Source of the DNA: Archangium primigenium
Lineage (GTDB): Bacteria; Myxococcota; Myxococcia; Myxococcales; Myxococcaceae
Assembly: GCF_016904885.1 (NCBI RefSeq)
Contig: NZ_JADWYI010000001.1
Coordinates: forward strand, 8,303,224 to 8,367,223
DNA: 64,000 nucleotides
Direction of reading: 5' to 3'
Shown: positions 1-64,000 of the stretch, in pieces
Numbering within the stretch: the stretch's first letter is position 1
How the letters are laid out: each line of letters opens with the position of its first letter
Translations under genes and position numbers: made by a program
Notes under the pieces: generated by a model
The model's input: the letters and a program-made list of their open reading frames with translations, nothing else
Database searches by the model: none
Told to the model about the DNA's origin: nothing

Positions 1-1137
1 CGCGCGGTGTTCGGCATGGACTTCGTGGACTGCGTGCCGCTGCGCGCGGAGGCCGGACAGGTGGAGGGCGTGGCGTACGTGCTGCCCTTCTCGCCGAACT
101 TCCACGCGCGCCAGACGCACCGCGTCTACCTCAAGGACATGCTCCTGTCCGAGCGCGCGGAGAACCTGCTGCCCGACTGGGCCTTCTTCGTGCGCTGCGT
201 GGTGAACGCCCAGGAGCTGCGGCCCACGGCCAGCCGCGAGGCATTCTACGAGGACGCCACGCTCGCCCGCGCCCGCGCCGCGCTCGGGCAGTGCCTGCGC
301 CAGTACCTCGTGGATCTCGCCACGCACGAGCCGCGCACGCTCCAGCGGCTCATCGCCCTGCATGGCCTGTCGGTCAAGGCGCTCGCCCTGGACGATGACG
401 ACTTCTACCGGCTCGTCATCCACTGGCTGCCCTTCGAGACCACGCTGGGGATGATGACGCTGGAGCACTACCGCCAGGCCTCGTCCACCGTGCGCTACGT
501 CACCACCCTGGACACCTTCCGCCAGGTGTCCCGGGTGGCCGCCGCCCAGGGGCTGTGCATCATCAACGCCGCCTACACCCATGACGCCGCGCTCCTGGAG
601 AAGCTGCCCCGGGTGCTCGAGGACACGCGCGTGGAGCTCTTCTCCGCCGCCCAGCTGCCCCAGGGCTTCGAGGAGCTCACGGCCGAGGAGCGCGACGGCG
701 TCTCGCGGCTGAGGCGCGTGGCCGAGGAGGCGCTGGCGTCCTTCGACTGCGAGGTGAGCCTCAAGAAGTTCCTCCCCACCGAGGTGCCCACGCTCTATGG
801 CGACGTGGAGGAGGGCCCCTTCCGGCGCGACCTGGAGCGCGCGCGCGAGGAGTCCGACTCGCTCTACGCCTCGCTGCTCGAGGGCGCCCAGGAGCCCGAG
901 GCGCCCGAGGCGCGGCCCCAGCTGTGCTTCAACCTGCGCAACCCCGTGGTGCGCCGGCTCGCCCGGGTGCGCGACACCGCCCAGCTCCGGCTGTCCGTGG
1001 AGATGCTCTACGTGCAGGCCCTGCTGCTGGGCCACCGCCCGCTCAACGCCCGGGAGATGGCGCTGCTCAACCGGGGCCTGCTCGGCCTCATCGAGGCGAA
1101 GCTCGTCGACGACGAGGACTCCGGAGGTCTGCATTGA
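1..1137 (+). CDS. HSP90-family molecular chaperone, C-terminal part (5' end outside the window)
   Basis: The reading frame is open from the first base, so the N-terminal ATPase domain lies outside the window and only about 378 residues are seen. The visible part has HSP90 middle-domain character: a conserved RVYLKDMLLSE stretch followed by RPTASREAFYED, the region that contacts ATP gamma-phosphate in HtpG, then a helical C-terminal segment. It resembles the divergent HSP90 proteins of actinobacteria and myxobacteria more than classical HtpG, and it lacks a eukaryotic MEEVD tail. It should act as a cytosolic ATP-driven chaperone. The next gene starts inside its stop codon, so the two are translationally coupled and the downstream protein is a likely partner. 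Family assignment is fairly secure; clients are unknown. Confidence 0.85.
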   Translation, partial: RAVFGMDFVDCVPLRAEAGQVEGVAYVLPFSPNFHARQTHRVYLKDMLLSERAENLLPDWAFFVRCVVNAQELRPTASREAFYEDATLARARAALGQCLRQYLVDLATHEPRTLQRLIALHGLSVKALALDDDDFYRLVIHWLPFETTLGMMTLEHYRQASSTVRYVTTLDTFRQVSRVAAAQGLCIINAAYTHDAALLEKLPRVLEDTRVELFSAAQLPQGFEELTAEERDGVSRLRRVAEEALASFDCEVSLKKFLPTEVPTLYGDVEEGPFRRDLERAREESDSLYASLLEGAQEPEAPEARPQLCFNLRNPVVRRLARVRDTAQLRLSVEMLYVQALLLGHRPLNAREMALLNRGLLGLIEAKLVDDEDSGGLH

Positions 1138-2258
1138 GCGGCGAGGATTGGCGGGCGCGGCTGGAGGAGCTGCTCGATCGCGCCTCGGAGCTGGAGCCCG
1201 GCGAGGCCAAGGTGATGACGCTGGAGGAGGCGGCCCGGCTGGCGGATGCCCACGGGGAGACGGGGCTCGCCTATGACGTGCGCGACGCGCTCATCGACGC
1301 GGCCACCTTCGGCGGCTTTCCGGACCGGGCCCTGGCGGCCTTCGCCTGGTGCCGCGCCCAGCAGCAGCGCGACCCCGAGCGCTTCGAGCCCGAGGGGCTG
1401 CTCTGGAAGCAGAAGTGGATCGTCGGCCGGCTCGACGAGTTCCCCCACATCAGCCGCCAGCGGATCGAGGAGGCGCTGGAGGACGCGGCGCGGGGCTTCG
1501 AGAAGGCGGGCGCGGGCGAGCGCGCGATCCTCAAGCTGCGCTACCAGACGGCCCAGGACATGGGCGACACGGAGCGCGCCACGGCGCTGTGGGCCCAGTG
1601 GCGCAAGGCCCCGAGGGATCACCTCACGGACTGTCTGGCGTGCGAGCTCGACGACGAGCTGGACCATCCGCTCTCGCAAGGCGACTACGCGCAGGTGGTG
1701 CGCAAGGCCCAGCCCCTGCTGGATGGCCGCCATGCCTGCGCCGAGGTGCCCCACCAGACGCTGGGCAGCGTCCTCTACCCGCTCTTCAAGCTGGGCCACC
1801 TGGAGCAGGCGCGCGACTGCCACCTGCGCGGCTATGCCCTGGTGCGCGACAACCGGGAGTTCCTCGCCACCGTGGGCGAGCACCTGGAGTTCCTCGCGCT
1901 CACGGGCAACGTGGCGCGCGGCCTGCGCCTGCTCGAGCGGCACCTGCCCTGGGCCCTCACGCACGCGAGCCAGCGCGACCGCTTCTCCTTCCACGCGGCC
2001 GCGCTCGCCCTGCTGGAGCGGCGGCTCGTGGAGGGTGAGCCCCGGGTGACGCTCGCCCTGCCCCGTGCCTTCCCGCTCCACGCCCCCGAGGGCGTCTACG
2101 ACACGCGGGCGCTGCGCGACTGGTTCGCCCTCCAGGCGGAGACGATCGCGGCGCGGTTCGACACGCGCAACGGCACGGCGCGCTTCCGGGGCCTGCTCGA
2201 GCGCACGCGCACCCTGGGCGCCGAGGCCCGCCCCTTCCCCATCGACGTCCCGGATTGA
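1134..2258 (+). CDS. TPR-like helical-repeat protein coupled to the HSP90 gene
   Basis: A 374-residue, almost wholly alpha-helical protein. The start is a TTG at 1134 that overlaps the upstream TGA by 3 bases. A strong ribosome site (GGAGGT, 1123-1128) lies five bases upstream, which decides this start over longer in-frame extensions. Repeating blocks of about 34-40 residues with the small/large hydrophobic spacing of tetratricopeptide repeats are visible, for example around LEQARDCHLRGYALVRDN and LLERHLPWALTHASQRDR. No signal peptide or membrane segment is seen. Overlap with the HSP90 gene suggests a dedicated co-chaperone or a client of that HSP90. That partnership is inferred from position only. 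Confidence 0.75.
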   Translation: MSGEDWRARLEELLDRASELEPGEAKVMTLEEAARLADAHGETGLAYDVRDALIDAATFGGFPDRALAAFAWCRAQQQRDPERFEPEGLLWKQKWIVGRLDEFPHISRQRIEEALEDAARGFEKAGAGERAILKLRYQTAQDMGDTERATALWAQWRKAPRDHLTDCLACELDDELDHPLSQGDYAQVVRKAQPLLDGRHACAEVPHQTLGSVLYPLFKLGHLEQARDCHLRGYALVRDNREFLATVGEHLEFLALTGNVARGLRLLERHLPWALTHASQRDRFSFHAAALALLERRLVEGEPRVTLALPRAFPLHAPEGVYDTRALRDWFALQAETIAARFDTRNGTARFRGLLERTRTLGAEARPFPIDVPD

Positions 2259-2318
2259 AACGGTGGTAGTTTGCGCCCCGTCTTTCCCGGGATGAACCCG
2301 GGACCAGGGGGATGCCAC

Positions 2319-4085
2319 GTGTCTGTCCAGCGGTCGCTCGTTTCTCTTGTCCTCGCCTCCACGCTCTGGGTGGGTTGTGGTCCCGGCGAGCCTCCCGCGC
2401 CAGCGACCCCCGTCCCGACCCCGGAAGCGCCTGGGAACGACGTCACCCCCGAGCCCCGGCCGACCGAGCCGGCTCCGGGTCCCGGCGTCCAGGAGCCCCG
2501 TCCCCCCGTCCCGGACCAGGGTCCCCCCGCCACGGATGCCGGTGTTCCCGACGCGGGCCCGCCCGACCTCGACGCGGGCCTTCCGGACGCGGGCGGTCCG
2601 GACGCGGGCTCCCTCGTGGTGCACGGCAGCCACCTGCTGCACTACCGCACGGACGTGGCGGACTTCACCCAGCCCCGCTCCCCGCCGTCGACGGGCATCC
2701 AGGCCTTCGCGCTCGAGTCCGGGGGCGGCCTGCGGCCCCTGACGGTGGCGCTGGCGGCGGACGGCTCCTTCCGCATCCCCGACGCGCCCGCGGGGCAGTA
2801 CTACCTGCGCTACGGCACGCTCCACCTGCTCACCGACGCGCGCTCCGTGAACCTGGATGGCTATGAGCTCGGCCGTCAGGACGCGCAGCCCGGCGAGGCC
2901 CTCTCCCCGGCGACCCTCACCGCGTACAACCTGCCGCCGCCGGAGTTCGACAGCTTCCCCACGGTGCAGGCCATCAGCTCCAACCTCGGGCTGAGCGCGT
3001 ACATCGACCTCGAGGAGGCCGTGCCGGGGGGCGCGACGGCGATCGTCGACCGCCCCGCCACCTATTCCCAGTACTACCCGGCCAACCCCGTGCGCCTGGA
3101 CGCCTCGCGCGGGGACTACCAGTACATCACCACGTTCGCGGAGCGCAGCACCGGGGCCGGCCTGTTCTACTCGGCGGTCGACCGCTACTTCACCCAGGGC
3201 GGGCTGAGCATGAACCCGGGCACGCCGCTCGTCGTGCGCGGGGAGCTGCTCGAGTCCCGTCCCCGCACGCTGGTGTTCGACTGGTGGCGCTCGCGCTTCG
3301 AGGCCTACCGCCACCAGGTGAGCACCCAGGTCGTGCGCAGCGCCCAGTACTTCACCGTCTCGCCCACGGCGTGGAGCGCCGACCACTGGTACGGCTACGT
3401 GGGAGACCTCATGTCCACCGCCGCCATGCAGGGCTACAGCGACGAGCGCCTGGTCTTCAGCTACGGCAACCCCTACCCGTTCAGCTGGGGCGAGGTGCTC
3501 ACGCTCTCCCACAACTTCCAGGTCAACCTGCGGCTGCCGGGCACCACCTCGGGCTCCATCAGCGTGGGCCTGGCCGACACGCGGCCCATCGCGCACGTCT
3601 CCCCGCAGCAGCCCTTCGCCCCGCGCATCACGCCCGCGCAGGACGTGACGGTGGACGGGGTCGACGCCCAGCAGGCCCGGACGCTCGGCTCGCTCACGCC
3701 GACCGTGCGCTGGAAGGCGCCGCTCGTGGGCACGCCCTCGGCCTACCGCGTGCGCGTCTCGCGCCTGTCCGCGAGCGGCACGCGCACCGTGGCGACCCAC
3801 GTGGCCTACCTGTCCACGAAGGACACCTCGGTGACCGTGTTCCCCGGCATCCTCCAGCCCGGCCAGACGTACCTCTTCACGGTCATCGCCTACCTGACGC
3901 CCGGCATCGACCTGGCGACGAACCCCTACGGCCACCAGCGGCTCACGGACGTGGCCGACGCGGACGCGATGAGCGCCCCGCTGACCACCCCGGCGGCCCT
4001 GGCGGGCGAGAAGGCCCGCCTCGCCGTGGAGCCCGCGCCCGGTGAGTCCGCGGCCCTGGAGCTCAAGGCGCCCCGGGCCCGCTGA
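2319..4085 (+). CDS. Secreted lipoprotein with Asp-Ala-Gly linker and fibronectin-III-like C-terminus
   Basis: 588 residues from a GTG at 2319, with AGGGGGA six bases upstream. An N-terminal hydrophobic segment ends in LWVGC, a lipobox-like site that lacks the usual Leu at -3. A Pro-rich stretch and several Asp-Ala-Gly repeats follow, a linker style very common in myxobacterial surface lipoproteins. The central part (roughly residues 100-430) is not recognised. Residues from about 450 look like a beta-sandwich of fibronectin-III type (TVRWKAP, YRVRVSRL, GQTYLFTVIAY). It is probably anchored in the outer membrane or at the surface. No enzymatic motif was seen. It converges with the aldo/keto reductase gene 25 bases away. 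Confidence 0.75.
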   Translation: MSVQRSLVSLVLASTLWVGCGPGEPPAPATPVPTPEAPGNDVTPEPRPTEPAPGPGVQEPRPPVPDQGPPATDAGVPDAGPPDLDAGLPDAGGPDAGSLVVHGSHLLHYRTDVADFTQPRSPPSTGIQAFALESGGGLRPLTVALAADGSFRIPDAPAGQYYLRYGTLHLLTDARSVNLDGYELGRQDAQPGEALSPATLTAYNLPPPEFDSFPTVQAISSNLGLSAYIDLEEAVPGGATAIVDRPATYSQYYPANPVRLDASRGDYQYITTFAERSTGAGLFYSAVDRYFTQGGLSMNPGTPLVVRGELLESRPRTLVFDWWRSRFEAYRHQVSTQVVRSAQYFTVSPTAWSADHWYGYVGDLMSTAAMQGYSDERLVFSYGNPYPFSWGEVLTLSHNFQVNLRLPGTTSGSISVGLADTRPIAHVSPQQPFAPRITPAQDVTVDGVDAQQARTLGSLTPTVRWKAPLVGTPSAYRVRVSRLSASGTRTVATHVAYLSTKDTSVTVFPGILQPGQTYLFTVIAYLTPGIDLATNPYGHQRLTDVADADAMSAPLTTPAALAGEKARLAVEPAPGESAALELKAPRAR

Positions 4086-4110
4086 GGCCGCGAGCGCCCC
4101 CCCACCGGAG

Positions 4111-5109
4111 TCACGGCCGCTGGGGCGGGCTCGCCGTCCGGGCGGGGTCCCGCTCGGCGATGGGGCCGGTGATCTCGTCGATGCGGCGCAGCACCTCGGG
4201 GCTCAGCGTCACGCCCGAGGCCTTCACGTTCTCCTTCACCTGCTCGGGCCGCGAGGCACCGATGATGGCGGAGGAGACGTTGGGGTTGTGCAGCACCCAC
4301 GCCACGGCGAGCTGCGCCAGCGACAGCCCGGCCTCCTGGGCCACGGGCTGGAGCTGCTGCACGCGCGTGAGGACCTCGTCGCCCAGGTAGCGCTTGACGA
4401 AGCTGGCGCCGCCCTTGTCGTCCGTGGCGCGGCTGCCCTCGGGCGGCTTGTGGCCCGGCTTGTACTTGCCCGTGAGCACGCCCTGCGCGATGGGCGAGAA
4501 GACCACCTGCCCCACGCCCAGCTCCTGGGAGGTGGGCACCACCTCGGCCTCGATGACCCGCCACAGCATGGAGTACTGGGGCTGGTTGGACACGAGCTGG
4601 AAGCCCAGCTGGCGGGCCAGGCGCACGCCCTCGCGCAGCTGCGCCGCCGTCCACTCGGACACGCCGATGTAGAGCGCCTTGCCCTGGCGGACGACGTCGG
4701 CGAAGGCCTGCATCGTCTCTTCCAGCGGCGTCTCGTGGTCGTAGCGGTGCGCCTGGTACACGTCCACGTAGTCCGTCTGCAGGCGCCGCAGCGAGCCGTG
4801 CAGGGACTCGAGGATGTGCTTGCGCGACAGGCCCCGGTCATTGGGTCCGGGGCCCGTGGGCCAGTACACCTTGGTGAGGATCTCCAGGCCCTCGCGGCGC
4901 TGGCCGTGGAGCGCCCGGCCCAACACGGCCTCGGCGCGCGTGCCGGCGTAGACGTCCGCCGTGTCGAAGGTGGTGATGCCCTCGTCCAGCGCGGCGCGCA
5001 CACACGCGAGCGCCGCCTCCTCCTCGACCTGCGACCCGTGGGTCAACCAGTTGCCGTAGGAGATCTCACTGACCTTCAGTCCACTCCTGCCCAGGAAGCG
5101 AAAGTTCAT
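4111..5109 (-). CDS. Aldo/keto reductase, Kv-beta-subunit-like branch
   Basis: A 332-residue (alpha/beta)8 oxidoreductase of full family length. The four catalytic positions are present: D49, Y54 (FDTADVY), K80 (ILTKVYW) and H121 (YQAHRYD). The C-terminal NADPH-binding pattern is also present (AIIGASRPEQVKEN). The early part (RSGLKVSEISYG, YAGTRAEAVLG) is typical of the AKR family that includes voltage-gated potassium channel beta subunits and E. coli YghZ-like methylglyoxal reductases. It would reduce aldehydes or ketones with NADPH in the cytosol; the substrate is unknown. It stands alone, 26 bases from Tex on the same strand, so co-transcription behind tex is possible. Confidence 0.9.
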   Translation of the reverse strand: MNFRFLGRSGLKVSEISYGNWLTHGSQVEEEAALACVRAALDEGITTFDTADVYAGTRAEAVLGRALHGQRREGLEILTKVYWPTGPGPNDRGLSRKHILESLHGSLRRLQTDYVDVYQAHRYDHETPLEETMQAFADVVRQGKALYIGVSEWTAAQLREGVRLARQLGFQLVSNQPQYSMLWRVIEAEVVPTSQELGVGQVVFSPIAQGVLTGKYKPGHKPPEGSRATDDKGGASFVKRYLGDEVLTRVQQLQPVAQEAGLSLAQLAVAWVLHNPNVSSAIIGASRPEQVKENVKASGVTLSPEVLRRIDEITGPIAERDPARTASPPQRP

Positions 5110-5135
5110 GCGCCGGACTTAACCCGGCGCTCCGC

Positions 5136-7436
<2,301 letters not shown>

Positions 7437-7625
7437 GGCGACCTGGACCCTACACCATCCCACACGCCCTGGCGAGAGGCCGGCGACTCCCAGAATGACC
7501 GCCTGGTGACAACAGACACCGGTAAAAAAGGGAGTCCTCCAGGCCGAGGGTGGCAATGGCCTGGGCCCGCCGTGCGTAACCGCGCGGAACTCGGCTGGAA
7601 GGAGCGCCCGGCGTGTGCGTCCGCG

Positions 7626-7641
7626 TGGCATGTGGAGTGCA
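7626..7641 (+). promoter_or_regulatory. Candidate sigma-54 (-24/-12) promoter
   Basis: TGGCATGTGGAGTGCA has GG and GC dinucleotides at exactly the spacing required for sigma-54, with one mismatch in the -12 TTGC block and one in the -24 block. It lies 52 bases before the GTG of the small helical-protein gene at 7694. Sigma-54 promoters are common in myxobacteria. No enhancer site was identified, so this is only a candidate. The rest of the 257-bp divergent region (7437-7693) shows no other clear element. Confidence 0.3.
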
Positions 7642-7693
7642 TGGAAAATTCCAACCCGGCGATCCCACCCTCCGCCGAGCCCCGGAGTTTCCC

Positions 7694-8035
7694 GTGACGC
7701 GTCCCACCCTCTCGAACCTCGCCGCCATCGACACCCGGGACAGCCGGGATCGCCAGAGCGTCCAGGTGCAGCGGATCTCCGAGGGCATGCGCAAGGGGAC
7801 CATCAGTGCACAGGACGGGTTGAATCTGTTGCGCGAGCAGCAACGCATCTCGGCGGTGCGGCAGGAGGTCGAGGGCCTGCGCAAGCCCGCCGGCGAGGGC
7901 GCCGCGAGCGGCCAGGAGACCCACCAGCGCGAGGAGAAGCTGCGCGCGGTCATCGAGATGCAGGCGCGCAGCGAGCGCGCCATCACGCGGGCGGAGGAGA
8001 ACGGCACCCAGGAGCCGCTGGCCCGCGCGGGGTGA
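7694..8035 (+). CDS. Small charged helical protein of unknown function
   Basis: 113 residues from GTG at 7694, with GGAG at 7684-7687 six bases upstream. The protein is hydrophilic and strongly helical, with a heptad-like region (residues about 25-100) rich in Glu, Arg and Gln that may form a coiled coil. A conserved-looking core, RISEGMRKGTISAQDGLNLL, is reminiscent of small proteins seen in myxobacteria. No signal peptide, cysteine motif or catalytic motif is present. It converges with the PH-domain gene 16 bases away. Function unknown. Confidence 0.6.
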   Translation: MTRPTLSNLAAIDTRDSRDRQSVQVQRISEGMRKGTISAQDGLNLLREQQRISAVRQEVEGLRKPAGEGAASGQETHQREEKLRAVIEMQARSERAITRAEENGTQEPLARAG

Positions 8036-8051
8036 GCTTCAGACGAAGCGC

Positions 8052-8483
8052 TCAGGGAGTGGGCGCGCGGGGGGGCGGCTTGCCATCGACCGCCGCCTTG
8101 ATGAGCTTGAAGAAGCGCTCGCCGTCGGCCGCCTGGGCCTTGGGAATCTTGAAGGACAGGGGGGCGCTCACCATCACGTGCTCGACGAGCTGGGTGTGGC
8201 CGTCCACGCCGATCTTGATGTCCGCGTCGAGGTCGAACGTGCCCGCGCTCTCGTAGGAGACGTACTTGATGCCCTTGAGGGGGAAGTACTTGTACTCCTT
8301 CTTGGCGCCGGTGATGCCCTGCACGTCGACGGCGAAGAGCCCGCGATCGGTGACGACGATCTCGTCCCGCATGAAGCGGAACACGGCGAGCACCTGCTCT
8401 CCGTCTCCCAGGAAGCGCTCGACCTGGTAGGCCGACTTCCCCGAGACCTCCGCGTTGCCCATCATCTTGTCGAAGAGACCCAT
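8052..8483 (-). CDS. Bacterial PH-domain protein (bPH_1/DUF1696 type)
   Basis: 143 residues beginning MGLFDKMMGNA, the characteristic opening of the bPH_1 family (related to the N-terminal part of Bacillus YvbH). The body is a single beta-barrel pleckstrin-homology-like domain: conserved GDGEQVLAVFRFMRDE, VTDRGLFAVDVQGITG and a terminal helix. No membrane segment. Family members are often adaptor or stress-related proteins with no known ligand. Start ATG at 8483 with AGGA upstream. It lies just downstream of the Imm52 gene on the same strand (34-bp gap), so it may be read through from the toxin operon, though it looks like a housekeeping-type gene. Confidence 0.85.
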   Translation of the reverse strand: MGLFDKMMGNAEVSGKSAYQVERFLGDGEQVLAVFRFMRDEIVVTDRGLFAVDVQGITGAKKEYKYFPLKGIKYVSYESAGTFDLDADIKIGVDGHTQLVEHVMVSAPLSFKIPKAQAADGERFFKLIKAAVDGKPPPRAPTP

Positions 8484-8517
8484 GACCCCTGTTCCTTTGG
8501 CGTGAATCCCGCCGAGC

Positions 8518-9249
8518 CTAGGCGGGAGGCGGGAGCGCGATGAGGCCGGCGCGGTCCAAGCGTTCGCGGATGGACGCCGTGAACGCCACATGCTCGGGAT
8601 TGCCCGCCGACAGGGGCTCGGAAGAGAGGACCAGCAACCACCCGAGGTCTCCCACCGGCTCGATGCGCACCGGCGCGGGCAGAGGAGGAAGCGCGCCCAG
8701 GCGCCGGGACAGGTACGTGAGCCAACCCACGCGGACCTCACCCTCCTGCTTTCGCGTGGCCTCGACCATCTCGGAGGAGCTGACCATCGCGTAGTCCGGC
8801 TCCCAGGCCGTGGCCATGCGGGTGAGGATTCCCGTCATCACGGGCTCGGTCAGCAGCCGTTCTCGAACAGGGCCCTGTCGGATGGGATTGAACAGACAGA
8901 AGTTCATCATCCCAGGGGAGTACCCACCGCAGGACAAGTGGATTTCACTGGCATCCCGCTTCGCATTCCAGAGGATCCGACTGAATCCCAGTGGCTCAAT
9001 GACTTTCTTTCCCCTGTCTGTTCGGCTCCTGCTCTTCTCCAGCAGCGCCGCGAGGAAGCGCTCGTCCGTGGAGACAGAATGGCCTGGCGCGCCGCGCGGA
9101 ACACCGGGACCGCCACTGTACCAATGGGTAAAAGTCGGATCGCATTGCGCCAGCCCTTGGAAGAAGCGCGACAGACGCCGCGCGCACTCCGCCGCTGTTT
9201 CCCGACGAGCTCCCCAATAAGCCCCCACGTAGTGGTCATCCGTCATCAT
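8518..9249 (-). CDS. Imm52-family immunity protein
   Basis: 243 residues (two adjacent ATGs at 9249 and 9246; GAGGG just upstream). The N-terminus (YVGAYWGARRETAAECARRL) and the central region (PLGFSRILWNAKRDASEIHL) fit the Imm52 family, a cytoplasmic immunity family found beside Tox-REase-5 nucleases. No signal peptide is seen, consistent with protection inside the cell. It begins 7 bases after the stop of the upstream toxin lipoprotein gene, the classic toxin-then-immunity order, so it should neutralise that nuclease. Specificity is inferred from pairing. Confidence 0.85.
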   Translation of the reverse strand: MMTDDHYVGAYWGARRETAAECARRLSRFFQGLAQCDPTFTHWYSGGPGVPRGAPGHSVSTDERFLAALLEKSRSRTDRGKKVIEPLGFSRILWNAKRDASEIHLSCGGYSPGMMNFCLFNPIRQGPVRERLLTEPVMTGILTRMATAWEPDYAMVSSSEMVEATRKQEGEVRVGWLTYLSRRLGALPPLPAPVRIEPVGDLGWLLVLSSEPLSAGNPEHVAFTASIRERLDRAGLIALPPPA

Positions 9250-9256
9250 CACGCCC

Positions 9257-10654
9257 TCACTGCCTGGGTGGGGTATGGCGAACGTCGATGCTCCTCCAGT
9301 CGTACCGCTGGAAGAGCCGACGAAGAAAATCGGCGACCTTGGCATCCGCCACATGCCAGATCACGGGAATCCCAGACTGAATGGACACGTCTCGCTGCCG
9401 CTTCGCCTGTTCCATCATCTGGTCGAACTTCCCCGAGTTCCTGTACCAGTACTTGGGCGTCCCGTCCGCGTTGAAGAAAGCGCAGTAGCCCGGGCCCTTG
9501 GCCTCGAGCAACACCGTGCCCGTGAAGCCATCGAATTCCACGTCTTCCACCATGTACACCCACCACGCCGGGCGCCCCGTCACCTGCGCCTGAAACGCCA
9601 GCGCCTCCTCGGAGGTCGTGGTGGGCGTCTTGTACGTCCAGTGGCCCGGTCCCGGGCGGCCCGTCTTCCCGGAGGGAGCTCGCGCCATGTGGAGCACCGT
9701 GAGCGCCCCCGGGCGCGCCAAGGCGGCGGACCCCGACCCCACGCGAACCGCGGCCAACGTCAACTCGCCCCGCGCGGAGAGCGACAACGCGGGCAGTTCC
9801 GCGCCCAGCCCGCCCAGCCGCCCCACGGCCCCCGTACCGGGGCCCAGCAAGCAGAGCACATGCGTGGACAGACGCGCCGCCTCGCGGATCTGCTCCTGCC
9901 GGGATATGGCGCCGTAGCGCGCGAGGTACTCGGGTGACGAGGCGATGAGGTGCGCGACCCCGCTCGGCAGTTGCGCGAGGCCCTCCACGCTCCGGATGGG
10001 ATGTCGCACCGTCTCCGCGAGCGCGACCGCCATCTCCCCCACCGCGTCCTGGGCCCCATCCAGGGCCGCGTTGAGCCAGTCCCGCTCCAGGCCCAGTTCC
10101 GCGACGGGGGGACCCTCCGCGCGCCGCAGGGCCTCCGTCGCCGGGTAGAGGACGCCTCCGTGCGAGACATAGAAGTCGCCCACGACGAGGTGCCCCACCC
10201 GCCATTGGCCATCGACCAGGAGCACCGGGCCCCTGCGCTGGAGCGGATGCCCCCCGAGCGCCGTCACCAGGTAGCCATCCGGACGCACCAGCACCAGACG
10301 CTCGAAGCGCTGCGCCCGCCGCTGGAGCTCGGCGTGGACCACCGGCTCGCCACCCTGGAGCACTTCGCTCAACAGCCACGCGAGCACTCGCCGGGGTGCG
10401 AAGGCACGCGGGGTGAGCGGTGTCCGCGCCAACGCCGCCCACAGCGCGCGCGCCCGCTCCAGGTCCAGCGCCGTGCCCTCGGCGTGCCAGACGTCTGGAG
10501 CCAGCCCGCTGGCCTCCTGGACCTGGAGGAAGCCATTCCCGGGCGACGCGGGAAAACCTCCCGCGCCACCTTCGTGAGCGGCGAGCGTGGCGCAGCCGCT
10601 CGCCCCCAGGCACCACACCGCCAGCCACACCCCGAGCAGTGCGCGGCCTCGCAT
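9257..10654 (-). CDS. Lipoprotein polymorphic toxin with C-terminal Tox-REase-5 nuclease domain (SitA-like)
   Basis: 465 residues from ATG at 10654 (GGAGAGG upstream). An N-terminal lipoprotein signal ends in LGASGC (lipidated C21). Residues about 25-330 form a delivery region rich in Arg/Leu with no obvious catalytic site. The last ~135 residues form a Tox-REase-5 domain of the PD-(D/E)xK fold, with D375 and E384-A-K386 as the likely metal-binding core. The architecture (lipoprotein signal, variable C-terminal nuclease, adjacent immunity gene) matches SitA toxins, which Myxococcus passes between siblings by outer-membrane exchange. The precise Sit subfamily (possibly SitA6) is not certain. 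It lies 20 bases behind the TonB-operon lipoprotein gene, so it may be co-expressed. Confidence 0.85.
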   Translation of the reverse strand: MRGRALLGVWLAVWCLGASGCATLAAHEGGAGGFPASPGNGFLQVQEASGLAPDVWHAEGTALDLERARALWAALARTPLTPRAFAPRRVLAWLLSEVLQGGEPVVHAELQRRAQRFERLVLVRPDGYLVTALGGHPLQRRGPVLLVDGQWRVGHLVVGDFYVSHGGVLYPATEALRRAEGPPVAELGLERDWLNAALDGAQDAVGEMAVALAETVRHPIRSVEGLAQLPSGVAHLIASSPEYLARYGAISRQEQIREAARLSTHVLCLLGPGTGAVGRLGGLGAELPALSLSARGELTLAAVRVGSGSAALARPGALTVLHMARAPSGKTGRPGPGHWTYKTPTTTSEEALAFQAQVTGRPAWWVYMVEDVEFDGFTGTVLLEAKGPGYCAFFNADGTPKYWYRNSGKFDQMMEQAKRQRDVSIQSGIPVIWHVADAKVADFLRRLFQRYDWRSIDVRHTPPRQ

Positions 10655-10674
10655 GGGGTGCGCCTCTCCGTGCA

Positions 10675-11415
10675 CTACGGAACCGACGGAACCTCGCCCG
10701 TCAGCACGCAGATGCGGATCACCGGATCGCACTTCACCGGGAAGCTCGGGTTGATGCCCGAGCCTCGCAGCCGCGTGGGCGGATCCGCGTACGGGTCACA
10801 CTTCGTCTCGTCCGGCATCGGGACCTTCGTCACCGGATCCGGCGTCGAGCAGGAGACCACCGGCCAGATGCCTCGCGCCGTGAACTCGGCGGTGCAGCCA
10901 TCCACCGTGTACTTCAGGTCCGCGATGAACTGCGTGCCGGGGATGTCGGGCGTGTTGTAGATGCGCAGCCCCGACCACGCGTAGGTGATGTCCTGCGCCG
11001 CCTTGCCCCCGGCCGCGTTCAGCACCACCCGCTCGGCGTTGAGCACGGGCACCTCGCAGAAGTTGTCCGGACCCGGCGCCTCCGTCTCCAGGGTGCCCAC
11101 GGCATTGGCCTGGGACAGGGCGGCGTCCACGCGAGCCGCCTCGGTGCGCAGCAGACCGCCCAACCGCCCCGAGCGCAGGCCCACCGTGTCCTTCTGGACG
11201 GGGTCCGCGTTGAGGAACTTCTGCAGGCCCACGGACTCGGAGTCCAACCGCGTGCAGGCGAGGGTCGGGTTCTGTCCCGGCTTGGGCGAGTAGGTGACCG
11301 CGAACGAGCCCGTGGACCCGTCCGACACCGCCCGGGCCACCACGCACTGCGGATCCTGCTGCTGGGCACCGCAGGCGCTCAGGAGCAGCCCCACACCAAT
11401 CAATGAACGCTTCAT
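10675..11415 (-). CDS. Lipoprotein partner of the TonB-dependent receptor
   Basis: 246 residues with a clear lipoprotein signal (GVGLLLSAC, Cys about 15). The mature part is Cys-containing and mixed alpha/beta, with no recognised domain. Paired cysteines late in the protein (SCSTPDP, KCDPYADP, KCDPVIRICV) suggest disulfides outside the cytoplasm. It starts 24 bases after the stop of the TonB receptor gene on the same strand, so the two are an operon. By analogy with receptor/lipoprotein pairs it may be a surface or periplasmic subunit that helps capture the ligand. That role is inferred. Confidence 0.7.
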   Translation of the reverse strand: MKRSLIGVGLLLSACGAQQQDPQCVVARAVSDGSTGSFAVTYSPKPGQNPTLACTRLDSESVGLQKFLNADPVQKDTVGLRSGRLGGLLRTEAARVDAALSQANAVGTLETEAPGPDNFCEVPVLNAERVVLNAAGGKAAQDITYAWSGLRIYNTPDIPGTQFIADLKYTVDGCTAEFTARGIWPVVSCSTPDPVTKVPMPDETKCDPYADPPTRLRGSGINPSFPVKCDPVIRICVLTGEVPSVP

Positions 11416-11439
11416 GATGTCTCTCTCTAGAAGGGGGGC

Positions 11440-14400
11440 CTAGAAGCTCAGCTTCACGCCAAAGCGCACCGAGCGCGGGGACTGGTAGGCGATGGGCTGC
11501 TTGTAGTTGGGGTTGATCTCCCCGATGGGCAGGACCGGGTTGCCCGCGGCCGTCGTCCGCAGCAGGCACTCGGGGTTGCCCTCCTGGCGGCAGCTCTCCA
11601 CGTTCGCAACCTTCTCGCCCTGCTCGAGCGGCAGGACGCGGCTGAAGGTGAAGACCTGGTCCACGTCCGTCACCTGCTGGAAGTTGAAGAGGTTGAAGAC
11701 GTCCAGTGACACGCTGAGCACGTAGTCCTTGCCGAGCCGCTGGCTCATGCCCACGTGTCCATCCAGGTTGTGCACCCAGGGCAGACGGCCGCCGCTGCCG
11801 CGCGGGAGGATGAACGTCTCGGCGCCGCTGCGGCGGGGGTGGAAGCCCAGGTAGTTGATGGGAGCACCCGAGCGCGCCCGGTAGCCGCCGCCCACGTCGA
11901 TGCTCAGGTCGCGCGTCAGCCGGAACTCCTTGGCGCCAAAGGCCTTGAAGGCGTGGGTGCGATCACCCGGCAGGGGGCCGTCGCGGTTGACGGTGAGCGA
12001 CAGCAGGTCGAAGTCGCGCGTCAGGTTGGGCGACAGCTGGCCCGTGTCCGCGCGGAACAGGCCCGAGTAGTTGCCGCGCAGCGAAGACCACGTGTAGCTC
12101 ACCTGCGCCAGCCACGAGTTGGCGAAGGCCTTGGTGTAGTAGACGTTCACCGCGTCGTAGTCGCGGCGCGCCAGCGGGAAGTCCGACGAGATGCCCTTGC
12201 CCGGGTTGCCCAGGAAGAAGGTGCTGCCGTCGTCGCGGCTCATGTCCTCGATGACGTTGTTGAGGTAGCGCCGGGTGTAGGACAGGCCCAGGCGTCCGAC
12301 GATGATCTCGTACTCGCCGCCCACCACGAACTCGTCGCTGGACTGGGCGCGGATGTTGGGGTCCACCGGCACGCGGTCTCCGCCCTCGGCGTTCCAGTAC
12401 TGGCTGGGGCTCTCCGGGTTGCCGATGACCTGACGGTTGCCATCCACGTTGCAGGCCCCGCCGGGCGCGAGCGCCGCCGGATCCGCCGGGTTGCAGGACG
12501 CGTTGAGCGTGGTCGACAGCTGCCGCTGCTGGGGGAAGGACAGGTCCGCCATGTCCAGGGGCACGTTCTCGTAGAAGCGCGCGTAGTTGACGTAGAGCTT
12601 CGAGCGGCCCTGCTGGGTGAAGTCGTAGATGACGCCCAGCCGGGGCGACCACTGGTGGGGCAGGCTCAGACCCACCCGGCCATCCAGGCCCCAGAGCGTC
12701 TGTGTGTCATAGCGACCGCCCACGTTGAGCGTGACCTTGTCGAAGAGCGACCAGCTGTCCTGCACGAAGCCGCCCAGGGTCGCCGACGTGGACGTGCCCT
12801 CCTTCGAGGCGAGGAACACGGGCTGGTCCGGCGCCTCCAGGTAGCCGTACTGGTTGAGCGTGTAGAAGCAGGCGCCCGAGGTGCACTCGAACCAGGGCGC
12901 CAGACCCGTGCGCGCGCGGTTGTTGTAGAAGCTCGCGCCCTCCGCGTCGAAGCCCGCCTTGAGCACGTGGTGGCCGAGCGCGTTGAGCAGATAGGTGCCC
13001 AGCACCTTGCCCTGGAAGCGGCTCAGCTCGGAGATCTGGATGGTGCCCGGGCCGCCAATCGAATACGAGCTGACCGGACAGCGGACGCCCGGGGGCAGAC
13101 CCGGCAGGTCACAGACCGAGGGGTCCTCCAGCGTCTCGAACTCGTTGATGGTGTGCGGGTAGCGCGACCATCCATCCGCGGTCCGAACCGGCGTGCGCCG
13201 GTAGTTGATGGTGGGCTGCGCGGACAGGCCCACGCCGCTGGACAGGCCCGAGCCGTCCGAGGGCAGCGTGGACGCGTTCTGGTGGTGCCAGCCCACCGTG
13301 GCGTCGATGAGCAGGTCCTTGTTGAAGAAGGACGAGGACTGCTTGGCCACGATGTCCAGCGCGCCACTCGTGCGCCGGGTGGCGATGGACTCGTAGGAGC
13401 CCTGCACATACGCGGTGCAGGACAGGCCCGAGCACACCTCGGGGGCGCCGTCCCGGCTGAACGCGTAGCGGCCCGGGCCACCGGAGCTCGTGGGCGTGCC
13501 GTACACGGACAGGGCCAGCGAGTGGTCCTGGTTGAAGTTGTAGGTGAGCTTGCCGATGTACTGGAGCGTCCGCTCGTCCGCGAAGCGGTCCACCTGGGTG
13601 CCGGCGATGGGCGTGGCGAGCTGGAAGCCCGTGGCGGGATCCTTGCGCGCGTCCCCCACCCGCGCGCAGCCGATGTCGGGGTTGACCTCGGTGCACAGGT
13701 CGAGCGCGCTCAACTGGCGCGACACCTGGATGCGGTTGAACGCCGGCGCGGCGCCCGCGTAGAACCACAGCTTGTCCTTGAGGATGGGGCCGCCGATCTC
13801 GAAGCCCACGTCCCCCTGGTTCCAGGGCGTGCCCCGCGCGGAGATGACGCTGCCGGCCCGCTGGATTTGAAGGCCCGAGGACTGGAGGAAGCCCGGCGCC
13901 ACGTTGCCGAAGAAGGAGCCGTGGAACTCGTTGGAGCCGGACTTGGTGACCACGTTGAGCACGCCACCCGTGGAGCGGCCGTACTCGGGCATGTAGCCAC
14001 CGGTGATGACGTTCACCTCCTTGACGAACTCCACCGACAGGGGCGTGCCCACGGTGCCCACCGAGGGGTCATTCACCGACAGGCCGTCCACCACGTACTG
14101 GTTCTCGGGCGAGGTGCCGCCGTTGATGCTCACGCCGTAGGAGTCCTCCTGCGCGCCCGGCGCCAGCTCGGCCAGGGACTCGAAGGAGCGCGACGCCGAA
14201 CCCTTGGAGCCCGGACGGTTCAGGGCGAGGTTGCGGATGAGGCTCGTGTCCACGCTCAGGCCCTGCGCGCTCGAGCCCACGTCCACCGTGGGCGGCCGGG
14301 CCACCACGACCACCTCCTCGCTCAGGCCCTCCTCGGGCAGGAGCTCCACGTTGAAGCGGATGGTGCGGTCGATGCGCAGCTGGATGTCCGAGCGCGAGAA

Positions 14401-14670
14401 GATCCGGAAGCGCTCCCCCTCCACGCGGATGGTGTAGGTGCCCGGCGGCAGCTGCGGAATGCGGTAGAGGCCGCTGGAGTCGGTCACCACCACCTGCTCG
14501 CCTTGAAGGCTCGGCGAGGTGAGCGTCACCACCATGTCCGCGAGGGGCTTCTTGTCGGCGGCGTTGCTCACCTTGCCGACGAGGACCGCCGTGCCCTGCG
14601 CCAGTGCGCTGGTGCCCCACAAAAGCAATACCGTACACCACGCGAGCACGCGTCGAACGGACCAGTCCAC
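11440..14670 (-). CDS. TonB-dependent outer-membrane receptor with carboxypeptidase-regulatory-like N-domain
   Basis: 1076 residues. The GTG at 14670 is chosen because GGAGGGG sits 8 bases upstream and it yields a compact signal peptide ending SALAQG. Order: a CarboxypepD_reg-like beta-sandwich (about residues 25-110, KKPLADMVVTLTSP, LPPGTYTIRVEG), a plug domain (about 120-260, ending in the TGGVLNVVTKSGSNEFHG signature), then a long beta-barrel ending in Phe (RFGVKLSF), the outer-membrane insertion signal. It is similar to SusC/OmpA-related receptors widespread in myxobacteria. It should import or bind a large substrate using TonB energy; the ligand is unknown. The downstream lipoprotein gene is in the same operon. 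Confidence 0.93.
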   Translation of the reverse strand: MDWSVRRVLAWCTVLLLWGTSALAQGTAVLVGKVSNAADKKPLADMVVTLTSPSLQGEQVVVTDSSGLYRIPQLPPGTYTIRVEGERFRIFSRSDIQLRIDRTIRFNVELLPEEGLSEEVVVVARPPTVDVGSSAQGLSVDTSLIRNLALNRPGSKGSASRSFESLAELAPGAQEDSYGVSINGGTSPENQYVVDGLSVNDPSVGTVGTPLSVEFVKEVNVITGGYMPEYGRSTGGVLNVVTKSGSNEFHGSFFGNVAPGFLQSSGLQIQRAGSVISARGTPWNQGDVGFEIGGPILKDKLWFYAGAAPAFNRIQVSRQLSALDLCTEVNPDIGCARVGDARKDPATGFQLATPIAGTQVDRFADERTLQYIGKLTYNFNQDHSLALSVYGTPTSSGGPGRYAFSRDGAPEVCSGLSCTAYVQGSYESIATRRTSGALDIVAKQSSSFFNKDLLIDATVGWHHQNASTLPSDGSGLSSGVGLSAQPTINYRRTPVRTADGWSRYPHTINEFETLEDPSVCDLPGLPPGVRCPVSSYSIGGPGTIQISELSRFQGKVLGTYLLNALGHHVLKAGFDAEGASFYNNRARTGLAPWFECTSGACFYTLNQYGYLEAPDQPVFLASKEGTSTSATLGGFVQDSWSLFDKVTLNVGGRYDTQTLWGLDGRVGLSLPHQWSPRLGVIYDFTQQGRSKLYVNYARFYENVPLDMADLSFPQQRQLSTTLNASCNPADPAALAPGGACNVDGNRQVIGNPESPSQYWNAEGGDRVPVDPNIRAQSSDEFVVGGEYEIIVGRLGLSYTRRYLNNVIEDMSRDDGSTFFLGNPGKGISSDFPLARRDYDAVNVYYTKAFANSWLAQVSYTWSSLRGNYSGLFRADTGQLSPNLTRDFDLLSLTVNRDGPLPGDRTHAFKAFGAKEFRLTRDLSIDVGGGYRARSGAPINYLGFHPRRSGAETFILPRGSGGRLPWVHNLDGHVGMSQRLGKDYVLSVSLDVFNLFNFQQVTDVDQVFTFSRVLPLEQGEKVANVESCRQEGNPECLLRTTAAGNPVLPIGEINPNYKQPIAYQSPRSVRFGVKLSF

Positions 14671-14740
14671 GATGTCTTCCCCTCCTGATGAGGGGGCCTT
14701 CTTTGCCACATTCCGGACACGATTCCCAGACGGTGGGAAA

Positions 14741-16033
14741 TCAGCGCGCGTAGCGGATGACCCGCTCCACCCGGCCCCGCTCGGGCGCCCCGGCCAGGGG
14801 CCGCAGCACCAGCAGCTCCGCGGGCTGCTCCAGCCGCAGCGTCCGGGCCTCGCGTGGCGGCAGGGGTACCACCTGGCCCTCCCCCACGTCGCCGGGCGGC
14901 AGCGGCACCACCCAGCACCCCGTGACGTCGAGCGTCTCCTGGGCCCCGAAGACGTGCAGGTCGCCCAATTCCTCGACGCGCCCCGTCACCACGACCCGTG
15001 CCTCGCTCCCCTCCCCGCGCACCGCCCGGAGCCCCTCCACCCCCACGTCCGCGACGAAGGCCTCTCCCGCCTCGCCGAACACCTGGCCGCCCCGGAGCAG
15101 CAGGTGCAGGTAGCCCTGCCCCCAGTTGAGGGGAATGGACGTGTAGCGCCCGAGGTCCGCCCGCTCCACGTGCCCCCCGGCCAGCGCCTCCAGCGCGGAC
15201 ACCAGGGCCACGAAGTTCATCTGCACCAGGGGCTGCTCCGGCTCGGCGGACGGCCACGGCCCGGACTCGATGAGCACCGTGGGCGTGCCCCAGCGGCCCA
15301 GGTTGTCCCCGAAGGCCCGGGGCTCGAAGCCGTCGTCGTAGCGGCCGATCCGCCCCGGGATGAGGGGCTCCAGGGCATCGCGGATGACGGCGCAGACCTT
15401 CTTGGCGAGCAGTCGCCCCGGGTTGTCGTTGCGCGCGGCGTCAAAGGGCGGCGCGAGCAGGGAGATGGACGCGGGCTGGCGGGTCTCCCCCACCGCCGTG
15501 CGCCAGTTCTGGTTGTGCAGGTTGAAGCCCAGCACGGGCTCGAGCCGGTCGCGCAGGGCCTTGAGCGTGCGGCCCTCGGGCGTCTGGAGCACCAGGGCAT
15601 CCCGGTTGATGTCGAGGTTCTGCGCGTTGCGTCGTTGGAAGCGCTCGGCGCCGTCCGGGTTGAGCAGGGGCAGCGCGTGCAGGGTGAACTCCGAGAGCAG
15701 CTTCGCCACCCGGGGCGCGTCTCGGTGCTGGCGCACGTACTCGCACAGGACCAGCAGGGCCGTGGTGGCGGTGGGCTCGTCCCCGTGCATCTGAGACCAG
15801 AGCAGGACCGGACGCGGACCGTGGCCGAAGCGCACGAGCCGCAGCGGACGGCCCTCCACCGAGCGCCCCACCTCGTCGACCTGGAACAGGTCCGGGGCGA
15901 GCGTCCGCAGCCGCGCCAGGCAGGCGCCCACGTGGGGCTCGCGCACGAGCGGCGGCGGGGGCAGGCCCTCCAGGTGCAACCCCAGACACAGGTCGGCGAG
16001 GTCACGAGGCGCGGTGAGGACGGACACGGGCAT
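14741..16033 (-). CDS. M14-family zinc carboxypeptidase
   Basis: 430 residues from ATG at 16033 (AAGGAG just upstream). Zinc ligands of the M14 fold are visible: H83 and E86 (QMHGDEPT) and H173 (FNLHNQNW), with E255 (VLIESGPW) as the probable catalytic base. A substrate-binding NxDR-like motif (NLDINRDA) is also present. No signal peptide, so it is likely cytosolic. The C-terminal ~110 residues form an additional beta-rich domain. Such proteins trim C-terminal residues from peptides, including murein peptides. It diverges from the amino-acid symporter gene with only 26 bases between starts, so the two share a promoter region. A link in peptide-to-amino-acid use is inferred. Confidence 0.85.
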   Translation of the reverse strand: MPVSVLTAPRDLADLCLGLHLEGLPPPPLVREPHVGACLARLRTLAPDLFQVDEVGRSVEGRPLRLVRFGHGPRPVLLWSQMHGDEPTATTALLVLCEYVRQHRDAPRVAKLLSEFTLHALPLLNPDGAERFQRRNAQNLDINRDALVLQTPEGRTLKALRDRLEPVLGFNLHNQNWRTAVGETRQPASISLLAPPFDAARNDNPGRLLAKKVCAVIRDALEPLIPGRIGRYDDGFEPRAFGDNLGRWGTPTVLIESGPWPSAEPEQPLVQMNFVALVSALEALAGGHVERADLGRYTSIPLNWGQGYLHLLLRGGQVFGEAGEAFVADVGVEGLRAVRGEGSEARVVVTGRVEELGDLHVFGAQETLDVTGCWVVPLPPGDVGEGQVVPLPPREARTLRLEQPAELLVLRPLAGAPERGRVERVIRYAR

Positions 16034-16059
16034 CGACTCCTTAGTATGACGGGGACTCC

Positions 16060-17400
16060 ATGTTCCCTGAATTCCTGCGCAACGCCATCGATGTAGCAAG
16101 CAACGCCGTCTGGGGTCCGTGGACGATGGCCCTGCTGCTCGGAACCGGTGTGTTCCTGACGATCCGCCTGCGCTTCGTCCAGGTGGTGCGCCTGCGCGAG
16201 GCGGTGCGCGCCATGGTGCCGGAGCGGGCCACGGGCGCGGGGGCGCTCACGCCCTTCCAGGCCTTCATGACGGCGCTGGGGGCCTCCATCGGCACGGGGA
16301 ACATCGCGGGGGTGGCCACGGCCATCGTGAGCGGCGGGCCCGGGGCGCTGTTCTGGATCTGGGTGTACGGCTTCTTCGCCACGGCCATCAAGTTCTGCGA
16401 GGCCGTGCTGGGCATCCGCTACCGCCGGTGGGACGGCGAGCGGCTGTCGGCTGGCCCCATGCACTACCTCAAGGACGGCCTGGGCGCGCCCCGGCTCGCC
16501 TGGCTCTACGCGTTCATCGCCGGCGTGGCCGCGCTCACCACCACCCCCTTCACCCAGCCCAACTCCATCGCCGTGGTGCTGCACAGCCAGTTCGACCTGC
16601 CGCCGCTCGCCTCGGGCATCGGCATCGCGGTGCTCACCTGGCTCGTGGTCATCGGCGGCGTGAAGAGCGTGGGCCGGGCCGCCGAGCGCCTCGCGCCCCT
16701 CAAGGTCGGGCTGTACCTGGTGGGCGGCCTCGTGGTCGTCATCACCCACCTGGGCCAATTGCCCTCGGTGCTGGCGCTCGTGGTGCGCGAGGCCTTCTCG
16801 ATGGAGGCCGCGGGCGGTGGCGCGCTGGGCGTGGGGATGATGACGGCCATGCGCTACGGCATCGCCCGGGGCATCTACGCCAACGAGGCCGGCTACGGCA
16901 CGGCGGCGGTGGCCTATGGCACGGCGCGCACCGATGCCCCCGTGCGCCAGGGGCTCCAGGCGGTGATGGAGGTGTTCATCGTGTCGTGCGTGACGTCCAC
17001 GCTCAGCGCGCTGGTCATCCTGGTGAGCGGCGTGTGGAAGTCCGGGCTCACGAGCACCGCCGTGGTGGCCCAGGCCTTCAACACCGCCATTCCCACGGTG
17101 GGCGGCTGGGTGGTGGCCTTCTGCGCCTTCCTCTTCGGCTACACGACGCTGATTGGCTGGGCGTACTACGGCGAGCAGTTCCTCGAGTACGCGTTCGGCC
17201 CCCGGCTCACCGTGCCCTACCGCTGGGTGTACTGCGGCCTGGTCGTCTTCGGCGCCACGGGCAAGGTGGAGACCATCTGGGCGTGGGGAGACCTGATGAA
17301 CGGCCTGCAGATCTTCCCCAACCTCGTGGGGCTCATTGGCTTGAGCGGTGTGGCCGCGTCCGTGCTCAAACCGGAGCGGCCCGTGGTCTCACGGCCCTGA
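16060..17400 (+). CDS. AGCS-family alanine/glycine:cation symporter
   Basis: 446 residues, about 11 membrane segments, full family length. The signature ASIGTGNIAGVATAI (residues ~78-92) and the ANEAGYGTAAVAYGTAR motif are diagnostic of the alanine or glycine:Na+ symporter family (AlsT/DagA/CycA-like AGCS). It imports small neutral amino acids using sodium or protons in the inner membrane. It starts 26 bases from the divergent M14 peptidase. The last 95 bases of homology (17285-17379) reappear about 1.5 kb downstream at 18825-18919, and composition falls sharply right after this gene. Its present 3' end (PVVSRP) may therefore have been rewritten by the insertion. Confidence 0.93.
   Translation: MFPEFLRNAIDVASNAVWGPWTMALLLGTGVFLTIRLRFVQVVRLREAVRAMVPERATGAGALTPFQAFMTALGASIGTGNIAGVATAIVSGGPGALFWIWVYGFFATAIKFCEAVLGIRYRRWDGERLSAGPMHYLKDGLGAPRLAWLYAFIAGVAALTTTPFTQPNSIAVVLHSQFDLPPLASGIGIAVLTWLVVIGGVKSVGRAAERLAPLKVGLYLVGGLVVVITHLGQLPSVLALVVREAFSMEAAGGGALGVGMMTAMRYGIARGIYANEAGYGTAAVAYGTARTDAPVRQGLQAVMEVFIVSCVTSTLSALVILVSGVWKSGLTSTAVVAQAFNTAIPTVGGWVVAFCAFLFGYTTLIGWAYYGEQFLEYAFGPRLTVPYRWVYCGLVVFGATGKVETIWAWGDLMNGLQIFPNLVGLIGLSGVAASVLKPERPVVSRP
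17285..17379 (+). repeat. 95-bp direct repeat, upstream copy (symporter 3' end)
   Basis: This stretch inside the symporter gene aligns without gaps to 18825-18919, with nine mismatches by eye (about 90% identity). It begins GGGGAGAC and ends CAAACCGGAGCGG in both copies. The two copies bracket the AT-richer DisA_N gene. After 17379 the two copies diverge completely. Confidence 0.9.
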
Positions 17401-17486
17401 AAAACACGACATCCAAATCGGCCCCAAATCAAATTTCTTAACAACACGACGCAAACGCGAGCCCCCATTTCACCTAAAACAAAACC

Positions 17487-18794
17487 ATGCACAACTTCGA
17501 CGAAAAAGCTCTCGCAGTGGTCAAAGGCAGCAAACTAAATCCGCAAGACATTCAACTCGTTCTATCAAGAATACCCAAAGCGATGCCGCATCTGAAATTT
17601 TCGGACAACTGGACAGTATTCGAAGAGAAGGGTGACTCTTTTGCGCATCGCACAAAAACTGGGGCTCATTGCCACGTCCAGATCAAAGACGCACATATCG
17701 CCATTGAAGTCTTCTCCAGAAAAGAAACCCTCAGCAATGATGATCTCCAAGTACTAAGAGATCTGTGCCAGGAAGCCGCTGGATTGATTCAAGCGTCGAC
17801 TGACAATGGCGTTTCACTTGCAGACTTTGGAGTAAACGCCATGTCCAGCGTAATCGCCAAATATATTTCCGAATCATCAGCGCACCCCGTGTCGTCCGCT
17901 CAAGTCAAAAACTATTTTAAGTTTCTTCGCTCGCTCTCTGGCGAGACATATGAAAACCAAAGGATATCGTACGGGCTCATTTTACTTCCCCAGAAAAAGC
18001 GAGCCGCATCCTCAGTACTAGAGTTCGACAACAAGAGATTCAAAAGACTAACCGATGGATTCTCAACGGCCATTTCGCTCGATGTTAACGGCTCAATCGT
18101 CCAATTGACGTCGCTAACGGCAAAGAAAGAAAACAAAAACTCCAGTTTGGGACGTCCCTGGTGGATCGGTCCGCTTGCCGATACAGCGTCAAGTCAGGGT
18201 GGAATTGGAGTTGCCCTAACAAAGGGCGGTGACATTTTGGTTGTAAAAGACAGGGAACTCTTGATCTCACAGCGAGCAGGAGAGTGGAGGCTTTGGAGGC
18301 ATAGCGCTATAACCTCAGCAGTAAGAGACTCCTGGCTAACCAGAGGCCACCCCGGGAATCTTGATAGAGTGTTGGTTGCTCTGTATCGAGTTGCACTCGA
18401 CTTGGCATTTCGGCGCTCTGGCGGACTTCTCGTCGTTGCCTCAACTTGGAAAAAAGCTGATAAACTCGTTACAGCCAAGGGTGACCTGATTGGAGCTTCG
18501 AGCAGGAGCAACTCCGAGCAGGCACTCGACAACTCTCTCTCCGAAAAATCAATTTTGACCATGGATAGAAGAGTGCTTGCCGACCTAGCCAGTCTAGATG
18601 GAGCGCTCGTCATTCATCGTTCAGGACGGCTTGTGGCATACGGCGCAATGGTTCGAGCCAAATCCAATACCGCTCAACAGGGGGCTCGTTCGAGGGCTGC
18701 AATTGGGGCAAGTGAATACGGCCTCGCAATCAAAGTCAGCTCGGACGGCGGAATCACCGTTTACAGGCAGGGTGTTTGCGTGGTCACGCTTTGA
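17487..18794 (+). CDS. DisA_N-like (diadenylate-cyclase fold) protein on an AT-richer islet
   Basis: 435 residues, with codon usage rich in A/T unlike every neighbour. Residues 1-~180 are a mixed, unrecognised region. The C-terminal ~190 residues follow the DisA_N/DAC layout: ALDLAFRRSGGLLVVAS, then the DGA motif (SLDGALVIHRSGRLVAYGA), then GARSRAAIGASEYGLAIKVS and a closing beta hairpin (GGITVYRQG). In active diadenylate cyclases the second motif is RHR; here the middle His is Ser, so c-di-AMP synthesis is uncertain and a degenerate nucleotide-sensor role is possible. No membrane segment. No clear ribosome site before ATG 17487. The protein is probably a recently acquired signalling or defence gene. 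Confidence 0.7.
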   Translation: MHNFDEKALAVVKGSKLNPQDIQLVLSRIPKAMPHLKFSDNWTVFEEKGDSFAHRTKTGAHCHVQIKDAHIAIEVFSRKETLSNDDLQVLRDLCQEAAGLIQASTDNGVSLADFGVNAMSSVIAKYISESSAHPVSSAQVKNYFKFLRSLSGETYENQRISYGLILLPQKKRAASSVLEFDNKRFKRLTDGFSTAISLDVNGSIVQLTSLTAKKENKNSSLGRPWWIGPLADTASSQGGIGVALTKGGDILVVKDRELLISQRAGEWRLWRHSAITSAVRDSWLTRGHPGNLDRVLVALYRVALDLAFRRSGGLLVVASTWKKADKLVTAKGDLIGASSRSNSEQALDNSLSEKSILTMDRRVLADLASLDGALVIHRSGRLVAYGAMVRAKSNTAQQGARSRAAIGASEYGLAIKVSSDGGITVYRQGVCVVTL

Positions 18795-18824
18795 TGGTGC
18801 AATTTCTTTACACCCTCGCAAGGA

Positions 18825-18958
18825 GGGGAGACATGATGAACGGCCTGCAAATCCTCCCCAACCTCCTGGTGCTCATTGGCCTGAACGCTGTAGCCGCGTC
18901 CGTGCTCAAACCGGAGCGGACGCTGGACACGCCGACCTCGGCGTCTACTGCACTTTGA
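18825..18958 (+). pseudogene. Orphan 3' end of an AGCS symporter gene
   Basis: In frame, this stretch encodes GDMMNGLQILPNLLVLIGLN, then AVAASVLKPER, then a short tail ending at TGA 18956-18958. It corresponds to the last ~45 residues of the symporter at 16060-17400. The rest of the gene is absent; sequence upstream belongs to the DisA_N gene. It is either the original 3' end displaced by insertion of the islet, or a piece carried in by it. The nine differences from the upstream copy show that the two have diverged or came from different strains. Confidence 0.85.
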
Positions 18959-19474
18959 CTATGTACGCCCTGTCTTGATGCCCGACACGCGGATGTAGTG
19001 CTCCGCCCGCTGCGTGGCTCGTGAAGGCACGCGGGCTGGAGCCCGTGGAGATCGCCGTCGTTTTGTCCGGGGCATACACGGTGATCGGGGTAGAGACACC
19101 CGTCGTGGTCGCAGTCGATGGACGAGGCCGCCCAGCTGAATTCGTAGATGTGGTCCGCCGTGGCGAAGAACAAGAACCCGTCCTGGTCCCGGGCGTCTCT
19201 TGGCCCGTGCTGCTCGCGGTAGCCGGTAAGAGCGCTGTGGCGGTCGCGGCCGTATCGTCGTGGTCACCCGGAACCGACAGCACGCACGCCTCGCTCTGGG
19301 ACGACATAGCCGCTCACGCAAGCAACGGCCCTGCTCGTTGTGGCACTAGCGTGGTGGCTTGGCTCGCAGGCACAGACAGTCCGATCATCGGAGACCTCGC
19401 AGCAGCCAGGACCACAGGCGAGGTCTAGCACGGCCTCCGGACGGACTTGTCATTGCGTCTCGAGCAACCTTCCC
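18959..19474 (+). other. 516-bp region without an intact gene, probable gene debris
   Basis: No reading frame here combines a ribosome site, a sensible start and myxobacterial codon pattern. On the minus strand a fragment reading DHIYEFSWAASSIDCDHDGC (about 19150-19090) looks protein-like but is closed by frame changes, suggesting a decayed secreted protein. On the plus strand a 135-codon frame (19021-19428) shows no motif. The region separates the DisA_N islet from the DUF819 operon, consistent with an insertion-prone spot. Confidence 0.45.
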
Positions 19475-20677
19475 TCAATGAAGCAGTCGGTACACCTGCT
19501 CCAGCATCACCGCGCACACGAGGCCGCCATAGGTGCCCAGCACGTAGCCGGCCACCGCGAGCATGACGCCCACCGGAGCGAGCGCGGGATGGAACGCGGC
19601 GGCCACCACGGACGACGACGCCGCGCCGCCCACGTTGGCCTGGGAGCCCACGGCCGCGAAGAAGATGGGGGCACGCAACCACCTGCGCACGCCCAGCACG
19701 ATGCCCGCGTGCACCGCCATCCACACCAGGCCCACGGCCACCATGGCCGGCGCGTCCAGCAGTCGCCGGAAGTCCGCCTTGGCGCCAATGGTCATCACCA
19801 GCACGTAGAGGAACAGCGCCCCCACGCGGCTCGCGCCCGCGCCCTCCAATTCGCGCAGGCGCGTGAAGGACATGAGCCCGCCCACCGTCGTCACCAGGAG
19901 CACCACCCAGGTGAAGCCGGTGATGAACGTGCCCACGTCCGGCAGGTGCTTCGCCACCTCCGTGCACACCACCGTCGTGCCCAGGGAGAGGGCCAGGAGC
20001 CACACCAGGTCCTGCATGCGCGTGGGCCGGGACACCGCGGCGTGGAAGCGCTCCACCTGCTCGCGCACCACATCGATGGCCCGCCGGTCCGCGCCCAGCC
20101 GCTCGTCCATCTGGCGCTCGCGCCCCGCGAACCACAGGAGCACCGCCGTCCACAGGTTCGACACGCCCACGTCCACCACCACCATCATGCTCAGCGTGTC
20201 GTCGCGCGCCCCCACGCTCTGCCCGATGGCCACGAAGTTCGCGCTCCCGCCAATCCACGAGCCACTGAGCGCCGCCAGCCCCTTCCACGCCTGGTCCCCC
20301 AGGTCCGCCGGCACCCAGCGGCCCAGCAGCAGGTAGGCCAGGGGCCCGCCCAGCATGATGCCCACCGTGCCCGCGAGGAACAGCAGCACCGCGCCCCGCC
20401 CCAGCCGGGAGATGGCGCCCAGGTCCATGGCCAGCACCTGGAGCACGAGGCTCGCGGGCAAGAGGTACGCCGACACGAAGCCGTACAGGTCCGAGCGCGT
20501 GGGGATGACGCCCGTGTTGGACAGCAGCGTGGGCACGAAATAGACGAGCACCAGCAGGGGCACGACCTTGAAGACGCGCCCGAGCACGGGGTGGCGCTCG
20601 GCGAGCAGCAGCAGCGCCAGGACGGCCAGCAGCACCACCAGCACCGCCATGGGCGCCTGGATGAGCGGTCCGGTCAT
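19475..20677 (-). CDS. DUF819-family multi-pass membrane protein
   Basis: 400 residues with about 10-11 hydrophobic segments and a soluble loop near residues 205-240. Conserved features of DUF819 (YjcL-like) are visible: an early VVPLLVLVYFVPTLLSNTG segment, GSWIGGSANFVAIGQSVGA, and FFAAVGSQANVGGAASSSVV near the end. The start ATG overlaps the TGA of the dipeptide epimerase gene by 4 bases, so the pair is translationally coupled. Family members are predicted transporters with no proven substrate. Coupling to a dipeptide epimerase suggests movement of peptides or amino acids from murein, which is an inference. Confidence 0.85.
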   Translation of the reverse strand: MTGPLIQAPMAVLVVLLAVLALLLLAERHPVLGRVFKVVPLLVLVYFVPTLLSNTGVIPTRSDLYGFVSAYLLPASLVLQVLAMDLGAISRLGRGAVLLFLAGTVGIMLGGPLAYLLLGRWVPADLGDQAWKGLAALSGSWIGGSANFVAIGQSVGARDDTLSMMVVVDVGVSNLWTAVLLWFAGRERQMDERLGADRRAIDVVREQVERFHAAVSRPTRMQDLVWLLALSLGTTVVCTEVAKHLPDVGTFITGFTWVVLLVTTVGGLMSFTRLRELEGAGASRVGALFLYVLVMTIGAKADFRRLLDAPAMVAVGLVWMAVHAGIVLGVRRWLRAPIFFAAVGSQANVGGAASSSVVAAAFHPALAPVGVMLAVAGYVLGTYGGLVCAVMLEQVYRLLH

Positions 20678-21699
20678 GGGGTGGACACGGGCTCCACGCC
20701 CAGCCCCGCGCCCGTCCCCAGGCGGATGCGCCCGTCCACCACCGGGTGGCCCTGGAACGGGTCGCGGGACAGCAGCAGGTTGCCGTCCAGATCCAGCCAG
20801 TCCGCCAGCGGCCCCAGGTGCGCCGCCGCGGCGATGCCCACGGACGTCTCCACCATGCAGCCAATCATCACCTTGAGCCCACAGGCGCGCGCCGTCTCGA
20901 TGATGCGCAGCGCCTCGCGGATGCCGCCGCACTTCTGCAGCTTCACGTTGATGCCGTGGTAGCCCTCGGCCAGCCGCGGCACGTCCGAGGCCATCATCAA
21001 CGCCTCGTCCGCCACCAGCGGCAGGGGCGAGCGCTCGCGCAGCCACTTCGCGCCCTCCACGTCCGCGGCCGGCAGGGGCTGCTCCACCAGCTCCACGCCC
21101 TGGGTGGCCAGCCACTCGATGTGCGCCAGCGCCTCCTCGCGACTCCAGGCCTCGTTGGCGTCCACCCGCACCACCTTGGTCGTCGCCGCGCGCACCGCGC
21201 CGAACGTCTCGCGCACGTCCTTGGCGCCGAGCTTCACCTTGAGCACCGGATAGGGCGCCGCCTCCTCCACCTTGCGCGCCAGCGCCGCCGGGTCGTCGAT
21301 GCCGATGGAGAAGGACGTGAGCGGCATGGCCGCCGGATCCAACCCCAGCATCCGGTGCAGCGGCACCCCCAGGCGCTTGCCCGCCAGGTCATACAGGGCG
21401 ATGTCCAGCGCCGCCTTCGCCGCGTGGTTGCCGGGGAGCGCCGCGTCGACGCGCTCGGACAACACCCGGAAGTGCCACGGATCCCCCGCGAGCGCCGGCG
21501 CGAGCGCGTCCAGCGCCTGGGTCACCGTCTCGGCCGACTCCCCATACCGCACGTTCGGCGCGGCCTCGCCCCGGGCCACCACCCCCTCCGCCCGCAGCTC
21601 CACCAGGACGTTGCGCTTGGAGGTGCTCGTCCCCCGCGCGATCGTCCAGGCGTGGCGCAGGGGCAGCTCGAGAACTCGGACATCCATCCGCAGGGGCAT
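20674..21699 (-). CDS. Enolase-superfamily dipeptide epimerase (L-Ala-D/L-Glu type)
   Basis: 341 residues in the muconate-lactonizing branch. Catalytic bases: K154 and K156 (LKVKLG) on one face and K253 (NVKLQKCGG) on the other. Metal ligands: D180 (RVDANEAW), E206 (EQPL) and D231 (ADEALM). The KxK motif and the C-terminal barrel fit L-Ala-D/L-Glu or related dipeptide epimerases, which convert murein-derived L-Ala-D-Glu to the all-L form for degradation. GAGG lies 8 bases before ATG 21699; a second in-frame ATG is at 21687. Upstream partner of DUF819 and divergent from an M20 peptidase, it forms a coherent peptide-recycling locus. Exact dipeptide specificity is not readable. Confidence 0.88.
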   Translation of the reverse strand: MPLRMDVRVLELPLRHAWTIARGTSTSKRNVLVELRAEGVVARGEAAPNVRYGESAETVTQALDALAPALAGDPWHFRVLSERVDAALPGNHAAKAALDIALYDLAGKRLGVPLHRMLGLDPAAMPLTSFSIGIDDPAALARKVEEAAPYPVLKVKLGAKDVRETFGAVRAATTKVVRVDANEAWSREEALAHIEWLATQGVELVEQPLPAADVEGAKWLRERSPLPLVADEALMMASDVPRLAEGYHGINVKLQKCGGIREALRIIETARACGLKVMIGCMVETSVGIAAAAHLGPLADWLDLDGNLLLSRDPFQGHPVVDGRIRLGTGAGLGVEPVSTP

Positions 21700-21766
21700 G
21701 TGGACAACCTCGGGGCAAGGAGGGGCGCCCTTAGCACAGCCCGGCGGACTCCCCTAAACTGACGGC

Positions 21767-23157
21767 ATGTCTCCCCTGCTCCTCGCCCTCACCCTGCTGG
21801 CCGCGCCGGGCCGCGTCACGCCCGCCCCGACCGACGAAGCGGGGAACATGCGCGCCCTGCTCGCCGAGCTCATCGCCGTGGACACCACCAATCCGCCCGG
21901 CAACGAGGCCGCCGCCGCGCACGTGGCCGCGCGGTGGCTGCGCGAGGCGGGCATCGACTCGCAGCGCGTCGAGATCGCCCCCGGCCGGGTCCACCTCGTC
22001 GCGCGGCTGCCCGGCACCGGCGCCGCGCGCCCCGTGCTCGTGCTGGCCCACGTGGACACCGTGCCCGCGGACCGCTCCGAGTGGGCGAGCGACCCGTGGA
22101 CCCTCACCGAGCGCGACGGCTTCCTCTACGGCCGCGGCGTGCAGGACAACAAGGGCATGGTGGCCGCCAGCATCCTCGCGCTGCGACGGCTGCACCGCTC
22201 GGGCACGCCCCGCTCGCGCGACGTGGTGCTCGTGCTCAGCGCGGACGAGGAGGTGGGCGCGCAGGCGGGCATCGACAAGCTGCTCGAGCGCCGCCCGGAG
22301 CTGCGCGAGGCGGAGTTCGCCCTCAACGAAGGCGGCCTCACGGAGCTCACCGCGGATCGCCGCCGAGTGCGCTTCGTGAACCTCCAGGCCGCCGAGCGGG
22401 TGTCGCGCCAGGTGGTGCTCAAGGCCACGGGCCCCGGCGGCCACTCCTCCGTGCCACCCCCCACGCCCTCGCCGCTGGTGCGGCTGGCCGCGGCGGTCGC
22501 CCGCGTGGGCGCGCTCACCTTCCCGCCCCGCCTGACGCCGGTGACCCGCCTCAACGTGGAGGGCCGGGTGAAGGTGACGCCGGGGGAGGTGGACCAGGCG
22601 CTCCAGCGGCTCGTGGCCCAGCCGGACGCCCCGCCCCCGGAGGCCGTGGACACCCTCGCGCGGCTCGACCCCGCGCTGGCCGCCGTGCTGCGCACCACCT
22701 GCGTGCCCACCGTCTTCCACGCGGGCACCCGGCCCAACGTCATCCCCGCCACCGCCGAGGCCACGCTCAACTGCCGCCTGCTGCCGGACGACGACGTCCA
22801 GCAGGTGCGCGCCCGCATCGTCGAGGCGGTGGCGGACCCCGACATCCAGGTGGAGATGAACATGAAGCCCCTGGACTCGCCCGCTTCGCCCGTGGGGGAC
22901 AACGCGATGTTCCGCGCCGCCACCGCCGCCGCCGCCCACGTCTGGCCTGGCGCCCCCCTGTTTCCCCGCATGTCCACCGGCACCACCGAGTCCACCGCCC
23001 TGCGCCGGGTGGGCATCCACGCCTACGGCATCGACCCCTTCGCGCTCACGCCCGAGGATGCCCGCACGGCCCACGCCCCCAACGAGCGCATTCCGGTGGC
23101 CTCGCTGCAGCCGGGCGCCGAATTCGTCCACCGGCTGCTGGTGGAGCTGGTGAAGTG

Positions 23158-23158
<1 letters not shown>
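21767..23158 (+). CDS. Exported M20-family zinc metallopeptidase
   Basis: 463 residues with an N-terminal signal-like segment (PLLLALTLLAAPG). Co-catalytic metal ligands are in place: H95 and D97 (LAHVDTVP), D127 (GRGVQDNKG), catalytic E161 and ligand E162 (SADEEVG). A dimerisation lid domain follows (GPGGHSSVPP) and a late His ligand lies in the STGTTEST-to-YGIDPF region. These enzymes hydrolyse dipeptides or acylated amino acids; here probably in the periplasm. It diverges from the epimerase gene and overlaps the next gene by one base (TGATG), so it is co-translated with a C39-like peptidase lipoprotein. Confidence 0.9.
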
Positions 23159-24420
<1,262 letters not shown>

Positions 24421-24421
24421 G

Positions 24422-25828
24422 CTACTTCGCCGTGAGCGTGGTGAGCTGGGCGAAGCGCGAGAAGGTCATGTCCGGGCCCGCCACGCACTGCGAGGTGCCC
24501 GGCGGGGGCGTGTTGCCGCTGCCTCCGCCGCTGATGTCCTGGGCGCGGTAGGCCACCCGGGGCATGCCGTCCTTGCCCAGCGCGATCGACGGGTGGTGCA
24601 GGAACCAGGAGGCCATGGTGCAGTTGTTGTAGGGGATGACGCTGTCGGTCTGCATCTCCCCGCTGAACTCCACCTTGCCGAGCTTCCACGAGGACACATC
24701 CGCGTTGGTGCAGTCCTTGTCACACGAGCCCACCAGGATGTTCCAGTTGGCCGTGTAGACGATGCGCGGCCGATCCTGCGCGTCCAGCGCCAGGTCCAGG
24801 CCCGCGCGCAGGGTGTTGCCGTCCGGGCCCGAGGGCAGCAGGAACTGCGCGCGCCACTGGCTGTCGTCGGTGCAGTTGGCGTCGCACTCGGAATAGATGA
24901 GGTTGCGCTGGTCCTTGTCCGCGCCCAGCAGGAGCACCCGGGGCTGATCCTGGCGGGTGAGCGCCAGGGACATGGTGGGCGGCATGCGCACCGCCTCGGT
25001 GGGGCCGTAGAACGTGGTGTACAGCTCGCCCTCCTTCCAGCCGGACGGAGACGTGCAGTCCGCGTCACACGCCGCGTAGGAGCCCATGAAGTAGCCGTTG
25101 TCCTGCACCTGGGACTTGGTCAACCGGGGCTGGCCCGCGCGGGTGAAGCGCAGGGTGACCTCCTGCCAGACCTGATTGGCGATCTGGCTCGTGCGCCAGC
25201 TCGCCGGCTGCTGGCAGTCCGCGTCACACTCGACATAGAAGGTCGCCCGCGTGGGCGAGCCCACGCCCCCGAAGCTGCGAAAGCCATGCATCACGAAGCG
25301 CGGCTTGCCGTCGGGCGTGAGCGCGAAGGCCTCGCCGGACACCTCCCGCTCGCCCTTGTGCTCGAGGATGGGGGTGACCGACCAGGACGCCTCCTGGGTG
25401 CAGTCCCCCGTGCACGTGGCGTAGTAGACGCGCAGGTAGGTGCTCAAGAGCAGCTGGGGCCGCCCGTCCGCCCCCACCGCCAGCATGGCGTTGTCCACCG
25501 TGCCCTGGGTCTTGAGGTGCACCACCTTCACCTTGTCCGCCGAGGTGCAGTTGGCCGGACACCAGGCGTAGTACGCGTCCCCCTGGGAGTAGGCGGGGTA
25601 GACCATGTGCACGTTGCCCTGGGCATCCGTCTCCACATGGGGGTTGGCCGTGTTGCGCGGCGTGCCCGTGGGCAGGAAGAACTGCCCCAACCGGCCCACC
25701 GCCTTGTCCGACCCCGACGGCGTGCCCGGGTCCCCCGTGCCCCCCGTCCCCGAGCCACAGGCGGAACAGGCCACGAAGCCCACGGAACACAGCACGGCCA
25801 GCACGGCACTCTCGATGCGGCGCATCAT
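24422..25828 (-). CDS. Secreted repeat lipoprotein with Cys-x3-Cys signatures, probable beta-propeller
   Basis: 468 residues, start ATG at 25828 (second ATG next codon). The signal sequence ends around VACSAC and is followed by a Gly/Thr/Pro linker. The body repeats units of about 50-60 residues containing aromatic-x-C-x3-C followed by a Trp (YYAWCPANCTS, YYATCTGDCTQEASW, YVECDADCQQPASW, YAACDADCTSPSGW, YSECDANCTDDSQW, VGSCDKDCTNADVSSW). Repeat size and the DGxPR turns suggest a six- to seven-bladed propeller stabilised by disulfides. Similar lipoproteins are common in myxobacteria; no function is known. A 229-bp gap with the recA terminator separates it from recA upstream. Confidence 0.7.
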   Translation of the reverse strand: MMRRIESAVLAVLCSVGFVACSACGSGTGGTGDPGTPSGSDKAVGRLGQFFLPTGTPRNTANPHVETDAQGNVHMVYPAYSQGDAYYAWCPANCTSADKVKVVHLKTQGTVDNAMLAVGADGRPQLLLSTYLRVYYATCTGDCTQEASWSVTPILEHKGEREVSGEAFALTPDGKPRFVMHGFRSFGGVGSPTRATFYVECDADCQQPASWRTSQIANQVWQEVTLRFTRAGQPRLTKSQVQDNGYFMGSYAACDADCTSPSGWKEGELYTTFYGPTEAVRMPPTMSLALTRQDQPRVLLLGADKDQRNLIYSECDANCTDDSQWRAQFLLPSGPDGNTLRAGLDLALDAQDRPRIVYTANWNILVGSCDKDCTNADVSSWKLGKVEFSGEMQTDSVIPYNNCTMASWFLHHPSIALGKDGMPRVAYRAQDISGGGSGNTPPPGTSQCVAGPDMTFSRFAQLTTLTAK

Positions 25829-25993
25829 CCCAGCTCCTTGTCTTCAGTCCCTCGGGGCAGCGCAGCACAGCCCCCCTTTGGGGGCAATGCCCTTGGCGGC
25901 CCCGGGGGCGGCAGGTGTGCACGGGAACGCGCGGCGCCCGCCGAAGCATCACGCCCCCACCGGGCCCGCCTCCCATGCGGCCAGGCGAGCCAA

Positions 25994-26029
25994 GACAAAA
26001 GGGCCGCCCCCCTCGCGGGAGACGGCCCT
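25994..26029 (-). terminator. Rho-independent terminator of recA
   Basis: On the minus strand AGGGCCG and CGGCCCT (26029-26023 and 26006-26000) pair around a G/C-rich inner stem and are followed by TTTTGT. It lies 29 bases after the recA stop. The hairpin and T-run are both seen directly. Confidence 0.85.
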
Positions 26030-26057
26030 GGGAGACGACACCCGGAAGGCCCCGGGA

Positions 26058-27149
26058 CTACTTCACGGCCTTCACGCGGCGCTTCTCGGGAGCGCCCTCG
26101 GGGGGCGTCTCGCCGTCCGCCGGCGCCGGCACGGCCGCCACGGGCGACTTGCCGATGCCGTACTTCTCGAACACCTGGCGCTCCACCTCCTTGACGACCT
26201 CCGGGTGCTCACGCAGGTAGTCCTTGGCGTTCTCGCGGCCCTGGCCGATGCGCTCTCCCTTGAAGGAGAACCAGCTGCCGCTCTTCTCGATGATGTTGTC
26301 CGCCGAGGCCAGGTCGATGAGGTCGCCCTCCTTCGAGATGCCCGAGCCGTACATGATGTCGAACTCGACCTCCTTGAAGGGAGGCGCCACCTTGTTCTTC
26401 ACCACCTTCACGCGCGTGCGGCTGCCCACCACGTTCTCGCCATTCTTGATGGCGCCCACGCGGCGGATGTCCAGGCGCTGCGACGCGTAGAACTTCAGCG
26501 CGTTGCCGCCCGTCGTCGTCTCGGGGTTGCCGAACATCACGCCAATCTTCATGCGGATCTGGTTGATGAAGATGACGCACGTCTGGCTCTTGCTGATGGT
26601 GCCCGTGAGCTTGCGCAGCGCCTGGCTCATGAGGCGCGCCTGCACGCCCATGTGCGCATCGCCCATCTCGCCCTCGAGCTCCGCCTTGGGCACGAGCGCC
26701 GCCACCGAGTCCACCACCAGCACGTCGATGGCGCCCGAGCGCACCAGCATCTCGGCGATCTCCAGCGCCTGCTCACCCGTGTCCGGCTGGCTCAGGAGCA
26801 GGTCGTCCGTGCGCACGCCCAGCTTGCGCGCGTAGCCGATGTCCATCGCGTGCTCGGCGTCGATGTAGCCCGCCACGCCGCCGCGCTTCTGCGCCTCGGC
26901 CACGATGTGCAGACACAGGGTCGTCTTACCGGAGGACTCCGGACCGTAGATTTCCACGATACGGCCCTTGGGCACGCCACCGACGCCCAAGGCGATGTCG
27001 AGCGAGACGCTTCCCGTCGAAATGGCCTGAACATCCCGGACCAACGGCTCCTCGTTGCCGAGCCGCATGATGGAGCCCTTGCCGAACTGCCGCTCCACCG
27101 CGGACATCGCCAGTTCGATCGCCTTTTCCTTCTCTGGATTCACGGCCAT
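26058..27149 (-). CDS. recA: RecA recombinase
   Basis: 363 residues from ATG 27149 (AAGGAGC nine bases upstream; an 11-residue longer form is possible but lacks a ribosome site). Walker [11 protein letters not shown] at about 66-75, the LexA-coprotease/L1 region, the L2 loop around [20 protein letters not shown] and a C-terminal domain with an extended Ala/Pro/Lys-rich tail. RecA forms the ATP-dependent filament for homologous recombination and SOS cleavage. Myxococcus has two recA genes; this one has the normal length and could be either. A -10-like GATACT with TGGACT 16 bases before it lies about 60-90 bases upstream. No clear LexA box was identified. Confidence 0.98.
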
Positions 27150-27258
27150 TTCGTCTTGCTCCTTGCGTATGCGGCGAGCCACCCCGGCCCACCTGAACTC
27201 GCGTTTAGTATCGCGATGGACCTACCCTAGTCCATCCCTCTGACATGACCCACAACGT

Positions 27259-28017
27259 TCAGCGGCGCGCCAGCACGAGCAGCAGCCAGGCCAGGAGTCC
27301 GGCCGCCCCACTGACCTGCCCGTGATAACCGGAGCGCGACCCCATCCACAGCTGAAGAACGCCCAGGACGACCAGCAGCCCCAGGCCCACCTGGCGGGTC
27401 AGCGAGCGGGGGGGGCCCAGCAGGCCCGCCACCAGGGACAGCGCCGACAGGCCCATGGCGAGCGCCAGGGGCGGGTCGATGCCCGCATCAAAGGAGTGGC
27501 TGTGGATGGTGGGCACCGCGCCCCACTGGAAGAAGAAGCCCAGCGCCAGGGCGCCCACCGCGCCGGAGCGGGCGATGAGCGGCACGTTGAACGTCGGCGC
27601 CTGCTCGTCGCGCAGGAACGCCAGGTCCTCCGGACGGACCTCCAGGGCGTAGGGGTAGCCCATGCGCAGGAGGGCCTCGACGGCCAGGGACCGGAGCGGG
27701 CGGCCACCGCGTGCCTCCAGGTTCCGCAGGAGATCCCCCTCCAGGAGCCGGAGCAGCACGTCCGCGTTCTCGCGCGAGCCGCCCCCCGCGCCCAGGGACT
27801 CCAGGCGCGACACCAGGGGCAGCAAGAGCGCCTGGCGGGCCTCGCCCGAGGCCTCGCGGGCCTCCGTCACCAGCCGGGCCAGCGCCTCCTCCTCGAGAAC
27901 GGCCGACGGTAGATCGGCCGACGGCTCCCACGGAGCCAGGGAGACGGGCACGTCCTGATCCGCGCCCTCGAGGGCGCCATGAAGAGCGGAGGGACGGGAG
28001 CGCGAGGAGTGGGACAC
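27259..28017 (-). CDS. Predicted four-pass membrane protein of unknown function
   Basis: 252 residues if started at GTG 28017 (CAGGGG close upstream, spacing short, so the start is uncertain). The N-terminal ~130 residues are soluble and helical with HEAT-like leucine spacing (ARLVTEAREASGEARQALLL, LRSLAVEALLRMGYPY). The C-terminal half has four hydrophobic helices (near residues 150-168, 180-200, 210-228 and 235-250). No family recognised. It diverges from the cobalamin-riboswitch leader of nrdA. Confidence 0.6.
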   Translation of the reverse strand: MSHSSRSRPSALHGALEGADQDVPVSLAPWEPSADLPSAVLEEEALARLVTEAREASGEARQALLLPLVSRLESLGAGGGSRENADVLLRLLEGDLLRNLEARGGRPLRSLAVEALLRMGYPYALEVRPEDLAFLRDEQAPTFNVPLIARSGAVGALALGFFFQWGAVPTIHSHSFDAGIDPPLALAMGLSALSLVAGLLGPPRSLTRQVGLGLLVVLGVLQLWMGSRSGYHGQVSGAAGLLAWLLLVLARR

Positions 28018-28161
28018 CCCTGGACTGTAACGCCGGTCCCCGGAGCCACCAACGGTCCGGCGGGCCCACGGCTCCTCCGCGCGGCGTCCGGAAGCGGACA
28101 GCCCAGGGGGCGGCCTGGCGGGTTCTTTGACTCTCGGCCGCCCCCCCCTAATGTGTGCCCC

Positions 28162-28360
28162 GTTGCTGGTGCCCGGCCCCGAGAGGGACCGGGCTTGAAA
28201 GGGAATCCGGTGAGAGGCCGGAGCTGCCCCGCAGCGGTCTGCGAGAACGAGCCCGTCCACATCCACTGGCCCTCCAAGGCTGGGAAGGGGACGGAGGTAG
28301 GAAGGATGTCCGCTGGCGCGGTCCGCCAGCCGCTCGCGAGCCCGAAAACCTGCCAGTAAT
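28162..28360 (+). ncRNA. Cobalamin (AdoCbl) riboswitch upstream of nrdAB
   Basis: Landmarks of the B12 riboswitch occur in order: a GCTGGTGCC entry, GAAAGGGAATCCGGTG, the central box GAGCTGCCCCGCAGCGGT, variable arms, and the closing GAGCCCGAAAACCTGCCAGTA. About 245 bases remain before the nrdA start. Just after the aptamer, GCCGGG and CCCGGC (28364-28385) can form a hairpin that may be part of the expression platform. Known precedent: in Streptomyces coelicolor a B12 riboswitch represses the class Ia reductase when B12 allows the class II enzyme to work. The same logic is inferred here. Confidence 0.88.
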
Positions 28361-28604
28361 CCGAGCCGGGAGAGACAGCCCGGCCGGTTCGACCTGGTCC
28401 ACCTCGGGGGAGGCGATCGGTCCGAGACGCCGCGGGGCTCCGCGAACGTCCCGGGTCCGTCCGTGCTCCCACGCCGTGCGCCAGCTGCCCGGTGGGGGCG
28501 CGAGGTCGTCCGGGAGAGCCCAGTGGCCCTGGGACTCGCGCATGCCCGGACGTCTCCCGTGCCTCCTCCGGTTTCACGCGGTCGTGAAGGAGGAGAGCAG
28601 CACC

Positions 28605-31013
28605 ATGTTGACCACGAGCCCCATTCCGTCCCCCTCGTCCCCGCCCCCCACGCCCACCACCATGCGGGTGCGCAAGCGCAACGGGACGCTCGAGGGCGCC
28701 GACCTGAACAAGATCGTCCGCGCCATCAGCCGCTGCTGCGATGGCCTGAGACAGGTGGACGCCATCCGCGTGGCCACCAAGACGATCGCCGGGCTCTACG
28801 ATGGCGCGTCCACCCAGGAGCTCGACCAGCTGTCCATCCAGACGGCCGCCTCGCTCACGCTGGAGGAGCCCGAGTACGCGAAGCTCGCCGCGCGCCTGCT
28901 CGCGACCTACATCGACAAGGAGCTGTCCGGGCAGGAGGTGCACTCCTTCTCGCAGTCCATCGCCGCCGGGCACCGCCTGGGCCTGGTCAACGAGCGCGTG
29001 GCGCAGCTCGTGGCGGCCAACGCGCGCAAGCTCAACGACGCCATCGATCCCTCGCGCAACCGGCTCTTCGAGTACTTCGGCCTGCGCACCGTGTACGACC
29101 GCTACCTGCTCAAGAACCCCACCACGCGCGCGGTGCTGGAGACGCCCCAGCACTTCTTCATGCGCATCGCCGTGGCGCTGGGCGAGTCGGTGGCCGAGGC
29201 GCTGGAGCTCTACCGGCGCTTCTCGCTGCTCGAGTACGTGCCCAGCTCCCCCACCCTGTTCAACTCGGGCACCCTGCACGAGCAGCTCTCCTCGTGCTTC
29301 CTGCTCGACTCGCCCCAGGATGACCTGAGCGCCATCTACAAGAGCTACACCGACGTGGCCATGCTCTCGAAGTTCTCGGGCGGCATCGGGCTCGCGTACC
29401 ACCGGGTGCGCTCGCGCGGCTCGCTCATCACCAGCACCAACGGCCACAGCAACGGCATCGTGCCGTGGCTCAAGACGCTGGATGCGTCCGTGGCGGCGGT
29501 GAACCAGGGCGGCAAGCGCAAGGGCGCGTGCTGCGTGTACCTGGAGACGTGGCACGCGGACCTGGAGGAGTTCCTCGAGCTGCGCGAGAACACGGGCGAC
29601 GAGGCGCGCCGCACCCACAACCTGAACCTGGCCAACTGGGTGCCGGACCTCTTCATGAAGCGCGTGGAGTCCGACGGCCCCTGGTCCCTGTTCGACCCCA
29701 AGGCCGTGCCCCACCTGACGGACCTGTACGGCGCCGCGTTCGAGCAGGCCTACGTGCAGGCCGAGGCCCAGGGCCTGGCGCTCAAGACGCTCAAGGCGCG
29801 CGAGGTCTACGCGCGCATGATGCGCACGCTCGCCCAGACCGGAAACGGCTGGATGACGTTCAAGGACAAGTCCAACCTGGCCTGCAACCAGACCGCGCTG
29901 CCCGGCCGCGTCGTGCACCTGTCCAACCTGTGCACGGAGATCCTCGAGGTGACGAGCCAAGAGGAGACGGCCGTCTGCAACCTGGGCTCCATCAACCTGG
30001 CGCGCCACACGACGATCGACGACGCGGGCCGGGTGGTGTTCGACTGGGAGAAGCTCGGCCACACGGTGCGCACCGCCGTGCGCCAGCTCGACCGGGTCAT
30101 CGACCTGAACTACTACCCCATCCCCACCGCCCAGGGCTCCAACCTGCGCTGGCGCCCGGTGGGCCTGGGCATCATGGGCCTGCAGGATGTCTTCTTCCAG
30201 ATGCGCCTGCCCTTCGACGCCCCCGAGGCCCGCGCCCTGTCGCGCCGGGTGTCCGAGGAGATCTACTTCCACGCGCTGAGCATCTCGGCGGACCTCGCGG
30301 CCGAGCACGGCGCCCACCCGGCCTTCGCCGAGACGCGCGCGGCCCGGGGCGAATTGCAGTTCGACGCCTGGGGCGTGACGCCCGAGGACACCGCCCGCTG
30401 GGAGGCCCTGCGCACGCGCATCAAGGACGGCGGCCTGCGCAACTCCCTGCTCATCGCCATCGCGCCCACGGCCACCATCGCGTCCATCGCGGGCTGCTAC
30501 GAGTGCATCGAGCCCCAGGTGTCCAACCTCTTCAAGCGCGAGACGCTCTCGGGGGACTTCCTCCAGGTCAACCGCTACCTCGTCGAGGAGCTCAAGACGC
30601 TGGGGCTGTGGAACGAGGACATGCGCACGCGCATCAAGCTGGCCGAGGGCTCCATCCAGAACATCCCGGAGATCCCCGCCCACCTGCGCGCCGTGTACCG
30701 CACCGCGTGGGAGCTGCCCATGCGCTCGCTCGTGGACATGGCCGCCGACCGCGGCGCCTTCATCGACCAGAGCCAGTCGCTCAACCTGTTCATGGAGGCG
30801 CCCAACATCGGCCAGCTCAGCTCCATGTACATGTACGCCTGGAAGAAGGGCCTGAAGACCACCTACTACCTGCGCTCGCGTCCCGCCACGCGCATCGCCA
30901 AGACCACGGTGGAGACGCCCCGCGAGCAGAAGCCCGCTTCCAACACCGCCACCGAGGAGCAGGCCATCGCGTGCTCCCTGGAAAACCCCGAGAGCTGCGA
31001 GGCCTGCCAGTGA
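28605..31013 (+). CDS. nrdA: Class I ribonucleoside-diphosphate reductase, alpha (large) subunit
   Basis: 802 residues from ATG 28605 (AAGGAGG at 28587-28593). A Pro/Ser-rich leader is followed by an ATP-cone (about 20-110), then the ten-stranded barrel. Catalytic residues: C231 (SSCFLLDSP), N441/C443/E445 (NLCTEI), C458 (AVCNLGSINL), and the C-terminal redox pair C798/C801 (SCEACQ). The phosphate-binding PTATIASIAG loop is present. It reduces NDPs to dNDPs together with NrdB. A B12 riboswitch precedes it and nrdB follows within a few bases. The ATP-cone implies dATP feedback control. Confidence 0.97.
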   Translation: MLTTSPIPSPSSPPPTPTTMRVRKRNGTLEGADLNKIVRAISRCCDGLRQVDAIRVATKTIAGLYDGASTQELDQLSIQTAASLTLEEPEYAKLAARLLATYIDKELSGQEVHSFSQSIAAGHRLGLVNERVAQLVAANARKLNDAIDPSRNRLFEYFGLRTVYDRYLLKNPTTRAVLETPQHFFMRIAVALGESVAEALELYRRFSLLEYVPSSPTLFNSGTLHEQLSSCFLLDSPQDDLSAIYKSYTDVAMLSKFSGGIGLAYHRVRSRGSLITSTNGHSNGIVPWLKTLDASVAAVNQGGKRKGACCVYLETWHADLEEFLELRENTGDEARRTHNLNLANWVPDLFMKRVESDGPWSLFDPKAVPHLTDLYGAAFEQAYVQAEAQGLALKTLKAREVYARMMRTLAQTGNGWMTFKDKSNLACNQTALPGRVVHLSNLCTEILEVTSQEETAVCNLGSINLARHTTIDDAGRVVFDWEKLGHTVRTAVRQLDRVIDLNYYPIPTAQGSNLRWRPVGLGIMGLQDVFFQMRLPFDAPEARALSRRVSEEIYFHALSISADLAAEHGAHPAFAETRAARGELQFDAWGVTPEDTARWEALRTRIKDGGLRNSLLIAIAPTATIASIAGCYECIEPQVSNLFKRETLSGDFLQVNRYLVEELKTLGLWNEDMRTRIKLAEGSIQNIPEIPAHLRAVYRTAWELPMRSLVDMAADRGAFIDQSQSLNLFMEAPNIGQLSSMYMYAWKKGLKTTYYLRSRPATRIAKTTVETPREQKPASNTATEEQAIACSLENPESCEACQ

Positions 31014-31021
31014 CCGCCGCC

Positions 31022-32071
31022 ATGTCCCTCAAGCCCTCGCGGCCCTCGCAGGCCTCGCCCAAGACGGGCGGGCGCCTGCTGGACCCGGGGCTCAACCTCA
31101 CGCTGCGCCCCATGCAGTACCCGGCGTTCTTCGAGATGTACCGCAACGCCATCAAGAACACGTGGACCGTGGAGGAGGTCGACTTCTCCACGGACGTGGG
31201 CGACCTGCGCGCGAAGATGTCACCCGCGGACCGGCACCTCATCCAGCGGTTGGTGGCGTTCTTCGCCACGGGCGACTCCATCGTGTCCAACAACCTCGTG
31301 CTCAACCTGTACAAGCACGTGAACTCGCCCGAGGCCCGGATGTACCTGTCGCGCCAGCTGTACGAGGAGGCGCTGCACGTGCAGTTCTACCTCACGCTGC
31401 TGGACACCTACGTGCCGGACCCCGCCGAGCGCGCCAAGGCGTTCGCCGCCATCGACAACATCCCGAGCATCCAGCAGAAGGCCGCCTTCTGCTTCAAGTG
31501 GATGGACTCGGTGCACCAGCTCGACCGGCTGGAGACGCGCGAGCAGCGGCGCACCTTCCTGCTCAACCTCATCTGCTTCGCCGCGTGCATCGAGGGCCTG
31601 TTCTTCTTCGCCGCCTTCGCCTACGTGTACTTCCTGCGCTCGCGCGGGCTGCTCCACGGACTGGCCGCGGGCACCAACTGGGTGTTCCGCGACGAGAGCG
31701 CCCACATGGCCTTCGCCTTCGACGTGGTCAAGACGGTGCGGCGCGAGGAGCCGGGCCTCTTCGACGCCCAGATGGAGCGCGAAGTCGTCTCCATGATGGA
31801 GGAGGCGGTGGAGTGCGAGCTGCGCTTCGCCGAGGACCTGCTCCAGGGCGGCGTCGCCGGCCTGTCCGTGAAGGAGATGCGCCAGTACCTGGAGTTCGTG
31901 GCGGACCAGCGGCTGGTCATGCTGGAGCTGCCCAAGCGCTACGGGTCCAAGAACCCCTTCAACTTCATGGACCTGCAGGACGTGCAGGAGCTGGCCAACT
32001 TCTTCGAGCGCCGCGTGTCGGCCTACCAGGTGGGCGTCGAGGGCGAGGTCACCTTCGATGCCTCGTTCTGA
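31022..32071 (+). CDS. nrdB: Class I ribonucleoside-diphosphate reductase, beta (radical) subunit
   Basis: 349 residues. A GTG at 31010 overlapping the nrdA stop is an alternative start that adds four residues. Iron ligands and radical site can be placed: D85, E116, H119 (EEALHVQFY), the radical Tyr Y123, E191 (CIEGLFFF), E225 and H228 (RDESAHM). The spacing E-x2-H-x3-Y matches the tyrosyl-radical class Ia type rather than the Tyr-less class Ic. It houses the diiron centre and passes the radical to NrdA. The gene ends inside the start of the thioesterase gene (14-bp overlap), so all three are one transcript. Confidence 0.96.
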   Translation: MSLKPSRPSQASPKTGGRLLDPGLNLTLRPMQYPAFFEMYRNAIKNTWTVEEVDFSTDVGDLRAKMSPADRHLIQRLVAFFATGDSIVSNNLVLNLYKHVNSPEARMYLSRQLYEEALHVQFYLTLLDTYVPDPAERAKAFAAIDNIPSIQQKAAFCFKWMDSVHQLDRLETREQRRTFLLNLICFAACIEGLFFFAAFAYVYFLRSRGLLHGLAAGTNWVFRDESAHMAFAFDVVKTVRREEPGLFDAQMEREVVSMMEEAVECELRFAEDLLQGGVAGLSVKEMRQYLEFVADQRLVMLELPKRYGSKNPFNFMDLQDVQELANFFERRVSAYQVGVEGEVTFDASF

Positions 32072-32504
32072 GCCGCCCGCCGAGCCGGCTCAGAAGATGG
32101 AGCCGGGCCGCGTCACCGAGGCCCGGCTCATCGAGATGGTGTTCCCCGAGCAGACGAACCACTACGGGACGCTGTTCGGCGGACAGGCGCTCGCGCTGAT
32201 GGACAAGGCGGCCTTCGTGGTCGCCTCGCGGTATGCCCGGCGCAACGTGGTGACGGCGAGCAGCGAGAAGGTGGACTTCCACGTGCCGGTGCGTCAGGGC
32301 CAGCTCGTGGAGTTGCACCCGCGCGTGGTCGCCACGGGCCGCACCTCCATGACGGTGGAGGTGGACCTGTTCGCGGAGGACCTGCTCACCGGGGACCGGC
32401 AGCTCGGCACCCGGGGACGGTTCGTCTTCGTGGCGCTGGACGCGCACGGCCGCCCCACCGCCGTGCCGCCCCTGCCCACCTCGACCGATGCCACGGGCGG
32501 CTGA
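32058..32504 (+). CDS. Hotdog-fold acyl-CoA thioesterase (YciA/BACH-like)
   Basis: 148 residues. A single hotdog domain with the family motif TNHYGTLFGGQALALMDKAA (N36 and D51 being the expected catalytic positions) and a downstream SSEKVDFHVPVRQGQLVEL strand. It would hydrolyse acyl-CoA to free acid and CoA. It overlaps the 3' end of nrdB by 14 bases, an odd partner for ribonucleotide reductase. A second, broken copy of its 3' end lies at 35130-35298, on the other side of the toxin/immunity cassette that follows. Confidence 0.9.
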   Translation: MPRSEPPAEPAQKMEPGRVTEARLIEMVFPEQTNHYGTLFGGQALALMDKAAFVVASRYARRNVVTASSEKVDFHVPVRQGQLVELHPRVVATGRTSMTVEVDLFAEDLLTGDRQLGTRGRFVFVALDAHGRPTAVPPLPTSTDATGG

Positions 32505-32522
32505 CGCACGGCCCCGCGCCGA

Positions 32523-33806
32523 ATGACGGGCGCTCGGCTGCGCCTCTCGGGCGGCTGGTTTCTCCTCGTCCTCTTCCTTCAGGCCGCCTGTGCCACCGGC
32601 GGCATGCGGGTGAGCCACCGCCACGACTCTGCCCCCAGGGAGTCCGTCACACTCACGCCCAACGGCGACTTCGCGCCCGTGCAGGTCTCGGATGCGGAGT
32701 TTCGCGAGGCCTTCACCCAGCTGTTGCTGGAAGTCCCTCTCCGGGTGGCCCCCCGCCCGCCCCAGCCGCGCTCCGGCCGCCTGGTGCGGGCCTCCTGGCC
32801 TCCGCGTGGCGCGGGGGACTCCAGCGTCGAAGGTGGCTACGCGCGCCTGTGCGAGCGGCGCGGCGCTCCGGGGGACTGCTTCTGGCTCCTGAGGGACGGA
32901 CCCCACGACACCACCCTCAGCCACCCTGACAGGTTCGCGTTGGCCCTCGGCCTCGCGCTCGCTCCCGCGGTGGATGCGGCCACGGGCGTCCTCCGGGACG
33001 CCTCCGAGCACGCCCTGACGATGCTCCTCACGGGCCTGTCCCTGTACCTCGTGGTGCTCATGGCGCCGGAGCCCATCTCCAAGGGCCTCGCCACCGCGAT
33101 GACCCTCTGGCTCTGGGGCTATCTGGGCAGCGAACTCTGGGACTTGCTCTCCGCCACCCAGGGCCTCTGGGACGAGGCGGAGGCCGCCAGGACCTTCCTC
33201 GAACTGCGCGACGCGAGCGAGCGGTACGCCAAGGTACTCGGACCCAACACGCTGCGTGTCCTCATCCTCCTGGCCACCTGGAAAGCGGGCGCCAAGGGCA
33301 AGGAGGCCATGACAGGGAGCACGCTGCCGGGCTTTCCCCAGGCGGTGCAGAATGCCGCCCGTGCGGGCCACGTCGTCCTGCCCGTAGCGGCCTCCGATGC
33401 GACGTCGGTGTCCGTGGCGGGGGGCGGACTGACGCTCACCCTTCCCGCCAGCTCGAGTGCCGTCCTCTCCATGCTGGAGGAAGGCGACATCCACCACATC
33501 GCCACCGTGGAGAACGGGAAGTCCCCCGCGCGGGGCGGGCCGTGGACGCCAAAGCTCCAAGAGCTCTTCGACAAGGCGGGCATGTCGATGGAGGAGCCAG
33601 CCAACAAGGTCCGCATTCGCGGACACAAGGGGCCCCACCCCAGGGAGTATCATGAGCGCGTCTTTCGGCAGCTCCGGGATGCGGTCAGGCGGTGCAAGAC
33701 CCCCGCCCAGTGCCGGGAGGCGCTGACCCATGAGTTGAAGAACCTGGCCGATGAACTCGCGGAGGCAGGCTCCGAACTCAACAGGCTGGTCACCCGGAAC
33801 CAGTGA
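32523..33806 (+). CDS. SitA5-like lipoprotein polymorphic toxin with C-terminal AHH nuclease domain
   Basis: 427 residues. Lipoprotein signal ending LQAAC (C23). The delivery region (about 40-310) matches the SitA5 family layout: VQVSDAEFREAFTQLLLEVP, a GRLVRAS strand, a Cys-bounded GAPGDCF segment, and two hydrophobic helices around 165-205. The C-terminal ~115 residues are an AHH-type HNH/endonuclease-VII nuclease: H324/H325 (DIHHIATVEN), H368 and H372 (GHKGPHP), H377 (REYH). SitA toxins are lipoproteins handed between myxobacteria by outer-membrane exchange to kill non-kin lacking immunity. The paired immunity gene starts 15 bases later. It lies in an accessory islet. Confidence 0.88.
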   Translation: MTGARLRLSGGWFLLVLFLQAACATGGMRVSHRHDSAPRESVTLTPNGDFAPVQVSDAEFREAFTQLLLEVPLRVAPRPPQPRSGRLVRASWPPRGAGDSSVEGGYARLCERRGAPGDCFWLLRDGPHDTTLSHPDRFALALGLALAPAVDAATGVLRDASEHALTMLLTGLSLYLVVLMAPEPISKGLATAMTLWLWGYLGSELWDLLSATQGLWDEAEAARTFLELRDASERYAKVLGPNTLRVLILLATWKAGAKGKEAMTGSTLPGFPQAVQNAARAGHVVLPVAASDATSVSVAGGGLTLTLPASSSAVLSMLEEGDIHHIATVENGKSPARGGPWTPKLQELFDKAGMSMEEPANKVRIRGHKGPHPREYHERVFRQLRDAVRRCKTPAQCREALTHELKNLADELAEAGSELNRLVTRNQ

Positions 33807-33821
33807 GGCCACGAGACCGAC

Positions 33822-35078
33822 ATGGCACGACGGTACTTTGAGCTGACCGAGGACATGATCCATCCGGAGCGTTGGGTGCTGGGCGACGCGCTCGACGCTC
33901 AAGGACTGGAGGTGGGTGAGCGGCTGTACCTGAACGAGGCCGCCACTCGTTTCGACGGTCTCCTGCGCGTTCCCCTTCTCCATCCTGGAAGCCCGCTCGA
34001 CTTCTCATTGGCGAACGGCGGGGATTTCCCCGTGGTCACGCAAGCGGTCGCCAGCGCGCTTGCCGAACGGACTTCGGGCGACGTCCAGCTCTACCCCGCC
34101 GAAGTGGACTTGCGGTCAGAGCCTTACTTCCTGGTCAACGTCGCGCGCCTCGTGAAGTGCATCGACGACGCGGCCTGCACCGAGGTGCGGTACTGGAAAC
34201 CAGAGCATGGACGGCCCGACAAGGTCGGGCAGTACCGCGCGGTCCACGGCATGCGCATCGACCCCGCCAAGGTCGGTGAGGCCAAGGTCTTCCGGCCCTG
34301 GGGATATCCAGCGGCCCTTCTCGTCGCCGAGGACGTGAAGGAGGCGCTCGAGCGCACTGGCGCCTCGGGCCTGGAGTTCAGGGAGGTCACCGGGCCCAGC
34401 CCCCTCAGCGAAGAGGAGCGCGCCTACAAGCGCAAGTGCCGCGAGCTTCTGGAGCCGCCCCCAGCCGCCAGACGCGCGGCATGGCAATCACTCGGCACGC
34501 TGGATGACCTGGCCGTTGCCCCCAGGGCCATCCGCGACGACTGGCCGGGCCATCGCCAGAACTGGGGCGTCATCCATCGCGAGGAGGGACGCACCCTCCT
34601 CGTCTCCGAGGGCCTCTCGGACCCCTTCATCTCCAAGCTGGAGCCCTCGGTGGGCTTTGGCCTGGAGCTCGCCCTGGAGACAGACGAAGCGGAGGTGCCT
34701 CTCGACGACATCGAGGGGAGCTGGCCCTACACGCTGTTGGAGAGGGTCTCAAAGGAAGTCGTGGTCCACGAGCACGTGCGCGAGAGGGCCAAGGTGGGCC
34801 TGCTCATGCTGGAGGTCGCGGGCGACGGCATGCCCCCGGCACTGGTCAGCAAGGAGGGCCGCGTGGGCATGTTGCTCGGCATGGAGTCGCGAACACTGCC
34901 CAGGCACTTCCCCACCCCCTTCGGAGACGTGCGGCTCGTCACCGTCAAGGCCCTGCTCCCCGCGGAATTGGAGTACGTGTCAAGGCACTCCAGAGAGGGG
35001 ACAGCGGAGCTGGCGCGGCGCTTCGCACAAGCCGGTGAGGAGCACGTCTCCCGCGCCAACCGGCGGCCCGTGGTGTAG
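33822..35078 (+). CDS. Fused Imm11 (DUF1629)-SUFU-like immunity protein
   Basis: 418 residues, no signal peptide. Residues 1-~190 fit the Imm11/DUF1629 family (MARRYFELTEDMIHPERWVL, RLVKCIDDAACTEVRYWKPE, HGMRIDPAKVGEAKVFRPWG). Residues ~225-418 resemble a suppressor-of-fused (SUFU) domain (GFGLELALETDE, PYTLLERVSKEVVVHE, LLMLEVAGD, VRLVTVKALLPAELEYV). Both domains are known immunity modules of polymorphic toxin systems; finding both in one chain is unusual. It lies 15 bases after the SitA5-like AHH toxin gene, so it should protect the producer. Which domain blocks the AHH nuclease is not known. Confidence 0.82.
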   Translation: MARRYFELTEDMIHPERWVLGDALDAQGLEVGERLYLNEAATRFDGLLRVPLLHPGSPLDFSLANGGDFPVVTQAVASALAERTSGDVQLYPAEVDLRSEPYFLVNVARLVKCIDDAACTEVRYWKPEHGRPDKVGQYRAVHGMRIDPAKVGEAKVFRPWGYPAALLVAEDVKEALERTGASGLEFREVTGPSPLSEEERAYKRKCRELLEPPPAARRAAWQSLGTLDDLAVAPRAIRDDWPGHRQNWGVIHREEGRTLLVSEGLSDPFISKLEPSVGFGLELALETDEAEVPLDDIEGSWPYTLLERVSKEVVVHEHVRERAKVGLLMLEVAGDGMPPALVSKEGRVGMLLGMESRTLPRHFPTPFGDVRLVTVKALLPAELEYVSRHSREGTAELARRFAQAGEEHVSRANRRPVV

Positions 35079-35129
35079 GTCGCGCGCCCTGAAGCACCTT
35101 CAGACGCGGGCGCCAGACGGCTCGCTAAC

Positions 35130-35298
35130 TGGTGACGGCGAGCAGCGGGAAAGTGGACGTCCACGTGCCGGTGCGTCAGGGCCAGCTCGTCGGGGGCGGT
35201 TCGTCTTCGTGGCGCTGGATGCGCACGGCAGCCCCACTGCAGTGTCATCCCTGTCCGCCTCGACCGATGCCACGGACGGCTGACGCACGGCCCCGCGC
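35130..35298 (+). pseudogene. Decayed duplicate of the thioesterase 3' end
   Basis: 35130-35190 aligns with 32248-32308 (3 mismatches in 61 by eye) and 35191-35298 aligns with 32412-32519 (about 11 mismatches in 108). A 103-base segment (32309-32411) is missing between the two blocks, which breaks the frame. The match runs past the stop codon into the shared TGACGCACGGCCCCGCGC. This remnant brackets the SitA5 toxin/immunity genes. The following 216 bases (35299-35514) hold no recognised gene. Confidence 0.9.
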
Positions 35299-35514
35299 AG
35301 CATGACAAGGATGTCACTCGGGCGGACTCGCGCCTCAAGAGGGCCTACCGGCAGTCACCATCGTCCATTGTCGTCTCGATGCTGGACGAGTGGCTCGCTA
35401 CACACGGACAGATTCTCCAGGAGATACACTGGCCTCTAATGGACGAGTGCACCTCGCGCGAGTTCAGCTGGTTTCCGAGGAAGTGTCACAGACCCGTTCT
35501 ACCAGGAGAACAAT

Positions 35515-36192
<678 letters not shown>

Positions 36193-36223
36193 AATCACTT
36201 GCAGAATTTGCGCATGGGTTCAA

Positions 36224-36272
36224 GCGCACCGCTGGCTGGGTAGTCTTGAGCAACAGACTTGAGCGGTGCGCT
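36224..36272. repeat. Nested inverted repeat after the collagen-like gene
   Basis: An 11-bp perfect inverted repeat (AGCGCACCGCT 36224-36234 and AGCGGTGCGCT 36262-36272) encloses a second one (AGTCT 36242-36246, AGACT 36255-36259). There is no T-run, so it is not a classical terminator. It could be a structured 3' end, a recombination site at the islet edge, or a terminator for both convergent genes. Confidence 0.5.
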
Positions 36273-36345
36273 CCTAAATCTGAGCAGTCCAAATTTCCAA
36301 TAAGGACTCTGCCCTTTTGTCCACACGAATGAGGAAATCGACCGC

Positions 36346-37272
36346 TCAAACGCCAGAACGGAGCAACACCCGGCGGATCCACGGCTCGCCGCTCACCAGG
36401 GTGATGCCGAGCAGCACCAGCACGGCGCCCCCCACGAACTGGGGCGTCAGCGGCTCGGACAGCAGCACCACGCCCAGGGTGACGCCGAACAGCGGCGTCA
36501 TGAAGGACAGCACCGCCAGGTTGGACGCCAGGTAGCGGCGCAGCATCCAGAACCAAAGGGTGTACGTGATGAACGACACCACCACGCCCTGGAACAGCAC
36601 GCTGCCCACCGCCCGGGGCGTCAGGTGCACGCGGCCGAACTCCCCCATCACCCCGGCCACCACGCCCAAGAGCAGCGTGGCCACGGCCAATTGGTAGAAC
36701 AGCGTCAGCGCGGGGGGCGCCTCGGACAGGCGGGTGGTCCGCACCACCACCGTGGTGAAGCCCCAGGCCATGCCCGCCAGCACCCCCAGCGCATCCCCGA
36801 GCAGCATCCGGGAGTCCAGGGCCTCGAGGTTCAGGCCCCCCCCGAAGGCCAGGGCGATCCCCGCGAAGCACAGGCCAATGCCCCCCCACTGCAGCCGCCG
36901 CAGGCGCTCACTGGGCAGGAGCACGTGCAGGCCCAGCGCGGAGAAGATGGGCGCCGTGTAGAGGAACACCGCCATGTGCGAGGCGGTGCTGTACTGGAGC
37001 CCCTTGGCCAGCATCAGGAACTCCAGGGCGAACAGGAGCCCCGCCAGCAGGCCCGCGGGCACCGTTCCCTTCAGCCCTTCCCACCCGCCCCGCAGCGTCA
37101 TCAGCAGGCCCACCAGCACGGCGGCGATGCCCGAGCGGCCAAACGCCTGCACGAGGGGCGCGATGTCCGGCGCCGCCACCTTGATCACCACCTGCTGCAC
37201 GCCCCACACAAGGCACAGCGCGGTCATCACCTGCAGGGCGAAGGCATCCGCTCCCTTGCGCACCGCGCTCAC
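36346..37272 (-). CDS. EamA/DMT-family transporter
   Basis: 308 residues from GTG 37272 (GGGAG five bases upstream); an in-frame GTG at 37293 is the longest option but has no ribosome site. Ten hydrophobic helices in two EamA repeats. Typical motifs are present: LALVWGVQQVV-type first helix, ALEFLMLAKGLQYSTASHMA near the end of repeat one, and LLSEPLTPQFVGGAVLVLLG at the end of repeat two. These inner-membrane proteins export or import small metabolites; the substrate cannot be read. It marks the right edge of the accessory islet. Confidence 0.88.
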   Translation of the reverse strand: MSAVRKGADAFALQVMTALCLVWGVQQVVIKVAAPDIAPLVQAFGRSGIAAVLVGLLMTLRGGWEGLKGTVPAGLLAGLLFALEFLMLAKGLQYSTASHMAVFLYTAPIFSALGLHVLLPSERLRRLQWGGIGLCFAGIALAFGGGLNLEALDSRMLLGDALGVLAGMAWGFTTVVVRTTRLSEAPPALTLFYQLAVATLLLGVVAGVMGEFGRVHLTPRAVGSVLFQGVVVSFITYTLWFWMLRRYLASNLAVLSFMTPLFGVTLGVVLLSEPLTPQFVGGAVLVLLGITLVSGEPWIRRVLLRSGV

Positions 37273-37389
37273 GGCCACTCCCACTGGGTCCACACTGTCA
37301 TGACGGCGCGTGGCGTCTCACGCGGGGGAGCCGAACGCAAGGACGGCCGTCCCCCACCCCGCGCGCCACTGCGCTAGCCTCGCGGCGAC

Positions 37390-38277
37390 ATGGCGACCTC
37401 CTCGGCCCCCAAACCATCCGAAAACCTCCAGCCGCTCAAGCTGTCCTCGGTCCGTCAGCCGCATCAGGACGAGGATCTCCAGGTGCTCTACGACGAGGTC
37501 ATGGCGAAGCTGGAGGAGACCATCGGCTGGTACGACCGGCGCAAGAGTCACAACAAGCGCTGGGCGTCCAGGCTCCGGGGCACGGCCATCGTGCTGGCGG
37601 GGGTCGCCTCCGTGGTCCCCATCGCCGTGTCCATGCTCGCCCCCGTCTTGCAGCCCCAGCGCTGGGTGCCCGTCGCCTCCATCCTCGCGGCGTTCAGCGC
37701 GGGCTGTGTCGGCCTCGATCGGCTCTTCGGCTTCTCGGTCAGCTGGATGCGCTACGTCACCGCCCTGCTGGAGCTGCAGGCCCAGCGCGAGCTGCTCCAG
37801 TTCAACTGGAGCCGCCGCGCGCTCGAGGCCCGGCTGGGCGGCGGCACCCAGAGCGAGCGGCTCGCCGCGGGCATCCAACTGCTCTACGCCACGCGCCTCG
37901 CGATCAACCAGGTGCTCAAGGACGAGACGCAGGAGTGGGTGGCGCGCTTCTCGGGGGCCTTGCAGGACCTGGAGAAGTCCGCCGTGGCCCAGCGCGGTGC
38001 GCTCGGGGAGCTCGGCCAGGGCCTCAACGCCACCCAGGGCGCGCTCCGGGTGCAGATCGCCGGGTTCGACACCCTGGAGACGCCCGAGTGCGAAGTGCAG
38101 TTCGGCGATGGCCCCAGCGAGACCCATACCGGCCCCACCAAGGCGTTCGCGCACCTGTCACCCGGCCAGTACGTGCTGCGCGTGAAGGCCCGGCGGGGCG
38201 GCCGGCCCGTGTCCGTCGAGGAGATCGTGACCGTGCTGCCCGGCGAGACGAGCACCGTGACGCTCACACTCACCTGA
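37390..38277 (+). CDS. SLATT-domain two-TM protein with C-terminal beta-sandwich
   Basis: 295 residues. A helical N-segment with a conserved-looking ETIGWYDRRKSHNKRWASRL precedes two membrane helices (about 64-84 and 92-114), then GLDRLFGFSVSWMRYVTALL and a coiled helix, the layout of the SLATT family. SLATT proteins are predicted membrane-pore effectors in nucleotide-signalled conflict systems. Residues ~225-295 add a PEGA/carboxypeptidase-regulatory-like beta-sandwich (HLSPGQYVLRVKARRGG), not usual for SLATT. No nucleotide synthase gene is adjacent. The gene stands alone between EamA and glmS, with a shared terminator hairpin downstream. Confidence 0.8.
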   Translation: MATSSAPKPSENLQPLKLSSVRQPHQDEDLQVLYDEVMAKLEETIGWYDRRKSHNKRWASRLRGTAIVLAGVASVVPIAVSMLAPVLQPQRWVPVASILAAFSAGCVGLDRLFGFSVSWMRYVTALLELQAQRELLQFNWSRRALEARLGGGTQSERLAAGIQLLYATRLAINQVLKDETQEWVARFSGALQDLEKSAVAQRGALGELGQGLNATQGALRVQIAGFDTLETPECEVQFGDGPSETHTGPTKAFAHLSPGQYVLRVKARRGGRPVSVEEIVTVLPGETSTVTLTLT

Positions 38278-38310
38278 GACAGGGGCAAGAGGGGCGCCCC
38301 TCGACGACGA

Positions 38311-38347
38311 ACGCCCGGGGCCTCCACGAGGGAGGACACCCGGGCGT
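38311..38347. terminator. Bidirectional hairpin between the SLATT gene and glmS
   Basis: ACGCCCGGG (38311-38319) pairs perfectly with CCCGGGCGT (38339-38347), with an inner CCTCC/GGAGG stem. It lies between two convergent genes and is followed by TCTTC on the plus strand, so it can serve both. Confidence 0.65.
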
Positions 38348-38384
38348 CTTCACCTCCGTCACGCGGCGGTGACGGGGCGTGGCG

Positions 38385-40220
<1,836 letters not shown>

Positions 40221-40248
40221 GTTGTCCTGCCTCTCTCACGCCCAAGCT

Positions 40249-40267
40249 CCCCGCGCCGGGCGCGGGG
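40249..40267. other. Perfect hairpin between glmU and glmS
   Basis: CCCCGCGC (40249-40256) and GCGCGGGG (40260-40267) form an 8-bp stem with a 3-base loop in the 107-bp gap. There is no following T-run on the minus strand. It could be a partial terminator, attenuator or mRNA-processing site setting the glmU:glmS ratio. No glmS ribozyme core was recognised. Confidence 0.45.
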
Positions 40268-40327
40268 AATGATTTGACCTACACTGGGCGACACCTGTCA
40301 CCCTGACGACAAGCAAGAGCTACGCCA

Positions 40328-41764
40328 CTACCCCACCGACACCTTGTCCGGCTTGACCGGGTCTGCTTCCGCGGACTTGGCCTTCCGCGCCTTCTTGCGC
40401 TCCACCCATCCCTCCAGGTTCACCTGCGGCGTGCGAGACACGGCGAGGCTTCCGGGAGGCACATCTTTCGTCACCGTGGTGCCCGCACCGACATAGGCAC
40501 CGTCGCCCACCTTCACCGGGGCCACGAGCTGGGAGTCCGAGCCAATGAACACTTTGTCGCCCAGCTCGGTGACGTGTTTGTTCACTCCGTCATAGTTGCA
40601 GGTGATGGTGCCGGCGCCGACGTTCACCCCGGAGCCGATCTTCGCGTCGCCCAGGTAGGCCAGATGGTTGGCCTTGGAGCCCTTGCCGATGCGCGCCTTC
40701 TTGGTCTCCACGAAGTTGCCCAGATGCACCTCCTCCGCGAGGTCCGTGCCCGGACGCAGCCGCGAGAAGGGCCCCAGGATACACCGCTCCCCCACCTTGG
40801 CCTCCTCCAGCACCGTGTAGGGCTTGAGGGTCGTCCCGTCGGCCACCGAGGAGGCGTGCAGGACGCAGCCCTGGGCAATGGAGACGTGGCGGCCCACCAC
40901 GGTGGCGCCTGACAGGCTCACACCTGGACCCACCTCGGTGTCCGAGCCGATGGTGACGCCCTCCTCGATGTAGGTGGTGGCGGGGTCGGCGAGCGACACG
41001 CCGTTGCGCATGTGCTGGATGTTGATGCGCGCCTGCAGGTCGCGCGCGCGGGCGGACAGCTCCACCCGGTCGTTCACCCCGGCCGTCTCGTTGAAGTCCG
41101 CGTCGATGGCGGGCACCGGGCCCTGGGCGGCGGCCATCTCCACCAGGTCCGTGAGGTAGAACTCGCCCTGGGCGTTGGTGCTGCGGATGTTGGCCAGCGC
41201 CGTCCAGAGGAAGGACGAGTCGACGAGGTAGATGCCCGCGTTGCAGTCGCGCACCTCACGCTGCTCGGGGGTGCAGTCCTTGTGCTCGACGATGCGCACC
41301 ACCTTGCCACCCTCGCGGATGACCCGGCCGTAGCCCGTGGGGTCCTCCAGGCGCGTGGACACGAGCGAGAGCACTCCGCCGCCCCGCTCGTGCGCGTCCA
41401 CCAGCGCGGCGAGCGTCTCGCGGCGCACGAGCGGCACGTCCCCGTAGAGGATGAGCACCCGGCCCTCGAAGCCCTGGAGCGCGCCCTCCGCCGAGCGCAC
41501 CGCGTCCGCCGTGCCCCGCTGCTCCTTCTGCAGCGCGAAGCGCAGGGGGCCCGCGGGGAAGAGCGCGCGCACGGCCTGCTCCACCTCCGCCGCCTGGTGG
41601 CCCACCACCGGCACCACCGGGGAGGCGCCCAGTTCCAGCGCCCGCATCAGGGGATAGAAGCACAGGGGCTTGCCGAGGATGGGATGAAGGACCTTCGCCT
41701 TCTCCGAGCGCATCCGGGTGCCCTTGCCCGCGCACAGCACCACCGCCGCAAGAGGAGTTGTCAT
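40328..41764 (-). CDS. glmU: Bifunctional GlcNAc-1-phosphate uridyltransferase / glucosamine-1-phosphate acetyltransferase
   Basis: 478 residues. The N-terminal nucleotidyltransferase domain has [20 protein letters not shown] and [11 protein letters not shown]. The C-terminal half is a left-handed beta-helix of hexapeptide repeats (about 255-450), with [20 protein letters not shown] and [15 protein letters not shown], the acetyl-CoA site region with its conserved His. A basic Lys-rich tail follows. It catalyses the last two steps to UDP-GlcNAc. Together with glmS downstream it forms a cell-wall precursor operon. Confidence 0.98.
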
Positions 41765-41797
41765 GTCGGCGATAACTAGGGATGGCTCGGGGGCGCG

Positions 41798-41971
41798 TCA
41801 ACCGCGCGCGTGCGGACGAGGCCCCCGAGGCTCCTCCGGATGCGCCGTGACGGACACCGCCAGCGTATTGCGCCGCACGGTGATGCCGTAGGCGGGCTTG
41901 AGAAAGAGGGTCGTCACCGGGCCCTGGAGGGGCGGGGACGGCGGTCGGAATGTCTTCGGGTCGGCGATCAT
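41798..41971 (-). CDS. Possible small protein upstream of glmU
   Basis: 57 codons from ATG 41971 with a GGGGGG run three bases upstream, ending 33 bases before the glmU start on the same strand. The product is basic and Pro-rich (FRPPSPPLQGP, KPAYGITVRRNTLAVSVTA). No domain or membrane segment. It could be a real leader or small protein, or a chance frame in the glmU leader. The remaining 200 bases to the ggt start hold no clear element. Confidence 0.4.
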   Translation of the reverse strand: MIADPKTFRPPSPPLQGPVTTLFLKPAYGITVRRNTLAVSVTAHPEEPRGPRPHARG

Positions 41972-42171
41972 GTTCCCCCCGGCGCCACACGGAGTCGTGC
42001 GCAAGATGCCTCGCGCCCCCCACCGGGTCCAACCCCTGGCCGGAACACCTGGCATCCGCCGGACACTTCGGGATGAAATGGTTTGTGGTGAGTCCGGGCG
42101 GCCGCCGGGATACTCCAGAACCCCCCACAGGGACATGGGCGAATCGCGGCCCACTCACGGAGGCGTGGCAC

Positions 42172-43956
42172 GTGGATACGGTAAAGATGTGGTCTCCCCG
42201 GAATGGCTGGACGCTGGCGCTGGCGCTGCTGTGTGCCGGAGGCTCCGCGAGCGCGGCCCGGCCCTACCGGGGCGGCGCGGTGGCCACGGCGCACCCGGCG
42301 GCGAGCGAGGCCGCGCTCAAGATGCTGCAGAAGGGCGGCAACGCGGTGGACGCGGCGGTGGCGGCGGCCACGACGCTGGCGGTGGTGGGGCCCTACCACT
42401 CGGGCCTGGGCGGGGGCGGCTTCGCGCTGGTGCACGACGCGAAGACGGGCGAGACGCGCGCCCTGGACTTCCGCGAGGTGGCGCCCCGGGCGGCCACGCG
42501 CGACATGTACGTGAAGGACGGCAAGGTGGTGCCGGGGCTGTCCACCGACGGCGCGCTGAGCGTGGCGGTGCCCGGCGCGGTGGCCGGCTACCTGGAGCTC
42601 GTGGAGAAGCACGGCAAGCTGCCGCGCGCCGTGGTGCTCCAGCCCGCCATCGACGCGGCGCGCGCGGGCTTCTGGGTGACGCCCAAGTACCAGGCCGTGG
42701 CGAAGCTGCGGCGCGACTGCCTCGCCCAGGATCCCGAGGCCGCGCGCATCTTCCTGGGCAAGAACGCCGCGGGCGAGCCGGACGTGCCCGCCGTGGGCAG
42801 CCTGGTGAAGCAGCCGGACCTGGCGCGCACCCTCACCACGCTCGCCAAGAGCGGCGCGGCGCCCTTCTACACCGGCGCGCTCGGCCAGGCGGTGGTGGAC
42901 ACGGTGAAGGCCGCCGGCGGCGTGCTCACGCGCGAGGACTTGAAGGCCTACCAGACGCGCACCCACGCGCCGCTCGAGGGCAGCTACCGCGGCCACCGCC
43001 TGCTCACCATGCCGCCGCCGAGCGCCGGGGGGCTCGCGGTGGTGCAGGTGCTCGGCGCGCTGGAGCGGCTGCGGCCCCAGGGGCTCGCCTTCCGCGACGC
43101 CGAGGAGGTGCACCTGTACGCCGAGGCGGTGCGGCGCGTGTACGTGGACCGCACGAAGTACCTGGGGGACCCCGCCCAGGTGAAGATTCCCATGGAGCGG
43201 CTCACCTCGTCGGGCTACCTCGCGGACCTGGCCGGGAGCATCGATCCGAAGAAGGCCACGCCCAGCGCCTCGCTGCTGGCGCCCGGGGAGGGCGCGGGTG
43301 AGTCCACGCTCAAGCCCTCCGACGGCGGCTGGTACGACCCGTCCCACGCCCCCGCCGACAAGAAGAACACCACGCACATCTCCGTCATCGACAAGGACGG
43401 CAACGCCGTGGCGCTCACCACCACGGTGAACTACGGCTTCGGCTCGTGCCTGGTCGCCAAGGGCACCGGCATCCTGCTCAACGACGAGATGGACGACTTC
43501 TCCGCGCGGCCCGGCGTGCCCAACGCCTACGGGCTGGTGGGCGGCGAGGCCAACGCCATCGCCCCGGGCAAAGTGCCCCTGTCCTCCATGTCCCCCACGC
43601 TCGTCTTCTCCAAGGAGGATCCCAAGAAGGTGATGCTCGCGGTGGGCAGCCCCGGCGGCTCCACCATCCCCACCACCGTCATCCAGGTCATCTCCAACGT
43701 GGTGGACCAGGGCATGGACGTGGCGCGCGCGGTGGGCCAGGGCCGCCTGCACCACCAGTACCTGCCGGATGAGCTGTGGGTGGACCAGTACGCCCTGGAG
43801 CCCGCCACGCTGGCCATCCTCGAGGCGAAGGGCCATAAGATCCGCCGGATTCCCAACTGGGGGGACGCGGAGGCCGTGGTGAGCGATCCCCAGACGAACC
43901 TGCGCAGCGCGGCGAGCGATCCCCGCAACGAAGGCGCCGCGCTCGGCCAGGACTGA
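42172..43956 (+). CDS. ggt: Gamma-glutamyltransferase
   Basis: 594 residues from GTG 42172 (GGAGG eight bases upstream); an in-frame ATG at 42187 is weaker. Signal peptide ends at ASA. It is an Ntn-fold proenzyme: the autoprocessing and catalytic Thr is T400 in NTTHISVIDKDGNAV, giving large and small subunits. Substrate loops are visible: GLGGGGFALVHD early, and SSMSPTLVFSKEDP and GSPGGSTIPTTVIQVI in the small subunit. It cleaves glutathione and other gamma-glutamyl peptides in the periplasm. The TatD-like gene follows 10 bases later, so the two may be co-transcribed. Confidence 0.95.
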   Translation: MDTVKMWSPRNGWTLALALLCAGGSASAARPYRGGAVATAHPAASEAALKMLQKGGNAVDAAVAAATTLAVVGPYHSGLGGGGFALVHDAKTGETRALDFREVAPRAATRDMYVKDGKVVPGLSTDGALSVAVPGAVAGYLELVEKHGKLPRAVVLQPAIDAARAGFWVTPKYQAVAKLRRDCLAQDPEAARIFLGKNAAGEPDVPAVGSLVKQPDLARTLTTLAKSGAAPFYTGALGQAVVDTVKAAGGVLTREDLKAYQTRTHAPLEGSYRGHRLLTMPPPSAGGLAVVQVLGALERLRPQGLAFRDAEEVHLYAEAVRRVYVDRTKYLGDPAQVKIPMERLTSSGYLADLAGSIDPKKATPSASLLAPGEGAGESTLKPSDGGWYDPSHAPADKKNTTHISVIDKDGNAVALTTTVNYGFGSCLVAKGTGILLNDEMDDFSARPGVPNAYGLVGGEANAIAPGKVPLSSMSPTLVFSKEDPKKVMLAVGSPGGSTIPTTVIQVISNVVDQGMDVARAVGQGRLHHQYLPDELWVDQYALEPATLAILEAKGHKIRRIPNWGDAEAVVSDPQTNLRSAASDPRNEGAALGQD

Positions 43957-43966
43957 GACCGCCCCC

Positions 43967-44746
43967 GTGCCCGAACTCCTCCAGCTCTTCGACGCGCACC
44001 TGCACCCCGAGGCCCTGAGCGATCAGGACCTCGAGTCCATGCGCTTCTTCGGCGTGGAGCGCGCGCTCGTGGTGGCCCACCACCTGCCCGAGCCCACGCC
44101 CAAGGCGCTGCGCAAGCACTTCGACGACCTGGTGCACAAACAACTGCCGCGCCTGGAGCGCCTGGGCATCCGGGCCTGGGCGGCGCTGGGCGTGCACCCG
44201 CGCTGCATCCCCCGCCGCGGCCTGTCCGAGGTGCTCGCCCACCTGCCGGACTACTTCCAGGGCGGACGCGTGGTGGCCCTGGGGGAGACGGGCCTGCACG
44301 CGGGGGGCATTGAAGAGGAGGAGGCCTTCCTGGAGCAGCTCGCGCTCGCGCGCCAGCTCAAGCTCCGGGTCGTGGTGCACACGCCGCTCAAGGACAAGGA
44401 GCGCCACACGCGGCGGCTGCTCACGCTCGTGCGCGAGTCGGGCATCCAGCCCTCACGCGTGCTGGTGGACCACGCCAACGCGCGCACCGTGCGCAACATC
44501 CTCGGCTGTGGGCATTGGGCCGGATTGAGCCTGCACCCCGAGGCCCTCAAGGCCGAGCGCGCCGTGCTGCTGGTGCGCCGCCTGGGCAGCGAGCGACTGG
44601 TGCTCAACTCCGACGCCGGCGATGGCGCCGGCGACATCCTGGGGCTCGCGCGCGTGGCCCACCTGCTGACCAAGGCCAGGCTCTCCGAGCGCGTGGTGAA
44701 GCGCGTGGCGCACGACAACGCCGCGCGCTTCTACCGTCCCCGCTGA
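43967..44746 (+). CDS. TatD-family metal-dependent hydrolase
   Basis: 259 residues from GTG 43967. TIM-barrel amidohydrolase with H11/H13 (FDAHLHPEA), the Glu ligand in VALGETGLHAGG, His in VVVHTPLKDKERH and VLVDHANART, and the closing Asp in VLNSDAGDGAGD. TatD enzymes are metal-dependent nucleases or hydrolases in the cytosol. This one differs from classical TatD in spacing and may have another substrate. It is convergent with a small gene one base away (44748). Confidence 0.85.
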   Translation: MPELLQLFDAHLHPEALSDQDLESMRFFGVERALVVAHHLPEPTPKALRKHFDDLVHKQLPRLERLGIRAWAALGVHPRCIPRRGLSEVLAHLPDYFQGGRVVALGETGLHAGGIEEEEAFLEQLALARQLKLRVVVHTPLKDKERHTRRLLTLVRESGIQPSRVLVDHANARTVRNILGCGHWAGLSLHPEALKAERAVLLVRRLGSERLVLNSDAGDGAGDILGLARVAHLLTKARLSERVVKRVAHDNAARFYRPR

Positions 44747-44747
44747 C

Positions 44748-45020
44748 TCAGTGCAGCGCGCTGACCACCTGCTCCGGGTGCAGCGTCAGCCGCTGCGCCG
44801 CGTCATCCAGCGTCGCCTGCACGGGGATGCCCCGGTGCCGGTAGTCCGCCAGTGACTGCGCCGCCTCGTCCAACAGCTTCTGGTAGCGCTCGTCCAACTC
44901 CACAGCGATCAACATCATCGTCTCGCCCGCGTCCTCGACGCCGGGACGGTACACCTGGCAGCGCTGGAACCGCGCCCAGCGGCCATTCTCCATCTTCACC
45001 AATTCGCCGTCGTAAGCCAT
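44748..45020 (-). CDS. Small conserved-looking protein of unknown function
   Basis: 90 residues from ATG 45020 (AAAGGGGGA eight bases upstream, which excludes the longer frame). N-terminal beta-hairpin-like part (YDGELVKMENGRWARFQRCQ) followed by helices (ELDERYQKLLDEAAQSLADY). Soluble, one Cys, no known motif. Start and codon pattern support a real gene. Confidence 0.65.
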   Translation of the reverse strand: MAYDGELVKMENGRWARFQRCQVYRPGVEDAGETMMLIAVELDERYQKLLDEAAQSLADYRHRGIPVQATLDDAAQRLTLHPEQVVSALH

Positions 45021-45325
45021 CGCGCAGTCCCCCTTTCGAACGTCCCGGCGGCAGGCCGGGAAGTGAGGAGTGGAGATTAACCACAAGTTCGCGGTGCGTC
45101 ATCCCCCCGGCTGAAAATCCGTGAAAGGGCCCGGAAAGGGTCCAGTAGGGAACGTTTCGGGAGGGATTTTCCCTCGGACTTCCCCTCCGGAACCCCACCC
45201 CGGAGGCCAGGTTGTAAATCGATTGCCCGGTCAATCTGTTGATGACCCCCGGCCCCCCGACCGGACGGTTTGTCAACGCACGGAGGCAGTGGCCCCGGAG
45301 GGAGGCATCCCTTAGATTGGGCGGG
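45021..45325. other. 305-bp divergent intergenic region
   Basis: This separates two small divergent genes and should hold both promoters. A TTGACA hexamer occurs on the minus strand near 45270, but no convincing -10 partner was found. Several short G/C hairpins are present (for example around 45249-45266). No gene was seen. Confidence 0.4.
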
Positions 45326-45583
45326 ATGAAGCTGCCTTCCCTGTTCCGCCGCGAGCGGTCCGTCATCCAGCGAGCGAACGCCCAGGATCAGCTGGAGAAG
45401 GTCCTGGCCGAGTCCCTGCGCGTGCTGGGACAGGTGTGCACCAAGGTCGCCGACGTCATCGAGTCCCAGCGCCTGGAGCGGGCCGGCTACGCGCAGAACA
45501 CCCTGCTGCAGCGGCTGGACAAGCCTCCGGCGGACGCGCCCCCGTCCCAGGCGCCCACGGACCCGACGCCGCCCCACCCATGA
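45326..45583 (+). CDS. Small helical protein upstream of amidohydrolase
   Basis: 85 residues from ATG 45326. A basic start (KLPSLFRRERSVIQRANAQD) leads into one long amphipathic helix and a Pro-rich tail (PPADAPPSQAPTDPTPP). No signal or membrane segment. Its TGA overlaps the ATG of the amidohydrolase gene (ATGA), so the two are translationally coupled. Ribosome site weak; function unknown. Confidence 0.55.
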   Translation: MKLPSLFRRERSVIQRANAQDQLEKVLAESLRVLGQVCTKVADVIESQRLERAGYAQNTLLQRLDKPPADAPPSQAPTDPTPPHP

Positions 45584-46560
45584 CGCCCCCGGAGACGCCC
45601 CCGGAGACGCCCCTGGACCATGACCCGCGAGCCCCGCCCGCGTGCCTGGGCGGCGCGGGGTGGCTCACCCCCCGGGGGGACGGACAGCCCCCCCTGCCCG
45701 CGCTCGACGACGCCGAGGGCGCGCGGCTGCCCGAGGGACTGCCGCCCGTGGTGGACGCCCACGTGCACCTCTTCCCGGACCGGGTCTTCGAGGCCATCTG
45801 GCGCTGGTTCGAGCGGTACGGCTGGCCCATCCGCTACAAGCTGCACACGCCCCAGGTGGTGTCCTTCCTGCTGTCCCGGGGGGTGCACCGGGTGGTGGCG
45901 CTGCACTACGCCCACACCCCGGGCATGGCGCGCGCGCTCAACGCGTACATCGCCGAGGTGGCGCGCGCCGAGCCGCGGGTGCTGGGCCTGGCCACGGTCC
46001 TGCCCGGGGAGCCGGGCGCCGGGGACATCCTCGCCGAGGCGTTCGCCGCCGGCCTCCGGGGCGTGAAGCTGCACAGCCACGTGCAGTGCCTGGCCCCGGA
46101 CGCCCCCGAGATGCACGAGGTGTACGCGGCCTGCGCCCGGGCGGGACGGCCCGTGGTGCTCCACGCGGGACGCGAGCCGGCCAGCCCCCACTATCAATGT
46201 GACGTCCACGCCCTGTGCTCGGCCGAGCGCGTGGAGCGGGTGCTCCAGGCCCACCCCACCCTCAAGCTGTGCGTGCCCCACCTGGGTCTGGATGAGTTCG
46301 ACGCCTACACCCGGCTGCTCGAGCGGTACGACTCGCTGTGGCTCGACACCACCATGGCGCTGGCCGGTTATTTTCCCCAGGAGCCGCCGCGCCGCTTGCT
46401 CGAAGTGCGTCCCGAGCGCATCCTCTACGGGACGGATTTTCCCCACCTGCCCTATGCGTGGGATCGCGAGCTGCACCGGCTGCTCGCGCTCAAGCTCGGG
46501 GACGAGGTGGAGGCAGGCATCCTCGGGGGCAATGCCTTGAAGCTCTACGGGGAATGTTGA
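45580..46560 (+). CDS. Amidohydrolase-2 family metal-dependent hydrolase
   Basis: 326 residues. A Pro-rich leader precedes a TIM-barrel: H61/H63 (VVDAHVHLFPD), His in GVKLHSHVQ and VVLHAGREP, His in CVPHLGLDEF and Asp in LYGTDFPHLPY. These are the metal and catalytic positions of the amidohydrolase-2 (decarboxylase/hydrolase) group. Substrate unknown; cytosolic. ATG overlaps the preceding stop by 4 bases. Confidence 0.87.
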   Translation: MTPPETPPETPLDHDPRAPPACLGGAGWLTPRGDGQPPLPALDDAEGARLPEGLPPVVDAHVHLFPDRVFEAIWRWFERYGWPIRYKLHTPQVVSFLLSRGVHRVVALHYAHTPGMARALNAYIAEVARAEPRVLGLATVLPGEPGAGDILAEAFAAGLRGVKLHSHVQCLAPDAPEMHEVYAACARAGRPVVLHAGREPASPHYQCDVHALCSAERVERVLQAHPTLKLCVPHLGLDEFDAYTRLLERYDSLWLDTTMALAGYFPQEPPRRLLEVRPERILYGTDFPHLPYAWDRELHRLLALKLGDEVEAGILGGNALKLYGEC

Positions 46561-46656
46561 AAAGCGCGCAGACCCCTTCCGCAACTGACCAGCCGTTCGC
46601 ATCTTGCCCCCCATAGAATCCCGCTTTCGCCACCGAATCCGCTTCGAGGCCCCGCT

Positions 46657-47037
46657 ATGTCCTGCCACATCCTGGTCGTCGACGACGACGCGAGCCACCG
46701 CACGCTGATCTGCGATGCCCTTCAAGACATGGGCTACCAGACCCAAGAGGCCGGCAATGGACGTGAAGCGCTGGACCTGCTGGAGGACGACCTGCCCCAG
46801 GCGGTGCTGCTCGACCTGCGCATGCCCGTCATGAGCGGCTGGGGACTGCTGGATGCCCTCAAGAAGATGCCCCGGGCGCGCGGCCTGCCCATCATCATCA
46901 TCTCGGGCTACGGCTTCGAGTGGGAGGCGGAGCTGGTGGGCGCCGCCGGCTACATCTCCAAGCCGGTGGACCTGGACAAGGTGCGCATGACGGTGCAGCG
47001 CATCGTCGGTCCGCCCGAAGTGGCCATGATGCACTGA
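46657..47037 (+). CDS. Stand-alone response-regulator receiver protein
   Basis: 126 residues, receiver domain only. Acidic pocket DDD at 9-11, phospho-acceptor D53 (LLDLRMPVMSG), switch S83 (IIISGYG) and K102 (SKPVDL). There is no output domain, so it should act as a phospho-shuttle or by protein contact, CheY-like. GAGG eight bases before the ATG. No kinase gene is adjacent. Confidence 0.93.
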   Translation: MSCHILVVDDDASHRTLICDALQDMGYQTQEAGNGREALDLLEDDLPQAVLLDLRMPVMSGWGLLDALKKMPRARGLPIIIISGYGFEWEAELVGAAGYISKPVDLDKVRMTVQRIVGPPEVAMMH

Positions 47038-47099
47038 GGCGGACGGGCCCCACGGCCCGCTTCACCGCCGCCCCTCACCAGCCAGGCTGGAAGCGCCGC

Positions 47100-47972
47100 T
47101 CAGGAGAAGACGACGGTCTTGTTGCCATGCGGCAACACCCGGTCCTCCAGATGCCAGGCCACGGCCCGCGCGAGCACCGTGCGCTCCACCCGGCGCCCGA
47201 TGCGCACCAGCTCCTCCACCGCGTTGCGATGTCCCACCCGGTGCACGTCCTGCTCGATGATCGGGCCGGCGTCCAGCTCGGCCGTCACGTAGTGCGCCGT
47301 GGCGCCGATGAGCTTCACGCCCCGGGTGTGCGCCTGGGCGTAGGGGTTGGCGCCCACGAAGGCCGGCAGGAAGCTGTGGTGGATGTTGATGATGGGCCCG
47401 CCGAAGCGCTGGATGAAGTCGCCGCTGAGGATCTGCATGTAGCGGGCGAGCACGAGGAGGTCCACCTGGTGCGCGCGCAGCAGCTCCAGGAGGGCCGCCT
47501 CGGCGTCCGCCTTGGTCTCGGGCGTCACGGGCACGTGGTGCAGGGGGATGCCGAAGGGGGCCAGCACCTCGCGCGCGTCCGGGTGGTTGCTCACCACCAG
47601 CGGGATGTGCGCCGCCAGCTCCCCCTTCTTCCACAGCCACAGGAGCTCCTGCAGGCAGTGATCCTGCTTGGAGACGAACAGGGCCATGCGCTTGACGCGC
47701 GCCGCGGGCGTCAGCCGCCAGCTCAAGGCGAAGCGCTCGGCCACCGGCCCCATGGCCCGCTCCAGCCCGGGCAGCCGCTCGGCGAGCCCGGGCAGATCGA
47801 ACTCCAGGCGCATGAAGAAGCGCGAGTCGTCGGGCTCGGTGTGCTGGTGCGAGTCCACCACGTTGGCGCCCTGCTCGAAGAGCAGCTGGGTCACCGCCGC
47901 GACCACGCCGGGACGGTCCACGCACGTGATGAGCAGCCGGGCGCGCTCGGCGTTCAAGGCAGGGGCAGCCAT
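47100..47972 (-). CDS. purU: Formyltetrahydrofolate deformylase
   Basis: 290 residues. N-terminal ACT domain (about 12-90, [20 protein letters not shown]) and C-terminal formyl-transferase-fold domain with [15 protein letters not shown] and [10 protein letters not shown], the catalytic Asn/His/Asp set. It releases formate from 10-formyl-THF, balancing one-carbon pools for purine synthesis. It begins 10 bases after the bacterioferritin stop on the same strand, an uncommon partner, so it may be expressed with the iron-storage genes. Confidence 0.95.
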
Positions 47973-47982
47973 CCGCGCGGGC

Positions 47983-48459
47983 TCAGGGATCCTTCTTGAT
48001 CTGCTGCGCCAGGTAGTTGACCTCGCCCACCTGCTTCATCAGCTCCAGCTGGGCCTCCAGCCAGTCGATGTGCTCCTCGGTGTCCGCGAGGATGTACTCC
48101 AGCACCTCGCGGCTGCCGTTGTCCCCGAGGGTCCGGCACAGCTCGATGCCCTCGTTGAGGCGCTTCTGGGAGCCGGCCTCCAGGGCCAGGTCCAGCCGCA
48201 GCATCTCCGGCACGGTCTCGCCCACGTTCACCTTGGCCAGGCGCTGCAGGTTGGGCAGCCCCTCCAGGAACAGCACGCGCTTGACCAGGCGATCGGCGTG
48301 CTTCATCTCGCCAATCGACTCCTCGTAGATCTTCTTGGCGAGCCGGTCATACCCCCAGTTCTCCGCGATGCGCGCGTGCAGGAAGTACTCGTTGATCGCC
48401 GTCAGCTCGGTGGTGAGGACGTCGTTCAGCAGGTCGATGATCTGGGGGTGGCCTTTCAT
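47983..48459 (-). CDS. bfr: Bacterioferritin
   Basis: 158 residues, standard length. Ferroxidase residues E18, E51 and H54 ([12 protein letters not shown]) and the haem-ligating M52 are in place, followed by [13 protein letters not shown]. It forms the 24-mer haem-containing iron store. The start ATG overlaps the bfd TGA by 4 bases, coupling the two genes. A Fur-box-like site lies upstream of bfd. Confidence 0.97.
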
Positions 48460-48692
48460 AGCGCCACGGAAGCTACCCGTGAGGTCGCCAGGGCACAACT
48501 CTCACGACACGAGGGACGCACGGCGTTCGCCTGCCGCCCCTCCCCGATGAGCTGGGTCATCTGATCGTGACACCCCCCACATCCCGTCCCCGCGCCACAC
48601 ACCTCCCCCAGTTTCTCCACAGTCCGCGCTCCCTCGGCGATACGGGCGCGGATGATGCGGTCCGAGACGGCGTGGCAGAGGCAGACGATCAT
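48456..48692 (-). CDS. bfd: Bacterioferritin-associated [2Fe-2S] ferredoxin
   Basis: 78 residues. Cluster ligands C4 and C6 ([11 protein letters not shown]), C38 and C41 (GTGCGGC) match canonical Bfd spacing. The C-terminal ~20 residues are an extra tail. Bfd passes electrons to bacterioferritin haem to release stored iron. First gene of bfd-bfr(-purU), preceded by a probable Fur box, so induced by low iron. Confidence 0.95.
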
Positions 48693-48737
48693 TCGAGAGC
48701 TCAGAGGAGAGGACGACCGCGACAGGCGATCGCCAAG

Positions 48738-48758
48738 TGATATTGAGAATAGGTTTCA
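48738..48758 (-). promoter_or_regulatory. Fur box upstream of bfd
   Basis: TGATATTGAGAATAGGTTTCA matches 16 of 21 bases of a TGATAATGAGAATCATTATCA-type Fur consensus. It lies 46 bases before the bfd start. Palindromic operators act in either orientation; strand is given for the gene controlled. Iron-Fur repression of bfd is well known in other bacteria. Confidence 0.65.
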
Positions 48759-48867
48759 AAAACCCGGCGGTCAAGCCAGGGGGGAATCGGTGTCACGCGC
48801 CGGGCATTCCCGGGAGGGAGCGGGCGGGCGGGCGGGGGGTTGTGGGGGTGAGCCCGGGTCGGCTGAG

Positions 48868-49701
48868 ATGGGCGTCCCCATGCTACCGCCTCCTTCTGAC
48901 CTGGCCGTGGACGCCCGGGCCCTCGTGAAGCGCTTCGGTGACTTCACCGCGCTGCAGGGCCTGGAGCTGCTCATCCCCCGTGGTGCCTTCTATGCCTTCC
49001 TCGGGCCCAACGGCGCGGGCAAGTCCACCACCATCGCCCTGCTCACCGGCGTGTACGCCCCGGACTCCGGCCACATCCGGCTGTTGGGCGTGGACGCCGT
49101 GGCGCGCCCCCTGGAGGTCAAGCGCCACCTGGGCGTGGTGCCCGAGGAGCTGAGCCTCTTCGAGCGGCTCAGCGGGCGGCAGTACCTCACCTTCTGTGGG
49201 CGCATGTACGGGCTGAGTGGGGACGAGGCGGCGGCGCGGGCGGCGGAGCTGCTGGAGCTCACGGAGCTCACGTACAAGGCGGGGTCGCTCGTGGCCGAGT
49301 ACTCCAAGGGGATGCGGCGGCGGCTGGCCATCGCCGCGTCGCTCATCCACGCGCCGGACCTGGTGCTCTTGGACGAGCCCTTCGAGGGCATCGACGTGCT
49401 GGCCGCGGGCGTCATCCGCGAGCTGCTGCGGGAGCTGAGCCGGCGGGGGGTGACGCTGCTGCTCACCACGCACGTGCTGGAGATCGCCGAGCGGCTGGCC
49501 ACGCACGCGGGCGTCATCCGGGGCGGACGGATGTTGGATCAGGGTCCGGTGGAGGAGCTCAAGGAGCGCAACGGGGCGGGCTCGCTGGAGGCCGTCTTCG
49601 AGAAGCTCATCGCGGTGCCGGCCGCGCGCAACGCCCGGCTCTCCTTCTATGGAGACGCGCCCCCCGCCGAGGTCGTGCCGCTGCGCCGGGGGTCCGCGTG
49701 A
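48868..49701 (+). CDS. ABC transporter ATP-binding protein
   Basis: 277 residues from ATG 48868 (ATG 48880 also possible). Walker A GPNGAGKSTT, Q-loop region VVPEELSLFERL (Gln replaced by Glu), signature YSKGMRRRLA in place of LSGGQ, Walker B LVLLDEP, and H-loop TTH. The C-terminal ~40 residues are extra. It drives the permease encoded immediately after (4-base overlap GTGA). Substrate unknown; ABC-2 exporter type. Confidence 0.92.
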   Translation: MGVPMLPPPSDLAVDARALVKRFGDFTALQGLELLIPRGAFYAFLGPNGAGKSTTIALLTGVYAPDSGHIRLLGVDAVARPLEVKRHLGVVPEELSLFERLSGRQYLTFCGRMYGLSGDEAAARAAELLELTELTYKAGSLVAEYSKGMRRRLAIAASLIHAPDLVLLDEPFEGIDVLAAGVIRELLRELSRRGVTLLLTTHVLEIAERLATHAGVIRGGRMLDQGPVEELKERNGAGSLEAVFEKLIAVPAARNARLSFYGDAPPAEVVPLRRGSA

Positions 49702-51353
49702 ACCGGCCCGCCGCGCCGGGCTTCTTCCGGCACCTGTGGCTGCTCTGGGCGCTGCGGGTGAACATCGGGCTCAACCAGGGCTCGGGGCGCCATCCGCTCT
49801 TCGCCGTGGGCGCCTTCCTGCTCTCCAGCGCGCCCGCGTGGGGCCTGGGCGTGTCCTTCTATGGGCTGATGCGCCTGCCCGGGGTGGCCCACAACGACGT
49901 GTGGCCCTTCTTCATCCTCAACCTCCTGTGCTTCGTCACCGCGGCGGTGTGGGTGACGTGGCCGCTCATGAGCGCGGGGGTGGATGACCACTCGGAGCTC
50001 AGCCGCTACGCGGCCTTCCCCATCTCCCCCTTCCGGCTGCTCATCGCCTCCACGGGGGCGAGCCTCCTGGAGCCCCGCGCGCTCGTCTTCTACGCGCCCC
50101 TGACGGGCGCGGCGCTCGGCTACGCGTCCATGCACCCGGTGCGGCTGCCGGGCTACGCGCTGGGGCTCTACGTGCTCTTCGCGCTGCTCAACGCCGCCTG
50201 GAGCCGGGTGGGCCTGTACATGGTGCTCAACGTGCTGCGCGAGAAGCACAGCGCCCAGTTGCTCGGCGGCGGCTTCGTGCTGTTCCTCGCGGGCGCCTCG
50301 CTCATCCCCCCCATCGACACGTCCTGGCTCACCGCCGTGGGCGAGGGCGGCGTGGAGAAGCTGGACATGGCCATCCTCGTGGACGCGACGCTCGCCCTGG
50401 GCCGGGTGCCCCCGGGGCTCTTCGGCGACGCGCTCCTGGAGCTGTCCTACGGCTACCGGCGCAATGCCTTCGCGGATGGCCTGGGCATGCTCTTCTTCAC
50501 CGTCATGGGCTTCGCGCTCGCCTACGCGCTGCTCTTGCGCTTCCACCGGGGCGTGGGCCGCGCGGGGCCCGTGGGCAAGGTGTCCCCGGATGGCGACCCC
50601 TTCGCCCGCACGCGCTCGCGCTTCACCACCCTCGTCGTGCGCGAGGCGCTGGACCTGTGGCGCAACCCCCGCGCGCGGCTGCTCGCCGCGGTGCCCTTCG
50701 TGCTCGCCATCCTGCTCAAGCTCACCTCGGGCCGCGGCCTGCTCGAGTTCGCCGTGGGCGAGAGCGCCGATGCGTGGCTCATGGGCGGCCTGTGCATCTA
50801 TGGCGCGGTGGTGATGGCCTCCACGTTCTCGCAGAACACCTTCGCCTATGACGGCCACGGGCTCGCGCTGCTCATCGCCGCGCCCGTGGAGCTGGGCGAG
50901 GTGCTCCGGGCGAAGAACCGGGTGCAGGGGCTGGCCGCCGGCGGCATGGCGCTCTGCGTGGGCCTCTTCTACCGGGTGTACTTCGGCCGGGGCACGGCGC
51001 TCGACCTCGCGTGCGCCCTGCTCGCCGTGCTCGCCGTCATCCCGGTGCTGCTCACCGCGGGCAACTTCCTCTCGCTCTACTTCCCGGTGAAGTTCCACGC
51101 GAGCCTCAAGCGCCGCGACAAGCTGCCCCTCACCGCGTCCCTGCTCGGCATCGTCGCGGCGAGCGTGGGCTGCGCCCCCTTCGTCACCGCCCTGCGCCTC
51201 ACCGCGCACGCGGGCACCACCCCCGGCACGCTCGGGCTGCTCGCCCTGAGCGCCACGGTGACGCTCGGGCTGTACCTGGCGCTGCTGCCCCTGGCGCTGC
51301 GGCTGCTCGAGCAGCGCAAGGAACGGGTGCTGCGGGCGGTGACGCGCGAGTGA
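49698..51353 (+). CDS. ABC-2-like exporter permease
   Basis: 551 residues from GTG 49698, overlapping the ATPase stop. About 12 hydrophobic segments in two halves, with a cytoplasmic linker near residues 290-320 (VGKVSPDGDPFARTRSRF). No cysteine or catalytic motif. It is the membrane half of the exporter with the preceding ATPase. A strong hairpin follows at 51359-51393. Confidence 0.87.
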   Translation: MNRPAAPGFFRHLWLLWALRVNIGLNQGSGRHPLFAVGAFLLSSAPAWGLGVSFYGLMRLPGVAHNDVWPFFILNLLCFVTAAVWVTWPLMSAGVDDHSELSRYAAFPISPFRLLIASTGASLLEPRALVFYAPLTGAALGYASMHPVRLPGYALGLYVLFALLNAAWSRVGLYMVLNVLREKHSAQLLGGGFVLFLAGASLIPPIDTSWLTAVGEGGVEKLDMAILVDATLALGRVPPGLFGDALLELSYGYRRNAFADGLGMLFFTVMGFALAYALLLRFHRGVGRAGPVGKVSPDGDPFARTRSRFTTLVVREALDLWRNPRARLLAAVPFVLAILLKLTSGRGLLEFAVGESADAWLMGGLCIYGAVVMASTFSQNTFAYDGHGLALLIAAPVELGEVLRAKNRVQGLAAGGMALCVGLFYRVYFGRGTALDLACALLAVLAVIPVLLTAGNFLSLYFPVKFHASLKRRDKLPLTASLLGIVAASVGCAPFVTALRLTAHAGTTPGTLGLLALSATVTLGLYLALLPLALRLLEQRKERVLRAVTRE

Positions 51354-51358
51354 GGCGC

Positions 51359-51393
51359 CCCGCCCCCGTCCGGTTCAGCGCACCGGGGGCGGG
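51359..51393. terminator. Convergent-gene terminator hairpin
   Basis: CCCGCCCCCG (51359-51368) pairs perfectly with CGGGGGCGGG (51384-51393). It overlaps the 3' end of the aldo/keto reductase gene and lies just after the ABC operon. It can terminate transcription from either side; the T-run is minimal. Confidence 0.5.
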
Positions 51394-52409
51394 TTGCGAT
51401 CGGCGAAGCCGCGCTGGTGGAAGTACGGGTAGGCCAGCGTCGTGGCGCTCGCGGCGTCCAGGCGCGCCACCTGCTCGTCCGTGAGGCTCCAGCCCACCGC
51501 GCCCAGGTTCTGGCGCAGCTGCTCCTCGGTGCGCGCGCCCACGATGACGTTGGCCACGGTGGGCCGCCGCAAGAGCCAGTTGAGGGCCACCTGGGGCACC
51601 GTCTTGCCCACGTCCTGGGCCACGGCGTCCAGCGCGTCCACGACCTGGTAGAGGTACGCGTCCTCCACCGGCGGCCCGCCCGACATGGTCGCCGCCGAGC
51701 GCAGGCGGCTGGTCTCCGGCAGGGGCTGGCCCCGGCGGATCTTCCCCGTCAGCCGGCCCCACCCGAGCGGGCTCCAGACGATGGCGCCCACGCCCTGGTC
51801 CAGGCCGAGCGGCATCAGCTCCCACTCGTAGCTGCGGCCGATGAGCGAGTAGTACGCCTGGTGCGCCACGTAGCGCGCCCAGCCGTACTTCTCACTCACC
51901 GCCAGCGACTTCATCAGGTGCCAGCCGGAGAAGTTCGAGCAGCCGATGTAGCGGATCTTCCCCGCGCGCACGAGGTCGTCCAGGCAGCCCAGGGTCTCCT
52001 CCACCGGCGTGGACGCGTCGAAGCCGTGCAGCTGGTAGATGTCGATGTAGTCGGTGCCCAGGCGCTTGAGGCTGCCCTCCACGCTGCGGATGAGGTGGAA
52101 GCGCGAGGAGCCCACGTCGTTGGCGCCCGGGCCCATGCGGAACGTGCCCTTGGTGGAGATGATGGCCTGGTCCCGGCGGCCCTTGAGCGCCTGGCCCAGG
52201 ATTTCCTCCGACAGGCCATGGGAGTAGACGTCCGCCGAGTCGAACATGGTGAGCCCCGCCTCCAGGCAGATGTCCACCAGGCGCGTGGCCTCCTTCACGT
52301 CCGAGCTGCCAAAGCCCTTGAAGAAGTCGTTGTTGCCCCCAAAGGTTCCCGTGCCCAGGCTCAGCACCGGCACCTTGAAACCCGAACCACCCAGTCTTCT
52401 GAACTCCAT
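51375..52409 (-). CDS. Aldo/keto reductase
   Basis: 344 residues, full barrel. Catalytic tetrad D57, Y62 (FDSADVYSHG), K87 (ISTKGTF), H128 (YQLHGFD). NADPH-site motif NVIVGARTEEQL. Belongs to the YajO/YhdN-like AKR branch, different from the paralogue at 4111-5109 (about one third identical by inspection). Probably reduces aldehydes; substrate unknown. Divergent from an alpha/beta hydrolase gene. Confidence 0.9.
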   Translation of the reverse strand: MEFRRLGGSGFKVPVLSLGTGTFGGNNDFFKGFGSSDVKEATRLVDICLEAGLTMFDSADVYSHGLSEEILGQALKGRRDQAIISTKGTFRMGPGANDVGSSRFHLIRSVEGSLKRLGTDYIDIYQLHGFDASTPVEETLGCLDDLVRAGKIRYIGCSNFSGWHLMKSLAVSEKYGWARYVAHQAYYSLIGRSYEWELMPLGLDQGVGAIVWSPLGWGRLTGKIRRGQPLPETSRLRSAATMSGGPPVEDAYLYQVVDALDAVAQDVGKTVPQVALNWLLRRPTVANVIVGARTEEQLRQNLGAVGWSLTDEQVARLDAASATTLAYPYFHQRGFADRNPPPVR

Positions 52410-52526
52410 GACGTGTCGCTCCCCGCGAAGGATTCGTGGACGACACTCCTAACGCGCCGTGCCTTCCCACACCACGCCGCGTGAGACAAAGCCCCCCCCA
52501 CGCCCCGCTCCCGCTGGAGAACCCGC

Positions 52527-53309
52527 ATGCCCTTCGCGCACCTCAACCATCAAGACATCTACTTCGAGGACTCGGGCGGCAGCGGACCCGCGCTCGTGCT
52601 CGCGCATGGCTTCCTCATGGATGGCCGCATGTTCGAGCCCCAGGTGGAGGCGCTCGCCCCGGGCTTCCGCGTCATCCGCTGGGACGCGCGCGCCCTGGGC
52701 CGCACCCGCTGGGATGGCCGCCCCTTCACCCTCTATGACTCGGCCGCGGACACGCTCGCGCTGATGGACCACCTGGGCCTCGCCCAGGCCTTCGTCGGCG
52801 GCCTGTCCCAGGGCGGCTACTGCGCCCTGCGCACCGCCCTGGTCGCGCCCGAGCGCGTGCGGGGCCTCGTGCTCATGAGCACCAGCGGGCGGCTCAACCC
52901 CGCGGAAGGCGCCGGCTACCGGCAGGTGCGCGACCTGTGGGGCACGCCCGGCGCCACGGAGAACATCGTGCGCAGCTACGCGAGCCTCATCATCGGGGAT
53001 GACCGCTTCGCGCCCGAGTGGATGGAGCGCTGGCGCCAGACGCCTCGCGACGCCTTCGTGGCCGCCATCAACACCCTGCTCGAGCGCGATGACATCGCGC
53101 CGCGGCTCGGGGACATCCGCGCCCCGGCCATCGTGTTCCACGGGCTGGCGGACGTGGCCATCCCCGCCGGCGAGGGGGGCGCCCTGCATGACGCCCTGCC
53201 CGGCCGCACGCGCTTCGTCCCCGTGCACGAGGGCGCCCACGCCATCAGCCTCACCCACCCCCACGTGGTCAACCCGCCCCTGCTCGAGTTCCTGCGCGCC
53301 CACGCCTGA
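52527..53309 (+). CDS. Alpha/beta hydrolase
   Basis: 260 residues. Oxyanion HG motif (LAHGFLMDG), nucleophile S94 (GGLSQGGYCA), Asp near HGLADVAIPAG and His in VHEGAHAISL. The usual DxRG turn after strand 4 reads RWDARALGRT, a small deviation. No signal peptide. Esterase/lactonase-like, substrate unknown. Confidence 0.88.
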   Translation: MPFAHLNHQDIYFEDSGGSGPALVLAHGFLMDGRMFEPQVEALAPGFRVIRWDARALGRTRWDGRPFTLYDSAADTLALMDHLGLAQAFVGGLSQGGYCALRTALVAPERVRGLVLMSTSGRLNPAEGAGYRQVRDLWGTPGATENIVRSYASLIIGDDRFAPEWMERWRQTPRDAFVAAINTLLERDDIAPRLGDIRAPAIVFHGLADVAIPAGEGGALHDALPGRTRFVPVHEGAHAISLTHPHVVNPPLLEFLRAHA

Positions 53310-53322
53310 AGCGCCCGGAGCC

Positions 53323-53345
53323 CCTCGCGCGACCCTCGCGCGAGG
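53323..53345. terminator. Hairpin between convergent genes
   Basis: CCTCGCGCG (53323-53331) and CGCGCGAGG (53337-53345) form a 9-bp perfect stem with a 5-base loop, between the alpha/beta hydrolase and the RCC1 gene. No T-run. Confidence 0.5.
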
Positions 53346-53359
53346 AGCCCCGGCCCGGC

Positions 53360-56300
53360 TCAGCGCAGGTCGCCCCAGAGCACGGAGCTCTCGTCCTCGA
53401 GCAGCAGCACCGTGTGGTGGCGGCCCGTGGCGATGGCGCGCACGTGCTCGGGCGCGGGCACCGCCCCGGGCGTGGAGCGCGCCTCGGTGCCGCCGTCGCC
53501 GAGCTGCCCCGCGGCATTGTCGCCCCACGTCCACAGCCCGGTGTCCGAGCGCGCCAGCGAGTGCGCGCCGCCCGCCGCGAGGAACGTGACGCGCGAGAGG
53601 CCCTCCACCCGCACGGGGGTCGGCAGCGAGGCGGCGCTGGAGCCCACCCCCAGCTGCCCCTGGGTGTTGTCGCCCCAGGCCCACACCGAGCCCTCGCGCG
53701 TCAGGCCGAGCGTGTGCCGGGCGCCGGCCACGACGGACTGGAGCGCCGGGAGCGCCGGCACCAGGACGGGCGTGGTCCGCGGCGTCGAGGCGCCCCCCAC
53801 ACCGAGCTGGCCGTGGGTGTTGTCGCCCCAGGCCCAGAGCGTTCCGTCGGCGCGCACCGCCAGGGAGTGGCCGGCCCCCGCGGCGATCGACACCACGTCC
53901 AGCACCCCGCCCACCCGCGCGGGGGTGGAGCGGAAGGTGCCCGTCGTGCCCTCGCCGAGCTGGCCCTGGGTGTTGTCTCCCCAGGCCCACACGGAGCCAT
54001 CCGCGCGCAGCGCCAGGGCGTGCGTGTCCCCCGCGACGAGCGCCACGACATTGATGAGCCCCGGCACCTGCTGGGGCGTGGCCCGCGTGCCGCCCAGGGC
54101 CGTCTCCGTCCCGAGCTGGCCGCGGGTGTTGTCGCCCCAGGTCCACACCGTGCCATCACACTGGAGCGCCAGGGAGAACGCGGCCCCGGCCGCCACGGCG
54201 TCGATGCACACCGGCGGCCGGATGAAGCCGGGCGCGTCGCGGAAGCCCTCGGCCTCGGGACCCAGCTGGCCGTGGGAGTTGCTGCCCCAGGTCCACACGG
54301 CCCCATCGACGTAGGAGGCCAGGACGTGGTGGGCGCCCGAGGCGAGCGGCACGGGCCGCGTCTGGCCCCGCACCGGGGCGGGCACGGGCAAGAGCGTGGT
54401 GGAGCCGTTGCCGAGCTGGCCCGAGGTGTTGTCCCCCCAGGACCACACCGTGCCGTCCTCGCGCAGCGCGAAGGAGGTGCGTCCGCCCGCCGCCAGGCCC
54501 GTCACCCGCGCGAAGCCCGGCACGCGCAGCGGCGACAGCTCCGAGACCGTGCTCCCATTGCCCAGCTGCCCGGTGGCGTTGCGGCCCCAGGTCCACACGG
54601 CGCCCTCGGCGCTCAACGCCAGCACGTGGGTGGAGCGCGGAGAGAGCGCCACGAGCACGTCCGTCACGCCCGACACGCGCGCGGGCGCCGAGCGCTGCGC
54701 CGTGGAGCCATCCCCGAGCTGGCCCGAGGCATTGTCGCCCCACGTCCACAGGCCCCCGTGCTCGTCCAGCGCCGCCGAGAAGGACGGCCCCGCGGCGATG
54801 GCGACGATGACGGGCAGGCCCCCCACCCGCACGGGCAGGGTGCGCCCGACGGTGGAGCCATCACCCAGCTGGCCGGAGCTGTTCTGGCCCCAGGCCCACA
54901 CGCCGCCGTCCGTCTTGAGCGCCAGCGAGTGGTACATGCCCGCGGCCACGTGGCGCACGCCCGACAGGGACGACACCAGCTCCGGCGCCCGGGGCGCGAA
55001 GGCGGTGGAGCCGCTGCCCAGCTGGCCGTGGTTGTTGTCGCCCCACGCCAGCACCTGGCCGTCCGAGCGGACCGCCAGCGAGTGGTACACGCCCGCGGCG
55101 ATCGCCTGGATGCCCGTCACGCCCGGGAGCGCGGCCGGCGTGGCGCGCCGTCCCGAGGTGCCATCCCCCAGCTGGCCATAGTTGTTGTCCCCCCACGTCC
55201 ACACCGCGCCATCACGCAGGAGCGCCAGCGAGTGGAAGGAGGACGCGGCGAGGCTTCGCACCGCCGGCAGCGCGAGCGTCACCGGCGTGGAGCGCGAGCC
55301 GAAGCCCGTGTCCCCGAGCTGGCCATAGGTGTTGTCCCCCCACGCCAGCACCGAGCCGTCCGGACGCAGCGCGAAGGCGTGCAGATCCCCGGCCACCAGG
55401 GACTCCACCCCGACGAGGCCCTGGATGACCGCCGGCACGCCCCGCCAGCTGGAGAAACCATTGCCCAGCTGGCCCACGCCGTTGGCGCCCCAGGCCCACA
55501 CGCCGTTGTCCTCGCGCGACACGAGCGAGAAGGCCCCGCCCGCCGCGATGCTCCGCACCTTGGACGGCGCGGAGAGCCGCACCGGCTCGCGCACCGGCGC
55601 GAGCGTGCCCTGGGCCGCCTGCCCCTGGGTGTTGTCACCCCAGACCCACACCGCGCCGTCGCTCGTCCGGGCGAGGGAGTGGCCCGTGCCCGCCTCCACG
55701 TGGGAGACACTCACCAGTCCCGGCACGCGCACCGGCGCCGAGGTGGCCCCCGACGCGCCCAGGCCCAGCTGGCCCAAGGCATTGTCGCCCCAGGCCCAGA
55801 CGCGCCCGTTGGAGTCCACCGCCAGGCTGTGCGAGCCACCGCCCGCCACGCCGATGATGCCCGAGAGGCCCGGCACCTGGACCGGGGCGACGCGCGCGCC
55901 CGTGGTGCCATCCCCGAGCTGTCCGGCGGCATTGGCGCCCCAGGTCCACACCGTGCCGTCCTCCCGCAGCGCCAGCGCGTGGAAGTCTCCCGCCGCGATG
56001 GCCGTCATGCCCGCGAGCCCCTGCACGCGCACGGGCCGGGAGCGCGCGGTGGTGGAGCCGTCCCCGAGCTGTCCCGAGCTGTTGTTGCCCCAGGCCCACA
56101 CCGTGCCGTCCGTCTTGAGCACCAGCGAGTGCACGAAGCCCGCGGCCACCGCCCGCGCCTCCGACACGTCCAGCACCTGTCCGGGCGTCAGCCGCGCGGA
56201 CAGGCCGGACTCCCCGAGCTGCCCGTCGGAGTTGCCGCCCCAGGCCCACACCGTTCCATCATCCCGGAGCGCCAGCGAGTGCACGTTGCCCGCGGCCACC

Positions 56301-56602
56301 GCCCGCACCGACGTGAGCCCCAACTGCTGCGGCACCGGGCGATGGGTCTGGGTGCCATCGCCCAACTGCCCCTGGGCATTGCCGCCCCAGCTCCACACCG
56401 TGCTCATCGGCGTGACGAACAGCGCGTGGCTCGTGCCCGCCGCGAGCCGGAAGGCCGGGTCCTGTCCGGCGACGGCGTCCGCCCGCGAGGCCAGGGCCTC
56501 GGCCGGTGGGGAGAACGGCGCGTCTCCACACGCGAGACACGCCCACAGCAGCAGCAGGGGGAACGGCACCCGCGGGCGCCTGGAGAAGCTCGGGTCCATC
56601 AT
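53360..56602 (-). CDS. RCC1-repeat lipoprotein
   Basis: 1080 residues (two adjacent ATGs at 56602 and 56599; AAAGGAAG upstream). The signal ends LLLLWACLAC, with either Cys a possible lipidation site. The mature protein is about 20 RCC1 repeats of ~51 residues, each with a WGxNxxGQLGDG core and an AAGxxHSLAL strand, plus a final partial repeat (VLWGDLR). That is enough for nearly three seven-bladed propellers. Expected at the cell surface or in outer-membrane vesicles as a binding scaffold; no function is known. The repeats make antisense frames look coding. Confidence 0.92.
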   Translation of the reverse strand: MMDPSFSRRPRVPFPLLLLWACLACGDAPFSPPAEALASRADAVAGQDPAFRLAAGTSHALFVTPMSTVWSWGGNAQGQLGDGTQTHRPVPQQLGLTSVRAVAAGNVHSLALRDDGTVWAWGGNSDGQLGESGLSARLTPGQVLDVSEARAVAAGFVHSLVLKTDGTVWAWGNNSSGQLGDGSTTARSRPVRVQGLAGMTAIAAGDFHALALREDGTVWTWGANAAGQLGDGTTGARVAPVQVPGLSGIIGVAGGGSHSLAVDSNGRVWAWGDNALGQLGLGASGATSAPVRVPGLVSVSHVEAGTGHSLARTSDGAVWVWGDNTQGQAAQGTLAPVREPVRLSAPSKVRSIAAGGAFSLVSREDNGVWAWGANGVGQLGNGFSSWRGVPAVIQGLVGVESLVAGDLHAFALRPDGSVLAWGDNTYGQLGDTGFGSRSTPVTLALPAVRSLAASSFHSLALLRDGAVWTWGDNNYGQLGDGTSGRRATPAALPGVTGIQAIAAGVYHSLAVRSDGQVLAWGDNNHGQLGSGSTAFAPRAPELVSSLSGVRHVAAGMYHSLALKTDGGVWAWGQNSSGQLGDGSTVGRTLPVRVGGLPVIVAIAAGPSFSAALDEHGGLWTWGDNASGQLGDGSTAQRSAPARVSGVTDVLVALSPRSTHVLALSAEGAVWTWGRNATGQLGNGSTVSELSPLRVPGFARVTGLAAGGRTSFALREDGTVWSWGDNTSGQLGNGSTTLLPVPAPVRGQTRPVPLASGAHHVLASYVDGAVWTWGSNSHGQLGPEAEGFRDAPGFIRPPVCIDAVAAGAAFSLALQCDGTVWTWGDNTRGQLGTETALGGTRATPQQVPGLINVVALVAGDTHALALRADGSVWAWGDNTQGQLGEGTTGTFRSTPARVGGVLDVVSIAAGAGHSLAVRADGTLWAWGDNTHGQLGVGGASTPRTTPVLVPALPALQSVVAGARHTLGLTREGSVWAWGDNTQGQLGVGSSAASLPTPVRVEGLSRVTFLAAGGAHSLARSDTGLWTWGDNAAGQLGDGGTEARSTPGAVPAPEHVRAIATGRHHTVLLLEDESSVLWGDLR

Positions 56603-56698
56603 GCACTTCCTTTCCCGGGGCCAGATGTCAGGGGAGAGGCCCGGATTACGTCGTTCGACCGTCACGTGATTTTTTGAGTGACCTTGAAACGGTAAATC

Positions 56699-56710
56699 CC
56701 GCATATGCGG
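56699..56710. promoter_or_regulatory. 12-bp perfect palindrome upstream of the RCC1 gene
   Basis: CCGCATATGCGG is a perfect palindrome about 97 bases before the RCC1 start, in an A/T-richer stretch that probably holds its promoter. It could be an operator. The remaining intergenic sequence (56603-56878) shows nothing else definite. Confidence 0.3.
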
Positions 56711-56878
56711 CCAATGCCCTGGGAAACTCAACTGGGTGAGTCGGGACTCGCCCCGGCGTCGCCGGCCCGGAGCCCGAGGGCGGCACCGGGTGGACGGGAC
56801 ACCCTCCGCGACCCCTGGGGTCGCGCGAACACCCGCGGCGCACGGGCCGGACCCGGCCGCTGCACAAGGACGGCAGAC

Positions 56879-57274
56879 ATGATTAGCGTGCACCCCATGA
56901 CCGTCTCCCCGACCCGCCGACACGCCGCGCTCGCGGCGCTCGCCCTGGACGACGAGGCCCTGCTCAAGGCGTGCGAGGTGGAGTACTTCATCGGCTCCGG
57001 CCCGGGCGGCCAGCACCGCAACACCACCGCCAGCGGCGTGCGCCTGACCCATGGCCCCACGGAGCTGTCCGTGTCCGCCACCGAGCGCCGCAGTCAGGTA
57101 CAGAACAAAGGCGTCGCGCTGGAGCGGCTGCGCGAGGGGCTGCGGGTACTCACCTTCGTGCCCAAGAAGCGCCACAAGACCCAGCCCACCAAGGGCTCCC
57201 AGCGCCGGCGTCTGGAGACCAAGAAGCGCACGGGCGAGAAGAAGGCCTCGCGCGGCGGCAAGGGCGACTGGTAG
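56879..57274 (+). CDS. GGQ-motif class I release-factor-like protein
   Basis: 131 residues from ATG 56879 (AAGGA nine bases upstream; ATG 56897 possible). It has only the catalytic RF-1 domain: GGQ at residues 43-45 ([18 protein letters not shown]), then a basic tail ([31 protein letters not shown]). The lack of a codon-recognition domain and the Lys/Arg-rich tail resemble ArfB/YaeJ, which rescues stalled ribosomes by hydrolysing peptidyl-tRNA. Rescue is inferred. The next gene starts 12 bases later. Confidence 0.85.
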
Positions 57275-57285
57275 GCACCCGCTCC

Positions 57286-57708
57286 ATGCCCACCCTGGAA
57301 GACGCCCTCGCCCTGGCGCTGGAGGCCCACCGGGGCCAGCGCGACAAGGCCGGTCAGGTGTACCTGCTGCACCCCTTGCGCGTGATGCTGCGCCTGGAGT
57401 CCGAGACGGAGCGCATGGTGGCGCTCCTGCACGACGTGGTGGAGGACTCGGCCTTCACCCTGGAGGACCTGCGCGCCCGCGGCTACCCCGAGCCCGTGCT
57501 CGAGGCGCTCGCGCTGCTCACCCGCCGCGAGGGCGAGTCCTACGAGGCCTTCATCCAGCGCCTGCGCCCCCACCCGCTCGCGCGCCGGGTGAAGCTCGCC
57601 GACCTGGAGGACAACATGGACGTGCGCCGGCTGCCCGCCGTCACCGACACGGACGCCGCGCGCCTCGCCCGCTACCGCGCCGCCTGGCAGTCCCTGCGCG
57701 ACGCTTGA
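57286..57708 (+). CDS. Small HD-family hydrolase (RelA/SpoT hydrolase-like)
   Basis: 140 residues, HD domain only. HRGQRDKAGQVYLLHPLRV, then the HD pair H49/D50 (ALLHDVVEDS) and VKLADLEDNMD near the end, as in SpoT/Mesh1-type (p)ppGpp hydrolases. No synthetase domain. It might be a small alarmone hydrolase. Position 12 bases after the release-factor-like gene suggests a shared transcript and a possible stress-translation link (inference). Confidence 0.82.
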   Translation: MPTLEDALALALEAHRGQRDKAGQVYLLHPLRVMLRLESETERMVALLHDVVEDSAFTLEDLRARGYPEPVLEALALLTRREGESYEAFIQRLRPHPLARRVKLADLEDNMDVRRLPAVTDTDAARLARYRAAWQSLRDA

Positions 57709-57841
57709 GCGCGATTGTGCGCCGCCCCCCTGGACAACGGGCATCGGATTCCCATAAATCCCCGACAAACGGGTGAAGCGTGTCACCTTCGACTTCACGG
57801 AGCCGAGCCCGACACGCGCCCATCACGGTGAGGGGTGCACG

Positions 57842-59731
57842 ATGTCTGGAAGTCGCATGGCCGAGAAGCTGCTCGCGGGCACGCTGGCGTTCGCGTTGGG
57901 CTGTGGGGGCGCGCCCCTGGCGGAGGAGGACGCCGAGCCGCGGGCGCGGAGTGTCCAGGAGCTGACGGCGGCCGAGCGCGCGCAGGCCTCGGACCAGGCC
58001 TACCAGTGGCTCAAGGCCCAGCAGGATCTCACCACCGGCTTCGCGCTGGCGGGCCTGGTGGACAGCTTCGATGACTGGTGGAACGCCACCGAGCGCAAGC
58101 AGATCGTCTACACGTACGACCAGGCCGTGGCCGCCATCGCCTTCATGAACAAGGGGGACCGGGCGCGCGCGGAGAAGGTGCTCAACAAGCTCGTGGCCAT
58201 CCAGGATCCCGACGGCTCGTGGATCAACTCCTACTGGTGGAACGGCTACGGCGAGGAGCTGCGCAAGCACGTGGGCCCGGTGGCCTGGGTGGTCATGGCC
58301 TTCATGACGCACGAGAAGCTCTACGGGGGCACCACCTACCAGGCCCCGGCGCGCAAGGCGCTCGACTGGATGCTCACGTTCAAGAAGTCCAACGGCGCCA
58401 TCGCCGGCGGCCGGACCACCTGGGACATCCAGGGCGTGTGGACGGACGAGGTGTGGAGCTCCACCGAGCACAACCAGGACATCTACAACATCTACCGCTA
58501 CTACGCGGGCAAGTTCTCCGACCGCGCGAGCGCGTACAACGACGCGGCCTCGGGCGCCAAGCAGTTCCTGGACAACGTGATGTGGAACAACACCACCAAG
58601 CGCTTCTACGGCGGGTGGAAGAACAACACGAACCTGCTCGACACCAACGTGCCCCTGGACGTCAATCCCTGGGGCGTGCTCGCGCTGGGCCTGTCGGGCA
58701 CGCGCGACTACAAGTCGTCGCTCGCCTCGGTGGACAACGCCAAGGGCGCGGGCACGGTGGGGGATCCCAAGTACGTGCACTCGCTGCCCTACGAGAGCAC
58801 CACCATCACCGCCTACGACTTCGACTGGCAGTACGACTGCGCGGCGGCCAAGGATCAGAACGGCAACTACAACGGGGACCGCTGCGCGGACATCTGGTTC
58901 GAGGGCTCGGCGTTCATGTCGGTCGCCCACCACATGAATGGCAACACGACCAAGGCCGACACCATCATCGACGAGATCATCAAGAAGCAGGGCAAGAGCG
59001 GCACGCTGCTCGGCGGCGTGCCCTACTCGCTCAAGGGCACGAGCAACAACTACTGGCGCATGGCGCAGGAGAACTGCGTGTCGAGCACCGGCTGGCTCAT
59101 CATCGCCATCCACCGCTTCAACCCCTTCACCGGCGCGTACATCACCGGCGGCGGCACCACCAACCCGAGCGACACCCAGGCGCCCAGCACCCCGAGCGGC
59201 CTGAGCGCCCCGTCCAAGACGGCCACCAGCGTGACGCTCTCCTGGAGCGCCTCCACGGACAACGTGGGGGTGACCGGCTACGACGTCTACCGCGGCACCA
59301 CGCTGGCGGGCTCCTCCTCGTCCACCAGCTACACGGTGACCGGGCTGTCGGCGAGCACGGCCTACTCCTTCACCGTCCGGGCGCGTGACGCGGCGGGCAA
59401 CACCTCCGCGGCGAGCGGCGCGGTGAGCGTGACCACCAGCGCCTCGGGCGGCGGCAGCGGCGGCACCACGGGCGACTACACGGCCAGCGCCACGCGGCTG
59501 TCCACCACCCAGGCGCAGCTGAGCTTCAAGCCCACCACCTCCGCGCTCTACGTGGACGTGCACTACCTGCTCAACGGCGGCGCCCAGCAGAACTTCCGCA
59601 TGGCCCAGTCCGGCGGCACCTGGACCCAGACCGTGAGCGGCCTGAGCTCGGGCGGCAAGCTGGAGTACTGGTTCACCTACGAGAAGTCCGGGCCCCAGTA
59701 CGACTCGGTGCACTACACCTACACGCACTGA
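57842..59731 (+). CDS. Modular secreted glycoside hydrolase: alpha-toroid, FN3, CBM56
   Basis: 629 residues from ATG 57842 (GAGGGG eight bases upstream). Lipoprotein-like signal (AFALGCGG). Residues ~50-430 form an alpha/alpha-toroid glycosidase domain (YDQAVAAIAFMNKGDRARAE, QDPDGSWINSYWWNGYGEE, WSSTEHNQDIYNIYRYY). Residues ~445-535 are a fibronectin-III domain (VTLSWSASTDNVGVTGYDVY). The C-terminal ~90 residues resemble CBM56 (VDVHYLLNGGAQQNFRMAQS), a beta-1,3-glucan binding module. It probably degrades fungal or bacterial glucans outside the cell. The GH family number cannot be assigned. It overlaps the convergent kinase gene by 13 bases. Confidence 0.85.
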   Translation: MSGSRMAEKLLAGTLAFALGCGGAPLAEEDAEPRARSVQELTAAERAQASDQAYQWLKAQQDLTTGFALAGLVDSFDDWWNATERKQIVYTYDQAVAAIAFMNKGDRARAEKVLNKLVAIQDPDGSWINSYWWNGYGEELRKHVGPVAWVVMAFMTHEKLYGGTTYQAPARKALDWMLTFKKSNGAIAGGRTTWDIQGVWTDEVWSSTEHNQDIYNIYRYYAGKFSDRASAYNDAASGAKQFLDNVMWNNTTKRFYGGWKNNTNLLDTNVPLDVNPWGVLALGLSGTRDYKSSLASVDNAKGAGTVGDPKYVHSLPYESTTITAYDFDWQYDCAAAKDQNGNYNGDRCADIWFEGSAFMSVAHHMNGNTTKADTIIDEIIKKQGKSGTLLGGVPYSLKGTSNNYWRMAQENCVSSTGWLIIAIHRFNPFTGAYITGGGTTNPSDTQAPSTPSGLSAPSKTATSVTLSWSASTDNVGVTGYDVYRGTTLAGSSSSTSYTVTGLSASTAYSFTVRARDAAGNTSAASGAVSVTTSASGGGSGGTTGDYTASATRLSTTQAQLSFKPTTSALYVDVHYLLNGGAQQNFRMAQSGGTWTQTVSGLSSGGKLEYWFTYEKSGPQYDSVHYTYTH

Positions 59732-61782
59732 GCCGGGAGGATCGCCGGACCCGGCGCCGACTCCGGAGGGGCCTCGGCCCCTTCCGGGGCGCGCCGGGCG
59801 AGGCGCCGGGCGTCCACGAGCTGGCGCAGGCGCTCGCGCAAGGTGTCCATGTCCATGGGCTTGCGCAGCAGCCGCGCCTCGTGCGCCTCGAGGAAGCCCC
59901 GCGTCTCCTCGGTGAAGGCCCCGCCGGAGATGAACAGGACCGACTCCGCCTGGGCGGCGTGGTCGCGCTGGAGCGCGTGGAAGAACTCCATGCCGTTCAT
60001 CTCCGGCATCATCAGGTCACACAGGATGACGTCGAAGGGCTCGGCCTGCACCAGCCGCGCGAGCGCCTCGCGCGCGCTGGAGGCCACCGTCACCTCGTGC
60101 TCGCGGCTCAGGGCCCGGCGCAGGGAGATGCCCACCCGCGGCTCGTCGTCCACCACCAACAGGCGCGCGCGCGGGGCCTGGGGCGCCACCGCCCTGCCCG
60201 GCACTAGCGCTCGAAGAGCCGTCCGAGCCGCTGGAAGAATCACCGTGAAGGTGCTGCCCTTGCCCGGCTCGCTCAGCACCTCGATCTCCCCGCCCATGCC
60301 GTGCACGAGCCCCTGGCACACGGACAGGCCGAGCCCGGTGCCCACGCCGATGGGCTTGGTGGTGAAGAACGGGGTGAAGAGCCGCCCCTGGACCTCGGGG
60401 GTCATGCCGCTGCCCGTGTCGGTGATGCTCACCCGCACCTCGCCCTCGGCGCCGTGGCGCATGGAGACGCGGATCTCGTTGTGCTCCACGTCGCCGGGCG
60501 AGATGGCGTGCGCGGCGTTGATGAGCAGGTTGAGGAAGACCTGCGCCAGCCGCACCTCGTTGGCATCCACCCGCGCGCTCACCGAGGGGTCCACCACCAG
60601 GCTCGCCCGGTGGCGGATTTCATTGCGCGCCATGTTGACGGCCGTCTTCAGGGCCGACGCCAGCTCCACGGACTGCGACTTGCCATCGTCCCCGCACGAG
60701 AAGGACTTGAGGCTCTGCACGATGTGCTGCACGCGGATGCACCCGTCGCTCGCCTCGGACAGGGCGTTGAGCAGCTCCGCCCAGTCCACCGCCCCCTCCG
60801 GCAGCAGGGGCCGCAGCGACTCCTCCAACTGGTTGAGCTCCTGCTGGGCGAACTGGATGTTCGCGGTGATGTAGGCCAGCGGGTTGTTGATCTCGTGCGC
60901 CACGCCCGCGGAGAGCGTGCCCACCGACGTGCGCCGGTCCGCCACCACGAGTTGATCCTGCAAGAGCCGCAGCTCGCGCATGCGCGTGTCGAGCAGGCCC
61001 TGCTGCGTGTACAGCCGCTCCTGGTGGGTGAGCGCCTCGTCGATCAACCCCTCGAGCACGGACACCTGGGTGTCGCGTCCGGCCTCCAGGCGCGCGAGCG
61101 CGGCGGCCAGTCGCTCCGGCTCGTCGCGCCCCCCGGGCGTGGTGAAGCCCTCGGGCACGGGGGTGCGCCCGGCGAGCCGCTCCAGCGCGCGCGTGACGTG
61201 CTCGAGCGGGCCCATGGCGGCGCCCCCCAGGCGCACGAGCGTCCCCATTCCCAACAACCACAGCAGCAGACAGCCCGCGGCCAGCAGCCCCCAGGCGTGC
61301 CGCACGTCGCGTGTCATCGCCTCGGTGCTCAGGCCCACGAGCAGCAGGCCGCGCTCGCCCCTCGGGCCCACCACCGGGGCATGGGCCAGCACCCGCGCGG
61401 AGGCCCCCTCCCGCGCCGCCACGCGCTCGGGGTGCCAGGCGGCCACGGTCGTCCCGTCCGCGCGCGACAGCACGCCGAACAGCGCCTCGGGCACCGTGCC
61501 CAGCACCTCCAGCGGGCGCGGCCCCCCCGGGGCCTCGTCCCACGCCAGGGCCGGCGCGCTGCCCAGGGCCATCAGCCGCGCGACCTCCTGCACCCGCAGC
61601 GACAGGTGGTGCCGGGCCCGGGACTCCAGGTACGCGCCGGACACGACGCAGAAGCCCAGGGCCATGAGCACGCCCATCACGCCGCCGGCCAGCAGCCATC
61701 GCTGGCGCAAGGAAGGTCGGCTCCAGAGCGCCCCGCGTCCCCCATCGAGGGAGTCGAGCGCGCTCACTCGGCACGCTCGCAT
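59719..61782 (-). CDS. Membrane hybrid sensor histidine kinase with C-terminal receiver
   Basis: 687 residues if started at ATG 61782; a longer in-frame GTG start at 61854 exists. TM1 about 29-52, a ~110-residue periplasmic sensor, TM2 about 163-185, a coiled linker, then a HisKA dimerisation domain with H296 (SAGVAHEINNPLAYI) and an HATPase_c domain (about 395-520; NLLINAAHAI, DTGSGM, GTGLGLSV). The receiver (~540-650) has phospho-acceptor D589 (CDLMMP) and K641. It should autophosphorylate and pass phosphate to its own receiver. An RsbQ-like hydrolase gene lies 77 bases upstream on the same strand. Confidence 0.93.
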   Translation of the reverse strand: MRACRVSALDSLDGGRGALWSRPSLRQRWLLAGGVMGVLMALGFCVVSGAYLESRARHHLSLRVQEVARLMALGSAPALAWDEAPGGPRPLEVLGTVPEALFGVLSRADGTTVAAWHPERVAAREGASARVLAHAPVVGPRGERGLLLVGLSTEAMTRDVRHAWGLLAAGCLLLWLLGMGTLVRLGGAAMGPLEHVTRALERLAGRTPVPEGFTTPGGRDEPERLAAALARLEAGRDTQVSVLEGLIDEALTHQERLYTQQGLLDTRMRELRLLQDQLVVADRRTSVGTLSAGVAHEINNPLAYITANIQFAQQELNQLEESLRPLLPEGAVDWAELLNALSEASDGCIRVQHIVQSLKSFSCGDDGKSQSVELASALKTAVNMARNEIRHRASLVVDPSVSARVDANEVRLAQVFLNLLINAAHAISPGDVEHNEIRVSMRHGAEGEVRVSITDTGSGMTPEVQGRLFTPFFTTKPIGVGTGLGLSVCQGLVHGMGGEIEVLSEPGKGSTFTVILPAARTALRALVPGRAVAPQAPRARLLVVDDEPRVGISLRRALSREHEVTVASSAREALARLVQAEPFDVILCDLMMPEMNGMEFFHALQRDHAAQAESVLFISGGAFTEETRGFLEAHEARLLRKPMDMDTLRERLRQLVDARRLARRAPEGAEAPPESAPGPAILPAQCV

Positions 61783-61859
61783 GGCATGGCCGTCCCGAGG
61801 CCGGGTGCTGTCCGCATCATGGTGTCCCCCCCACGTGTGTTGCCCGACGATCACGACCG

Positions 61860-62741
61860 TCAGTTCAGATGCTCTCCGACTCCACCCGACCGGGGCTTGA
61901 GCGACTCCAGCACGGACACGGCTTGCGAAGCGCGGGGCGCGCGGTGCGACAGGAAGTCCTCGAGCGCCTGGTTCACCGCCCGGGGCGCGCTCAGGTGCGG
62001 CAGGTGGCCGGCCGCGTCGATGCGCGCCAGCTGCGCGAGCGGGATGTTCTGGGCCAGGTAGAGCCCCACCTCGTCGGGCACGGCGATGTCCCCGCCGGAC
62101 TGGAGGACGAGCGTGGGGATCTTGAGCCGCGGCAGCTCCGCGCGCAGATCCGACTCGAAGATGAAGCGCGCGGTCGCCAGGGCGATGTCCGGGCGCATGG
62201 AGGACAGCGTGCGCGCGAACTCCTGCGCCAGCTCCGGCATGTCCGGCGTGTTCATCACCTGCTGGGCGAAGCCCGTCGCCCAGGCGTGGAACTGCGTCGA
62301 CATGGCGTCGTAGAGCGCGTCGAGCTGGTGCTGCTCGAAGCCGCCCACATAGCCCTCGTCATTGAGGTAGCGCGGCGAGGCCTTCACGAAGACGAGCTTC
62401 TGGAAGCGCCCGGGCTCGGCGACCGCCGCCAGCAAGCCCGCCATGCCGCTCACCGAGTGCCCCACCAGGATGCCGTCGTGGACGTCCAGCTCCTCGCACA
62501 GCTCCAGCACGTCCTCCGCGTAGGCGTGGATGCTGCCGTAGCGCTCGGCGCTGTAGGCGTTGAAGTCCGAACGCCCACACCCCATGTGGTCGAACAGGAT
62601 GATCTGGTAGCGATCCTTGAAAGCCGCCACCTGATGCCGCCAGGCGCGCTGCTCGGAGCCAAATCCGTGCGCCAGGATGAGTGGCGGCCCCATGGAGCCC
62701 AGAACCCGCACGTTGAGCCGCTCGTAGATGGACTGTGACAT
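61860..62741 (-). CDS. RsbQ-like alpha/beta hydrolase
   Basis: 293 residues from ATG 62741 (GGGGGAA upstream). Triad S96 (VGHSVSGM), D218 (SGGDIAVPDE) and H246 (DAAGHLPHL) sits almost exactly at RsbQ positions (S96/D219/H247). Other RsbQ hallmarks: HGFGSEQRAWR and FDHMGCGRSDF. In Bacillus RsbQ works with the PAS phosphatase RsbP, and plant relatives D14/KAI2 are hormone receptors. Here the downstream partner is a histidine kinase, so it may supply or destroy a signal molecule. That link is inferred. Confidence 0.9.
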   Translation of the reverse strand: MSQSIYERLNVRVLGSMGPPLILAHGFGSEQRAWRHQVAAFKDRYQIILFDHMGCGRSDFNAYSAERYGSIHAYAEDVLELCEELDVHDGILVGHSVSGMAGLLAAVAEPGRFQKLVFVKASPRYLNDEGYVGGFEQHQLDALYDAMSTQFHAWATGFAQQVMNTPDMPELAQEFARTLSSMRPDIALATARFIFESDLRAELPRLKIPTLVLQSGGDIAVPDEVGLYLAQNIPLAQLARIDAAGHLPHLSAPRAVNQALEDFLSHRAPRASQAVSVLESLKPRSGGVGEHLN

Positions 62742-62821
62742 TCGTGATTCCCCCCCCGGGAATGTCGATGCGTGAAGCCATCCTACTATGCTTCGAGGAA
62801 AGACAGGAAGAGCCCGTTCCC

Positions 62822-62868
62822 TCGAAAACAGATGGCCCGATGCGCCAGGACACAGGCGCACCGGGCCA
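62822..62868 (-). terminator. Terminator of acnA
   Basis: On the minus strand TGGCCCG-x-TGCGCC pairs with GGCGCA-x-CGGGCCA around an 8-base loop (62868-62833) and is followed by TGTTTT. It lies about 30 bases after the aconitase stop. Confidence 0.8.
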
Positions 62869-62898
62869 CGGTGAAATTGCCGCCGGAGCGGCGCGGGA

Positions 62899-64000
<1,102 letters not shown>

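Follow-up and report, generated by a model that had tools for sequence, protein, structure and literature searches.

The 64-kb stretch of DNA analysed here (the window) hosts an intact symporter gene whose 3′ end is present twice, on either side of an AT-rich islet with one gene. The features of the locus are listed below.

16060-17400, + strand: AGCS Na+/alanine symporter gene, intact, the host of the insertion (Pfam Na_Ala_symp, E 4.2e-106; full-length relatives are 70-88% identical)
17285-17390, + strand: proximal copy of the symporter 3′ end (pairs with copy 2 over 95 bp; similarity to the relocated single-copy allele of congener G002 runs until 17390)
17391-18824, + strand: foreign AT-rich islet, 1.43 kb, which supplies the last symporter codons and the stop at its left end (GC content, codon adaptation, absence from the loci of 13 relatives)
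17487-18794, + strand: DAC-fold (DisA_N-like) gene, 435 aa, a predicted defence gene (Pfam DAC, E 1.9e-7, above the curated cut-off; AlphaFold2 and Foldseek; family alignment; defence neighbourhoods)
18825-18919, + strand: distal repeat of the symporter 3′ end (copy 2), the displaced original in decay (deviates at 9/9 mismatches; agrees with the G002 block in its right flank)
18943-19470, - strand: decayed lipoprotein gene that ancestrally adjoined the 3′ end of the symporter (its C-terminal end and stop are conserved next to copy 2)
19475-20674, - strand: DUF819 membrane protein gene, the other flank of the variable site (Pfam DUF819, E 7e-89; syntenic in g1 and g8 genomes)

The symporter 3′ end is repeated at 17285-17379 and 18825-18919. 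The two copies can be aligned gap-free and are identical at 86 of 95 positions (90.5%), with the coordinates and the nine mismatches being exactly those given by an earlier, sequence-only reading of this DNA. Weaker similarity extends to 17398 and 18938, respectively (114 nt, 85%). The repeat is not due to chance, because the runner-up among ungapped 95-mer matches across the window reaches just 48/95. As the sequence-only reading had also noticed, the distal copy is open in frame to a stop of its own at 18956-18958.

Between the copies, over 17391-18817, the GC content is 49.5%, compared with 70.1% for the window, and the codon adaptation of the islet gene is 0.167, compared with 0.751 (s.d. 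0.10) in 31 reference genes of the window. These profiles, which had been proposed as a check, bear out the earlier description of an AT-richer 1.4-kb segment with a single gene of the DisA_N type; one DAC-type gene is all that the islet encodes. AT-rich sequence abuts the symporter copies at both sides, hence we set the bounds of the islet at 17391 and 18824. Our search of the islet found no integrase, transposase or terminal inverted repeat, as the sequence-only reading had reported, and a search for tRNA attachment sites found none. The islet is foreign.

Which of the two copies is the working end of the gene? At all nine mismatches the majority base of ten relatives is that of copy 1, unanimously at seven positions and by 9/10 and 8/10 at the other two. 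It is copy 2 that deviates, and six of its nine changes are non-synonymous. A sign test on the deviation of copy 2 (8/8) gives P 0.004; counts of synonymous and non-synonymous differences between copy 2 and single relatives are individually non-significant (P 0.07-0.64). By these comparisons the proximal copy is the symporter end that is conserved and functional. Copy 2 is decaying without function, because it departs from the relatives at every mismatch and by six amino-acid changes. It also retains the ancestral right flank, which places the displaced original distally. A whole gene on the proximal side and a displaced end on the distal side fits both the decay of copy 2 and the ancestral flank. 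Earlier it had been proposed that the islet restored the symporter end with a version of its own. The agreement of copy 1 with the relatives lends no support to this, and since decay can explain all of the differences between the copies, a divergent imported version is not needed.

The site in related genomes

A full-length symporter gene is found in 14 of the 96 genomes of the family, this genome (G000) included. The DAC gene is carried by none of the 13 other loci (0/13), which agrees with the earlier suggestion of an islet that inserted at a protein-gene 3′ end and is at odds with a gene shared by all relatives at this place. None of the same 13 loci has a second symporter 3′ end within 9 kb.

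The sequence-only reading had proposed a comparison with an empty site, and this has been successful in part. In congeners G002 and G001 a relocated block holds a single symporter 3′ end with the lipoprotein gene immediately after it (intact in G002, where it encodes 628 aa); the block in G001 additionally contains a part of DUF819. The undisturbed order of symporter, lipoprotein gene and DUF819, on the other hand, was found in no relative, and no donor molecule was found. That reading had also expected the 3′ end in relatives to match 18825-18958, where the flank does match and the repeat does not. The interval 18943-19470, after the second copy, is not empty and holds the decayed minus-strand lipoprotein gene, the segments 19107-19193, 19246-19323 and 19349-19468 of which are 82-86% identical to the two blocks.

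The DUF819 piece of the relocated block is 91-95% identical to the window, against ~80% for the congeners' own DUF819, and both blocks (L062 8952-10932 and L063 9057-10372) are closer to the window than to the DUF819 of their hosts. Horizontal transfer of the relocated blocks is suggested. The symporter of congeners G001-G003 is itself reduced to fragments, and the relocated block is the closest view that we have of the site prior to insertion; the empty site is one that we deduce from blocks in congeners whose own symporter has been deleted.

Two further observations concern symporter fragments. At L061 7200-9470 a symporter 3′ end shares 98% identity with its counterpart in another genus (G019), with broken pieces of an IS91 transposase adjoining it and a toxin-like reading frame behind. 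A 90-bp repeat beside the fragment in G003 was considered as the end of a mobile element and rejected, as its copies extend into an IS91-transposase-like reading frame, of which it is a fragment.

The symporter and DUF819 are neighbours again in six genomes of genus g8, with differing genes between them. The cargo there is Septu PtuA/PtuB, a SitA6/SitI6 toxin-immunity pair, or other genes. The Septu-like pair (PtuA 2.5e-181, PtuB 2.4e-63) is found in two related genomes, at L064 9685-11657 and L065 9827-11802. The gap between the symporter and DUF819 is a variable site that hosts alternative defence or toxin modules in relatives. This variation in conflict cargo is new with respect to the sequence-only reading, as is the recurrence of the architecture in the genome, to which we now turn.

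Duplicated gene ends elsewhere in the genome

A second bracketed case lies in the window itself, at a thioesterase gene:

32058-32504, + strand: host gene, 4HBT acyl-CoA thioesterase-like, the 3′ end of which (~32241-32527) forms the proximal repeat
32523-33806, + strand: SitA5-family polymorphic toxin with an AHH nuclease domain (NCBIfam NF050093, 6e-48; Pfam AHH, 4e-19)
33822-35078, + strand: immunity protein, Imm11 and SUFU (Pfam Imm11, 8.7e-9; SUFU, 3.5e-6)
35123-35306, + strand: distal repeat of this 3′ end, from which 103 bp are deleted internally (61 bp at 95%, 116 bp at 89%)

A search for a relative with which to compare the thioesterase found none. The passages of PMC5562445 that deal with SitA/SitI polymorphic toxin cassettes place them on prophage-like and other mobile elements. 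As in these myxobacterial cassettes, toxin-immunity cargo is found here, both at the same symporter site in relatives and at this second bracketed site in the window; bracketing by the 3′ ends of host genes, as seen here, goes unmentioned in those passages. Elsewhere in the window, 53369-56445 is internally repetitive, with many overlapping copies at 63-69% identity.

We scanned 1.66 Mb, or 17.5% of this one genome, for recurrences. The 3′ end of a gene that we take to be udgX forms a 258-bp repeat, 97.3% identical, around the anti-phage system IetAS (L177 11677-18166, which is G000:C1:251677-258166; IetA 1.9e-72, IetS 5e-31), where IetS is interrupted by an IS630-type transposase. Each matching congener or g8 genome has a single udgX end. 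The mismatches do not reveal which udgX copy is older; unusual bases at three positions sit in the proximal copy, and these would be more easily explained by import of the 3′ end than by simple duplication. At G000:C1:699093-700962 the 3′ half of what is presumably a glycosidase-like (GH) gene forms a 575-bp repeat (97%) around a single gene, presumably VOC; the names udgX, glycosidase-like and VOC were assigned by reading the sequences, without a family search. A low-GC AAA-ATPase gene lies between 157-bp repeats (92%) at G000:C1:377763-381124, in this case at the start of a gene rather than its 3′ end, and amid a cluster of further duplications.

Flanking repeats are found for 4/16 low-GC islets, compared with 30/900 random placements (P 0.0016), where one islet that the low-GC scan had split was merged by hand. 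When the window's own islet is left out, 3/15 low-GC islets have flanking repeats (P 0.012). The duplicated-end architecture recurs at several unrelated genes in this genome. Further repeat pairs, at 386, 402, 584 and 661 kb and at 8.16, 8.39, 4.11 and 4.28 Mb, were dismissed as repeats of domains or IS fragments.

Routes of insertion

The following is established: the cargo is foreign, a host gene end is duplicated, the original is displaced, there are several targets with repeats of ~95-575 bp, and the islets have no recombinase and no common ends. The reading that we favour, with roughly even confidence, is a recombinase-free insertion-duplication of a single-gene conflict cargo at the symporter 3′ end. 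A foreign islet would have entered this end by recombination, with the last 95-110 bp becoming duplicated beyond the insert. The symporter remains intact proximally, and the old end, still joined to the lipoprotein gene, is decaying distally. An element-encoded recombinase would not be required. Most likely, a molecule that carried the cargo together with a piece of a same-species symporter 3′ end was taken in by one homologous crossover, or else the duplication arose while captured DNA was end-joined. Once bracketed, the cargo could be lost or could re-enter via ordinary, RecA-dependent recombination between the repeats. Integration by host recombination is what we infer, as is its exact route.

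There is a precedent for such a process. In pneumococcus, transformation drives duplications without a transposase (PMC3784515). In the insertion-duplications and merodiploids that result from natural transformation, host recombination acts on repeats of the donor and the chromosome and thereby duplicates DNA with no need for a transposase, as we propose here. The pneumococcal duplications are large and in tandem, and we draw the connection from them to small cargo islets at the ends of genes. Myxococcus xanthus, too, is reported to undergo natural transformation (Wang 2011, listed as reference 83 in PMC8538405).

Could an integrase have inserted the islet instead? It is rather unlikely that a tyrosine or serine integrase, since lost or acting in trans, placed the islet site-specifically at the symporter 3′ end, with the 95-bp repeat being the identity block of the att sites. 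Integrative islands such as e14, at icd, are well known to occupy protein-gene 3′ ends, and the geometry here is the same as theirs: an insertion at the gene end and a direct repeat of it, with the intact gene lying proximally and the displaced original end distally, next to its old neighbour. Displaced symporter ends start at 17265 in G002, at 17266 in G003 and at 17285 in the window (~17259 with a small gap permitted), and the near coincidence of the G003 and G002 starts hints at a preferred breakpoint. The unusual bases of the proximal udgX copy are also in keeping with an integrase. However, the islet is just 1.4 kb long with one gene, and an integrase is lacking from it and from every other bracketed islet. 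Five different targets have been used, with repeats of ~95-575 bp, and a test for terminal sequence shared among the ends of the inserts found none. Furthermore, an e14-type element supplies a divergent version of the gene end, whereas the distal copy here is decayed; copy 2 differs by decay, where a homologous import would differ mainly at synonymous positions.

It seems quite improbable that the symporter or its 3′ part was duplicated in tandem with the cargo between the copies, and that the second copy was then mostly deleted. The locus does erode easily, as is evident from the fragments left in G001-G003, and at 4.37 Mb gene-scale duplications around a low-GC segment provide a precedent. 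Yet two symporter copies at the locus are found in 0 relatives, and the mostly non-synonymous changes of copy 2 imply that its time within a functional gene was probably short. Transposition of the cargo by an IS or a rolling-circle (IS91-like) element whose ends were lost is highly improbable: the displaced 3′ end of G003 does adjoin broken IS91 transposase pieces, but no copy of that IS91 family was detected in G000, the islet has neither terminal repeats nor a transposase, and no transposon is known to make a target duplication of ~100 bp.

Insertion-duplication by host recombination, the favoured reading, bears on an open question: how do small defence and toxin modules move without a recombinase of their own? 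This genome offers several dated snapshots, with repeat identities of 90-97%, at unrelated genes. The repeats also make the route testable, as excision and re-entry should follow RecA and repeat length, and not a site.

A candidate defence gene with a diadenylate cyclase fold

The cargo of the symporter islet belongs to a family that is related in fold to known diadenylate cyclases. An AlphaFold2 model built from 21 sequences has a mean pLDDT of 75, with values above 90 across most of the DAC part. A Foldseek search with the model identified a C-terminal DAC fold, for which CdaA and DisA are the top hits in the PDB (E 7e-6, probability 1.0). The DGA motif that these cyclases have in common with the islet protein is retained as D371-G372-A373. 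The RHR motif is absent; the window protein has R401-S402-R403 (RSR) in its place, and most of the family GGRxAAAK. Because the RHR motif has been replaced, catalysis is uncertain. The islet protein differs from CdaA and DisA further in the ~340 residues that precede the DAC motifs, which match no family, and in belonging to a family that is sporadic and has CBASS neighbours.

No close homologue, that is, none above ~30% identity, was found in GTDB contigs, IMG/VR, phages or plasmids, and the wider DAC-like family was found by alignment search only. Its members are sporadic in Clostridia, Verrucomicrobiota, Pseudomonadota and others. On a plasmid of Agrobacterium vitis a family member adjoins a complete type II CBASS operon, in Vogesella the neighbours are CapV, a CD-NTase and the anti-phage protein DS2_3 (3e-243), and in Pseudomonas they are CapV and a CD-NTase. 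CBASS neighbours are thus found in three lineages, all outside the myxobacteria. In an Oscillospiraceae genome a Shango-like SngC adjoins a family member, and AbiLi-like and LmuB-like genes are neighbours of others.

Since the neighbours of the family are known anti-phage systems, defence would be the likeliest function of the cargo, by guilt by association. The gene in the window differs from catalogued CBASS and defence-island genes in two ways: it stands alone, with no defence gene beside it, and its protein matches no known defence family, having no PADLOC match and reaching only E 0.032 with DS2_3 in NCBIfam. The family is a concrete candidate for a defence gene, with CBASS neighbours and no PADLOC entry.

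Small conflict islets at the 3′ ends of protein genes are of a known kind; what is new here is an islet without an integrase and with a candidate defence cargo of DAC fold. We suggest, tentatively and as a doubtful rather than a probable case, that myxobacteria host a class of recombinase-free conflict islets, with defence or toxin genes bracketed by duplicated host-gene 3′ ends, which host recombination by itself could insert, excise and pass on, and that the cargo here is a new kind of anti-phage gene with a diverged diadenylate-cyclase fold, acting alone or beside CBASS.

Two minor observations concern other DAC-like genes. In Vogesella (L120 2496-7621) the order CapV, CD-NTase, DS2_3 and DAC-like gene resembles an operon, and the DAC-like gene there might be a CBASS accessory. 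Myxobacteria also have a conserved DAC-like paralogue of 450 aa without a Pfam match, ~28% identical, which is located in this genome at L057 910-2256 (G000:C1:7300590).

Follow-up and report, generated by a model that had tools for sequence, protein, structure and literature searches.

Diadenylate cyclases (DACs) are familiar as homodimers that carry an RHR motif. The canonical enzymes associate face to face, and two ATP molecules are joined at the face between the two DAC domains; in other pseudo-dimeric nucleotide cyclases the halves have specialised. In the M. tuberculosis enzyme DacA, replacement of RHR by AAA led to the loss of ATP binding and activity, according to PMC3328451, although this mutant changes the whole triplet, whereas the protein described here differs at the histidine alone. 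A connection to defence is provided by DS-2, a CBASS-type system that depends on its DAC: the DefensePredictor paper (PMC13092281) reports a loss of defence when two predicted catalytic residues of this DAC are mutated, and the same text cites Galperin 2023 for an already known association of CBASS with DACs.

The gene of interest encodes P0001 and lies at positions 17487–18794 (plus strand) of the window, by which we mean the whole 64-kb stretch of DNA analysed. An earlier note on this DNA had called an open reading frame with exactly these limits, and it indeed starts with ATG and encodes 435 amino acids in an uninterrupted frame. The Pfam DAC model (PF02457) matches aa 341–429 with an E-value of 1.9e-7 and a score of 31.1 bits (cut-off 27), which places the match beyond chance, and DAC is the sole Pfam domain above cut-off in P0001. 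A PADLOC scan of the protein gave no match, and a PDB sequence search returned chance matches only when made with P0001 and none with the 22-row alignment A3 or with the alignment A7.

P0001 has in common with CdaA and DisA (PF02457) the C-terminal fold, the DGA motif and the arginines of G-x-R-x-R, but it differs from them in carrying serine in place of the RHR histidine and in possessing an extra predicted DAC-like fold before the C-terminal DAC domain. In DisA, the DAC domain is followed by a linker and HhH, whereas the chain of P0001 ends with the DAC domain at aa 435. DS2_3 (NF053872) is likewise a DAC-like protein without RHR that occurs with CBASS, and in Vogesella it adjoins a gene of the P0001 family; there it reads, by eye, SRGSRYNSG at the motif. 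P0001 reaches only 12.6 bits with NF053872, far under the cut-off of 630, and DACNG and DACNH, which are present in Vogesella DS2_3, have no Pfam match in P0001. As the profile comparison with DS2_3 covered 58 columns at a probability of 20%, we dropped the idea that it is close kin and claim no close kinship. Among literature titles and the opening parts of abstracts, no description of two, tandem or duplicated DAC domains or of a DAC pseudo-dimer in CBASS was found, and several of the matches on "two DAC domains" appear, from these parts, to concern CdaA.

Fold and domain architecture of P0001

The full-length model of P0001, which was computed from the 22-row alignment, has a mean pLDDT of 76.4 and a pTM of 0.78, with aa 1–42 and 49–60 as low-confidence parts (pLDDT <50). 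Its C-terminal domain (aa 286–435, 18342–18791) superimposes in VIA on the CdaA–AMP structure 8c4n_B with Z 14.2 and an rmsd of 2.4 over 127 residues, and Foldseek finds CdaA/DisA with an E-value of 3.9e-6. Together with the Pfam match, this makes P0001 a member of the DAC superfamily, and the structure prediction and comparison with DisA that had been recommended for it thus returned a match to the DAC fold. Within this domain, the DGA motif occupies aa 371–373 (18597–18605), the stretch GARSRAA lies at the GTRHR place (aa 399–405, 18681–18701), both as the earlier note had read them, and KVSSDG is found at the canonical S-E/Q-E strand (aa 416–421, 18732–18749). The RHR triplet reads RSR (aa 401–403), so that the exchange of histidine for serine is the sole change and both arginines are retained.

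Roughly the first 180 residues had been described as matching nothing recognised, which holds for the sequence libraries; it does not hold for the fold, because the middle domain (aa 108–284, 17808–18338), when folded alone with its own alignment (model m9d367ccc1650, pLDDT 84), has a predicted DAC-like fold. Foldseek gives M. smegmatis DisA as its best row (E 8.2e-4), and the best 50 rows are all DAC structures. The top match in VIA is Mtb DisA with Z 8.7, and rows 1–40, from Z 8.7 to 5.9, are DACs, 39 of them by title; the B. cereus protein 2fb5 among these rows we take to be a CdaS-type DAC. The first unrelated row is an FBPase at Z 4.3. In general, Z values of 7–8 may arise by chance, but here the matches are confined to one family. 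A reading of the middle region as FBPase, which had appeared with Z 4.5 in the full-length model, was dropped once the domain was folded alone, and a BFVD fold search gave no match below E 0.001. The region preceding the middle domain (aa 1–107, 17487–17807) is poorly conserved and mostly modelled with pLDDT below 68.

In the predicted models, the order of elements is equal in both halves of P0001, namely helix, strand, two strands, helix and three strands. At the presumed GTRHR place, the N-terminal half has a helix that starts with proline and in most members of the family carries a basic residue at its third position. This start is PWRHR in Pseudomonas, PWKHR in Vogesella, PWRHT in A. vitis and PYRF in many Clostridia, with PWWIG in P0001 itself (aa 224–228, 18156–18170). 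Judged from the order of secondary-structure elements, this P-x-basic helix may correspond to canonical GTRHR. An hhalign comparison of the middle domain with C-terminal DACs gave a score of 14.9, which does not exceed the range of column-permuted controls (95% point 15.9, highest value 17.6, n=60), although the register of this alignment is as expected from the strands; against CdaA the score was 12.75. The tandem-DAC claim thus rests on the predicted structures, and as aa 108–284 match only DAC folds well, P0001 is probably a tandem DAC that forms an intramolecular pseudo-dimer.

A dispersed family and its active-site pattern

No close relative of P0001 was found in 193–195 Myxococcota genomes. 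The sole other two-domain matches in these genomes belong to a divergent paralogue, the L011 type, which is restricted to two genera (4/4 genomes of the window's genus and 5/6 of the second). It is homologous to P0001 over about aa 110–430 (hhalign 99.2%, E 9e-20) at 19–29% identity, and has GAR without the histidine (GARALAA). The copy in the window's own genome is chromosomal (L011 910–2259) and is not recognised by Pfam. The same genome also encodes a DacZ-like cyclase (L012) of the DAC superfamily, in which the histidine is kept (GARHAAA), and a DAC of its score range is present in most genomes of the phylum.

Relatives are met elsewhere. Tblastn located them on plasmids of Agrobacterium vitis and Vescimonas and on the scaffold of a gut phage, and a copy on a Paracoccus plasmid ends early beside an IS3 transposase. 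When genome_contigs (84,980 species) was scanned with a four-row alignment, 23 loci emerged, which belong to Bacillota, Mycoplasmatota, Verrucomicrobiota, Pseudomonadota, Desulfovibrionaceae and Zixibacteria. Viral contigs gave no close relatives with exact peptide patterns and none with the four-row alignment, and one relative (L085) with the 22-row alignment. The latter consists of P0001 and 21 relatives, which are 18–24% identical to it over the full length; a near copy (L033, of L032), a 71-aa remnant in Lysinibacillus (L040) and the IS-interrupted L017 were left out, and from the tree we also omitted CdaA and DacZ rows that were short or had frame errors. That Lysinibacillus remnant contains the piece closest to P0001 (56% over 32 residues), and it lies downstream of short ORFs that, by eye, read like a broken tyrosine recombinase. 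In the tree, P0001 groups with the L011 type (85/75), and this pair in turn joins the family (93/87); the placement of P0001 is weak, since long branches meet there. Members are scattered over phyla and plasmids, and the family is sporadic and mobile. Its members do not sit consistently in vertically inherited operons, the L011 type being nearest to such a branch; of the two outcomes that the earlier note would have taken as a refutation, this one and the lack of a match to the DAC fold, neither was observed. Neither Pfam nor NCBIfam holds a model that recognises the family as such, and of five proteins of the group that were scanned with the Pfam DAC model, P0001 alone passes the cut-off, so that surveys built on this model would overlook the family.

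In the 22-row alignment, D371, G372, G399, R401, K416, S418, D420 and G421 are identical in all 21 relatives. The position of the RHR histidine, 402, is occupied by T in nine, G in six, A in two and L, R, N and H in one each, and position 403 is A in 18 and K in three, so that the second arginine, which P0001 retains, is absent in all of them. The family consensus at the GTRHR place reads GGGR[T/G]AAA, and the members from A. vitis, Vescimonas, the gut phage and IMG/VR fit the active-site pattern too. The earlier note had considered that P0001 might be a foreign second-messenger enzyme or a degenerate sensor domain of the DAC superfamily; given that the histidine is also missing in 20/21 relatives and that the surroundings are strongly conserved, its loss is a trait of the family and not a private change. 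In other Myxococcota genomes, GTRHR, GARHR or GTRHQ is still present in divergent DACs, indicating that loss of RHR is not the rule among accessory DACs. These include two accessory low-GC DACs with intact GTRHR in the same-genus genome G003 (L116 8777–10051, GC 0.52, and L117 9216–10583, GC 0.51).

The conservation of the family, and the example of DS2_3, which lacks RHR and nevertheless belongs to a defence that depends on its DAC, lead us to give an even chance to the view that P0001 represents an active or nucleotide-responsive tandem DAC that acts in defence. A tentative alternative, which we hold to be rather improbable but likelier than those discussed below, is that the DAC cleft is a binding site for a nucleotide or cyclic dinucleotide and synthesises none, in which case the protein would gate a partner in the role of receptor or regulator. 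The absence of the histidine and of the second arginine throughout the relatives, apart from the single histidine mentioned, would agree with this, as would the inactivity of the AAA mutant of DacA, and in Vogesella a second DAC, DS2_3, is encoded next to the gene and might act as the producer. The retention of DG, G-x-R and S-x-D-G in 21/21 relatives across phyla, however, seems to go beyond what a fold used for binding alone would require, and DS-2 defence is lost when its DAC, which by reading has no RHR either, is mutated at predicted catalytic residues. With these motifs kept and the histidine position free to vary, a changed chemistry or ligand fits better than a simple decay of the family.

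Insertion site and genomic neighbourhoods

The P0001 gene is foreign and was horizontally acquired. Its GC content is 0.498 and its GC3 0.50, compared with a GC3 of 0.93–0.96 in four neighbours, and the low-GC minimum of the window falls at this gene; this composition, and the lack of close relatives in 195 Myxococcota genomes, bear out the foreign origin that had been suspected. Upstream lies a sodium:alanine symporter gene (16060–17400, plus strand; Pfam PF01235, E 4.2e-106) and downstream a gene for a DUF819 membrane protein (19475–20671, minus strand; PF05684, E 3.2e-89). The 3' end of the symporter gene (17285–17398, plus strand) recurs downstream of the P0001 gene as a direct repeat of 114 nt that is 85% identical (18825–18938, plus strand), and therefore the piece between the copies, about 17399–18824 (plus strand), looks inserted; with these bounds, which are deduced from the repeats, it has a GC content of 0.494 and holds the DAC-like gene alone. 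The insertion may have occurred by recombination via the 114-nt repeat. No integrase was seen adjoining the gene, and the window contains no tRNA, which argues against a tRNA-type integration. An Rfam scan of window positions 16000–20500 gave nothing, and promoters and terminators were no more numerous than in shuffles.

The interval between the symporter and DUF819 genes (window 17400–19475) is an insertion hotspot in relatives. Variable DNA of 2.1–6.4 kb occupies it in 7/7 relatives with both flanks (L074–L080; in L081, L082 and L084 the downstream flank lies beyond the fetched stretch), and none of these seven offered a simple empty site. By eye, part of this cargo resembles the paired toxin/immunity cassettes known from myxobacteria. 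In G038, the interval appears by reading to hold two similar tandem cassettes. Symporter 3' fragments away from the full gene also occur in the same-genus genomes G001–G003. In G002 (L072 4952–6830) and G001 (L073 5067–6048), such fragments are followed by parts of window 18851–19468 without the DAC-like gene, and they sit at a different place in these genomes. The stretch in G002 forms one long ORF on the minus strand that contains repeats, and window 18940–19468 may be a decayed copy of it.

P0001 had also been said to lie in a setting typical of defence genes, which is not what we find. It is an orphan in a neighbourhood of peptidases and transporters, with an M14 peptidase, the symporter, DUF819, an enolase-superfamily enzyme, an M20 peptidase and others around it. 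PADLOC, run on ten proteins near P0001, found no CBASS gene, and its sole match was a PDC-M17A candidate about 6.8 kb away. This lipoprotein-like protein (window 9257–10732, minus strand; PDC-M17A E 5.7e-167) has a C-terminal Tox-REase-5 domain (Pfam E 6.3e-10) and may be a toxin of bacterial competition. One SMODS nucleotidyltransferase (CD-NTase) was found in the genome, 4.6 Mb away from P0001; its gene (L124 7072–7929) has normal composition and is followed by a large ORF. A phospholipase above the CBASS cut-off was not found in this genome.

The defence link of the P0001 family therefore derives from the neighbours of its relatives, not from those of P0001. The plasmid-borne gene of A. vitis has a 2TM CBASS effector on one side and, on the other, a CBASS operon that comprises JAB, ThiF, CD-NTase and phospholipase genes. 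In Vogesella alkaliphila (L025 5496–10621), it directly follows a complete DS-2, with DS2_1, DS2_2 and DS2_3 all above the NCBIfam cut-offs, and is itself followed by a transposase-like gene. The Pseudomonas KNUC1026 gene is oriented divergently to a phospholipase gene that is split into two pieces and to a CD-NTase that is 59% identical to that of Vogesella; a match to DS2_3 was not found in this 20.8-kb locus. Three of the four Pseudomonadota members thus stand beside CBASS genes, the annotation of the 17-kb stretch around the interrupted Paracoccus copy containing no CBASS gene, and a CD-NTase and an effector are encoded beside the family gene in L014, L025 and L035.

Neighbours of the family loci were tabulated, as the earlier note had proposed. 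PADLOC matches at ≤1e-10 could be attributed to the two nearest genes per side at 7/21 genome loci: CBASS (L025, L035), Shango SngB/SngC (L031), an AbiLi-like ATPase (L018), a type III methyltransferase (L027), an LmuB-like ATPase (L034, weak) and a dGTPase-like protein (L022). The other 14 aligned loci had no attributed match within the same range. Matches to AbiQ, Stk2, PDC-M42A and SoFic are not assigned to single loci in this count, and DndA/SspA matches near one locus, which appear to stem from a housekeeping desulfurase, were disregarded. At 1e-10, the distal control of genes lying further out (69 proteins, 27 families) gave fewer raw PADLOC matches than the proximal set (73 proteins, 72 families), with models that overlap heavily. 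By reading, L018 seems to hold a ToxN-like gene, to which the AbiQ/ToxN matches would belong, and a KAP-type NTPase adjoins the IMG/VR copy.

The orphan context of P0001 invites the interpretation that it is stranded cargo without function, which arrived by recombination and is decaying. The variable interval, which holds other cargo in relatives, and the Lysinibacillus remnant beside short integrase-like ORFs would be in line with this. Also, P0001 departs from residues that are invariant in the 21 relatives (W150L, G157N, E366D) and lacks R364, which 20/21 of them keep, so that it may be drifting. The 435-codon frame, however, is intact and free of stops, and the key motifs of the C-terminal DAC domain are retained, which is why we consider this interpretation improbable.

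A possible tandem cyclase in defence signalling

Least probable of all is that P0001 is an ordinary homodimeric DAC that makes c-di-AMP with serine for histidine and uses its middle domain merely as a sensor, since the retained DGA and RHR arginines and the above-cut-off Pfam score are confronted with fold matches of the middle domain that are specific to DACs, with R-S-V of the IMG/VR relative as the sole other R-S DAC in this analysis, and with a genome that already has the DacZ-like cyclase.

For the tandem DAC, the following mechanism can be proposed. A degenerate N-terminal DAC (about aa 108–284) and the C-terminal DAC (aa 286–435) in one chain would form a pseudo-dimer with a shared cleft, which may bind ATP-type nucleotides. 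The poorly conserved N-terminal region could receive a cue, upon which P0001 would make, or bind, a cyclic dinucleotide that tunes a partner effector, for example a CBASS phospholipase. Once the canonical face forms within one chain, the halves would be free to specialise. A further step, which we think is unlikely, would see the family as an asymmetric cyclic-dinucleotide synthase with a divided active site that provides a mixed or non-adenine second signal in CBASS, with P0001 as a divergent orphan. In that case, DGA and GGGR would be contributed by the C-terminal half and an RHR-like element by the N-terminal half (PWRHR or PWKHR, as in Pseudomonas and Vogesella), and the asymmetry of the pseudo-heterodimer would allow such a mixed or non-adenine product.

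The altered active site, and the presence of relatives on plasmids and beside antivirus genes, suggest an unusual defence signalling enzyme or sensor. A family of DACs without RHR that is apparently two-fold and travels with CBASS would extend the range of defence signalling enzymes, and it raises the question of whether there is a second, DAC-made signal in CBASS.
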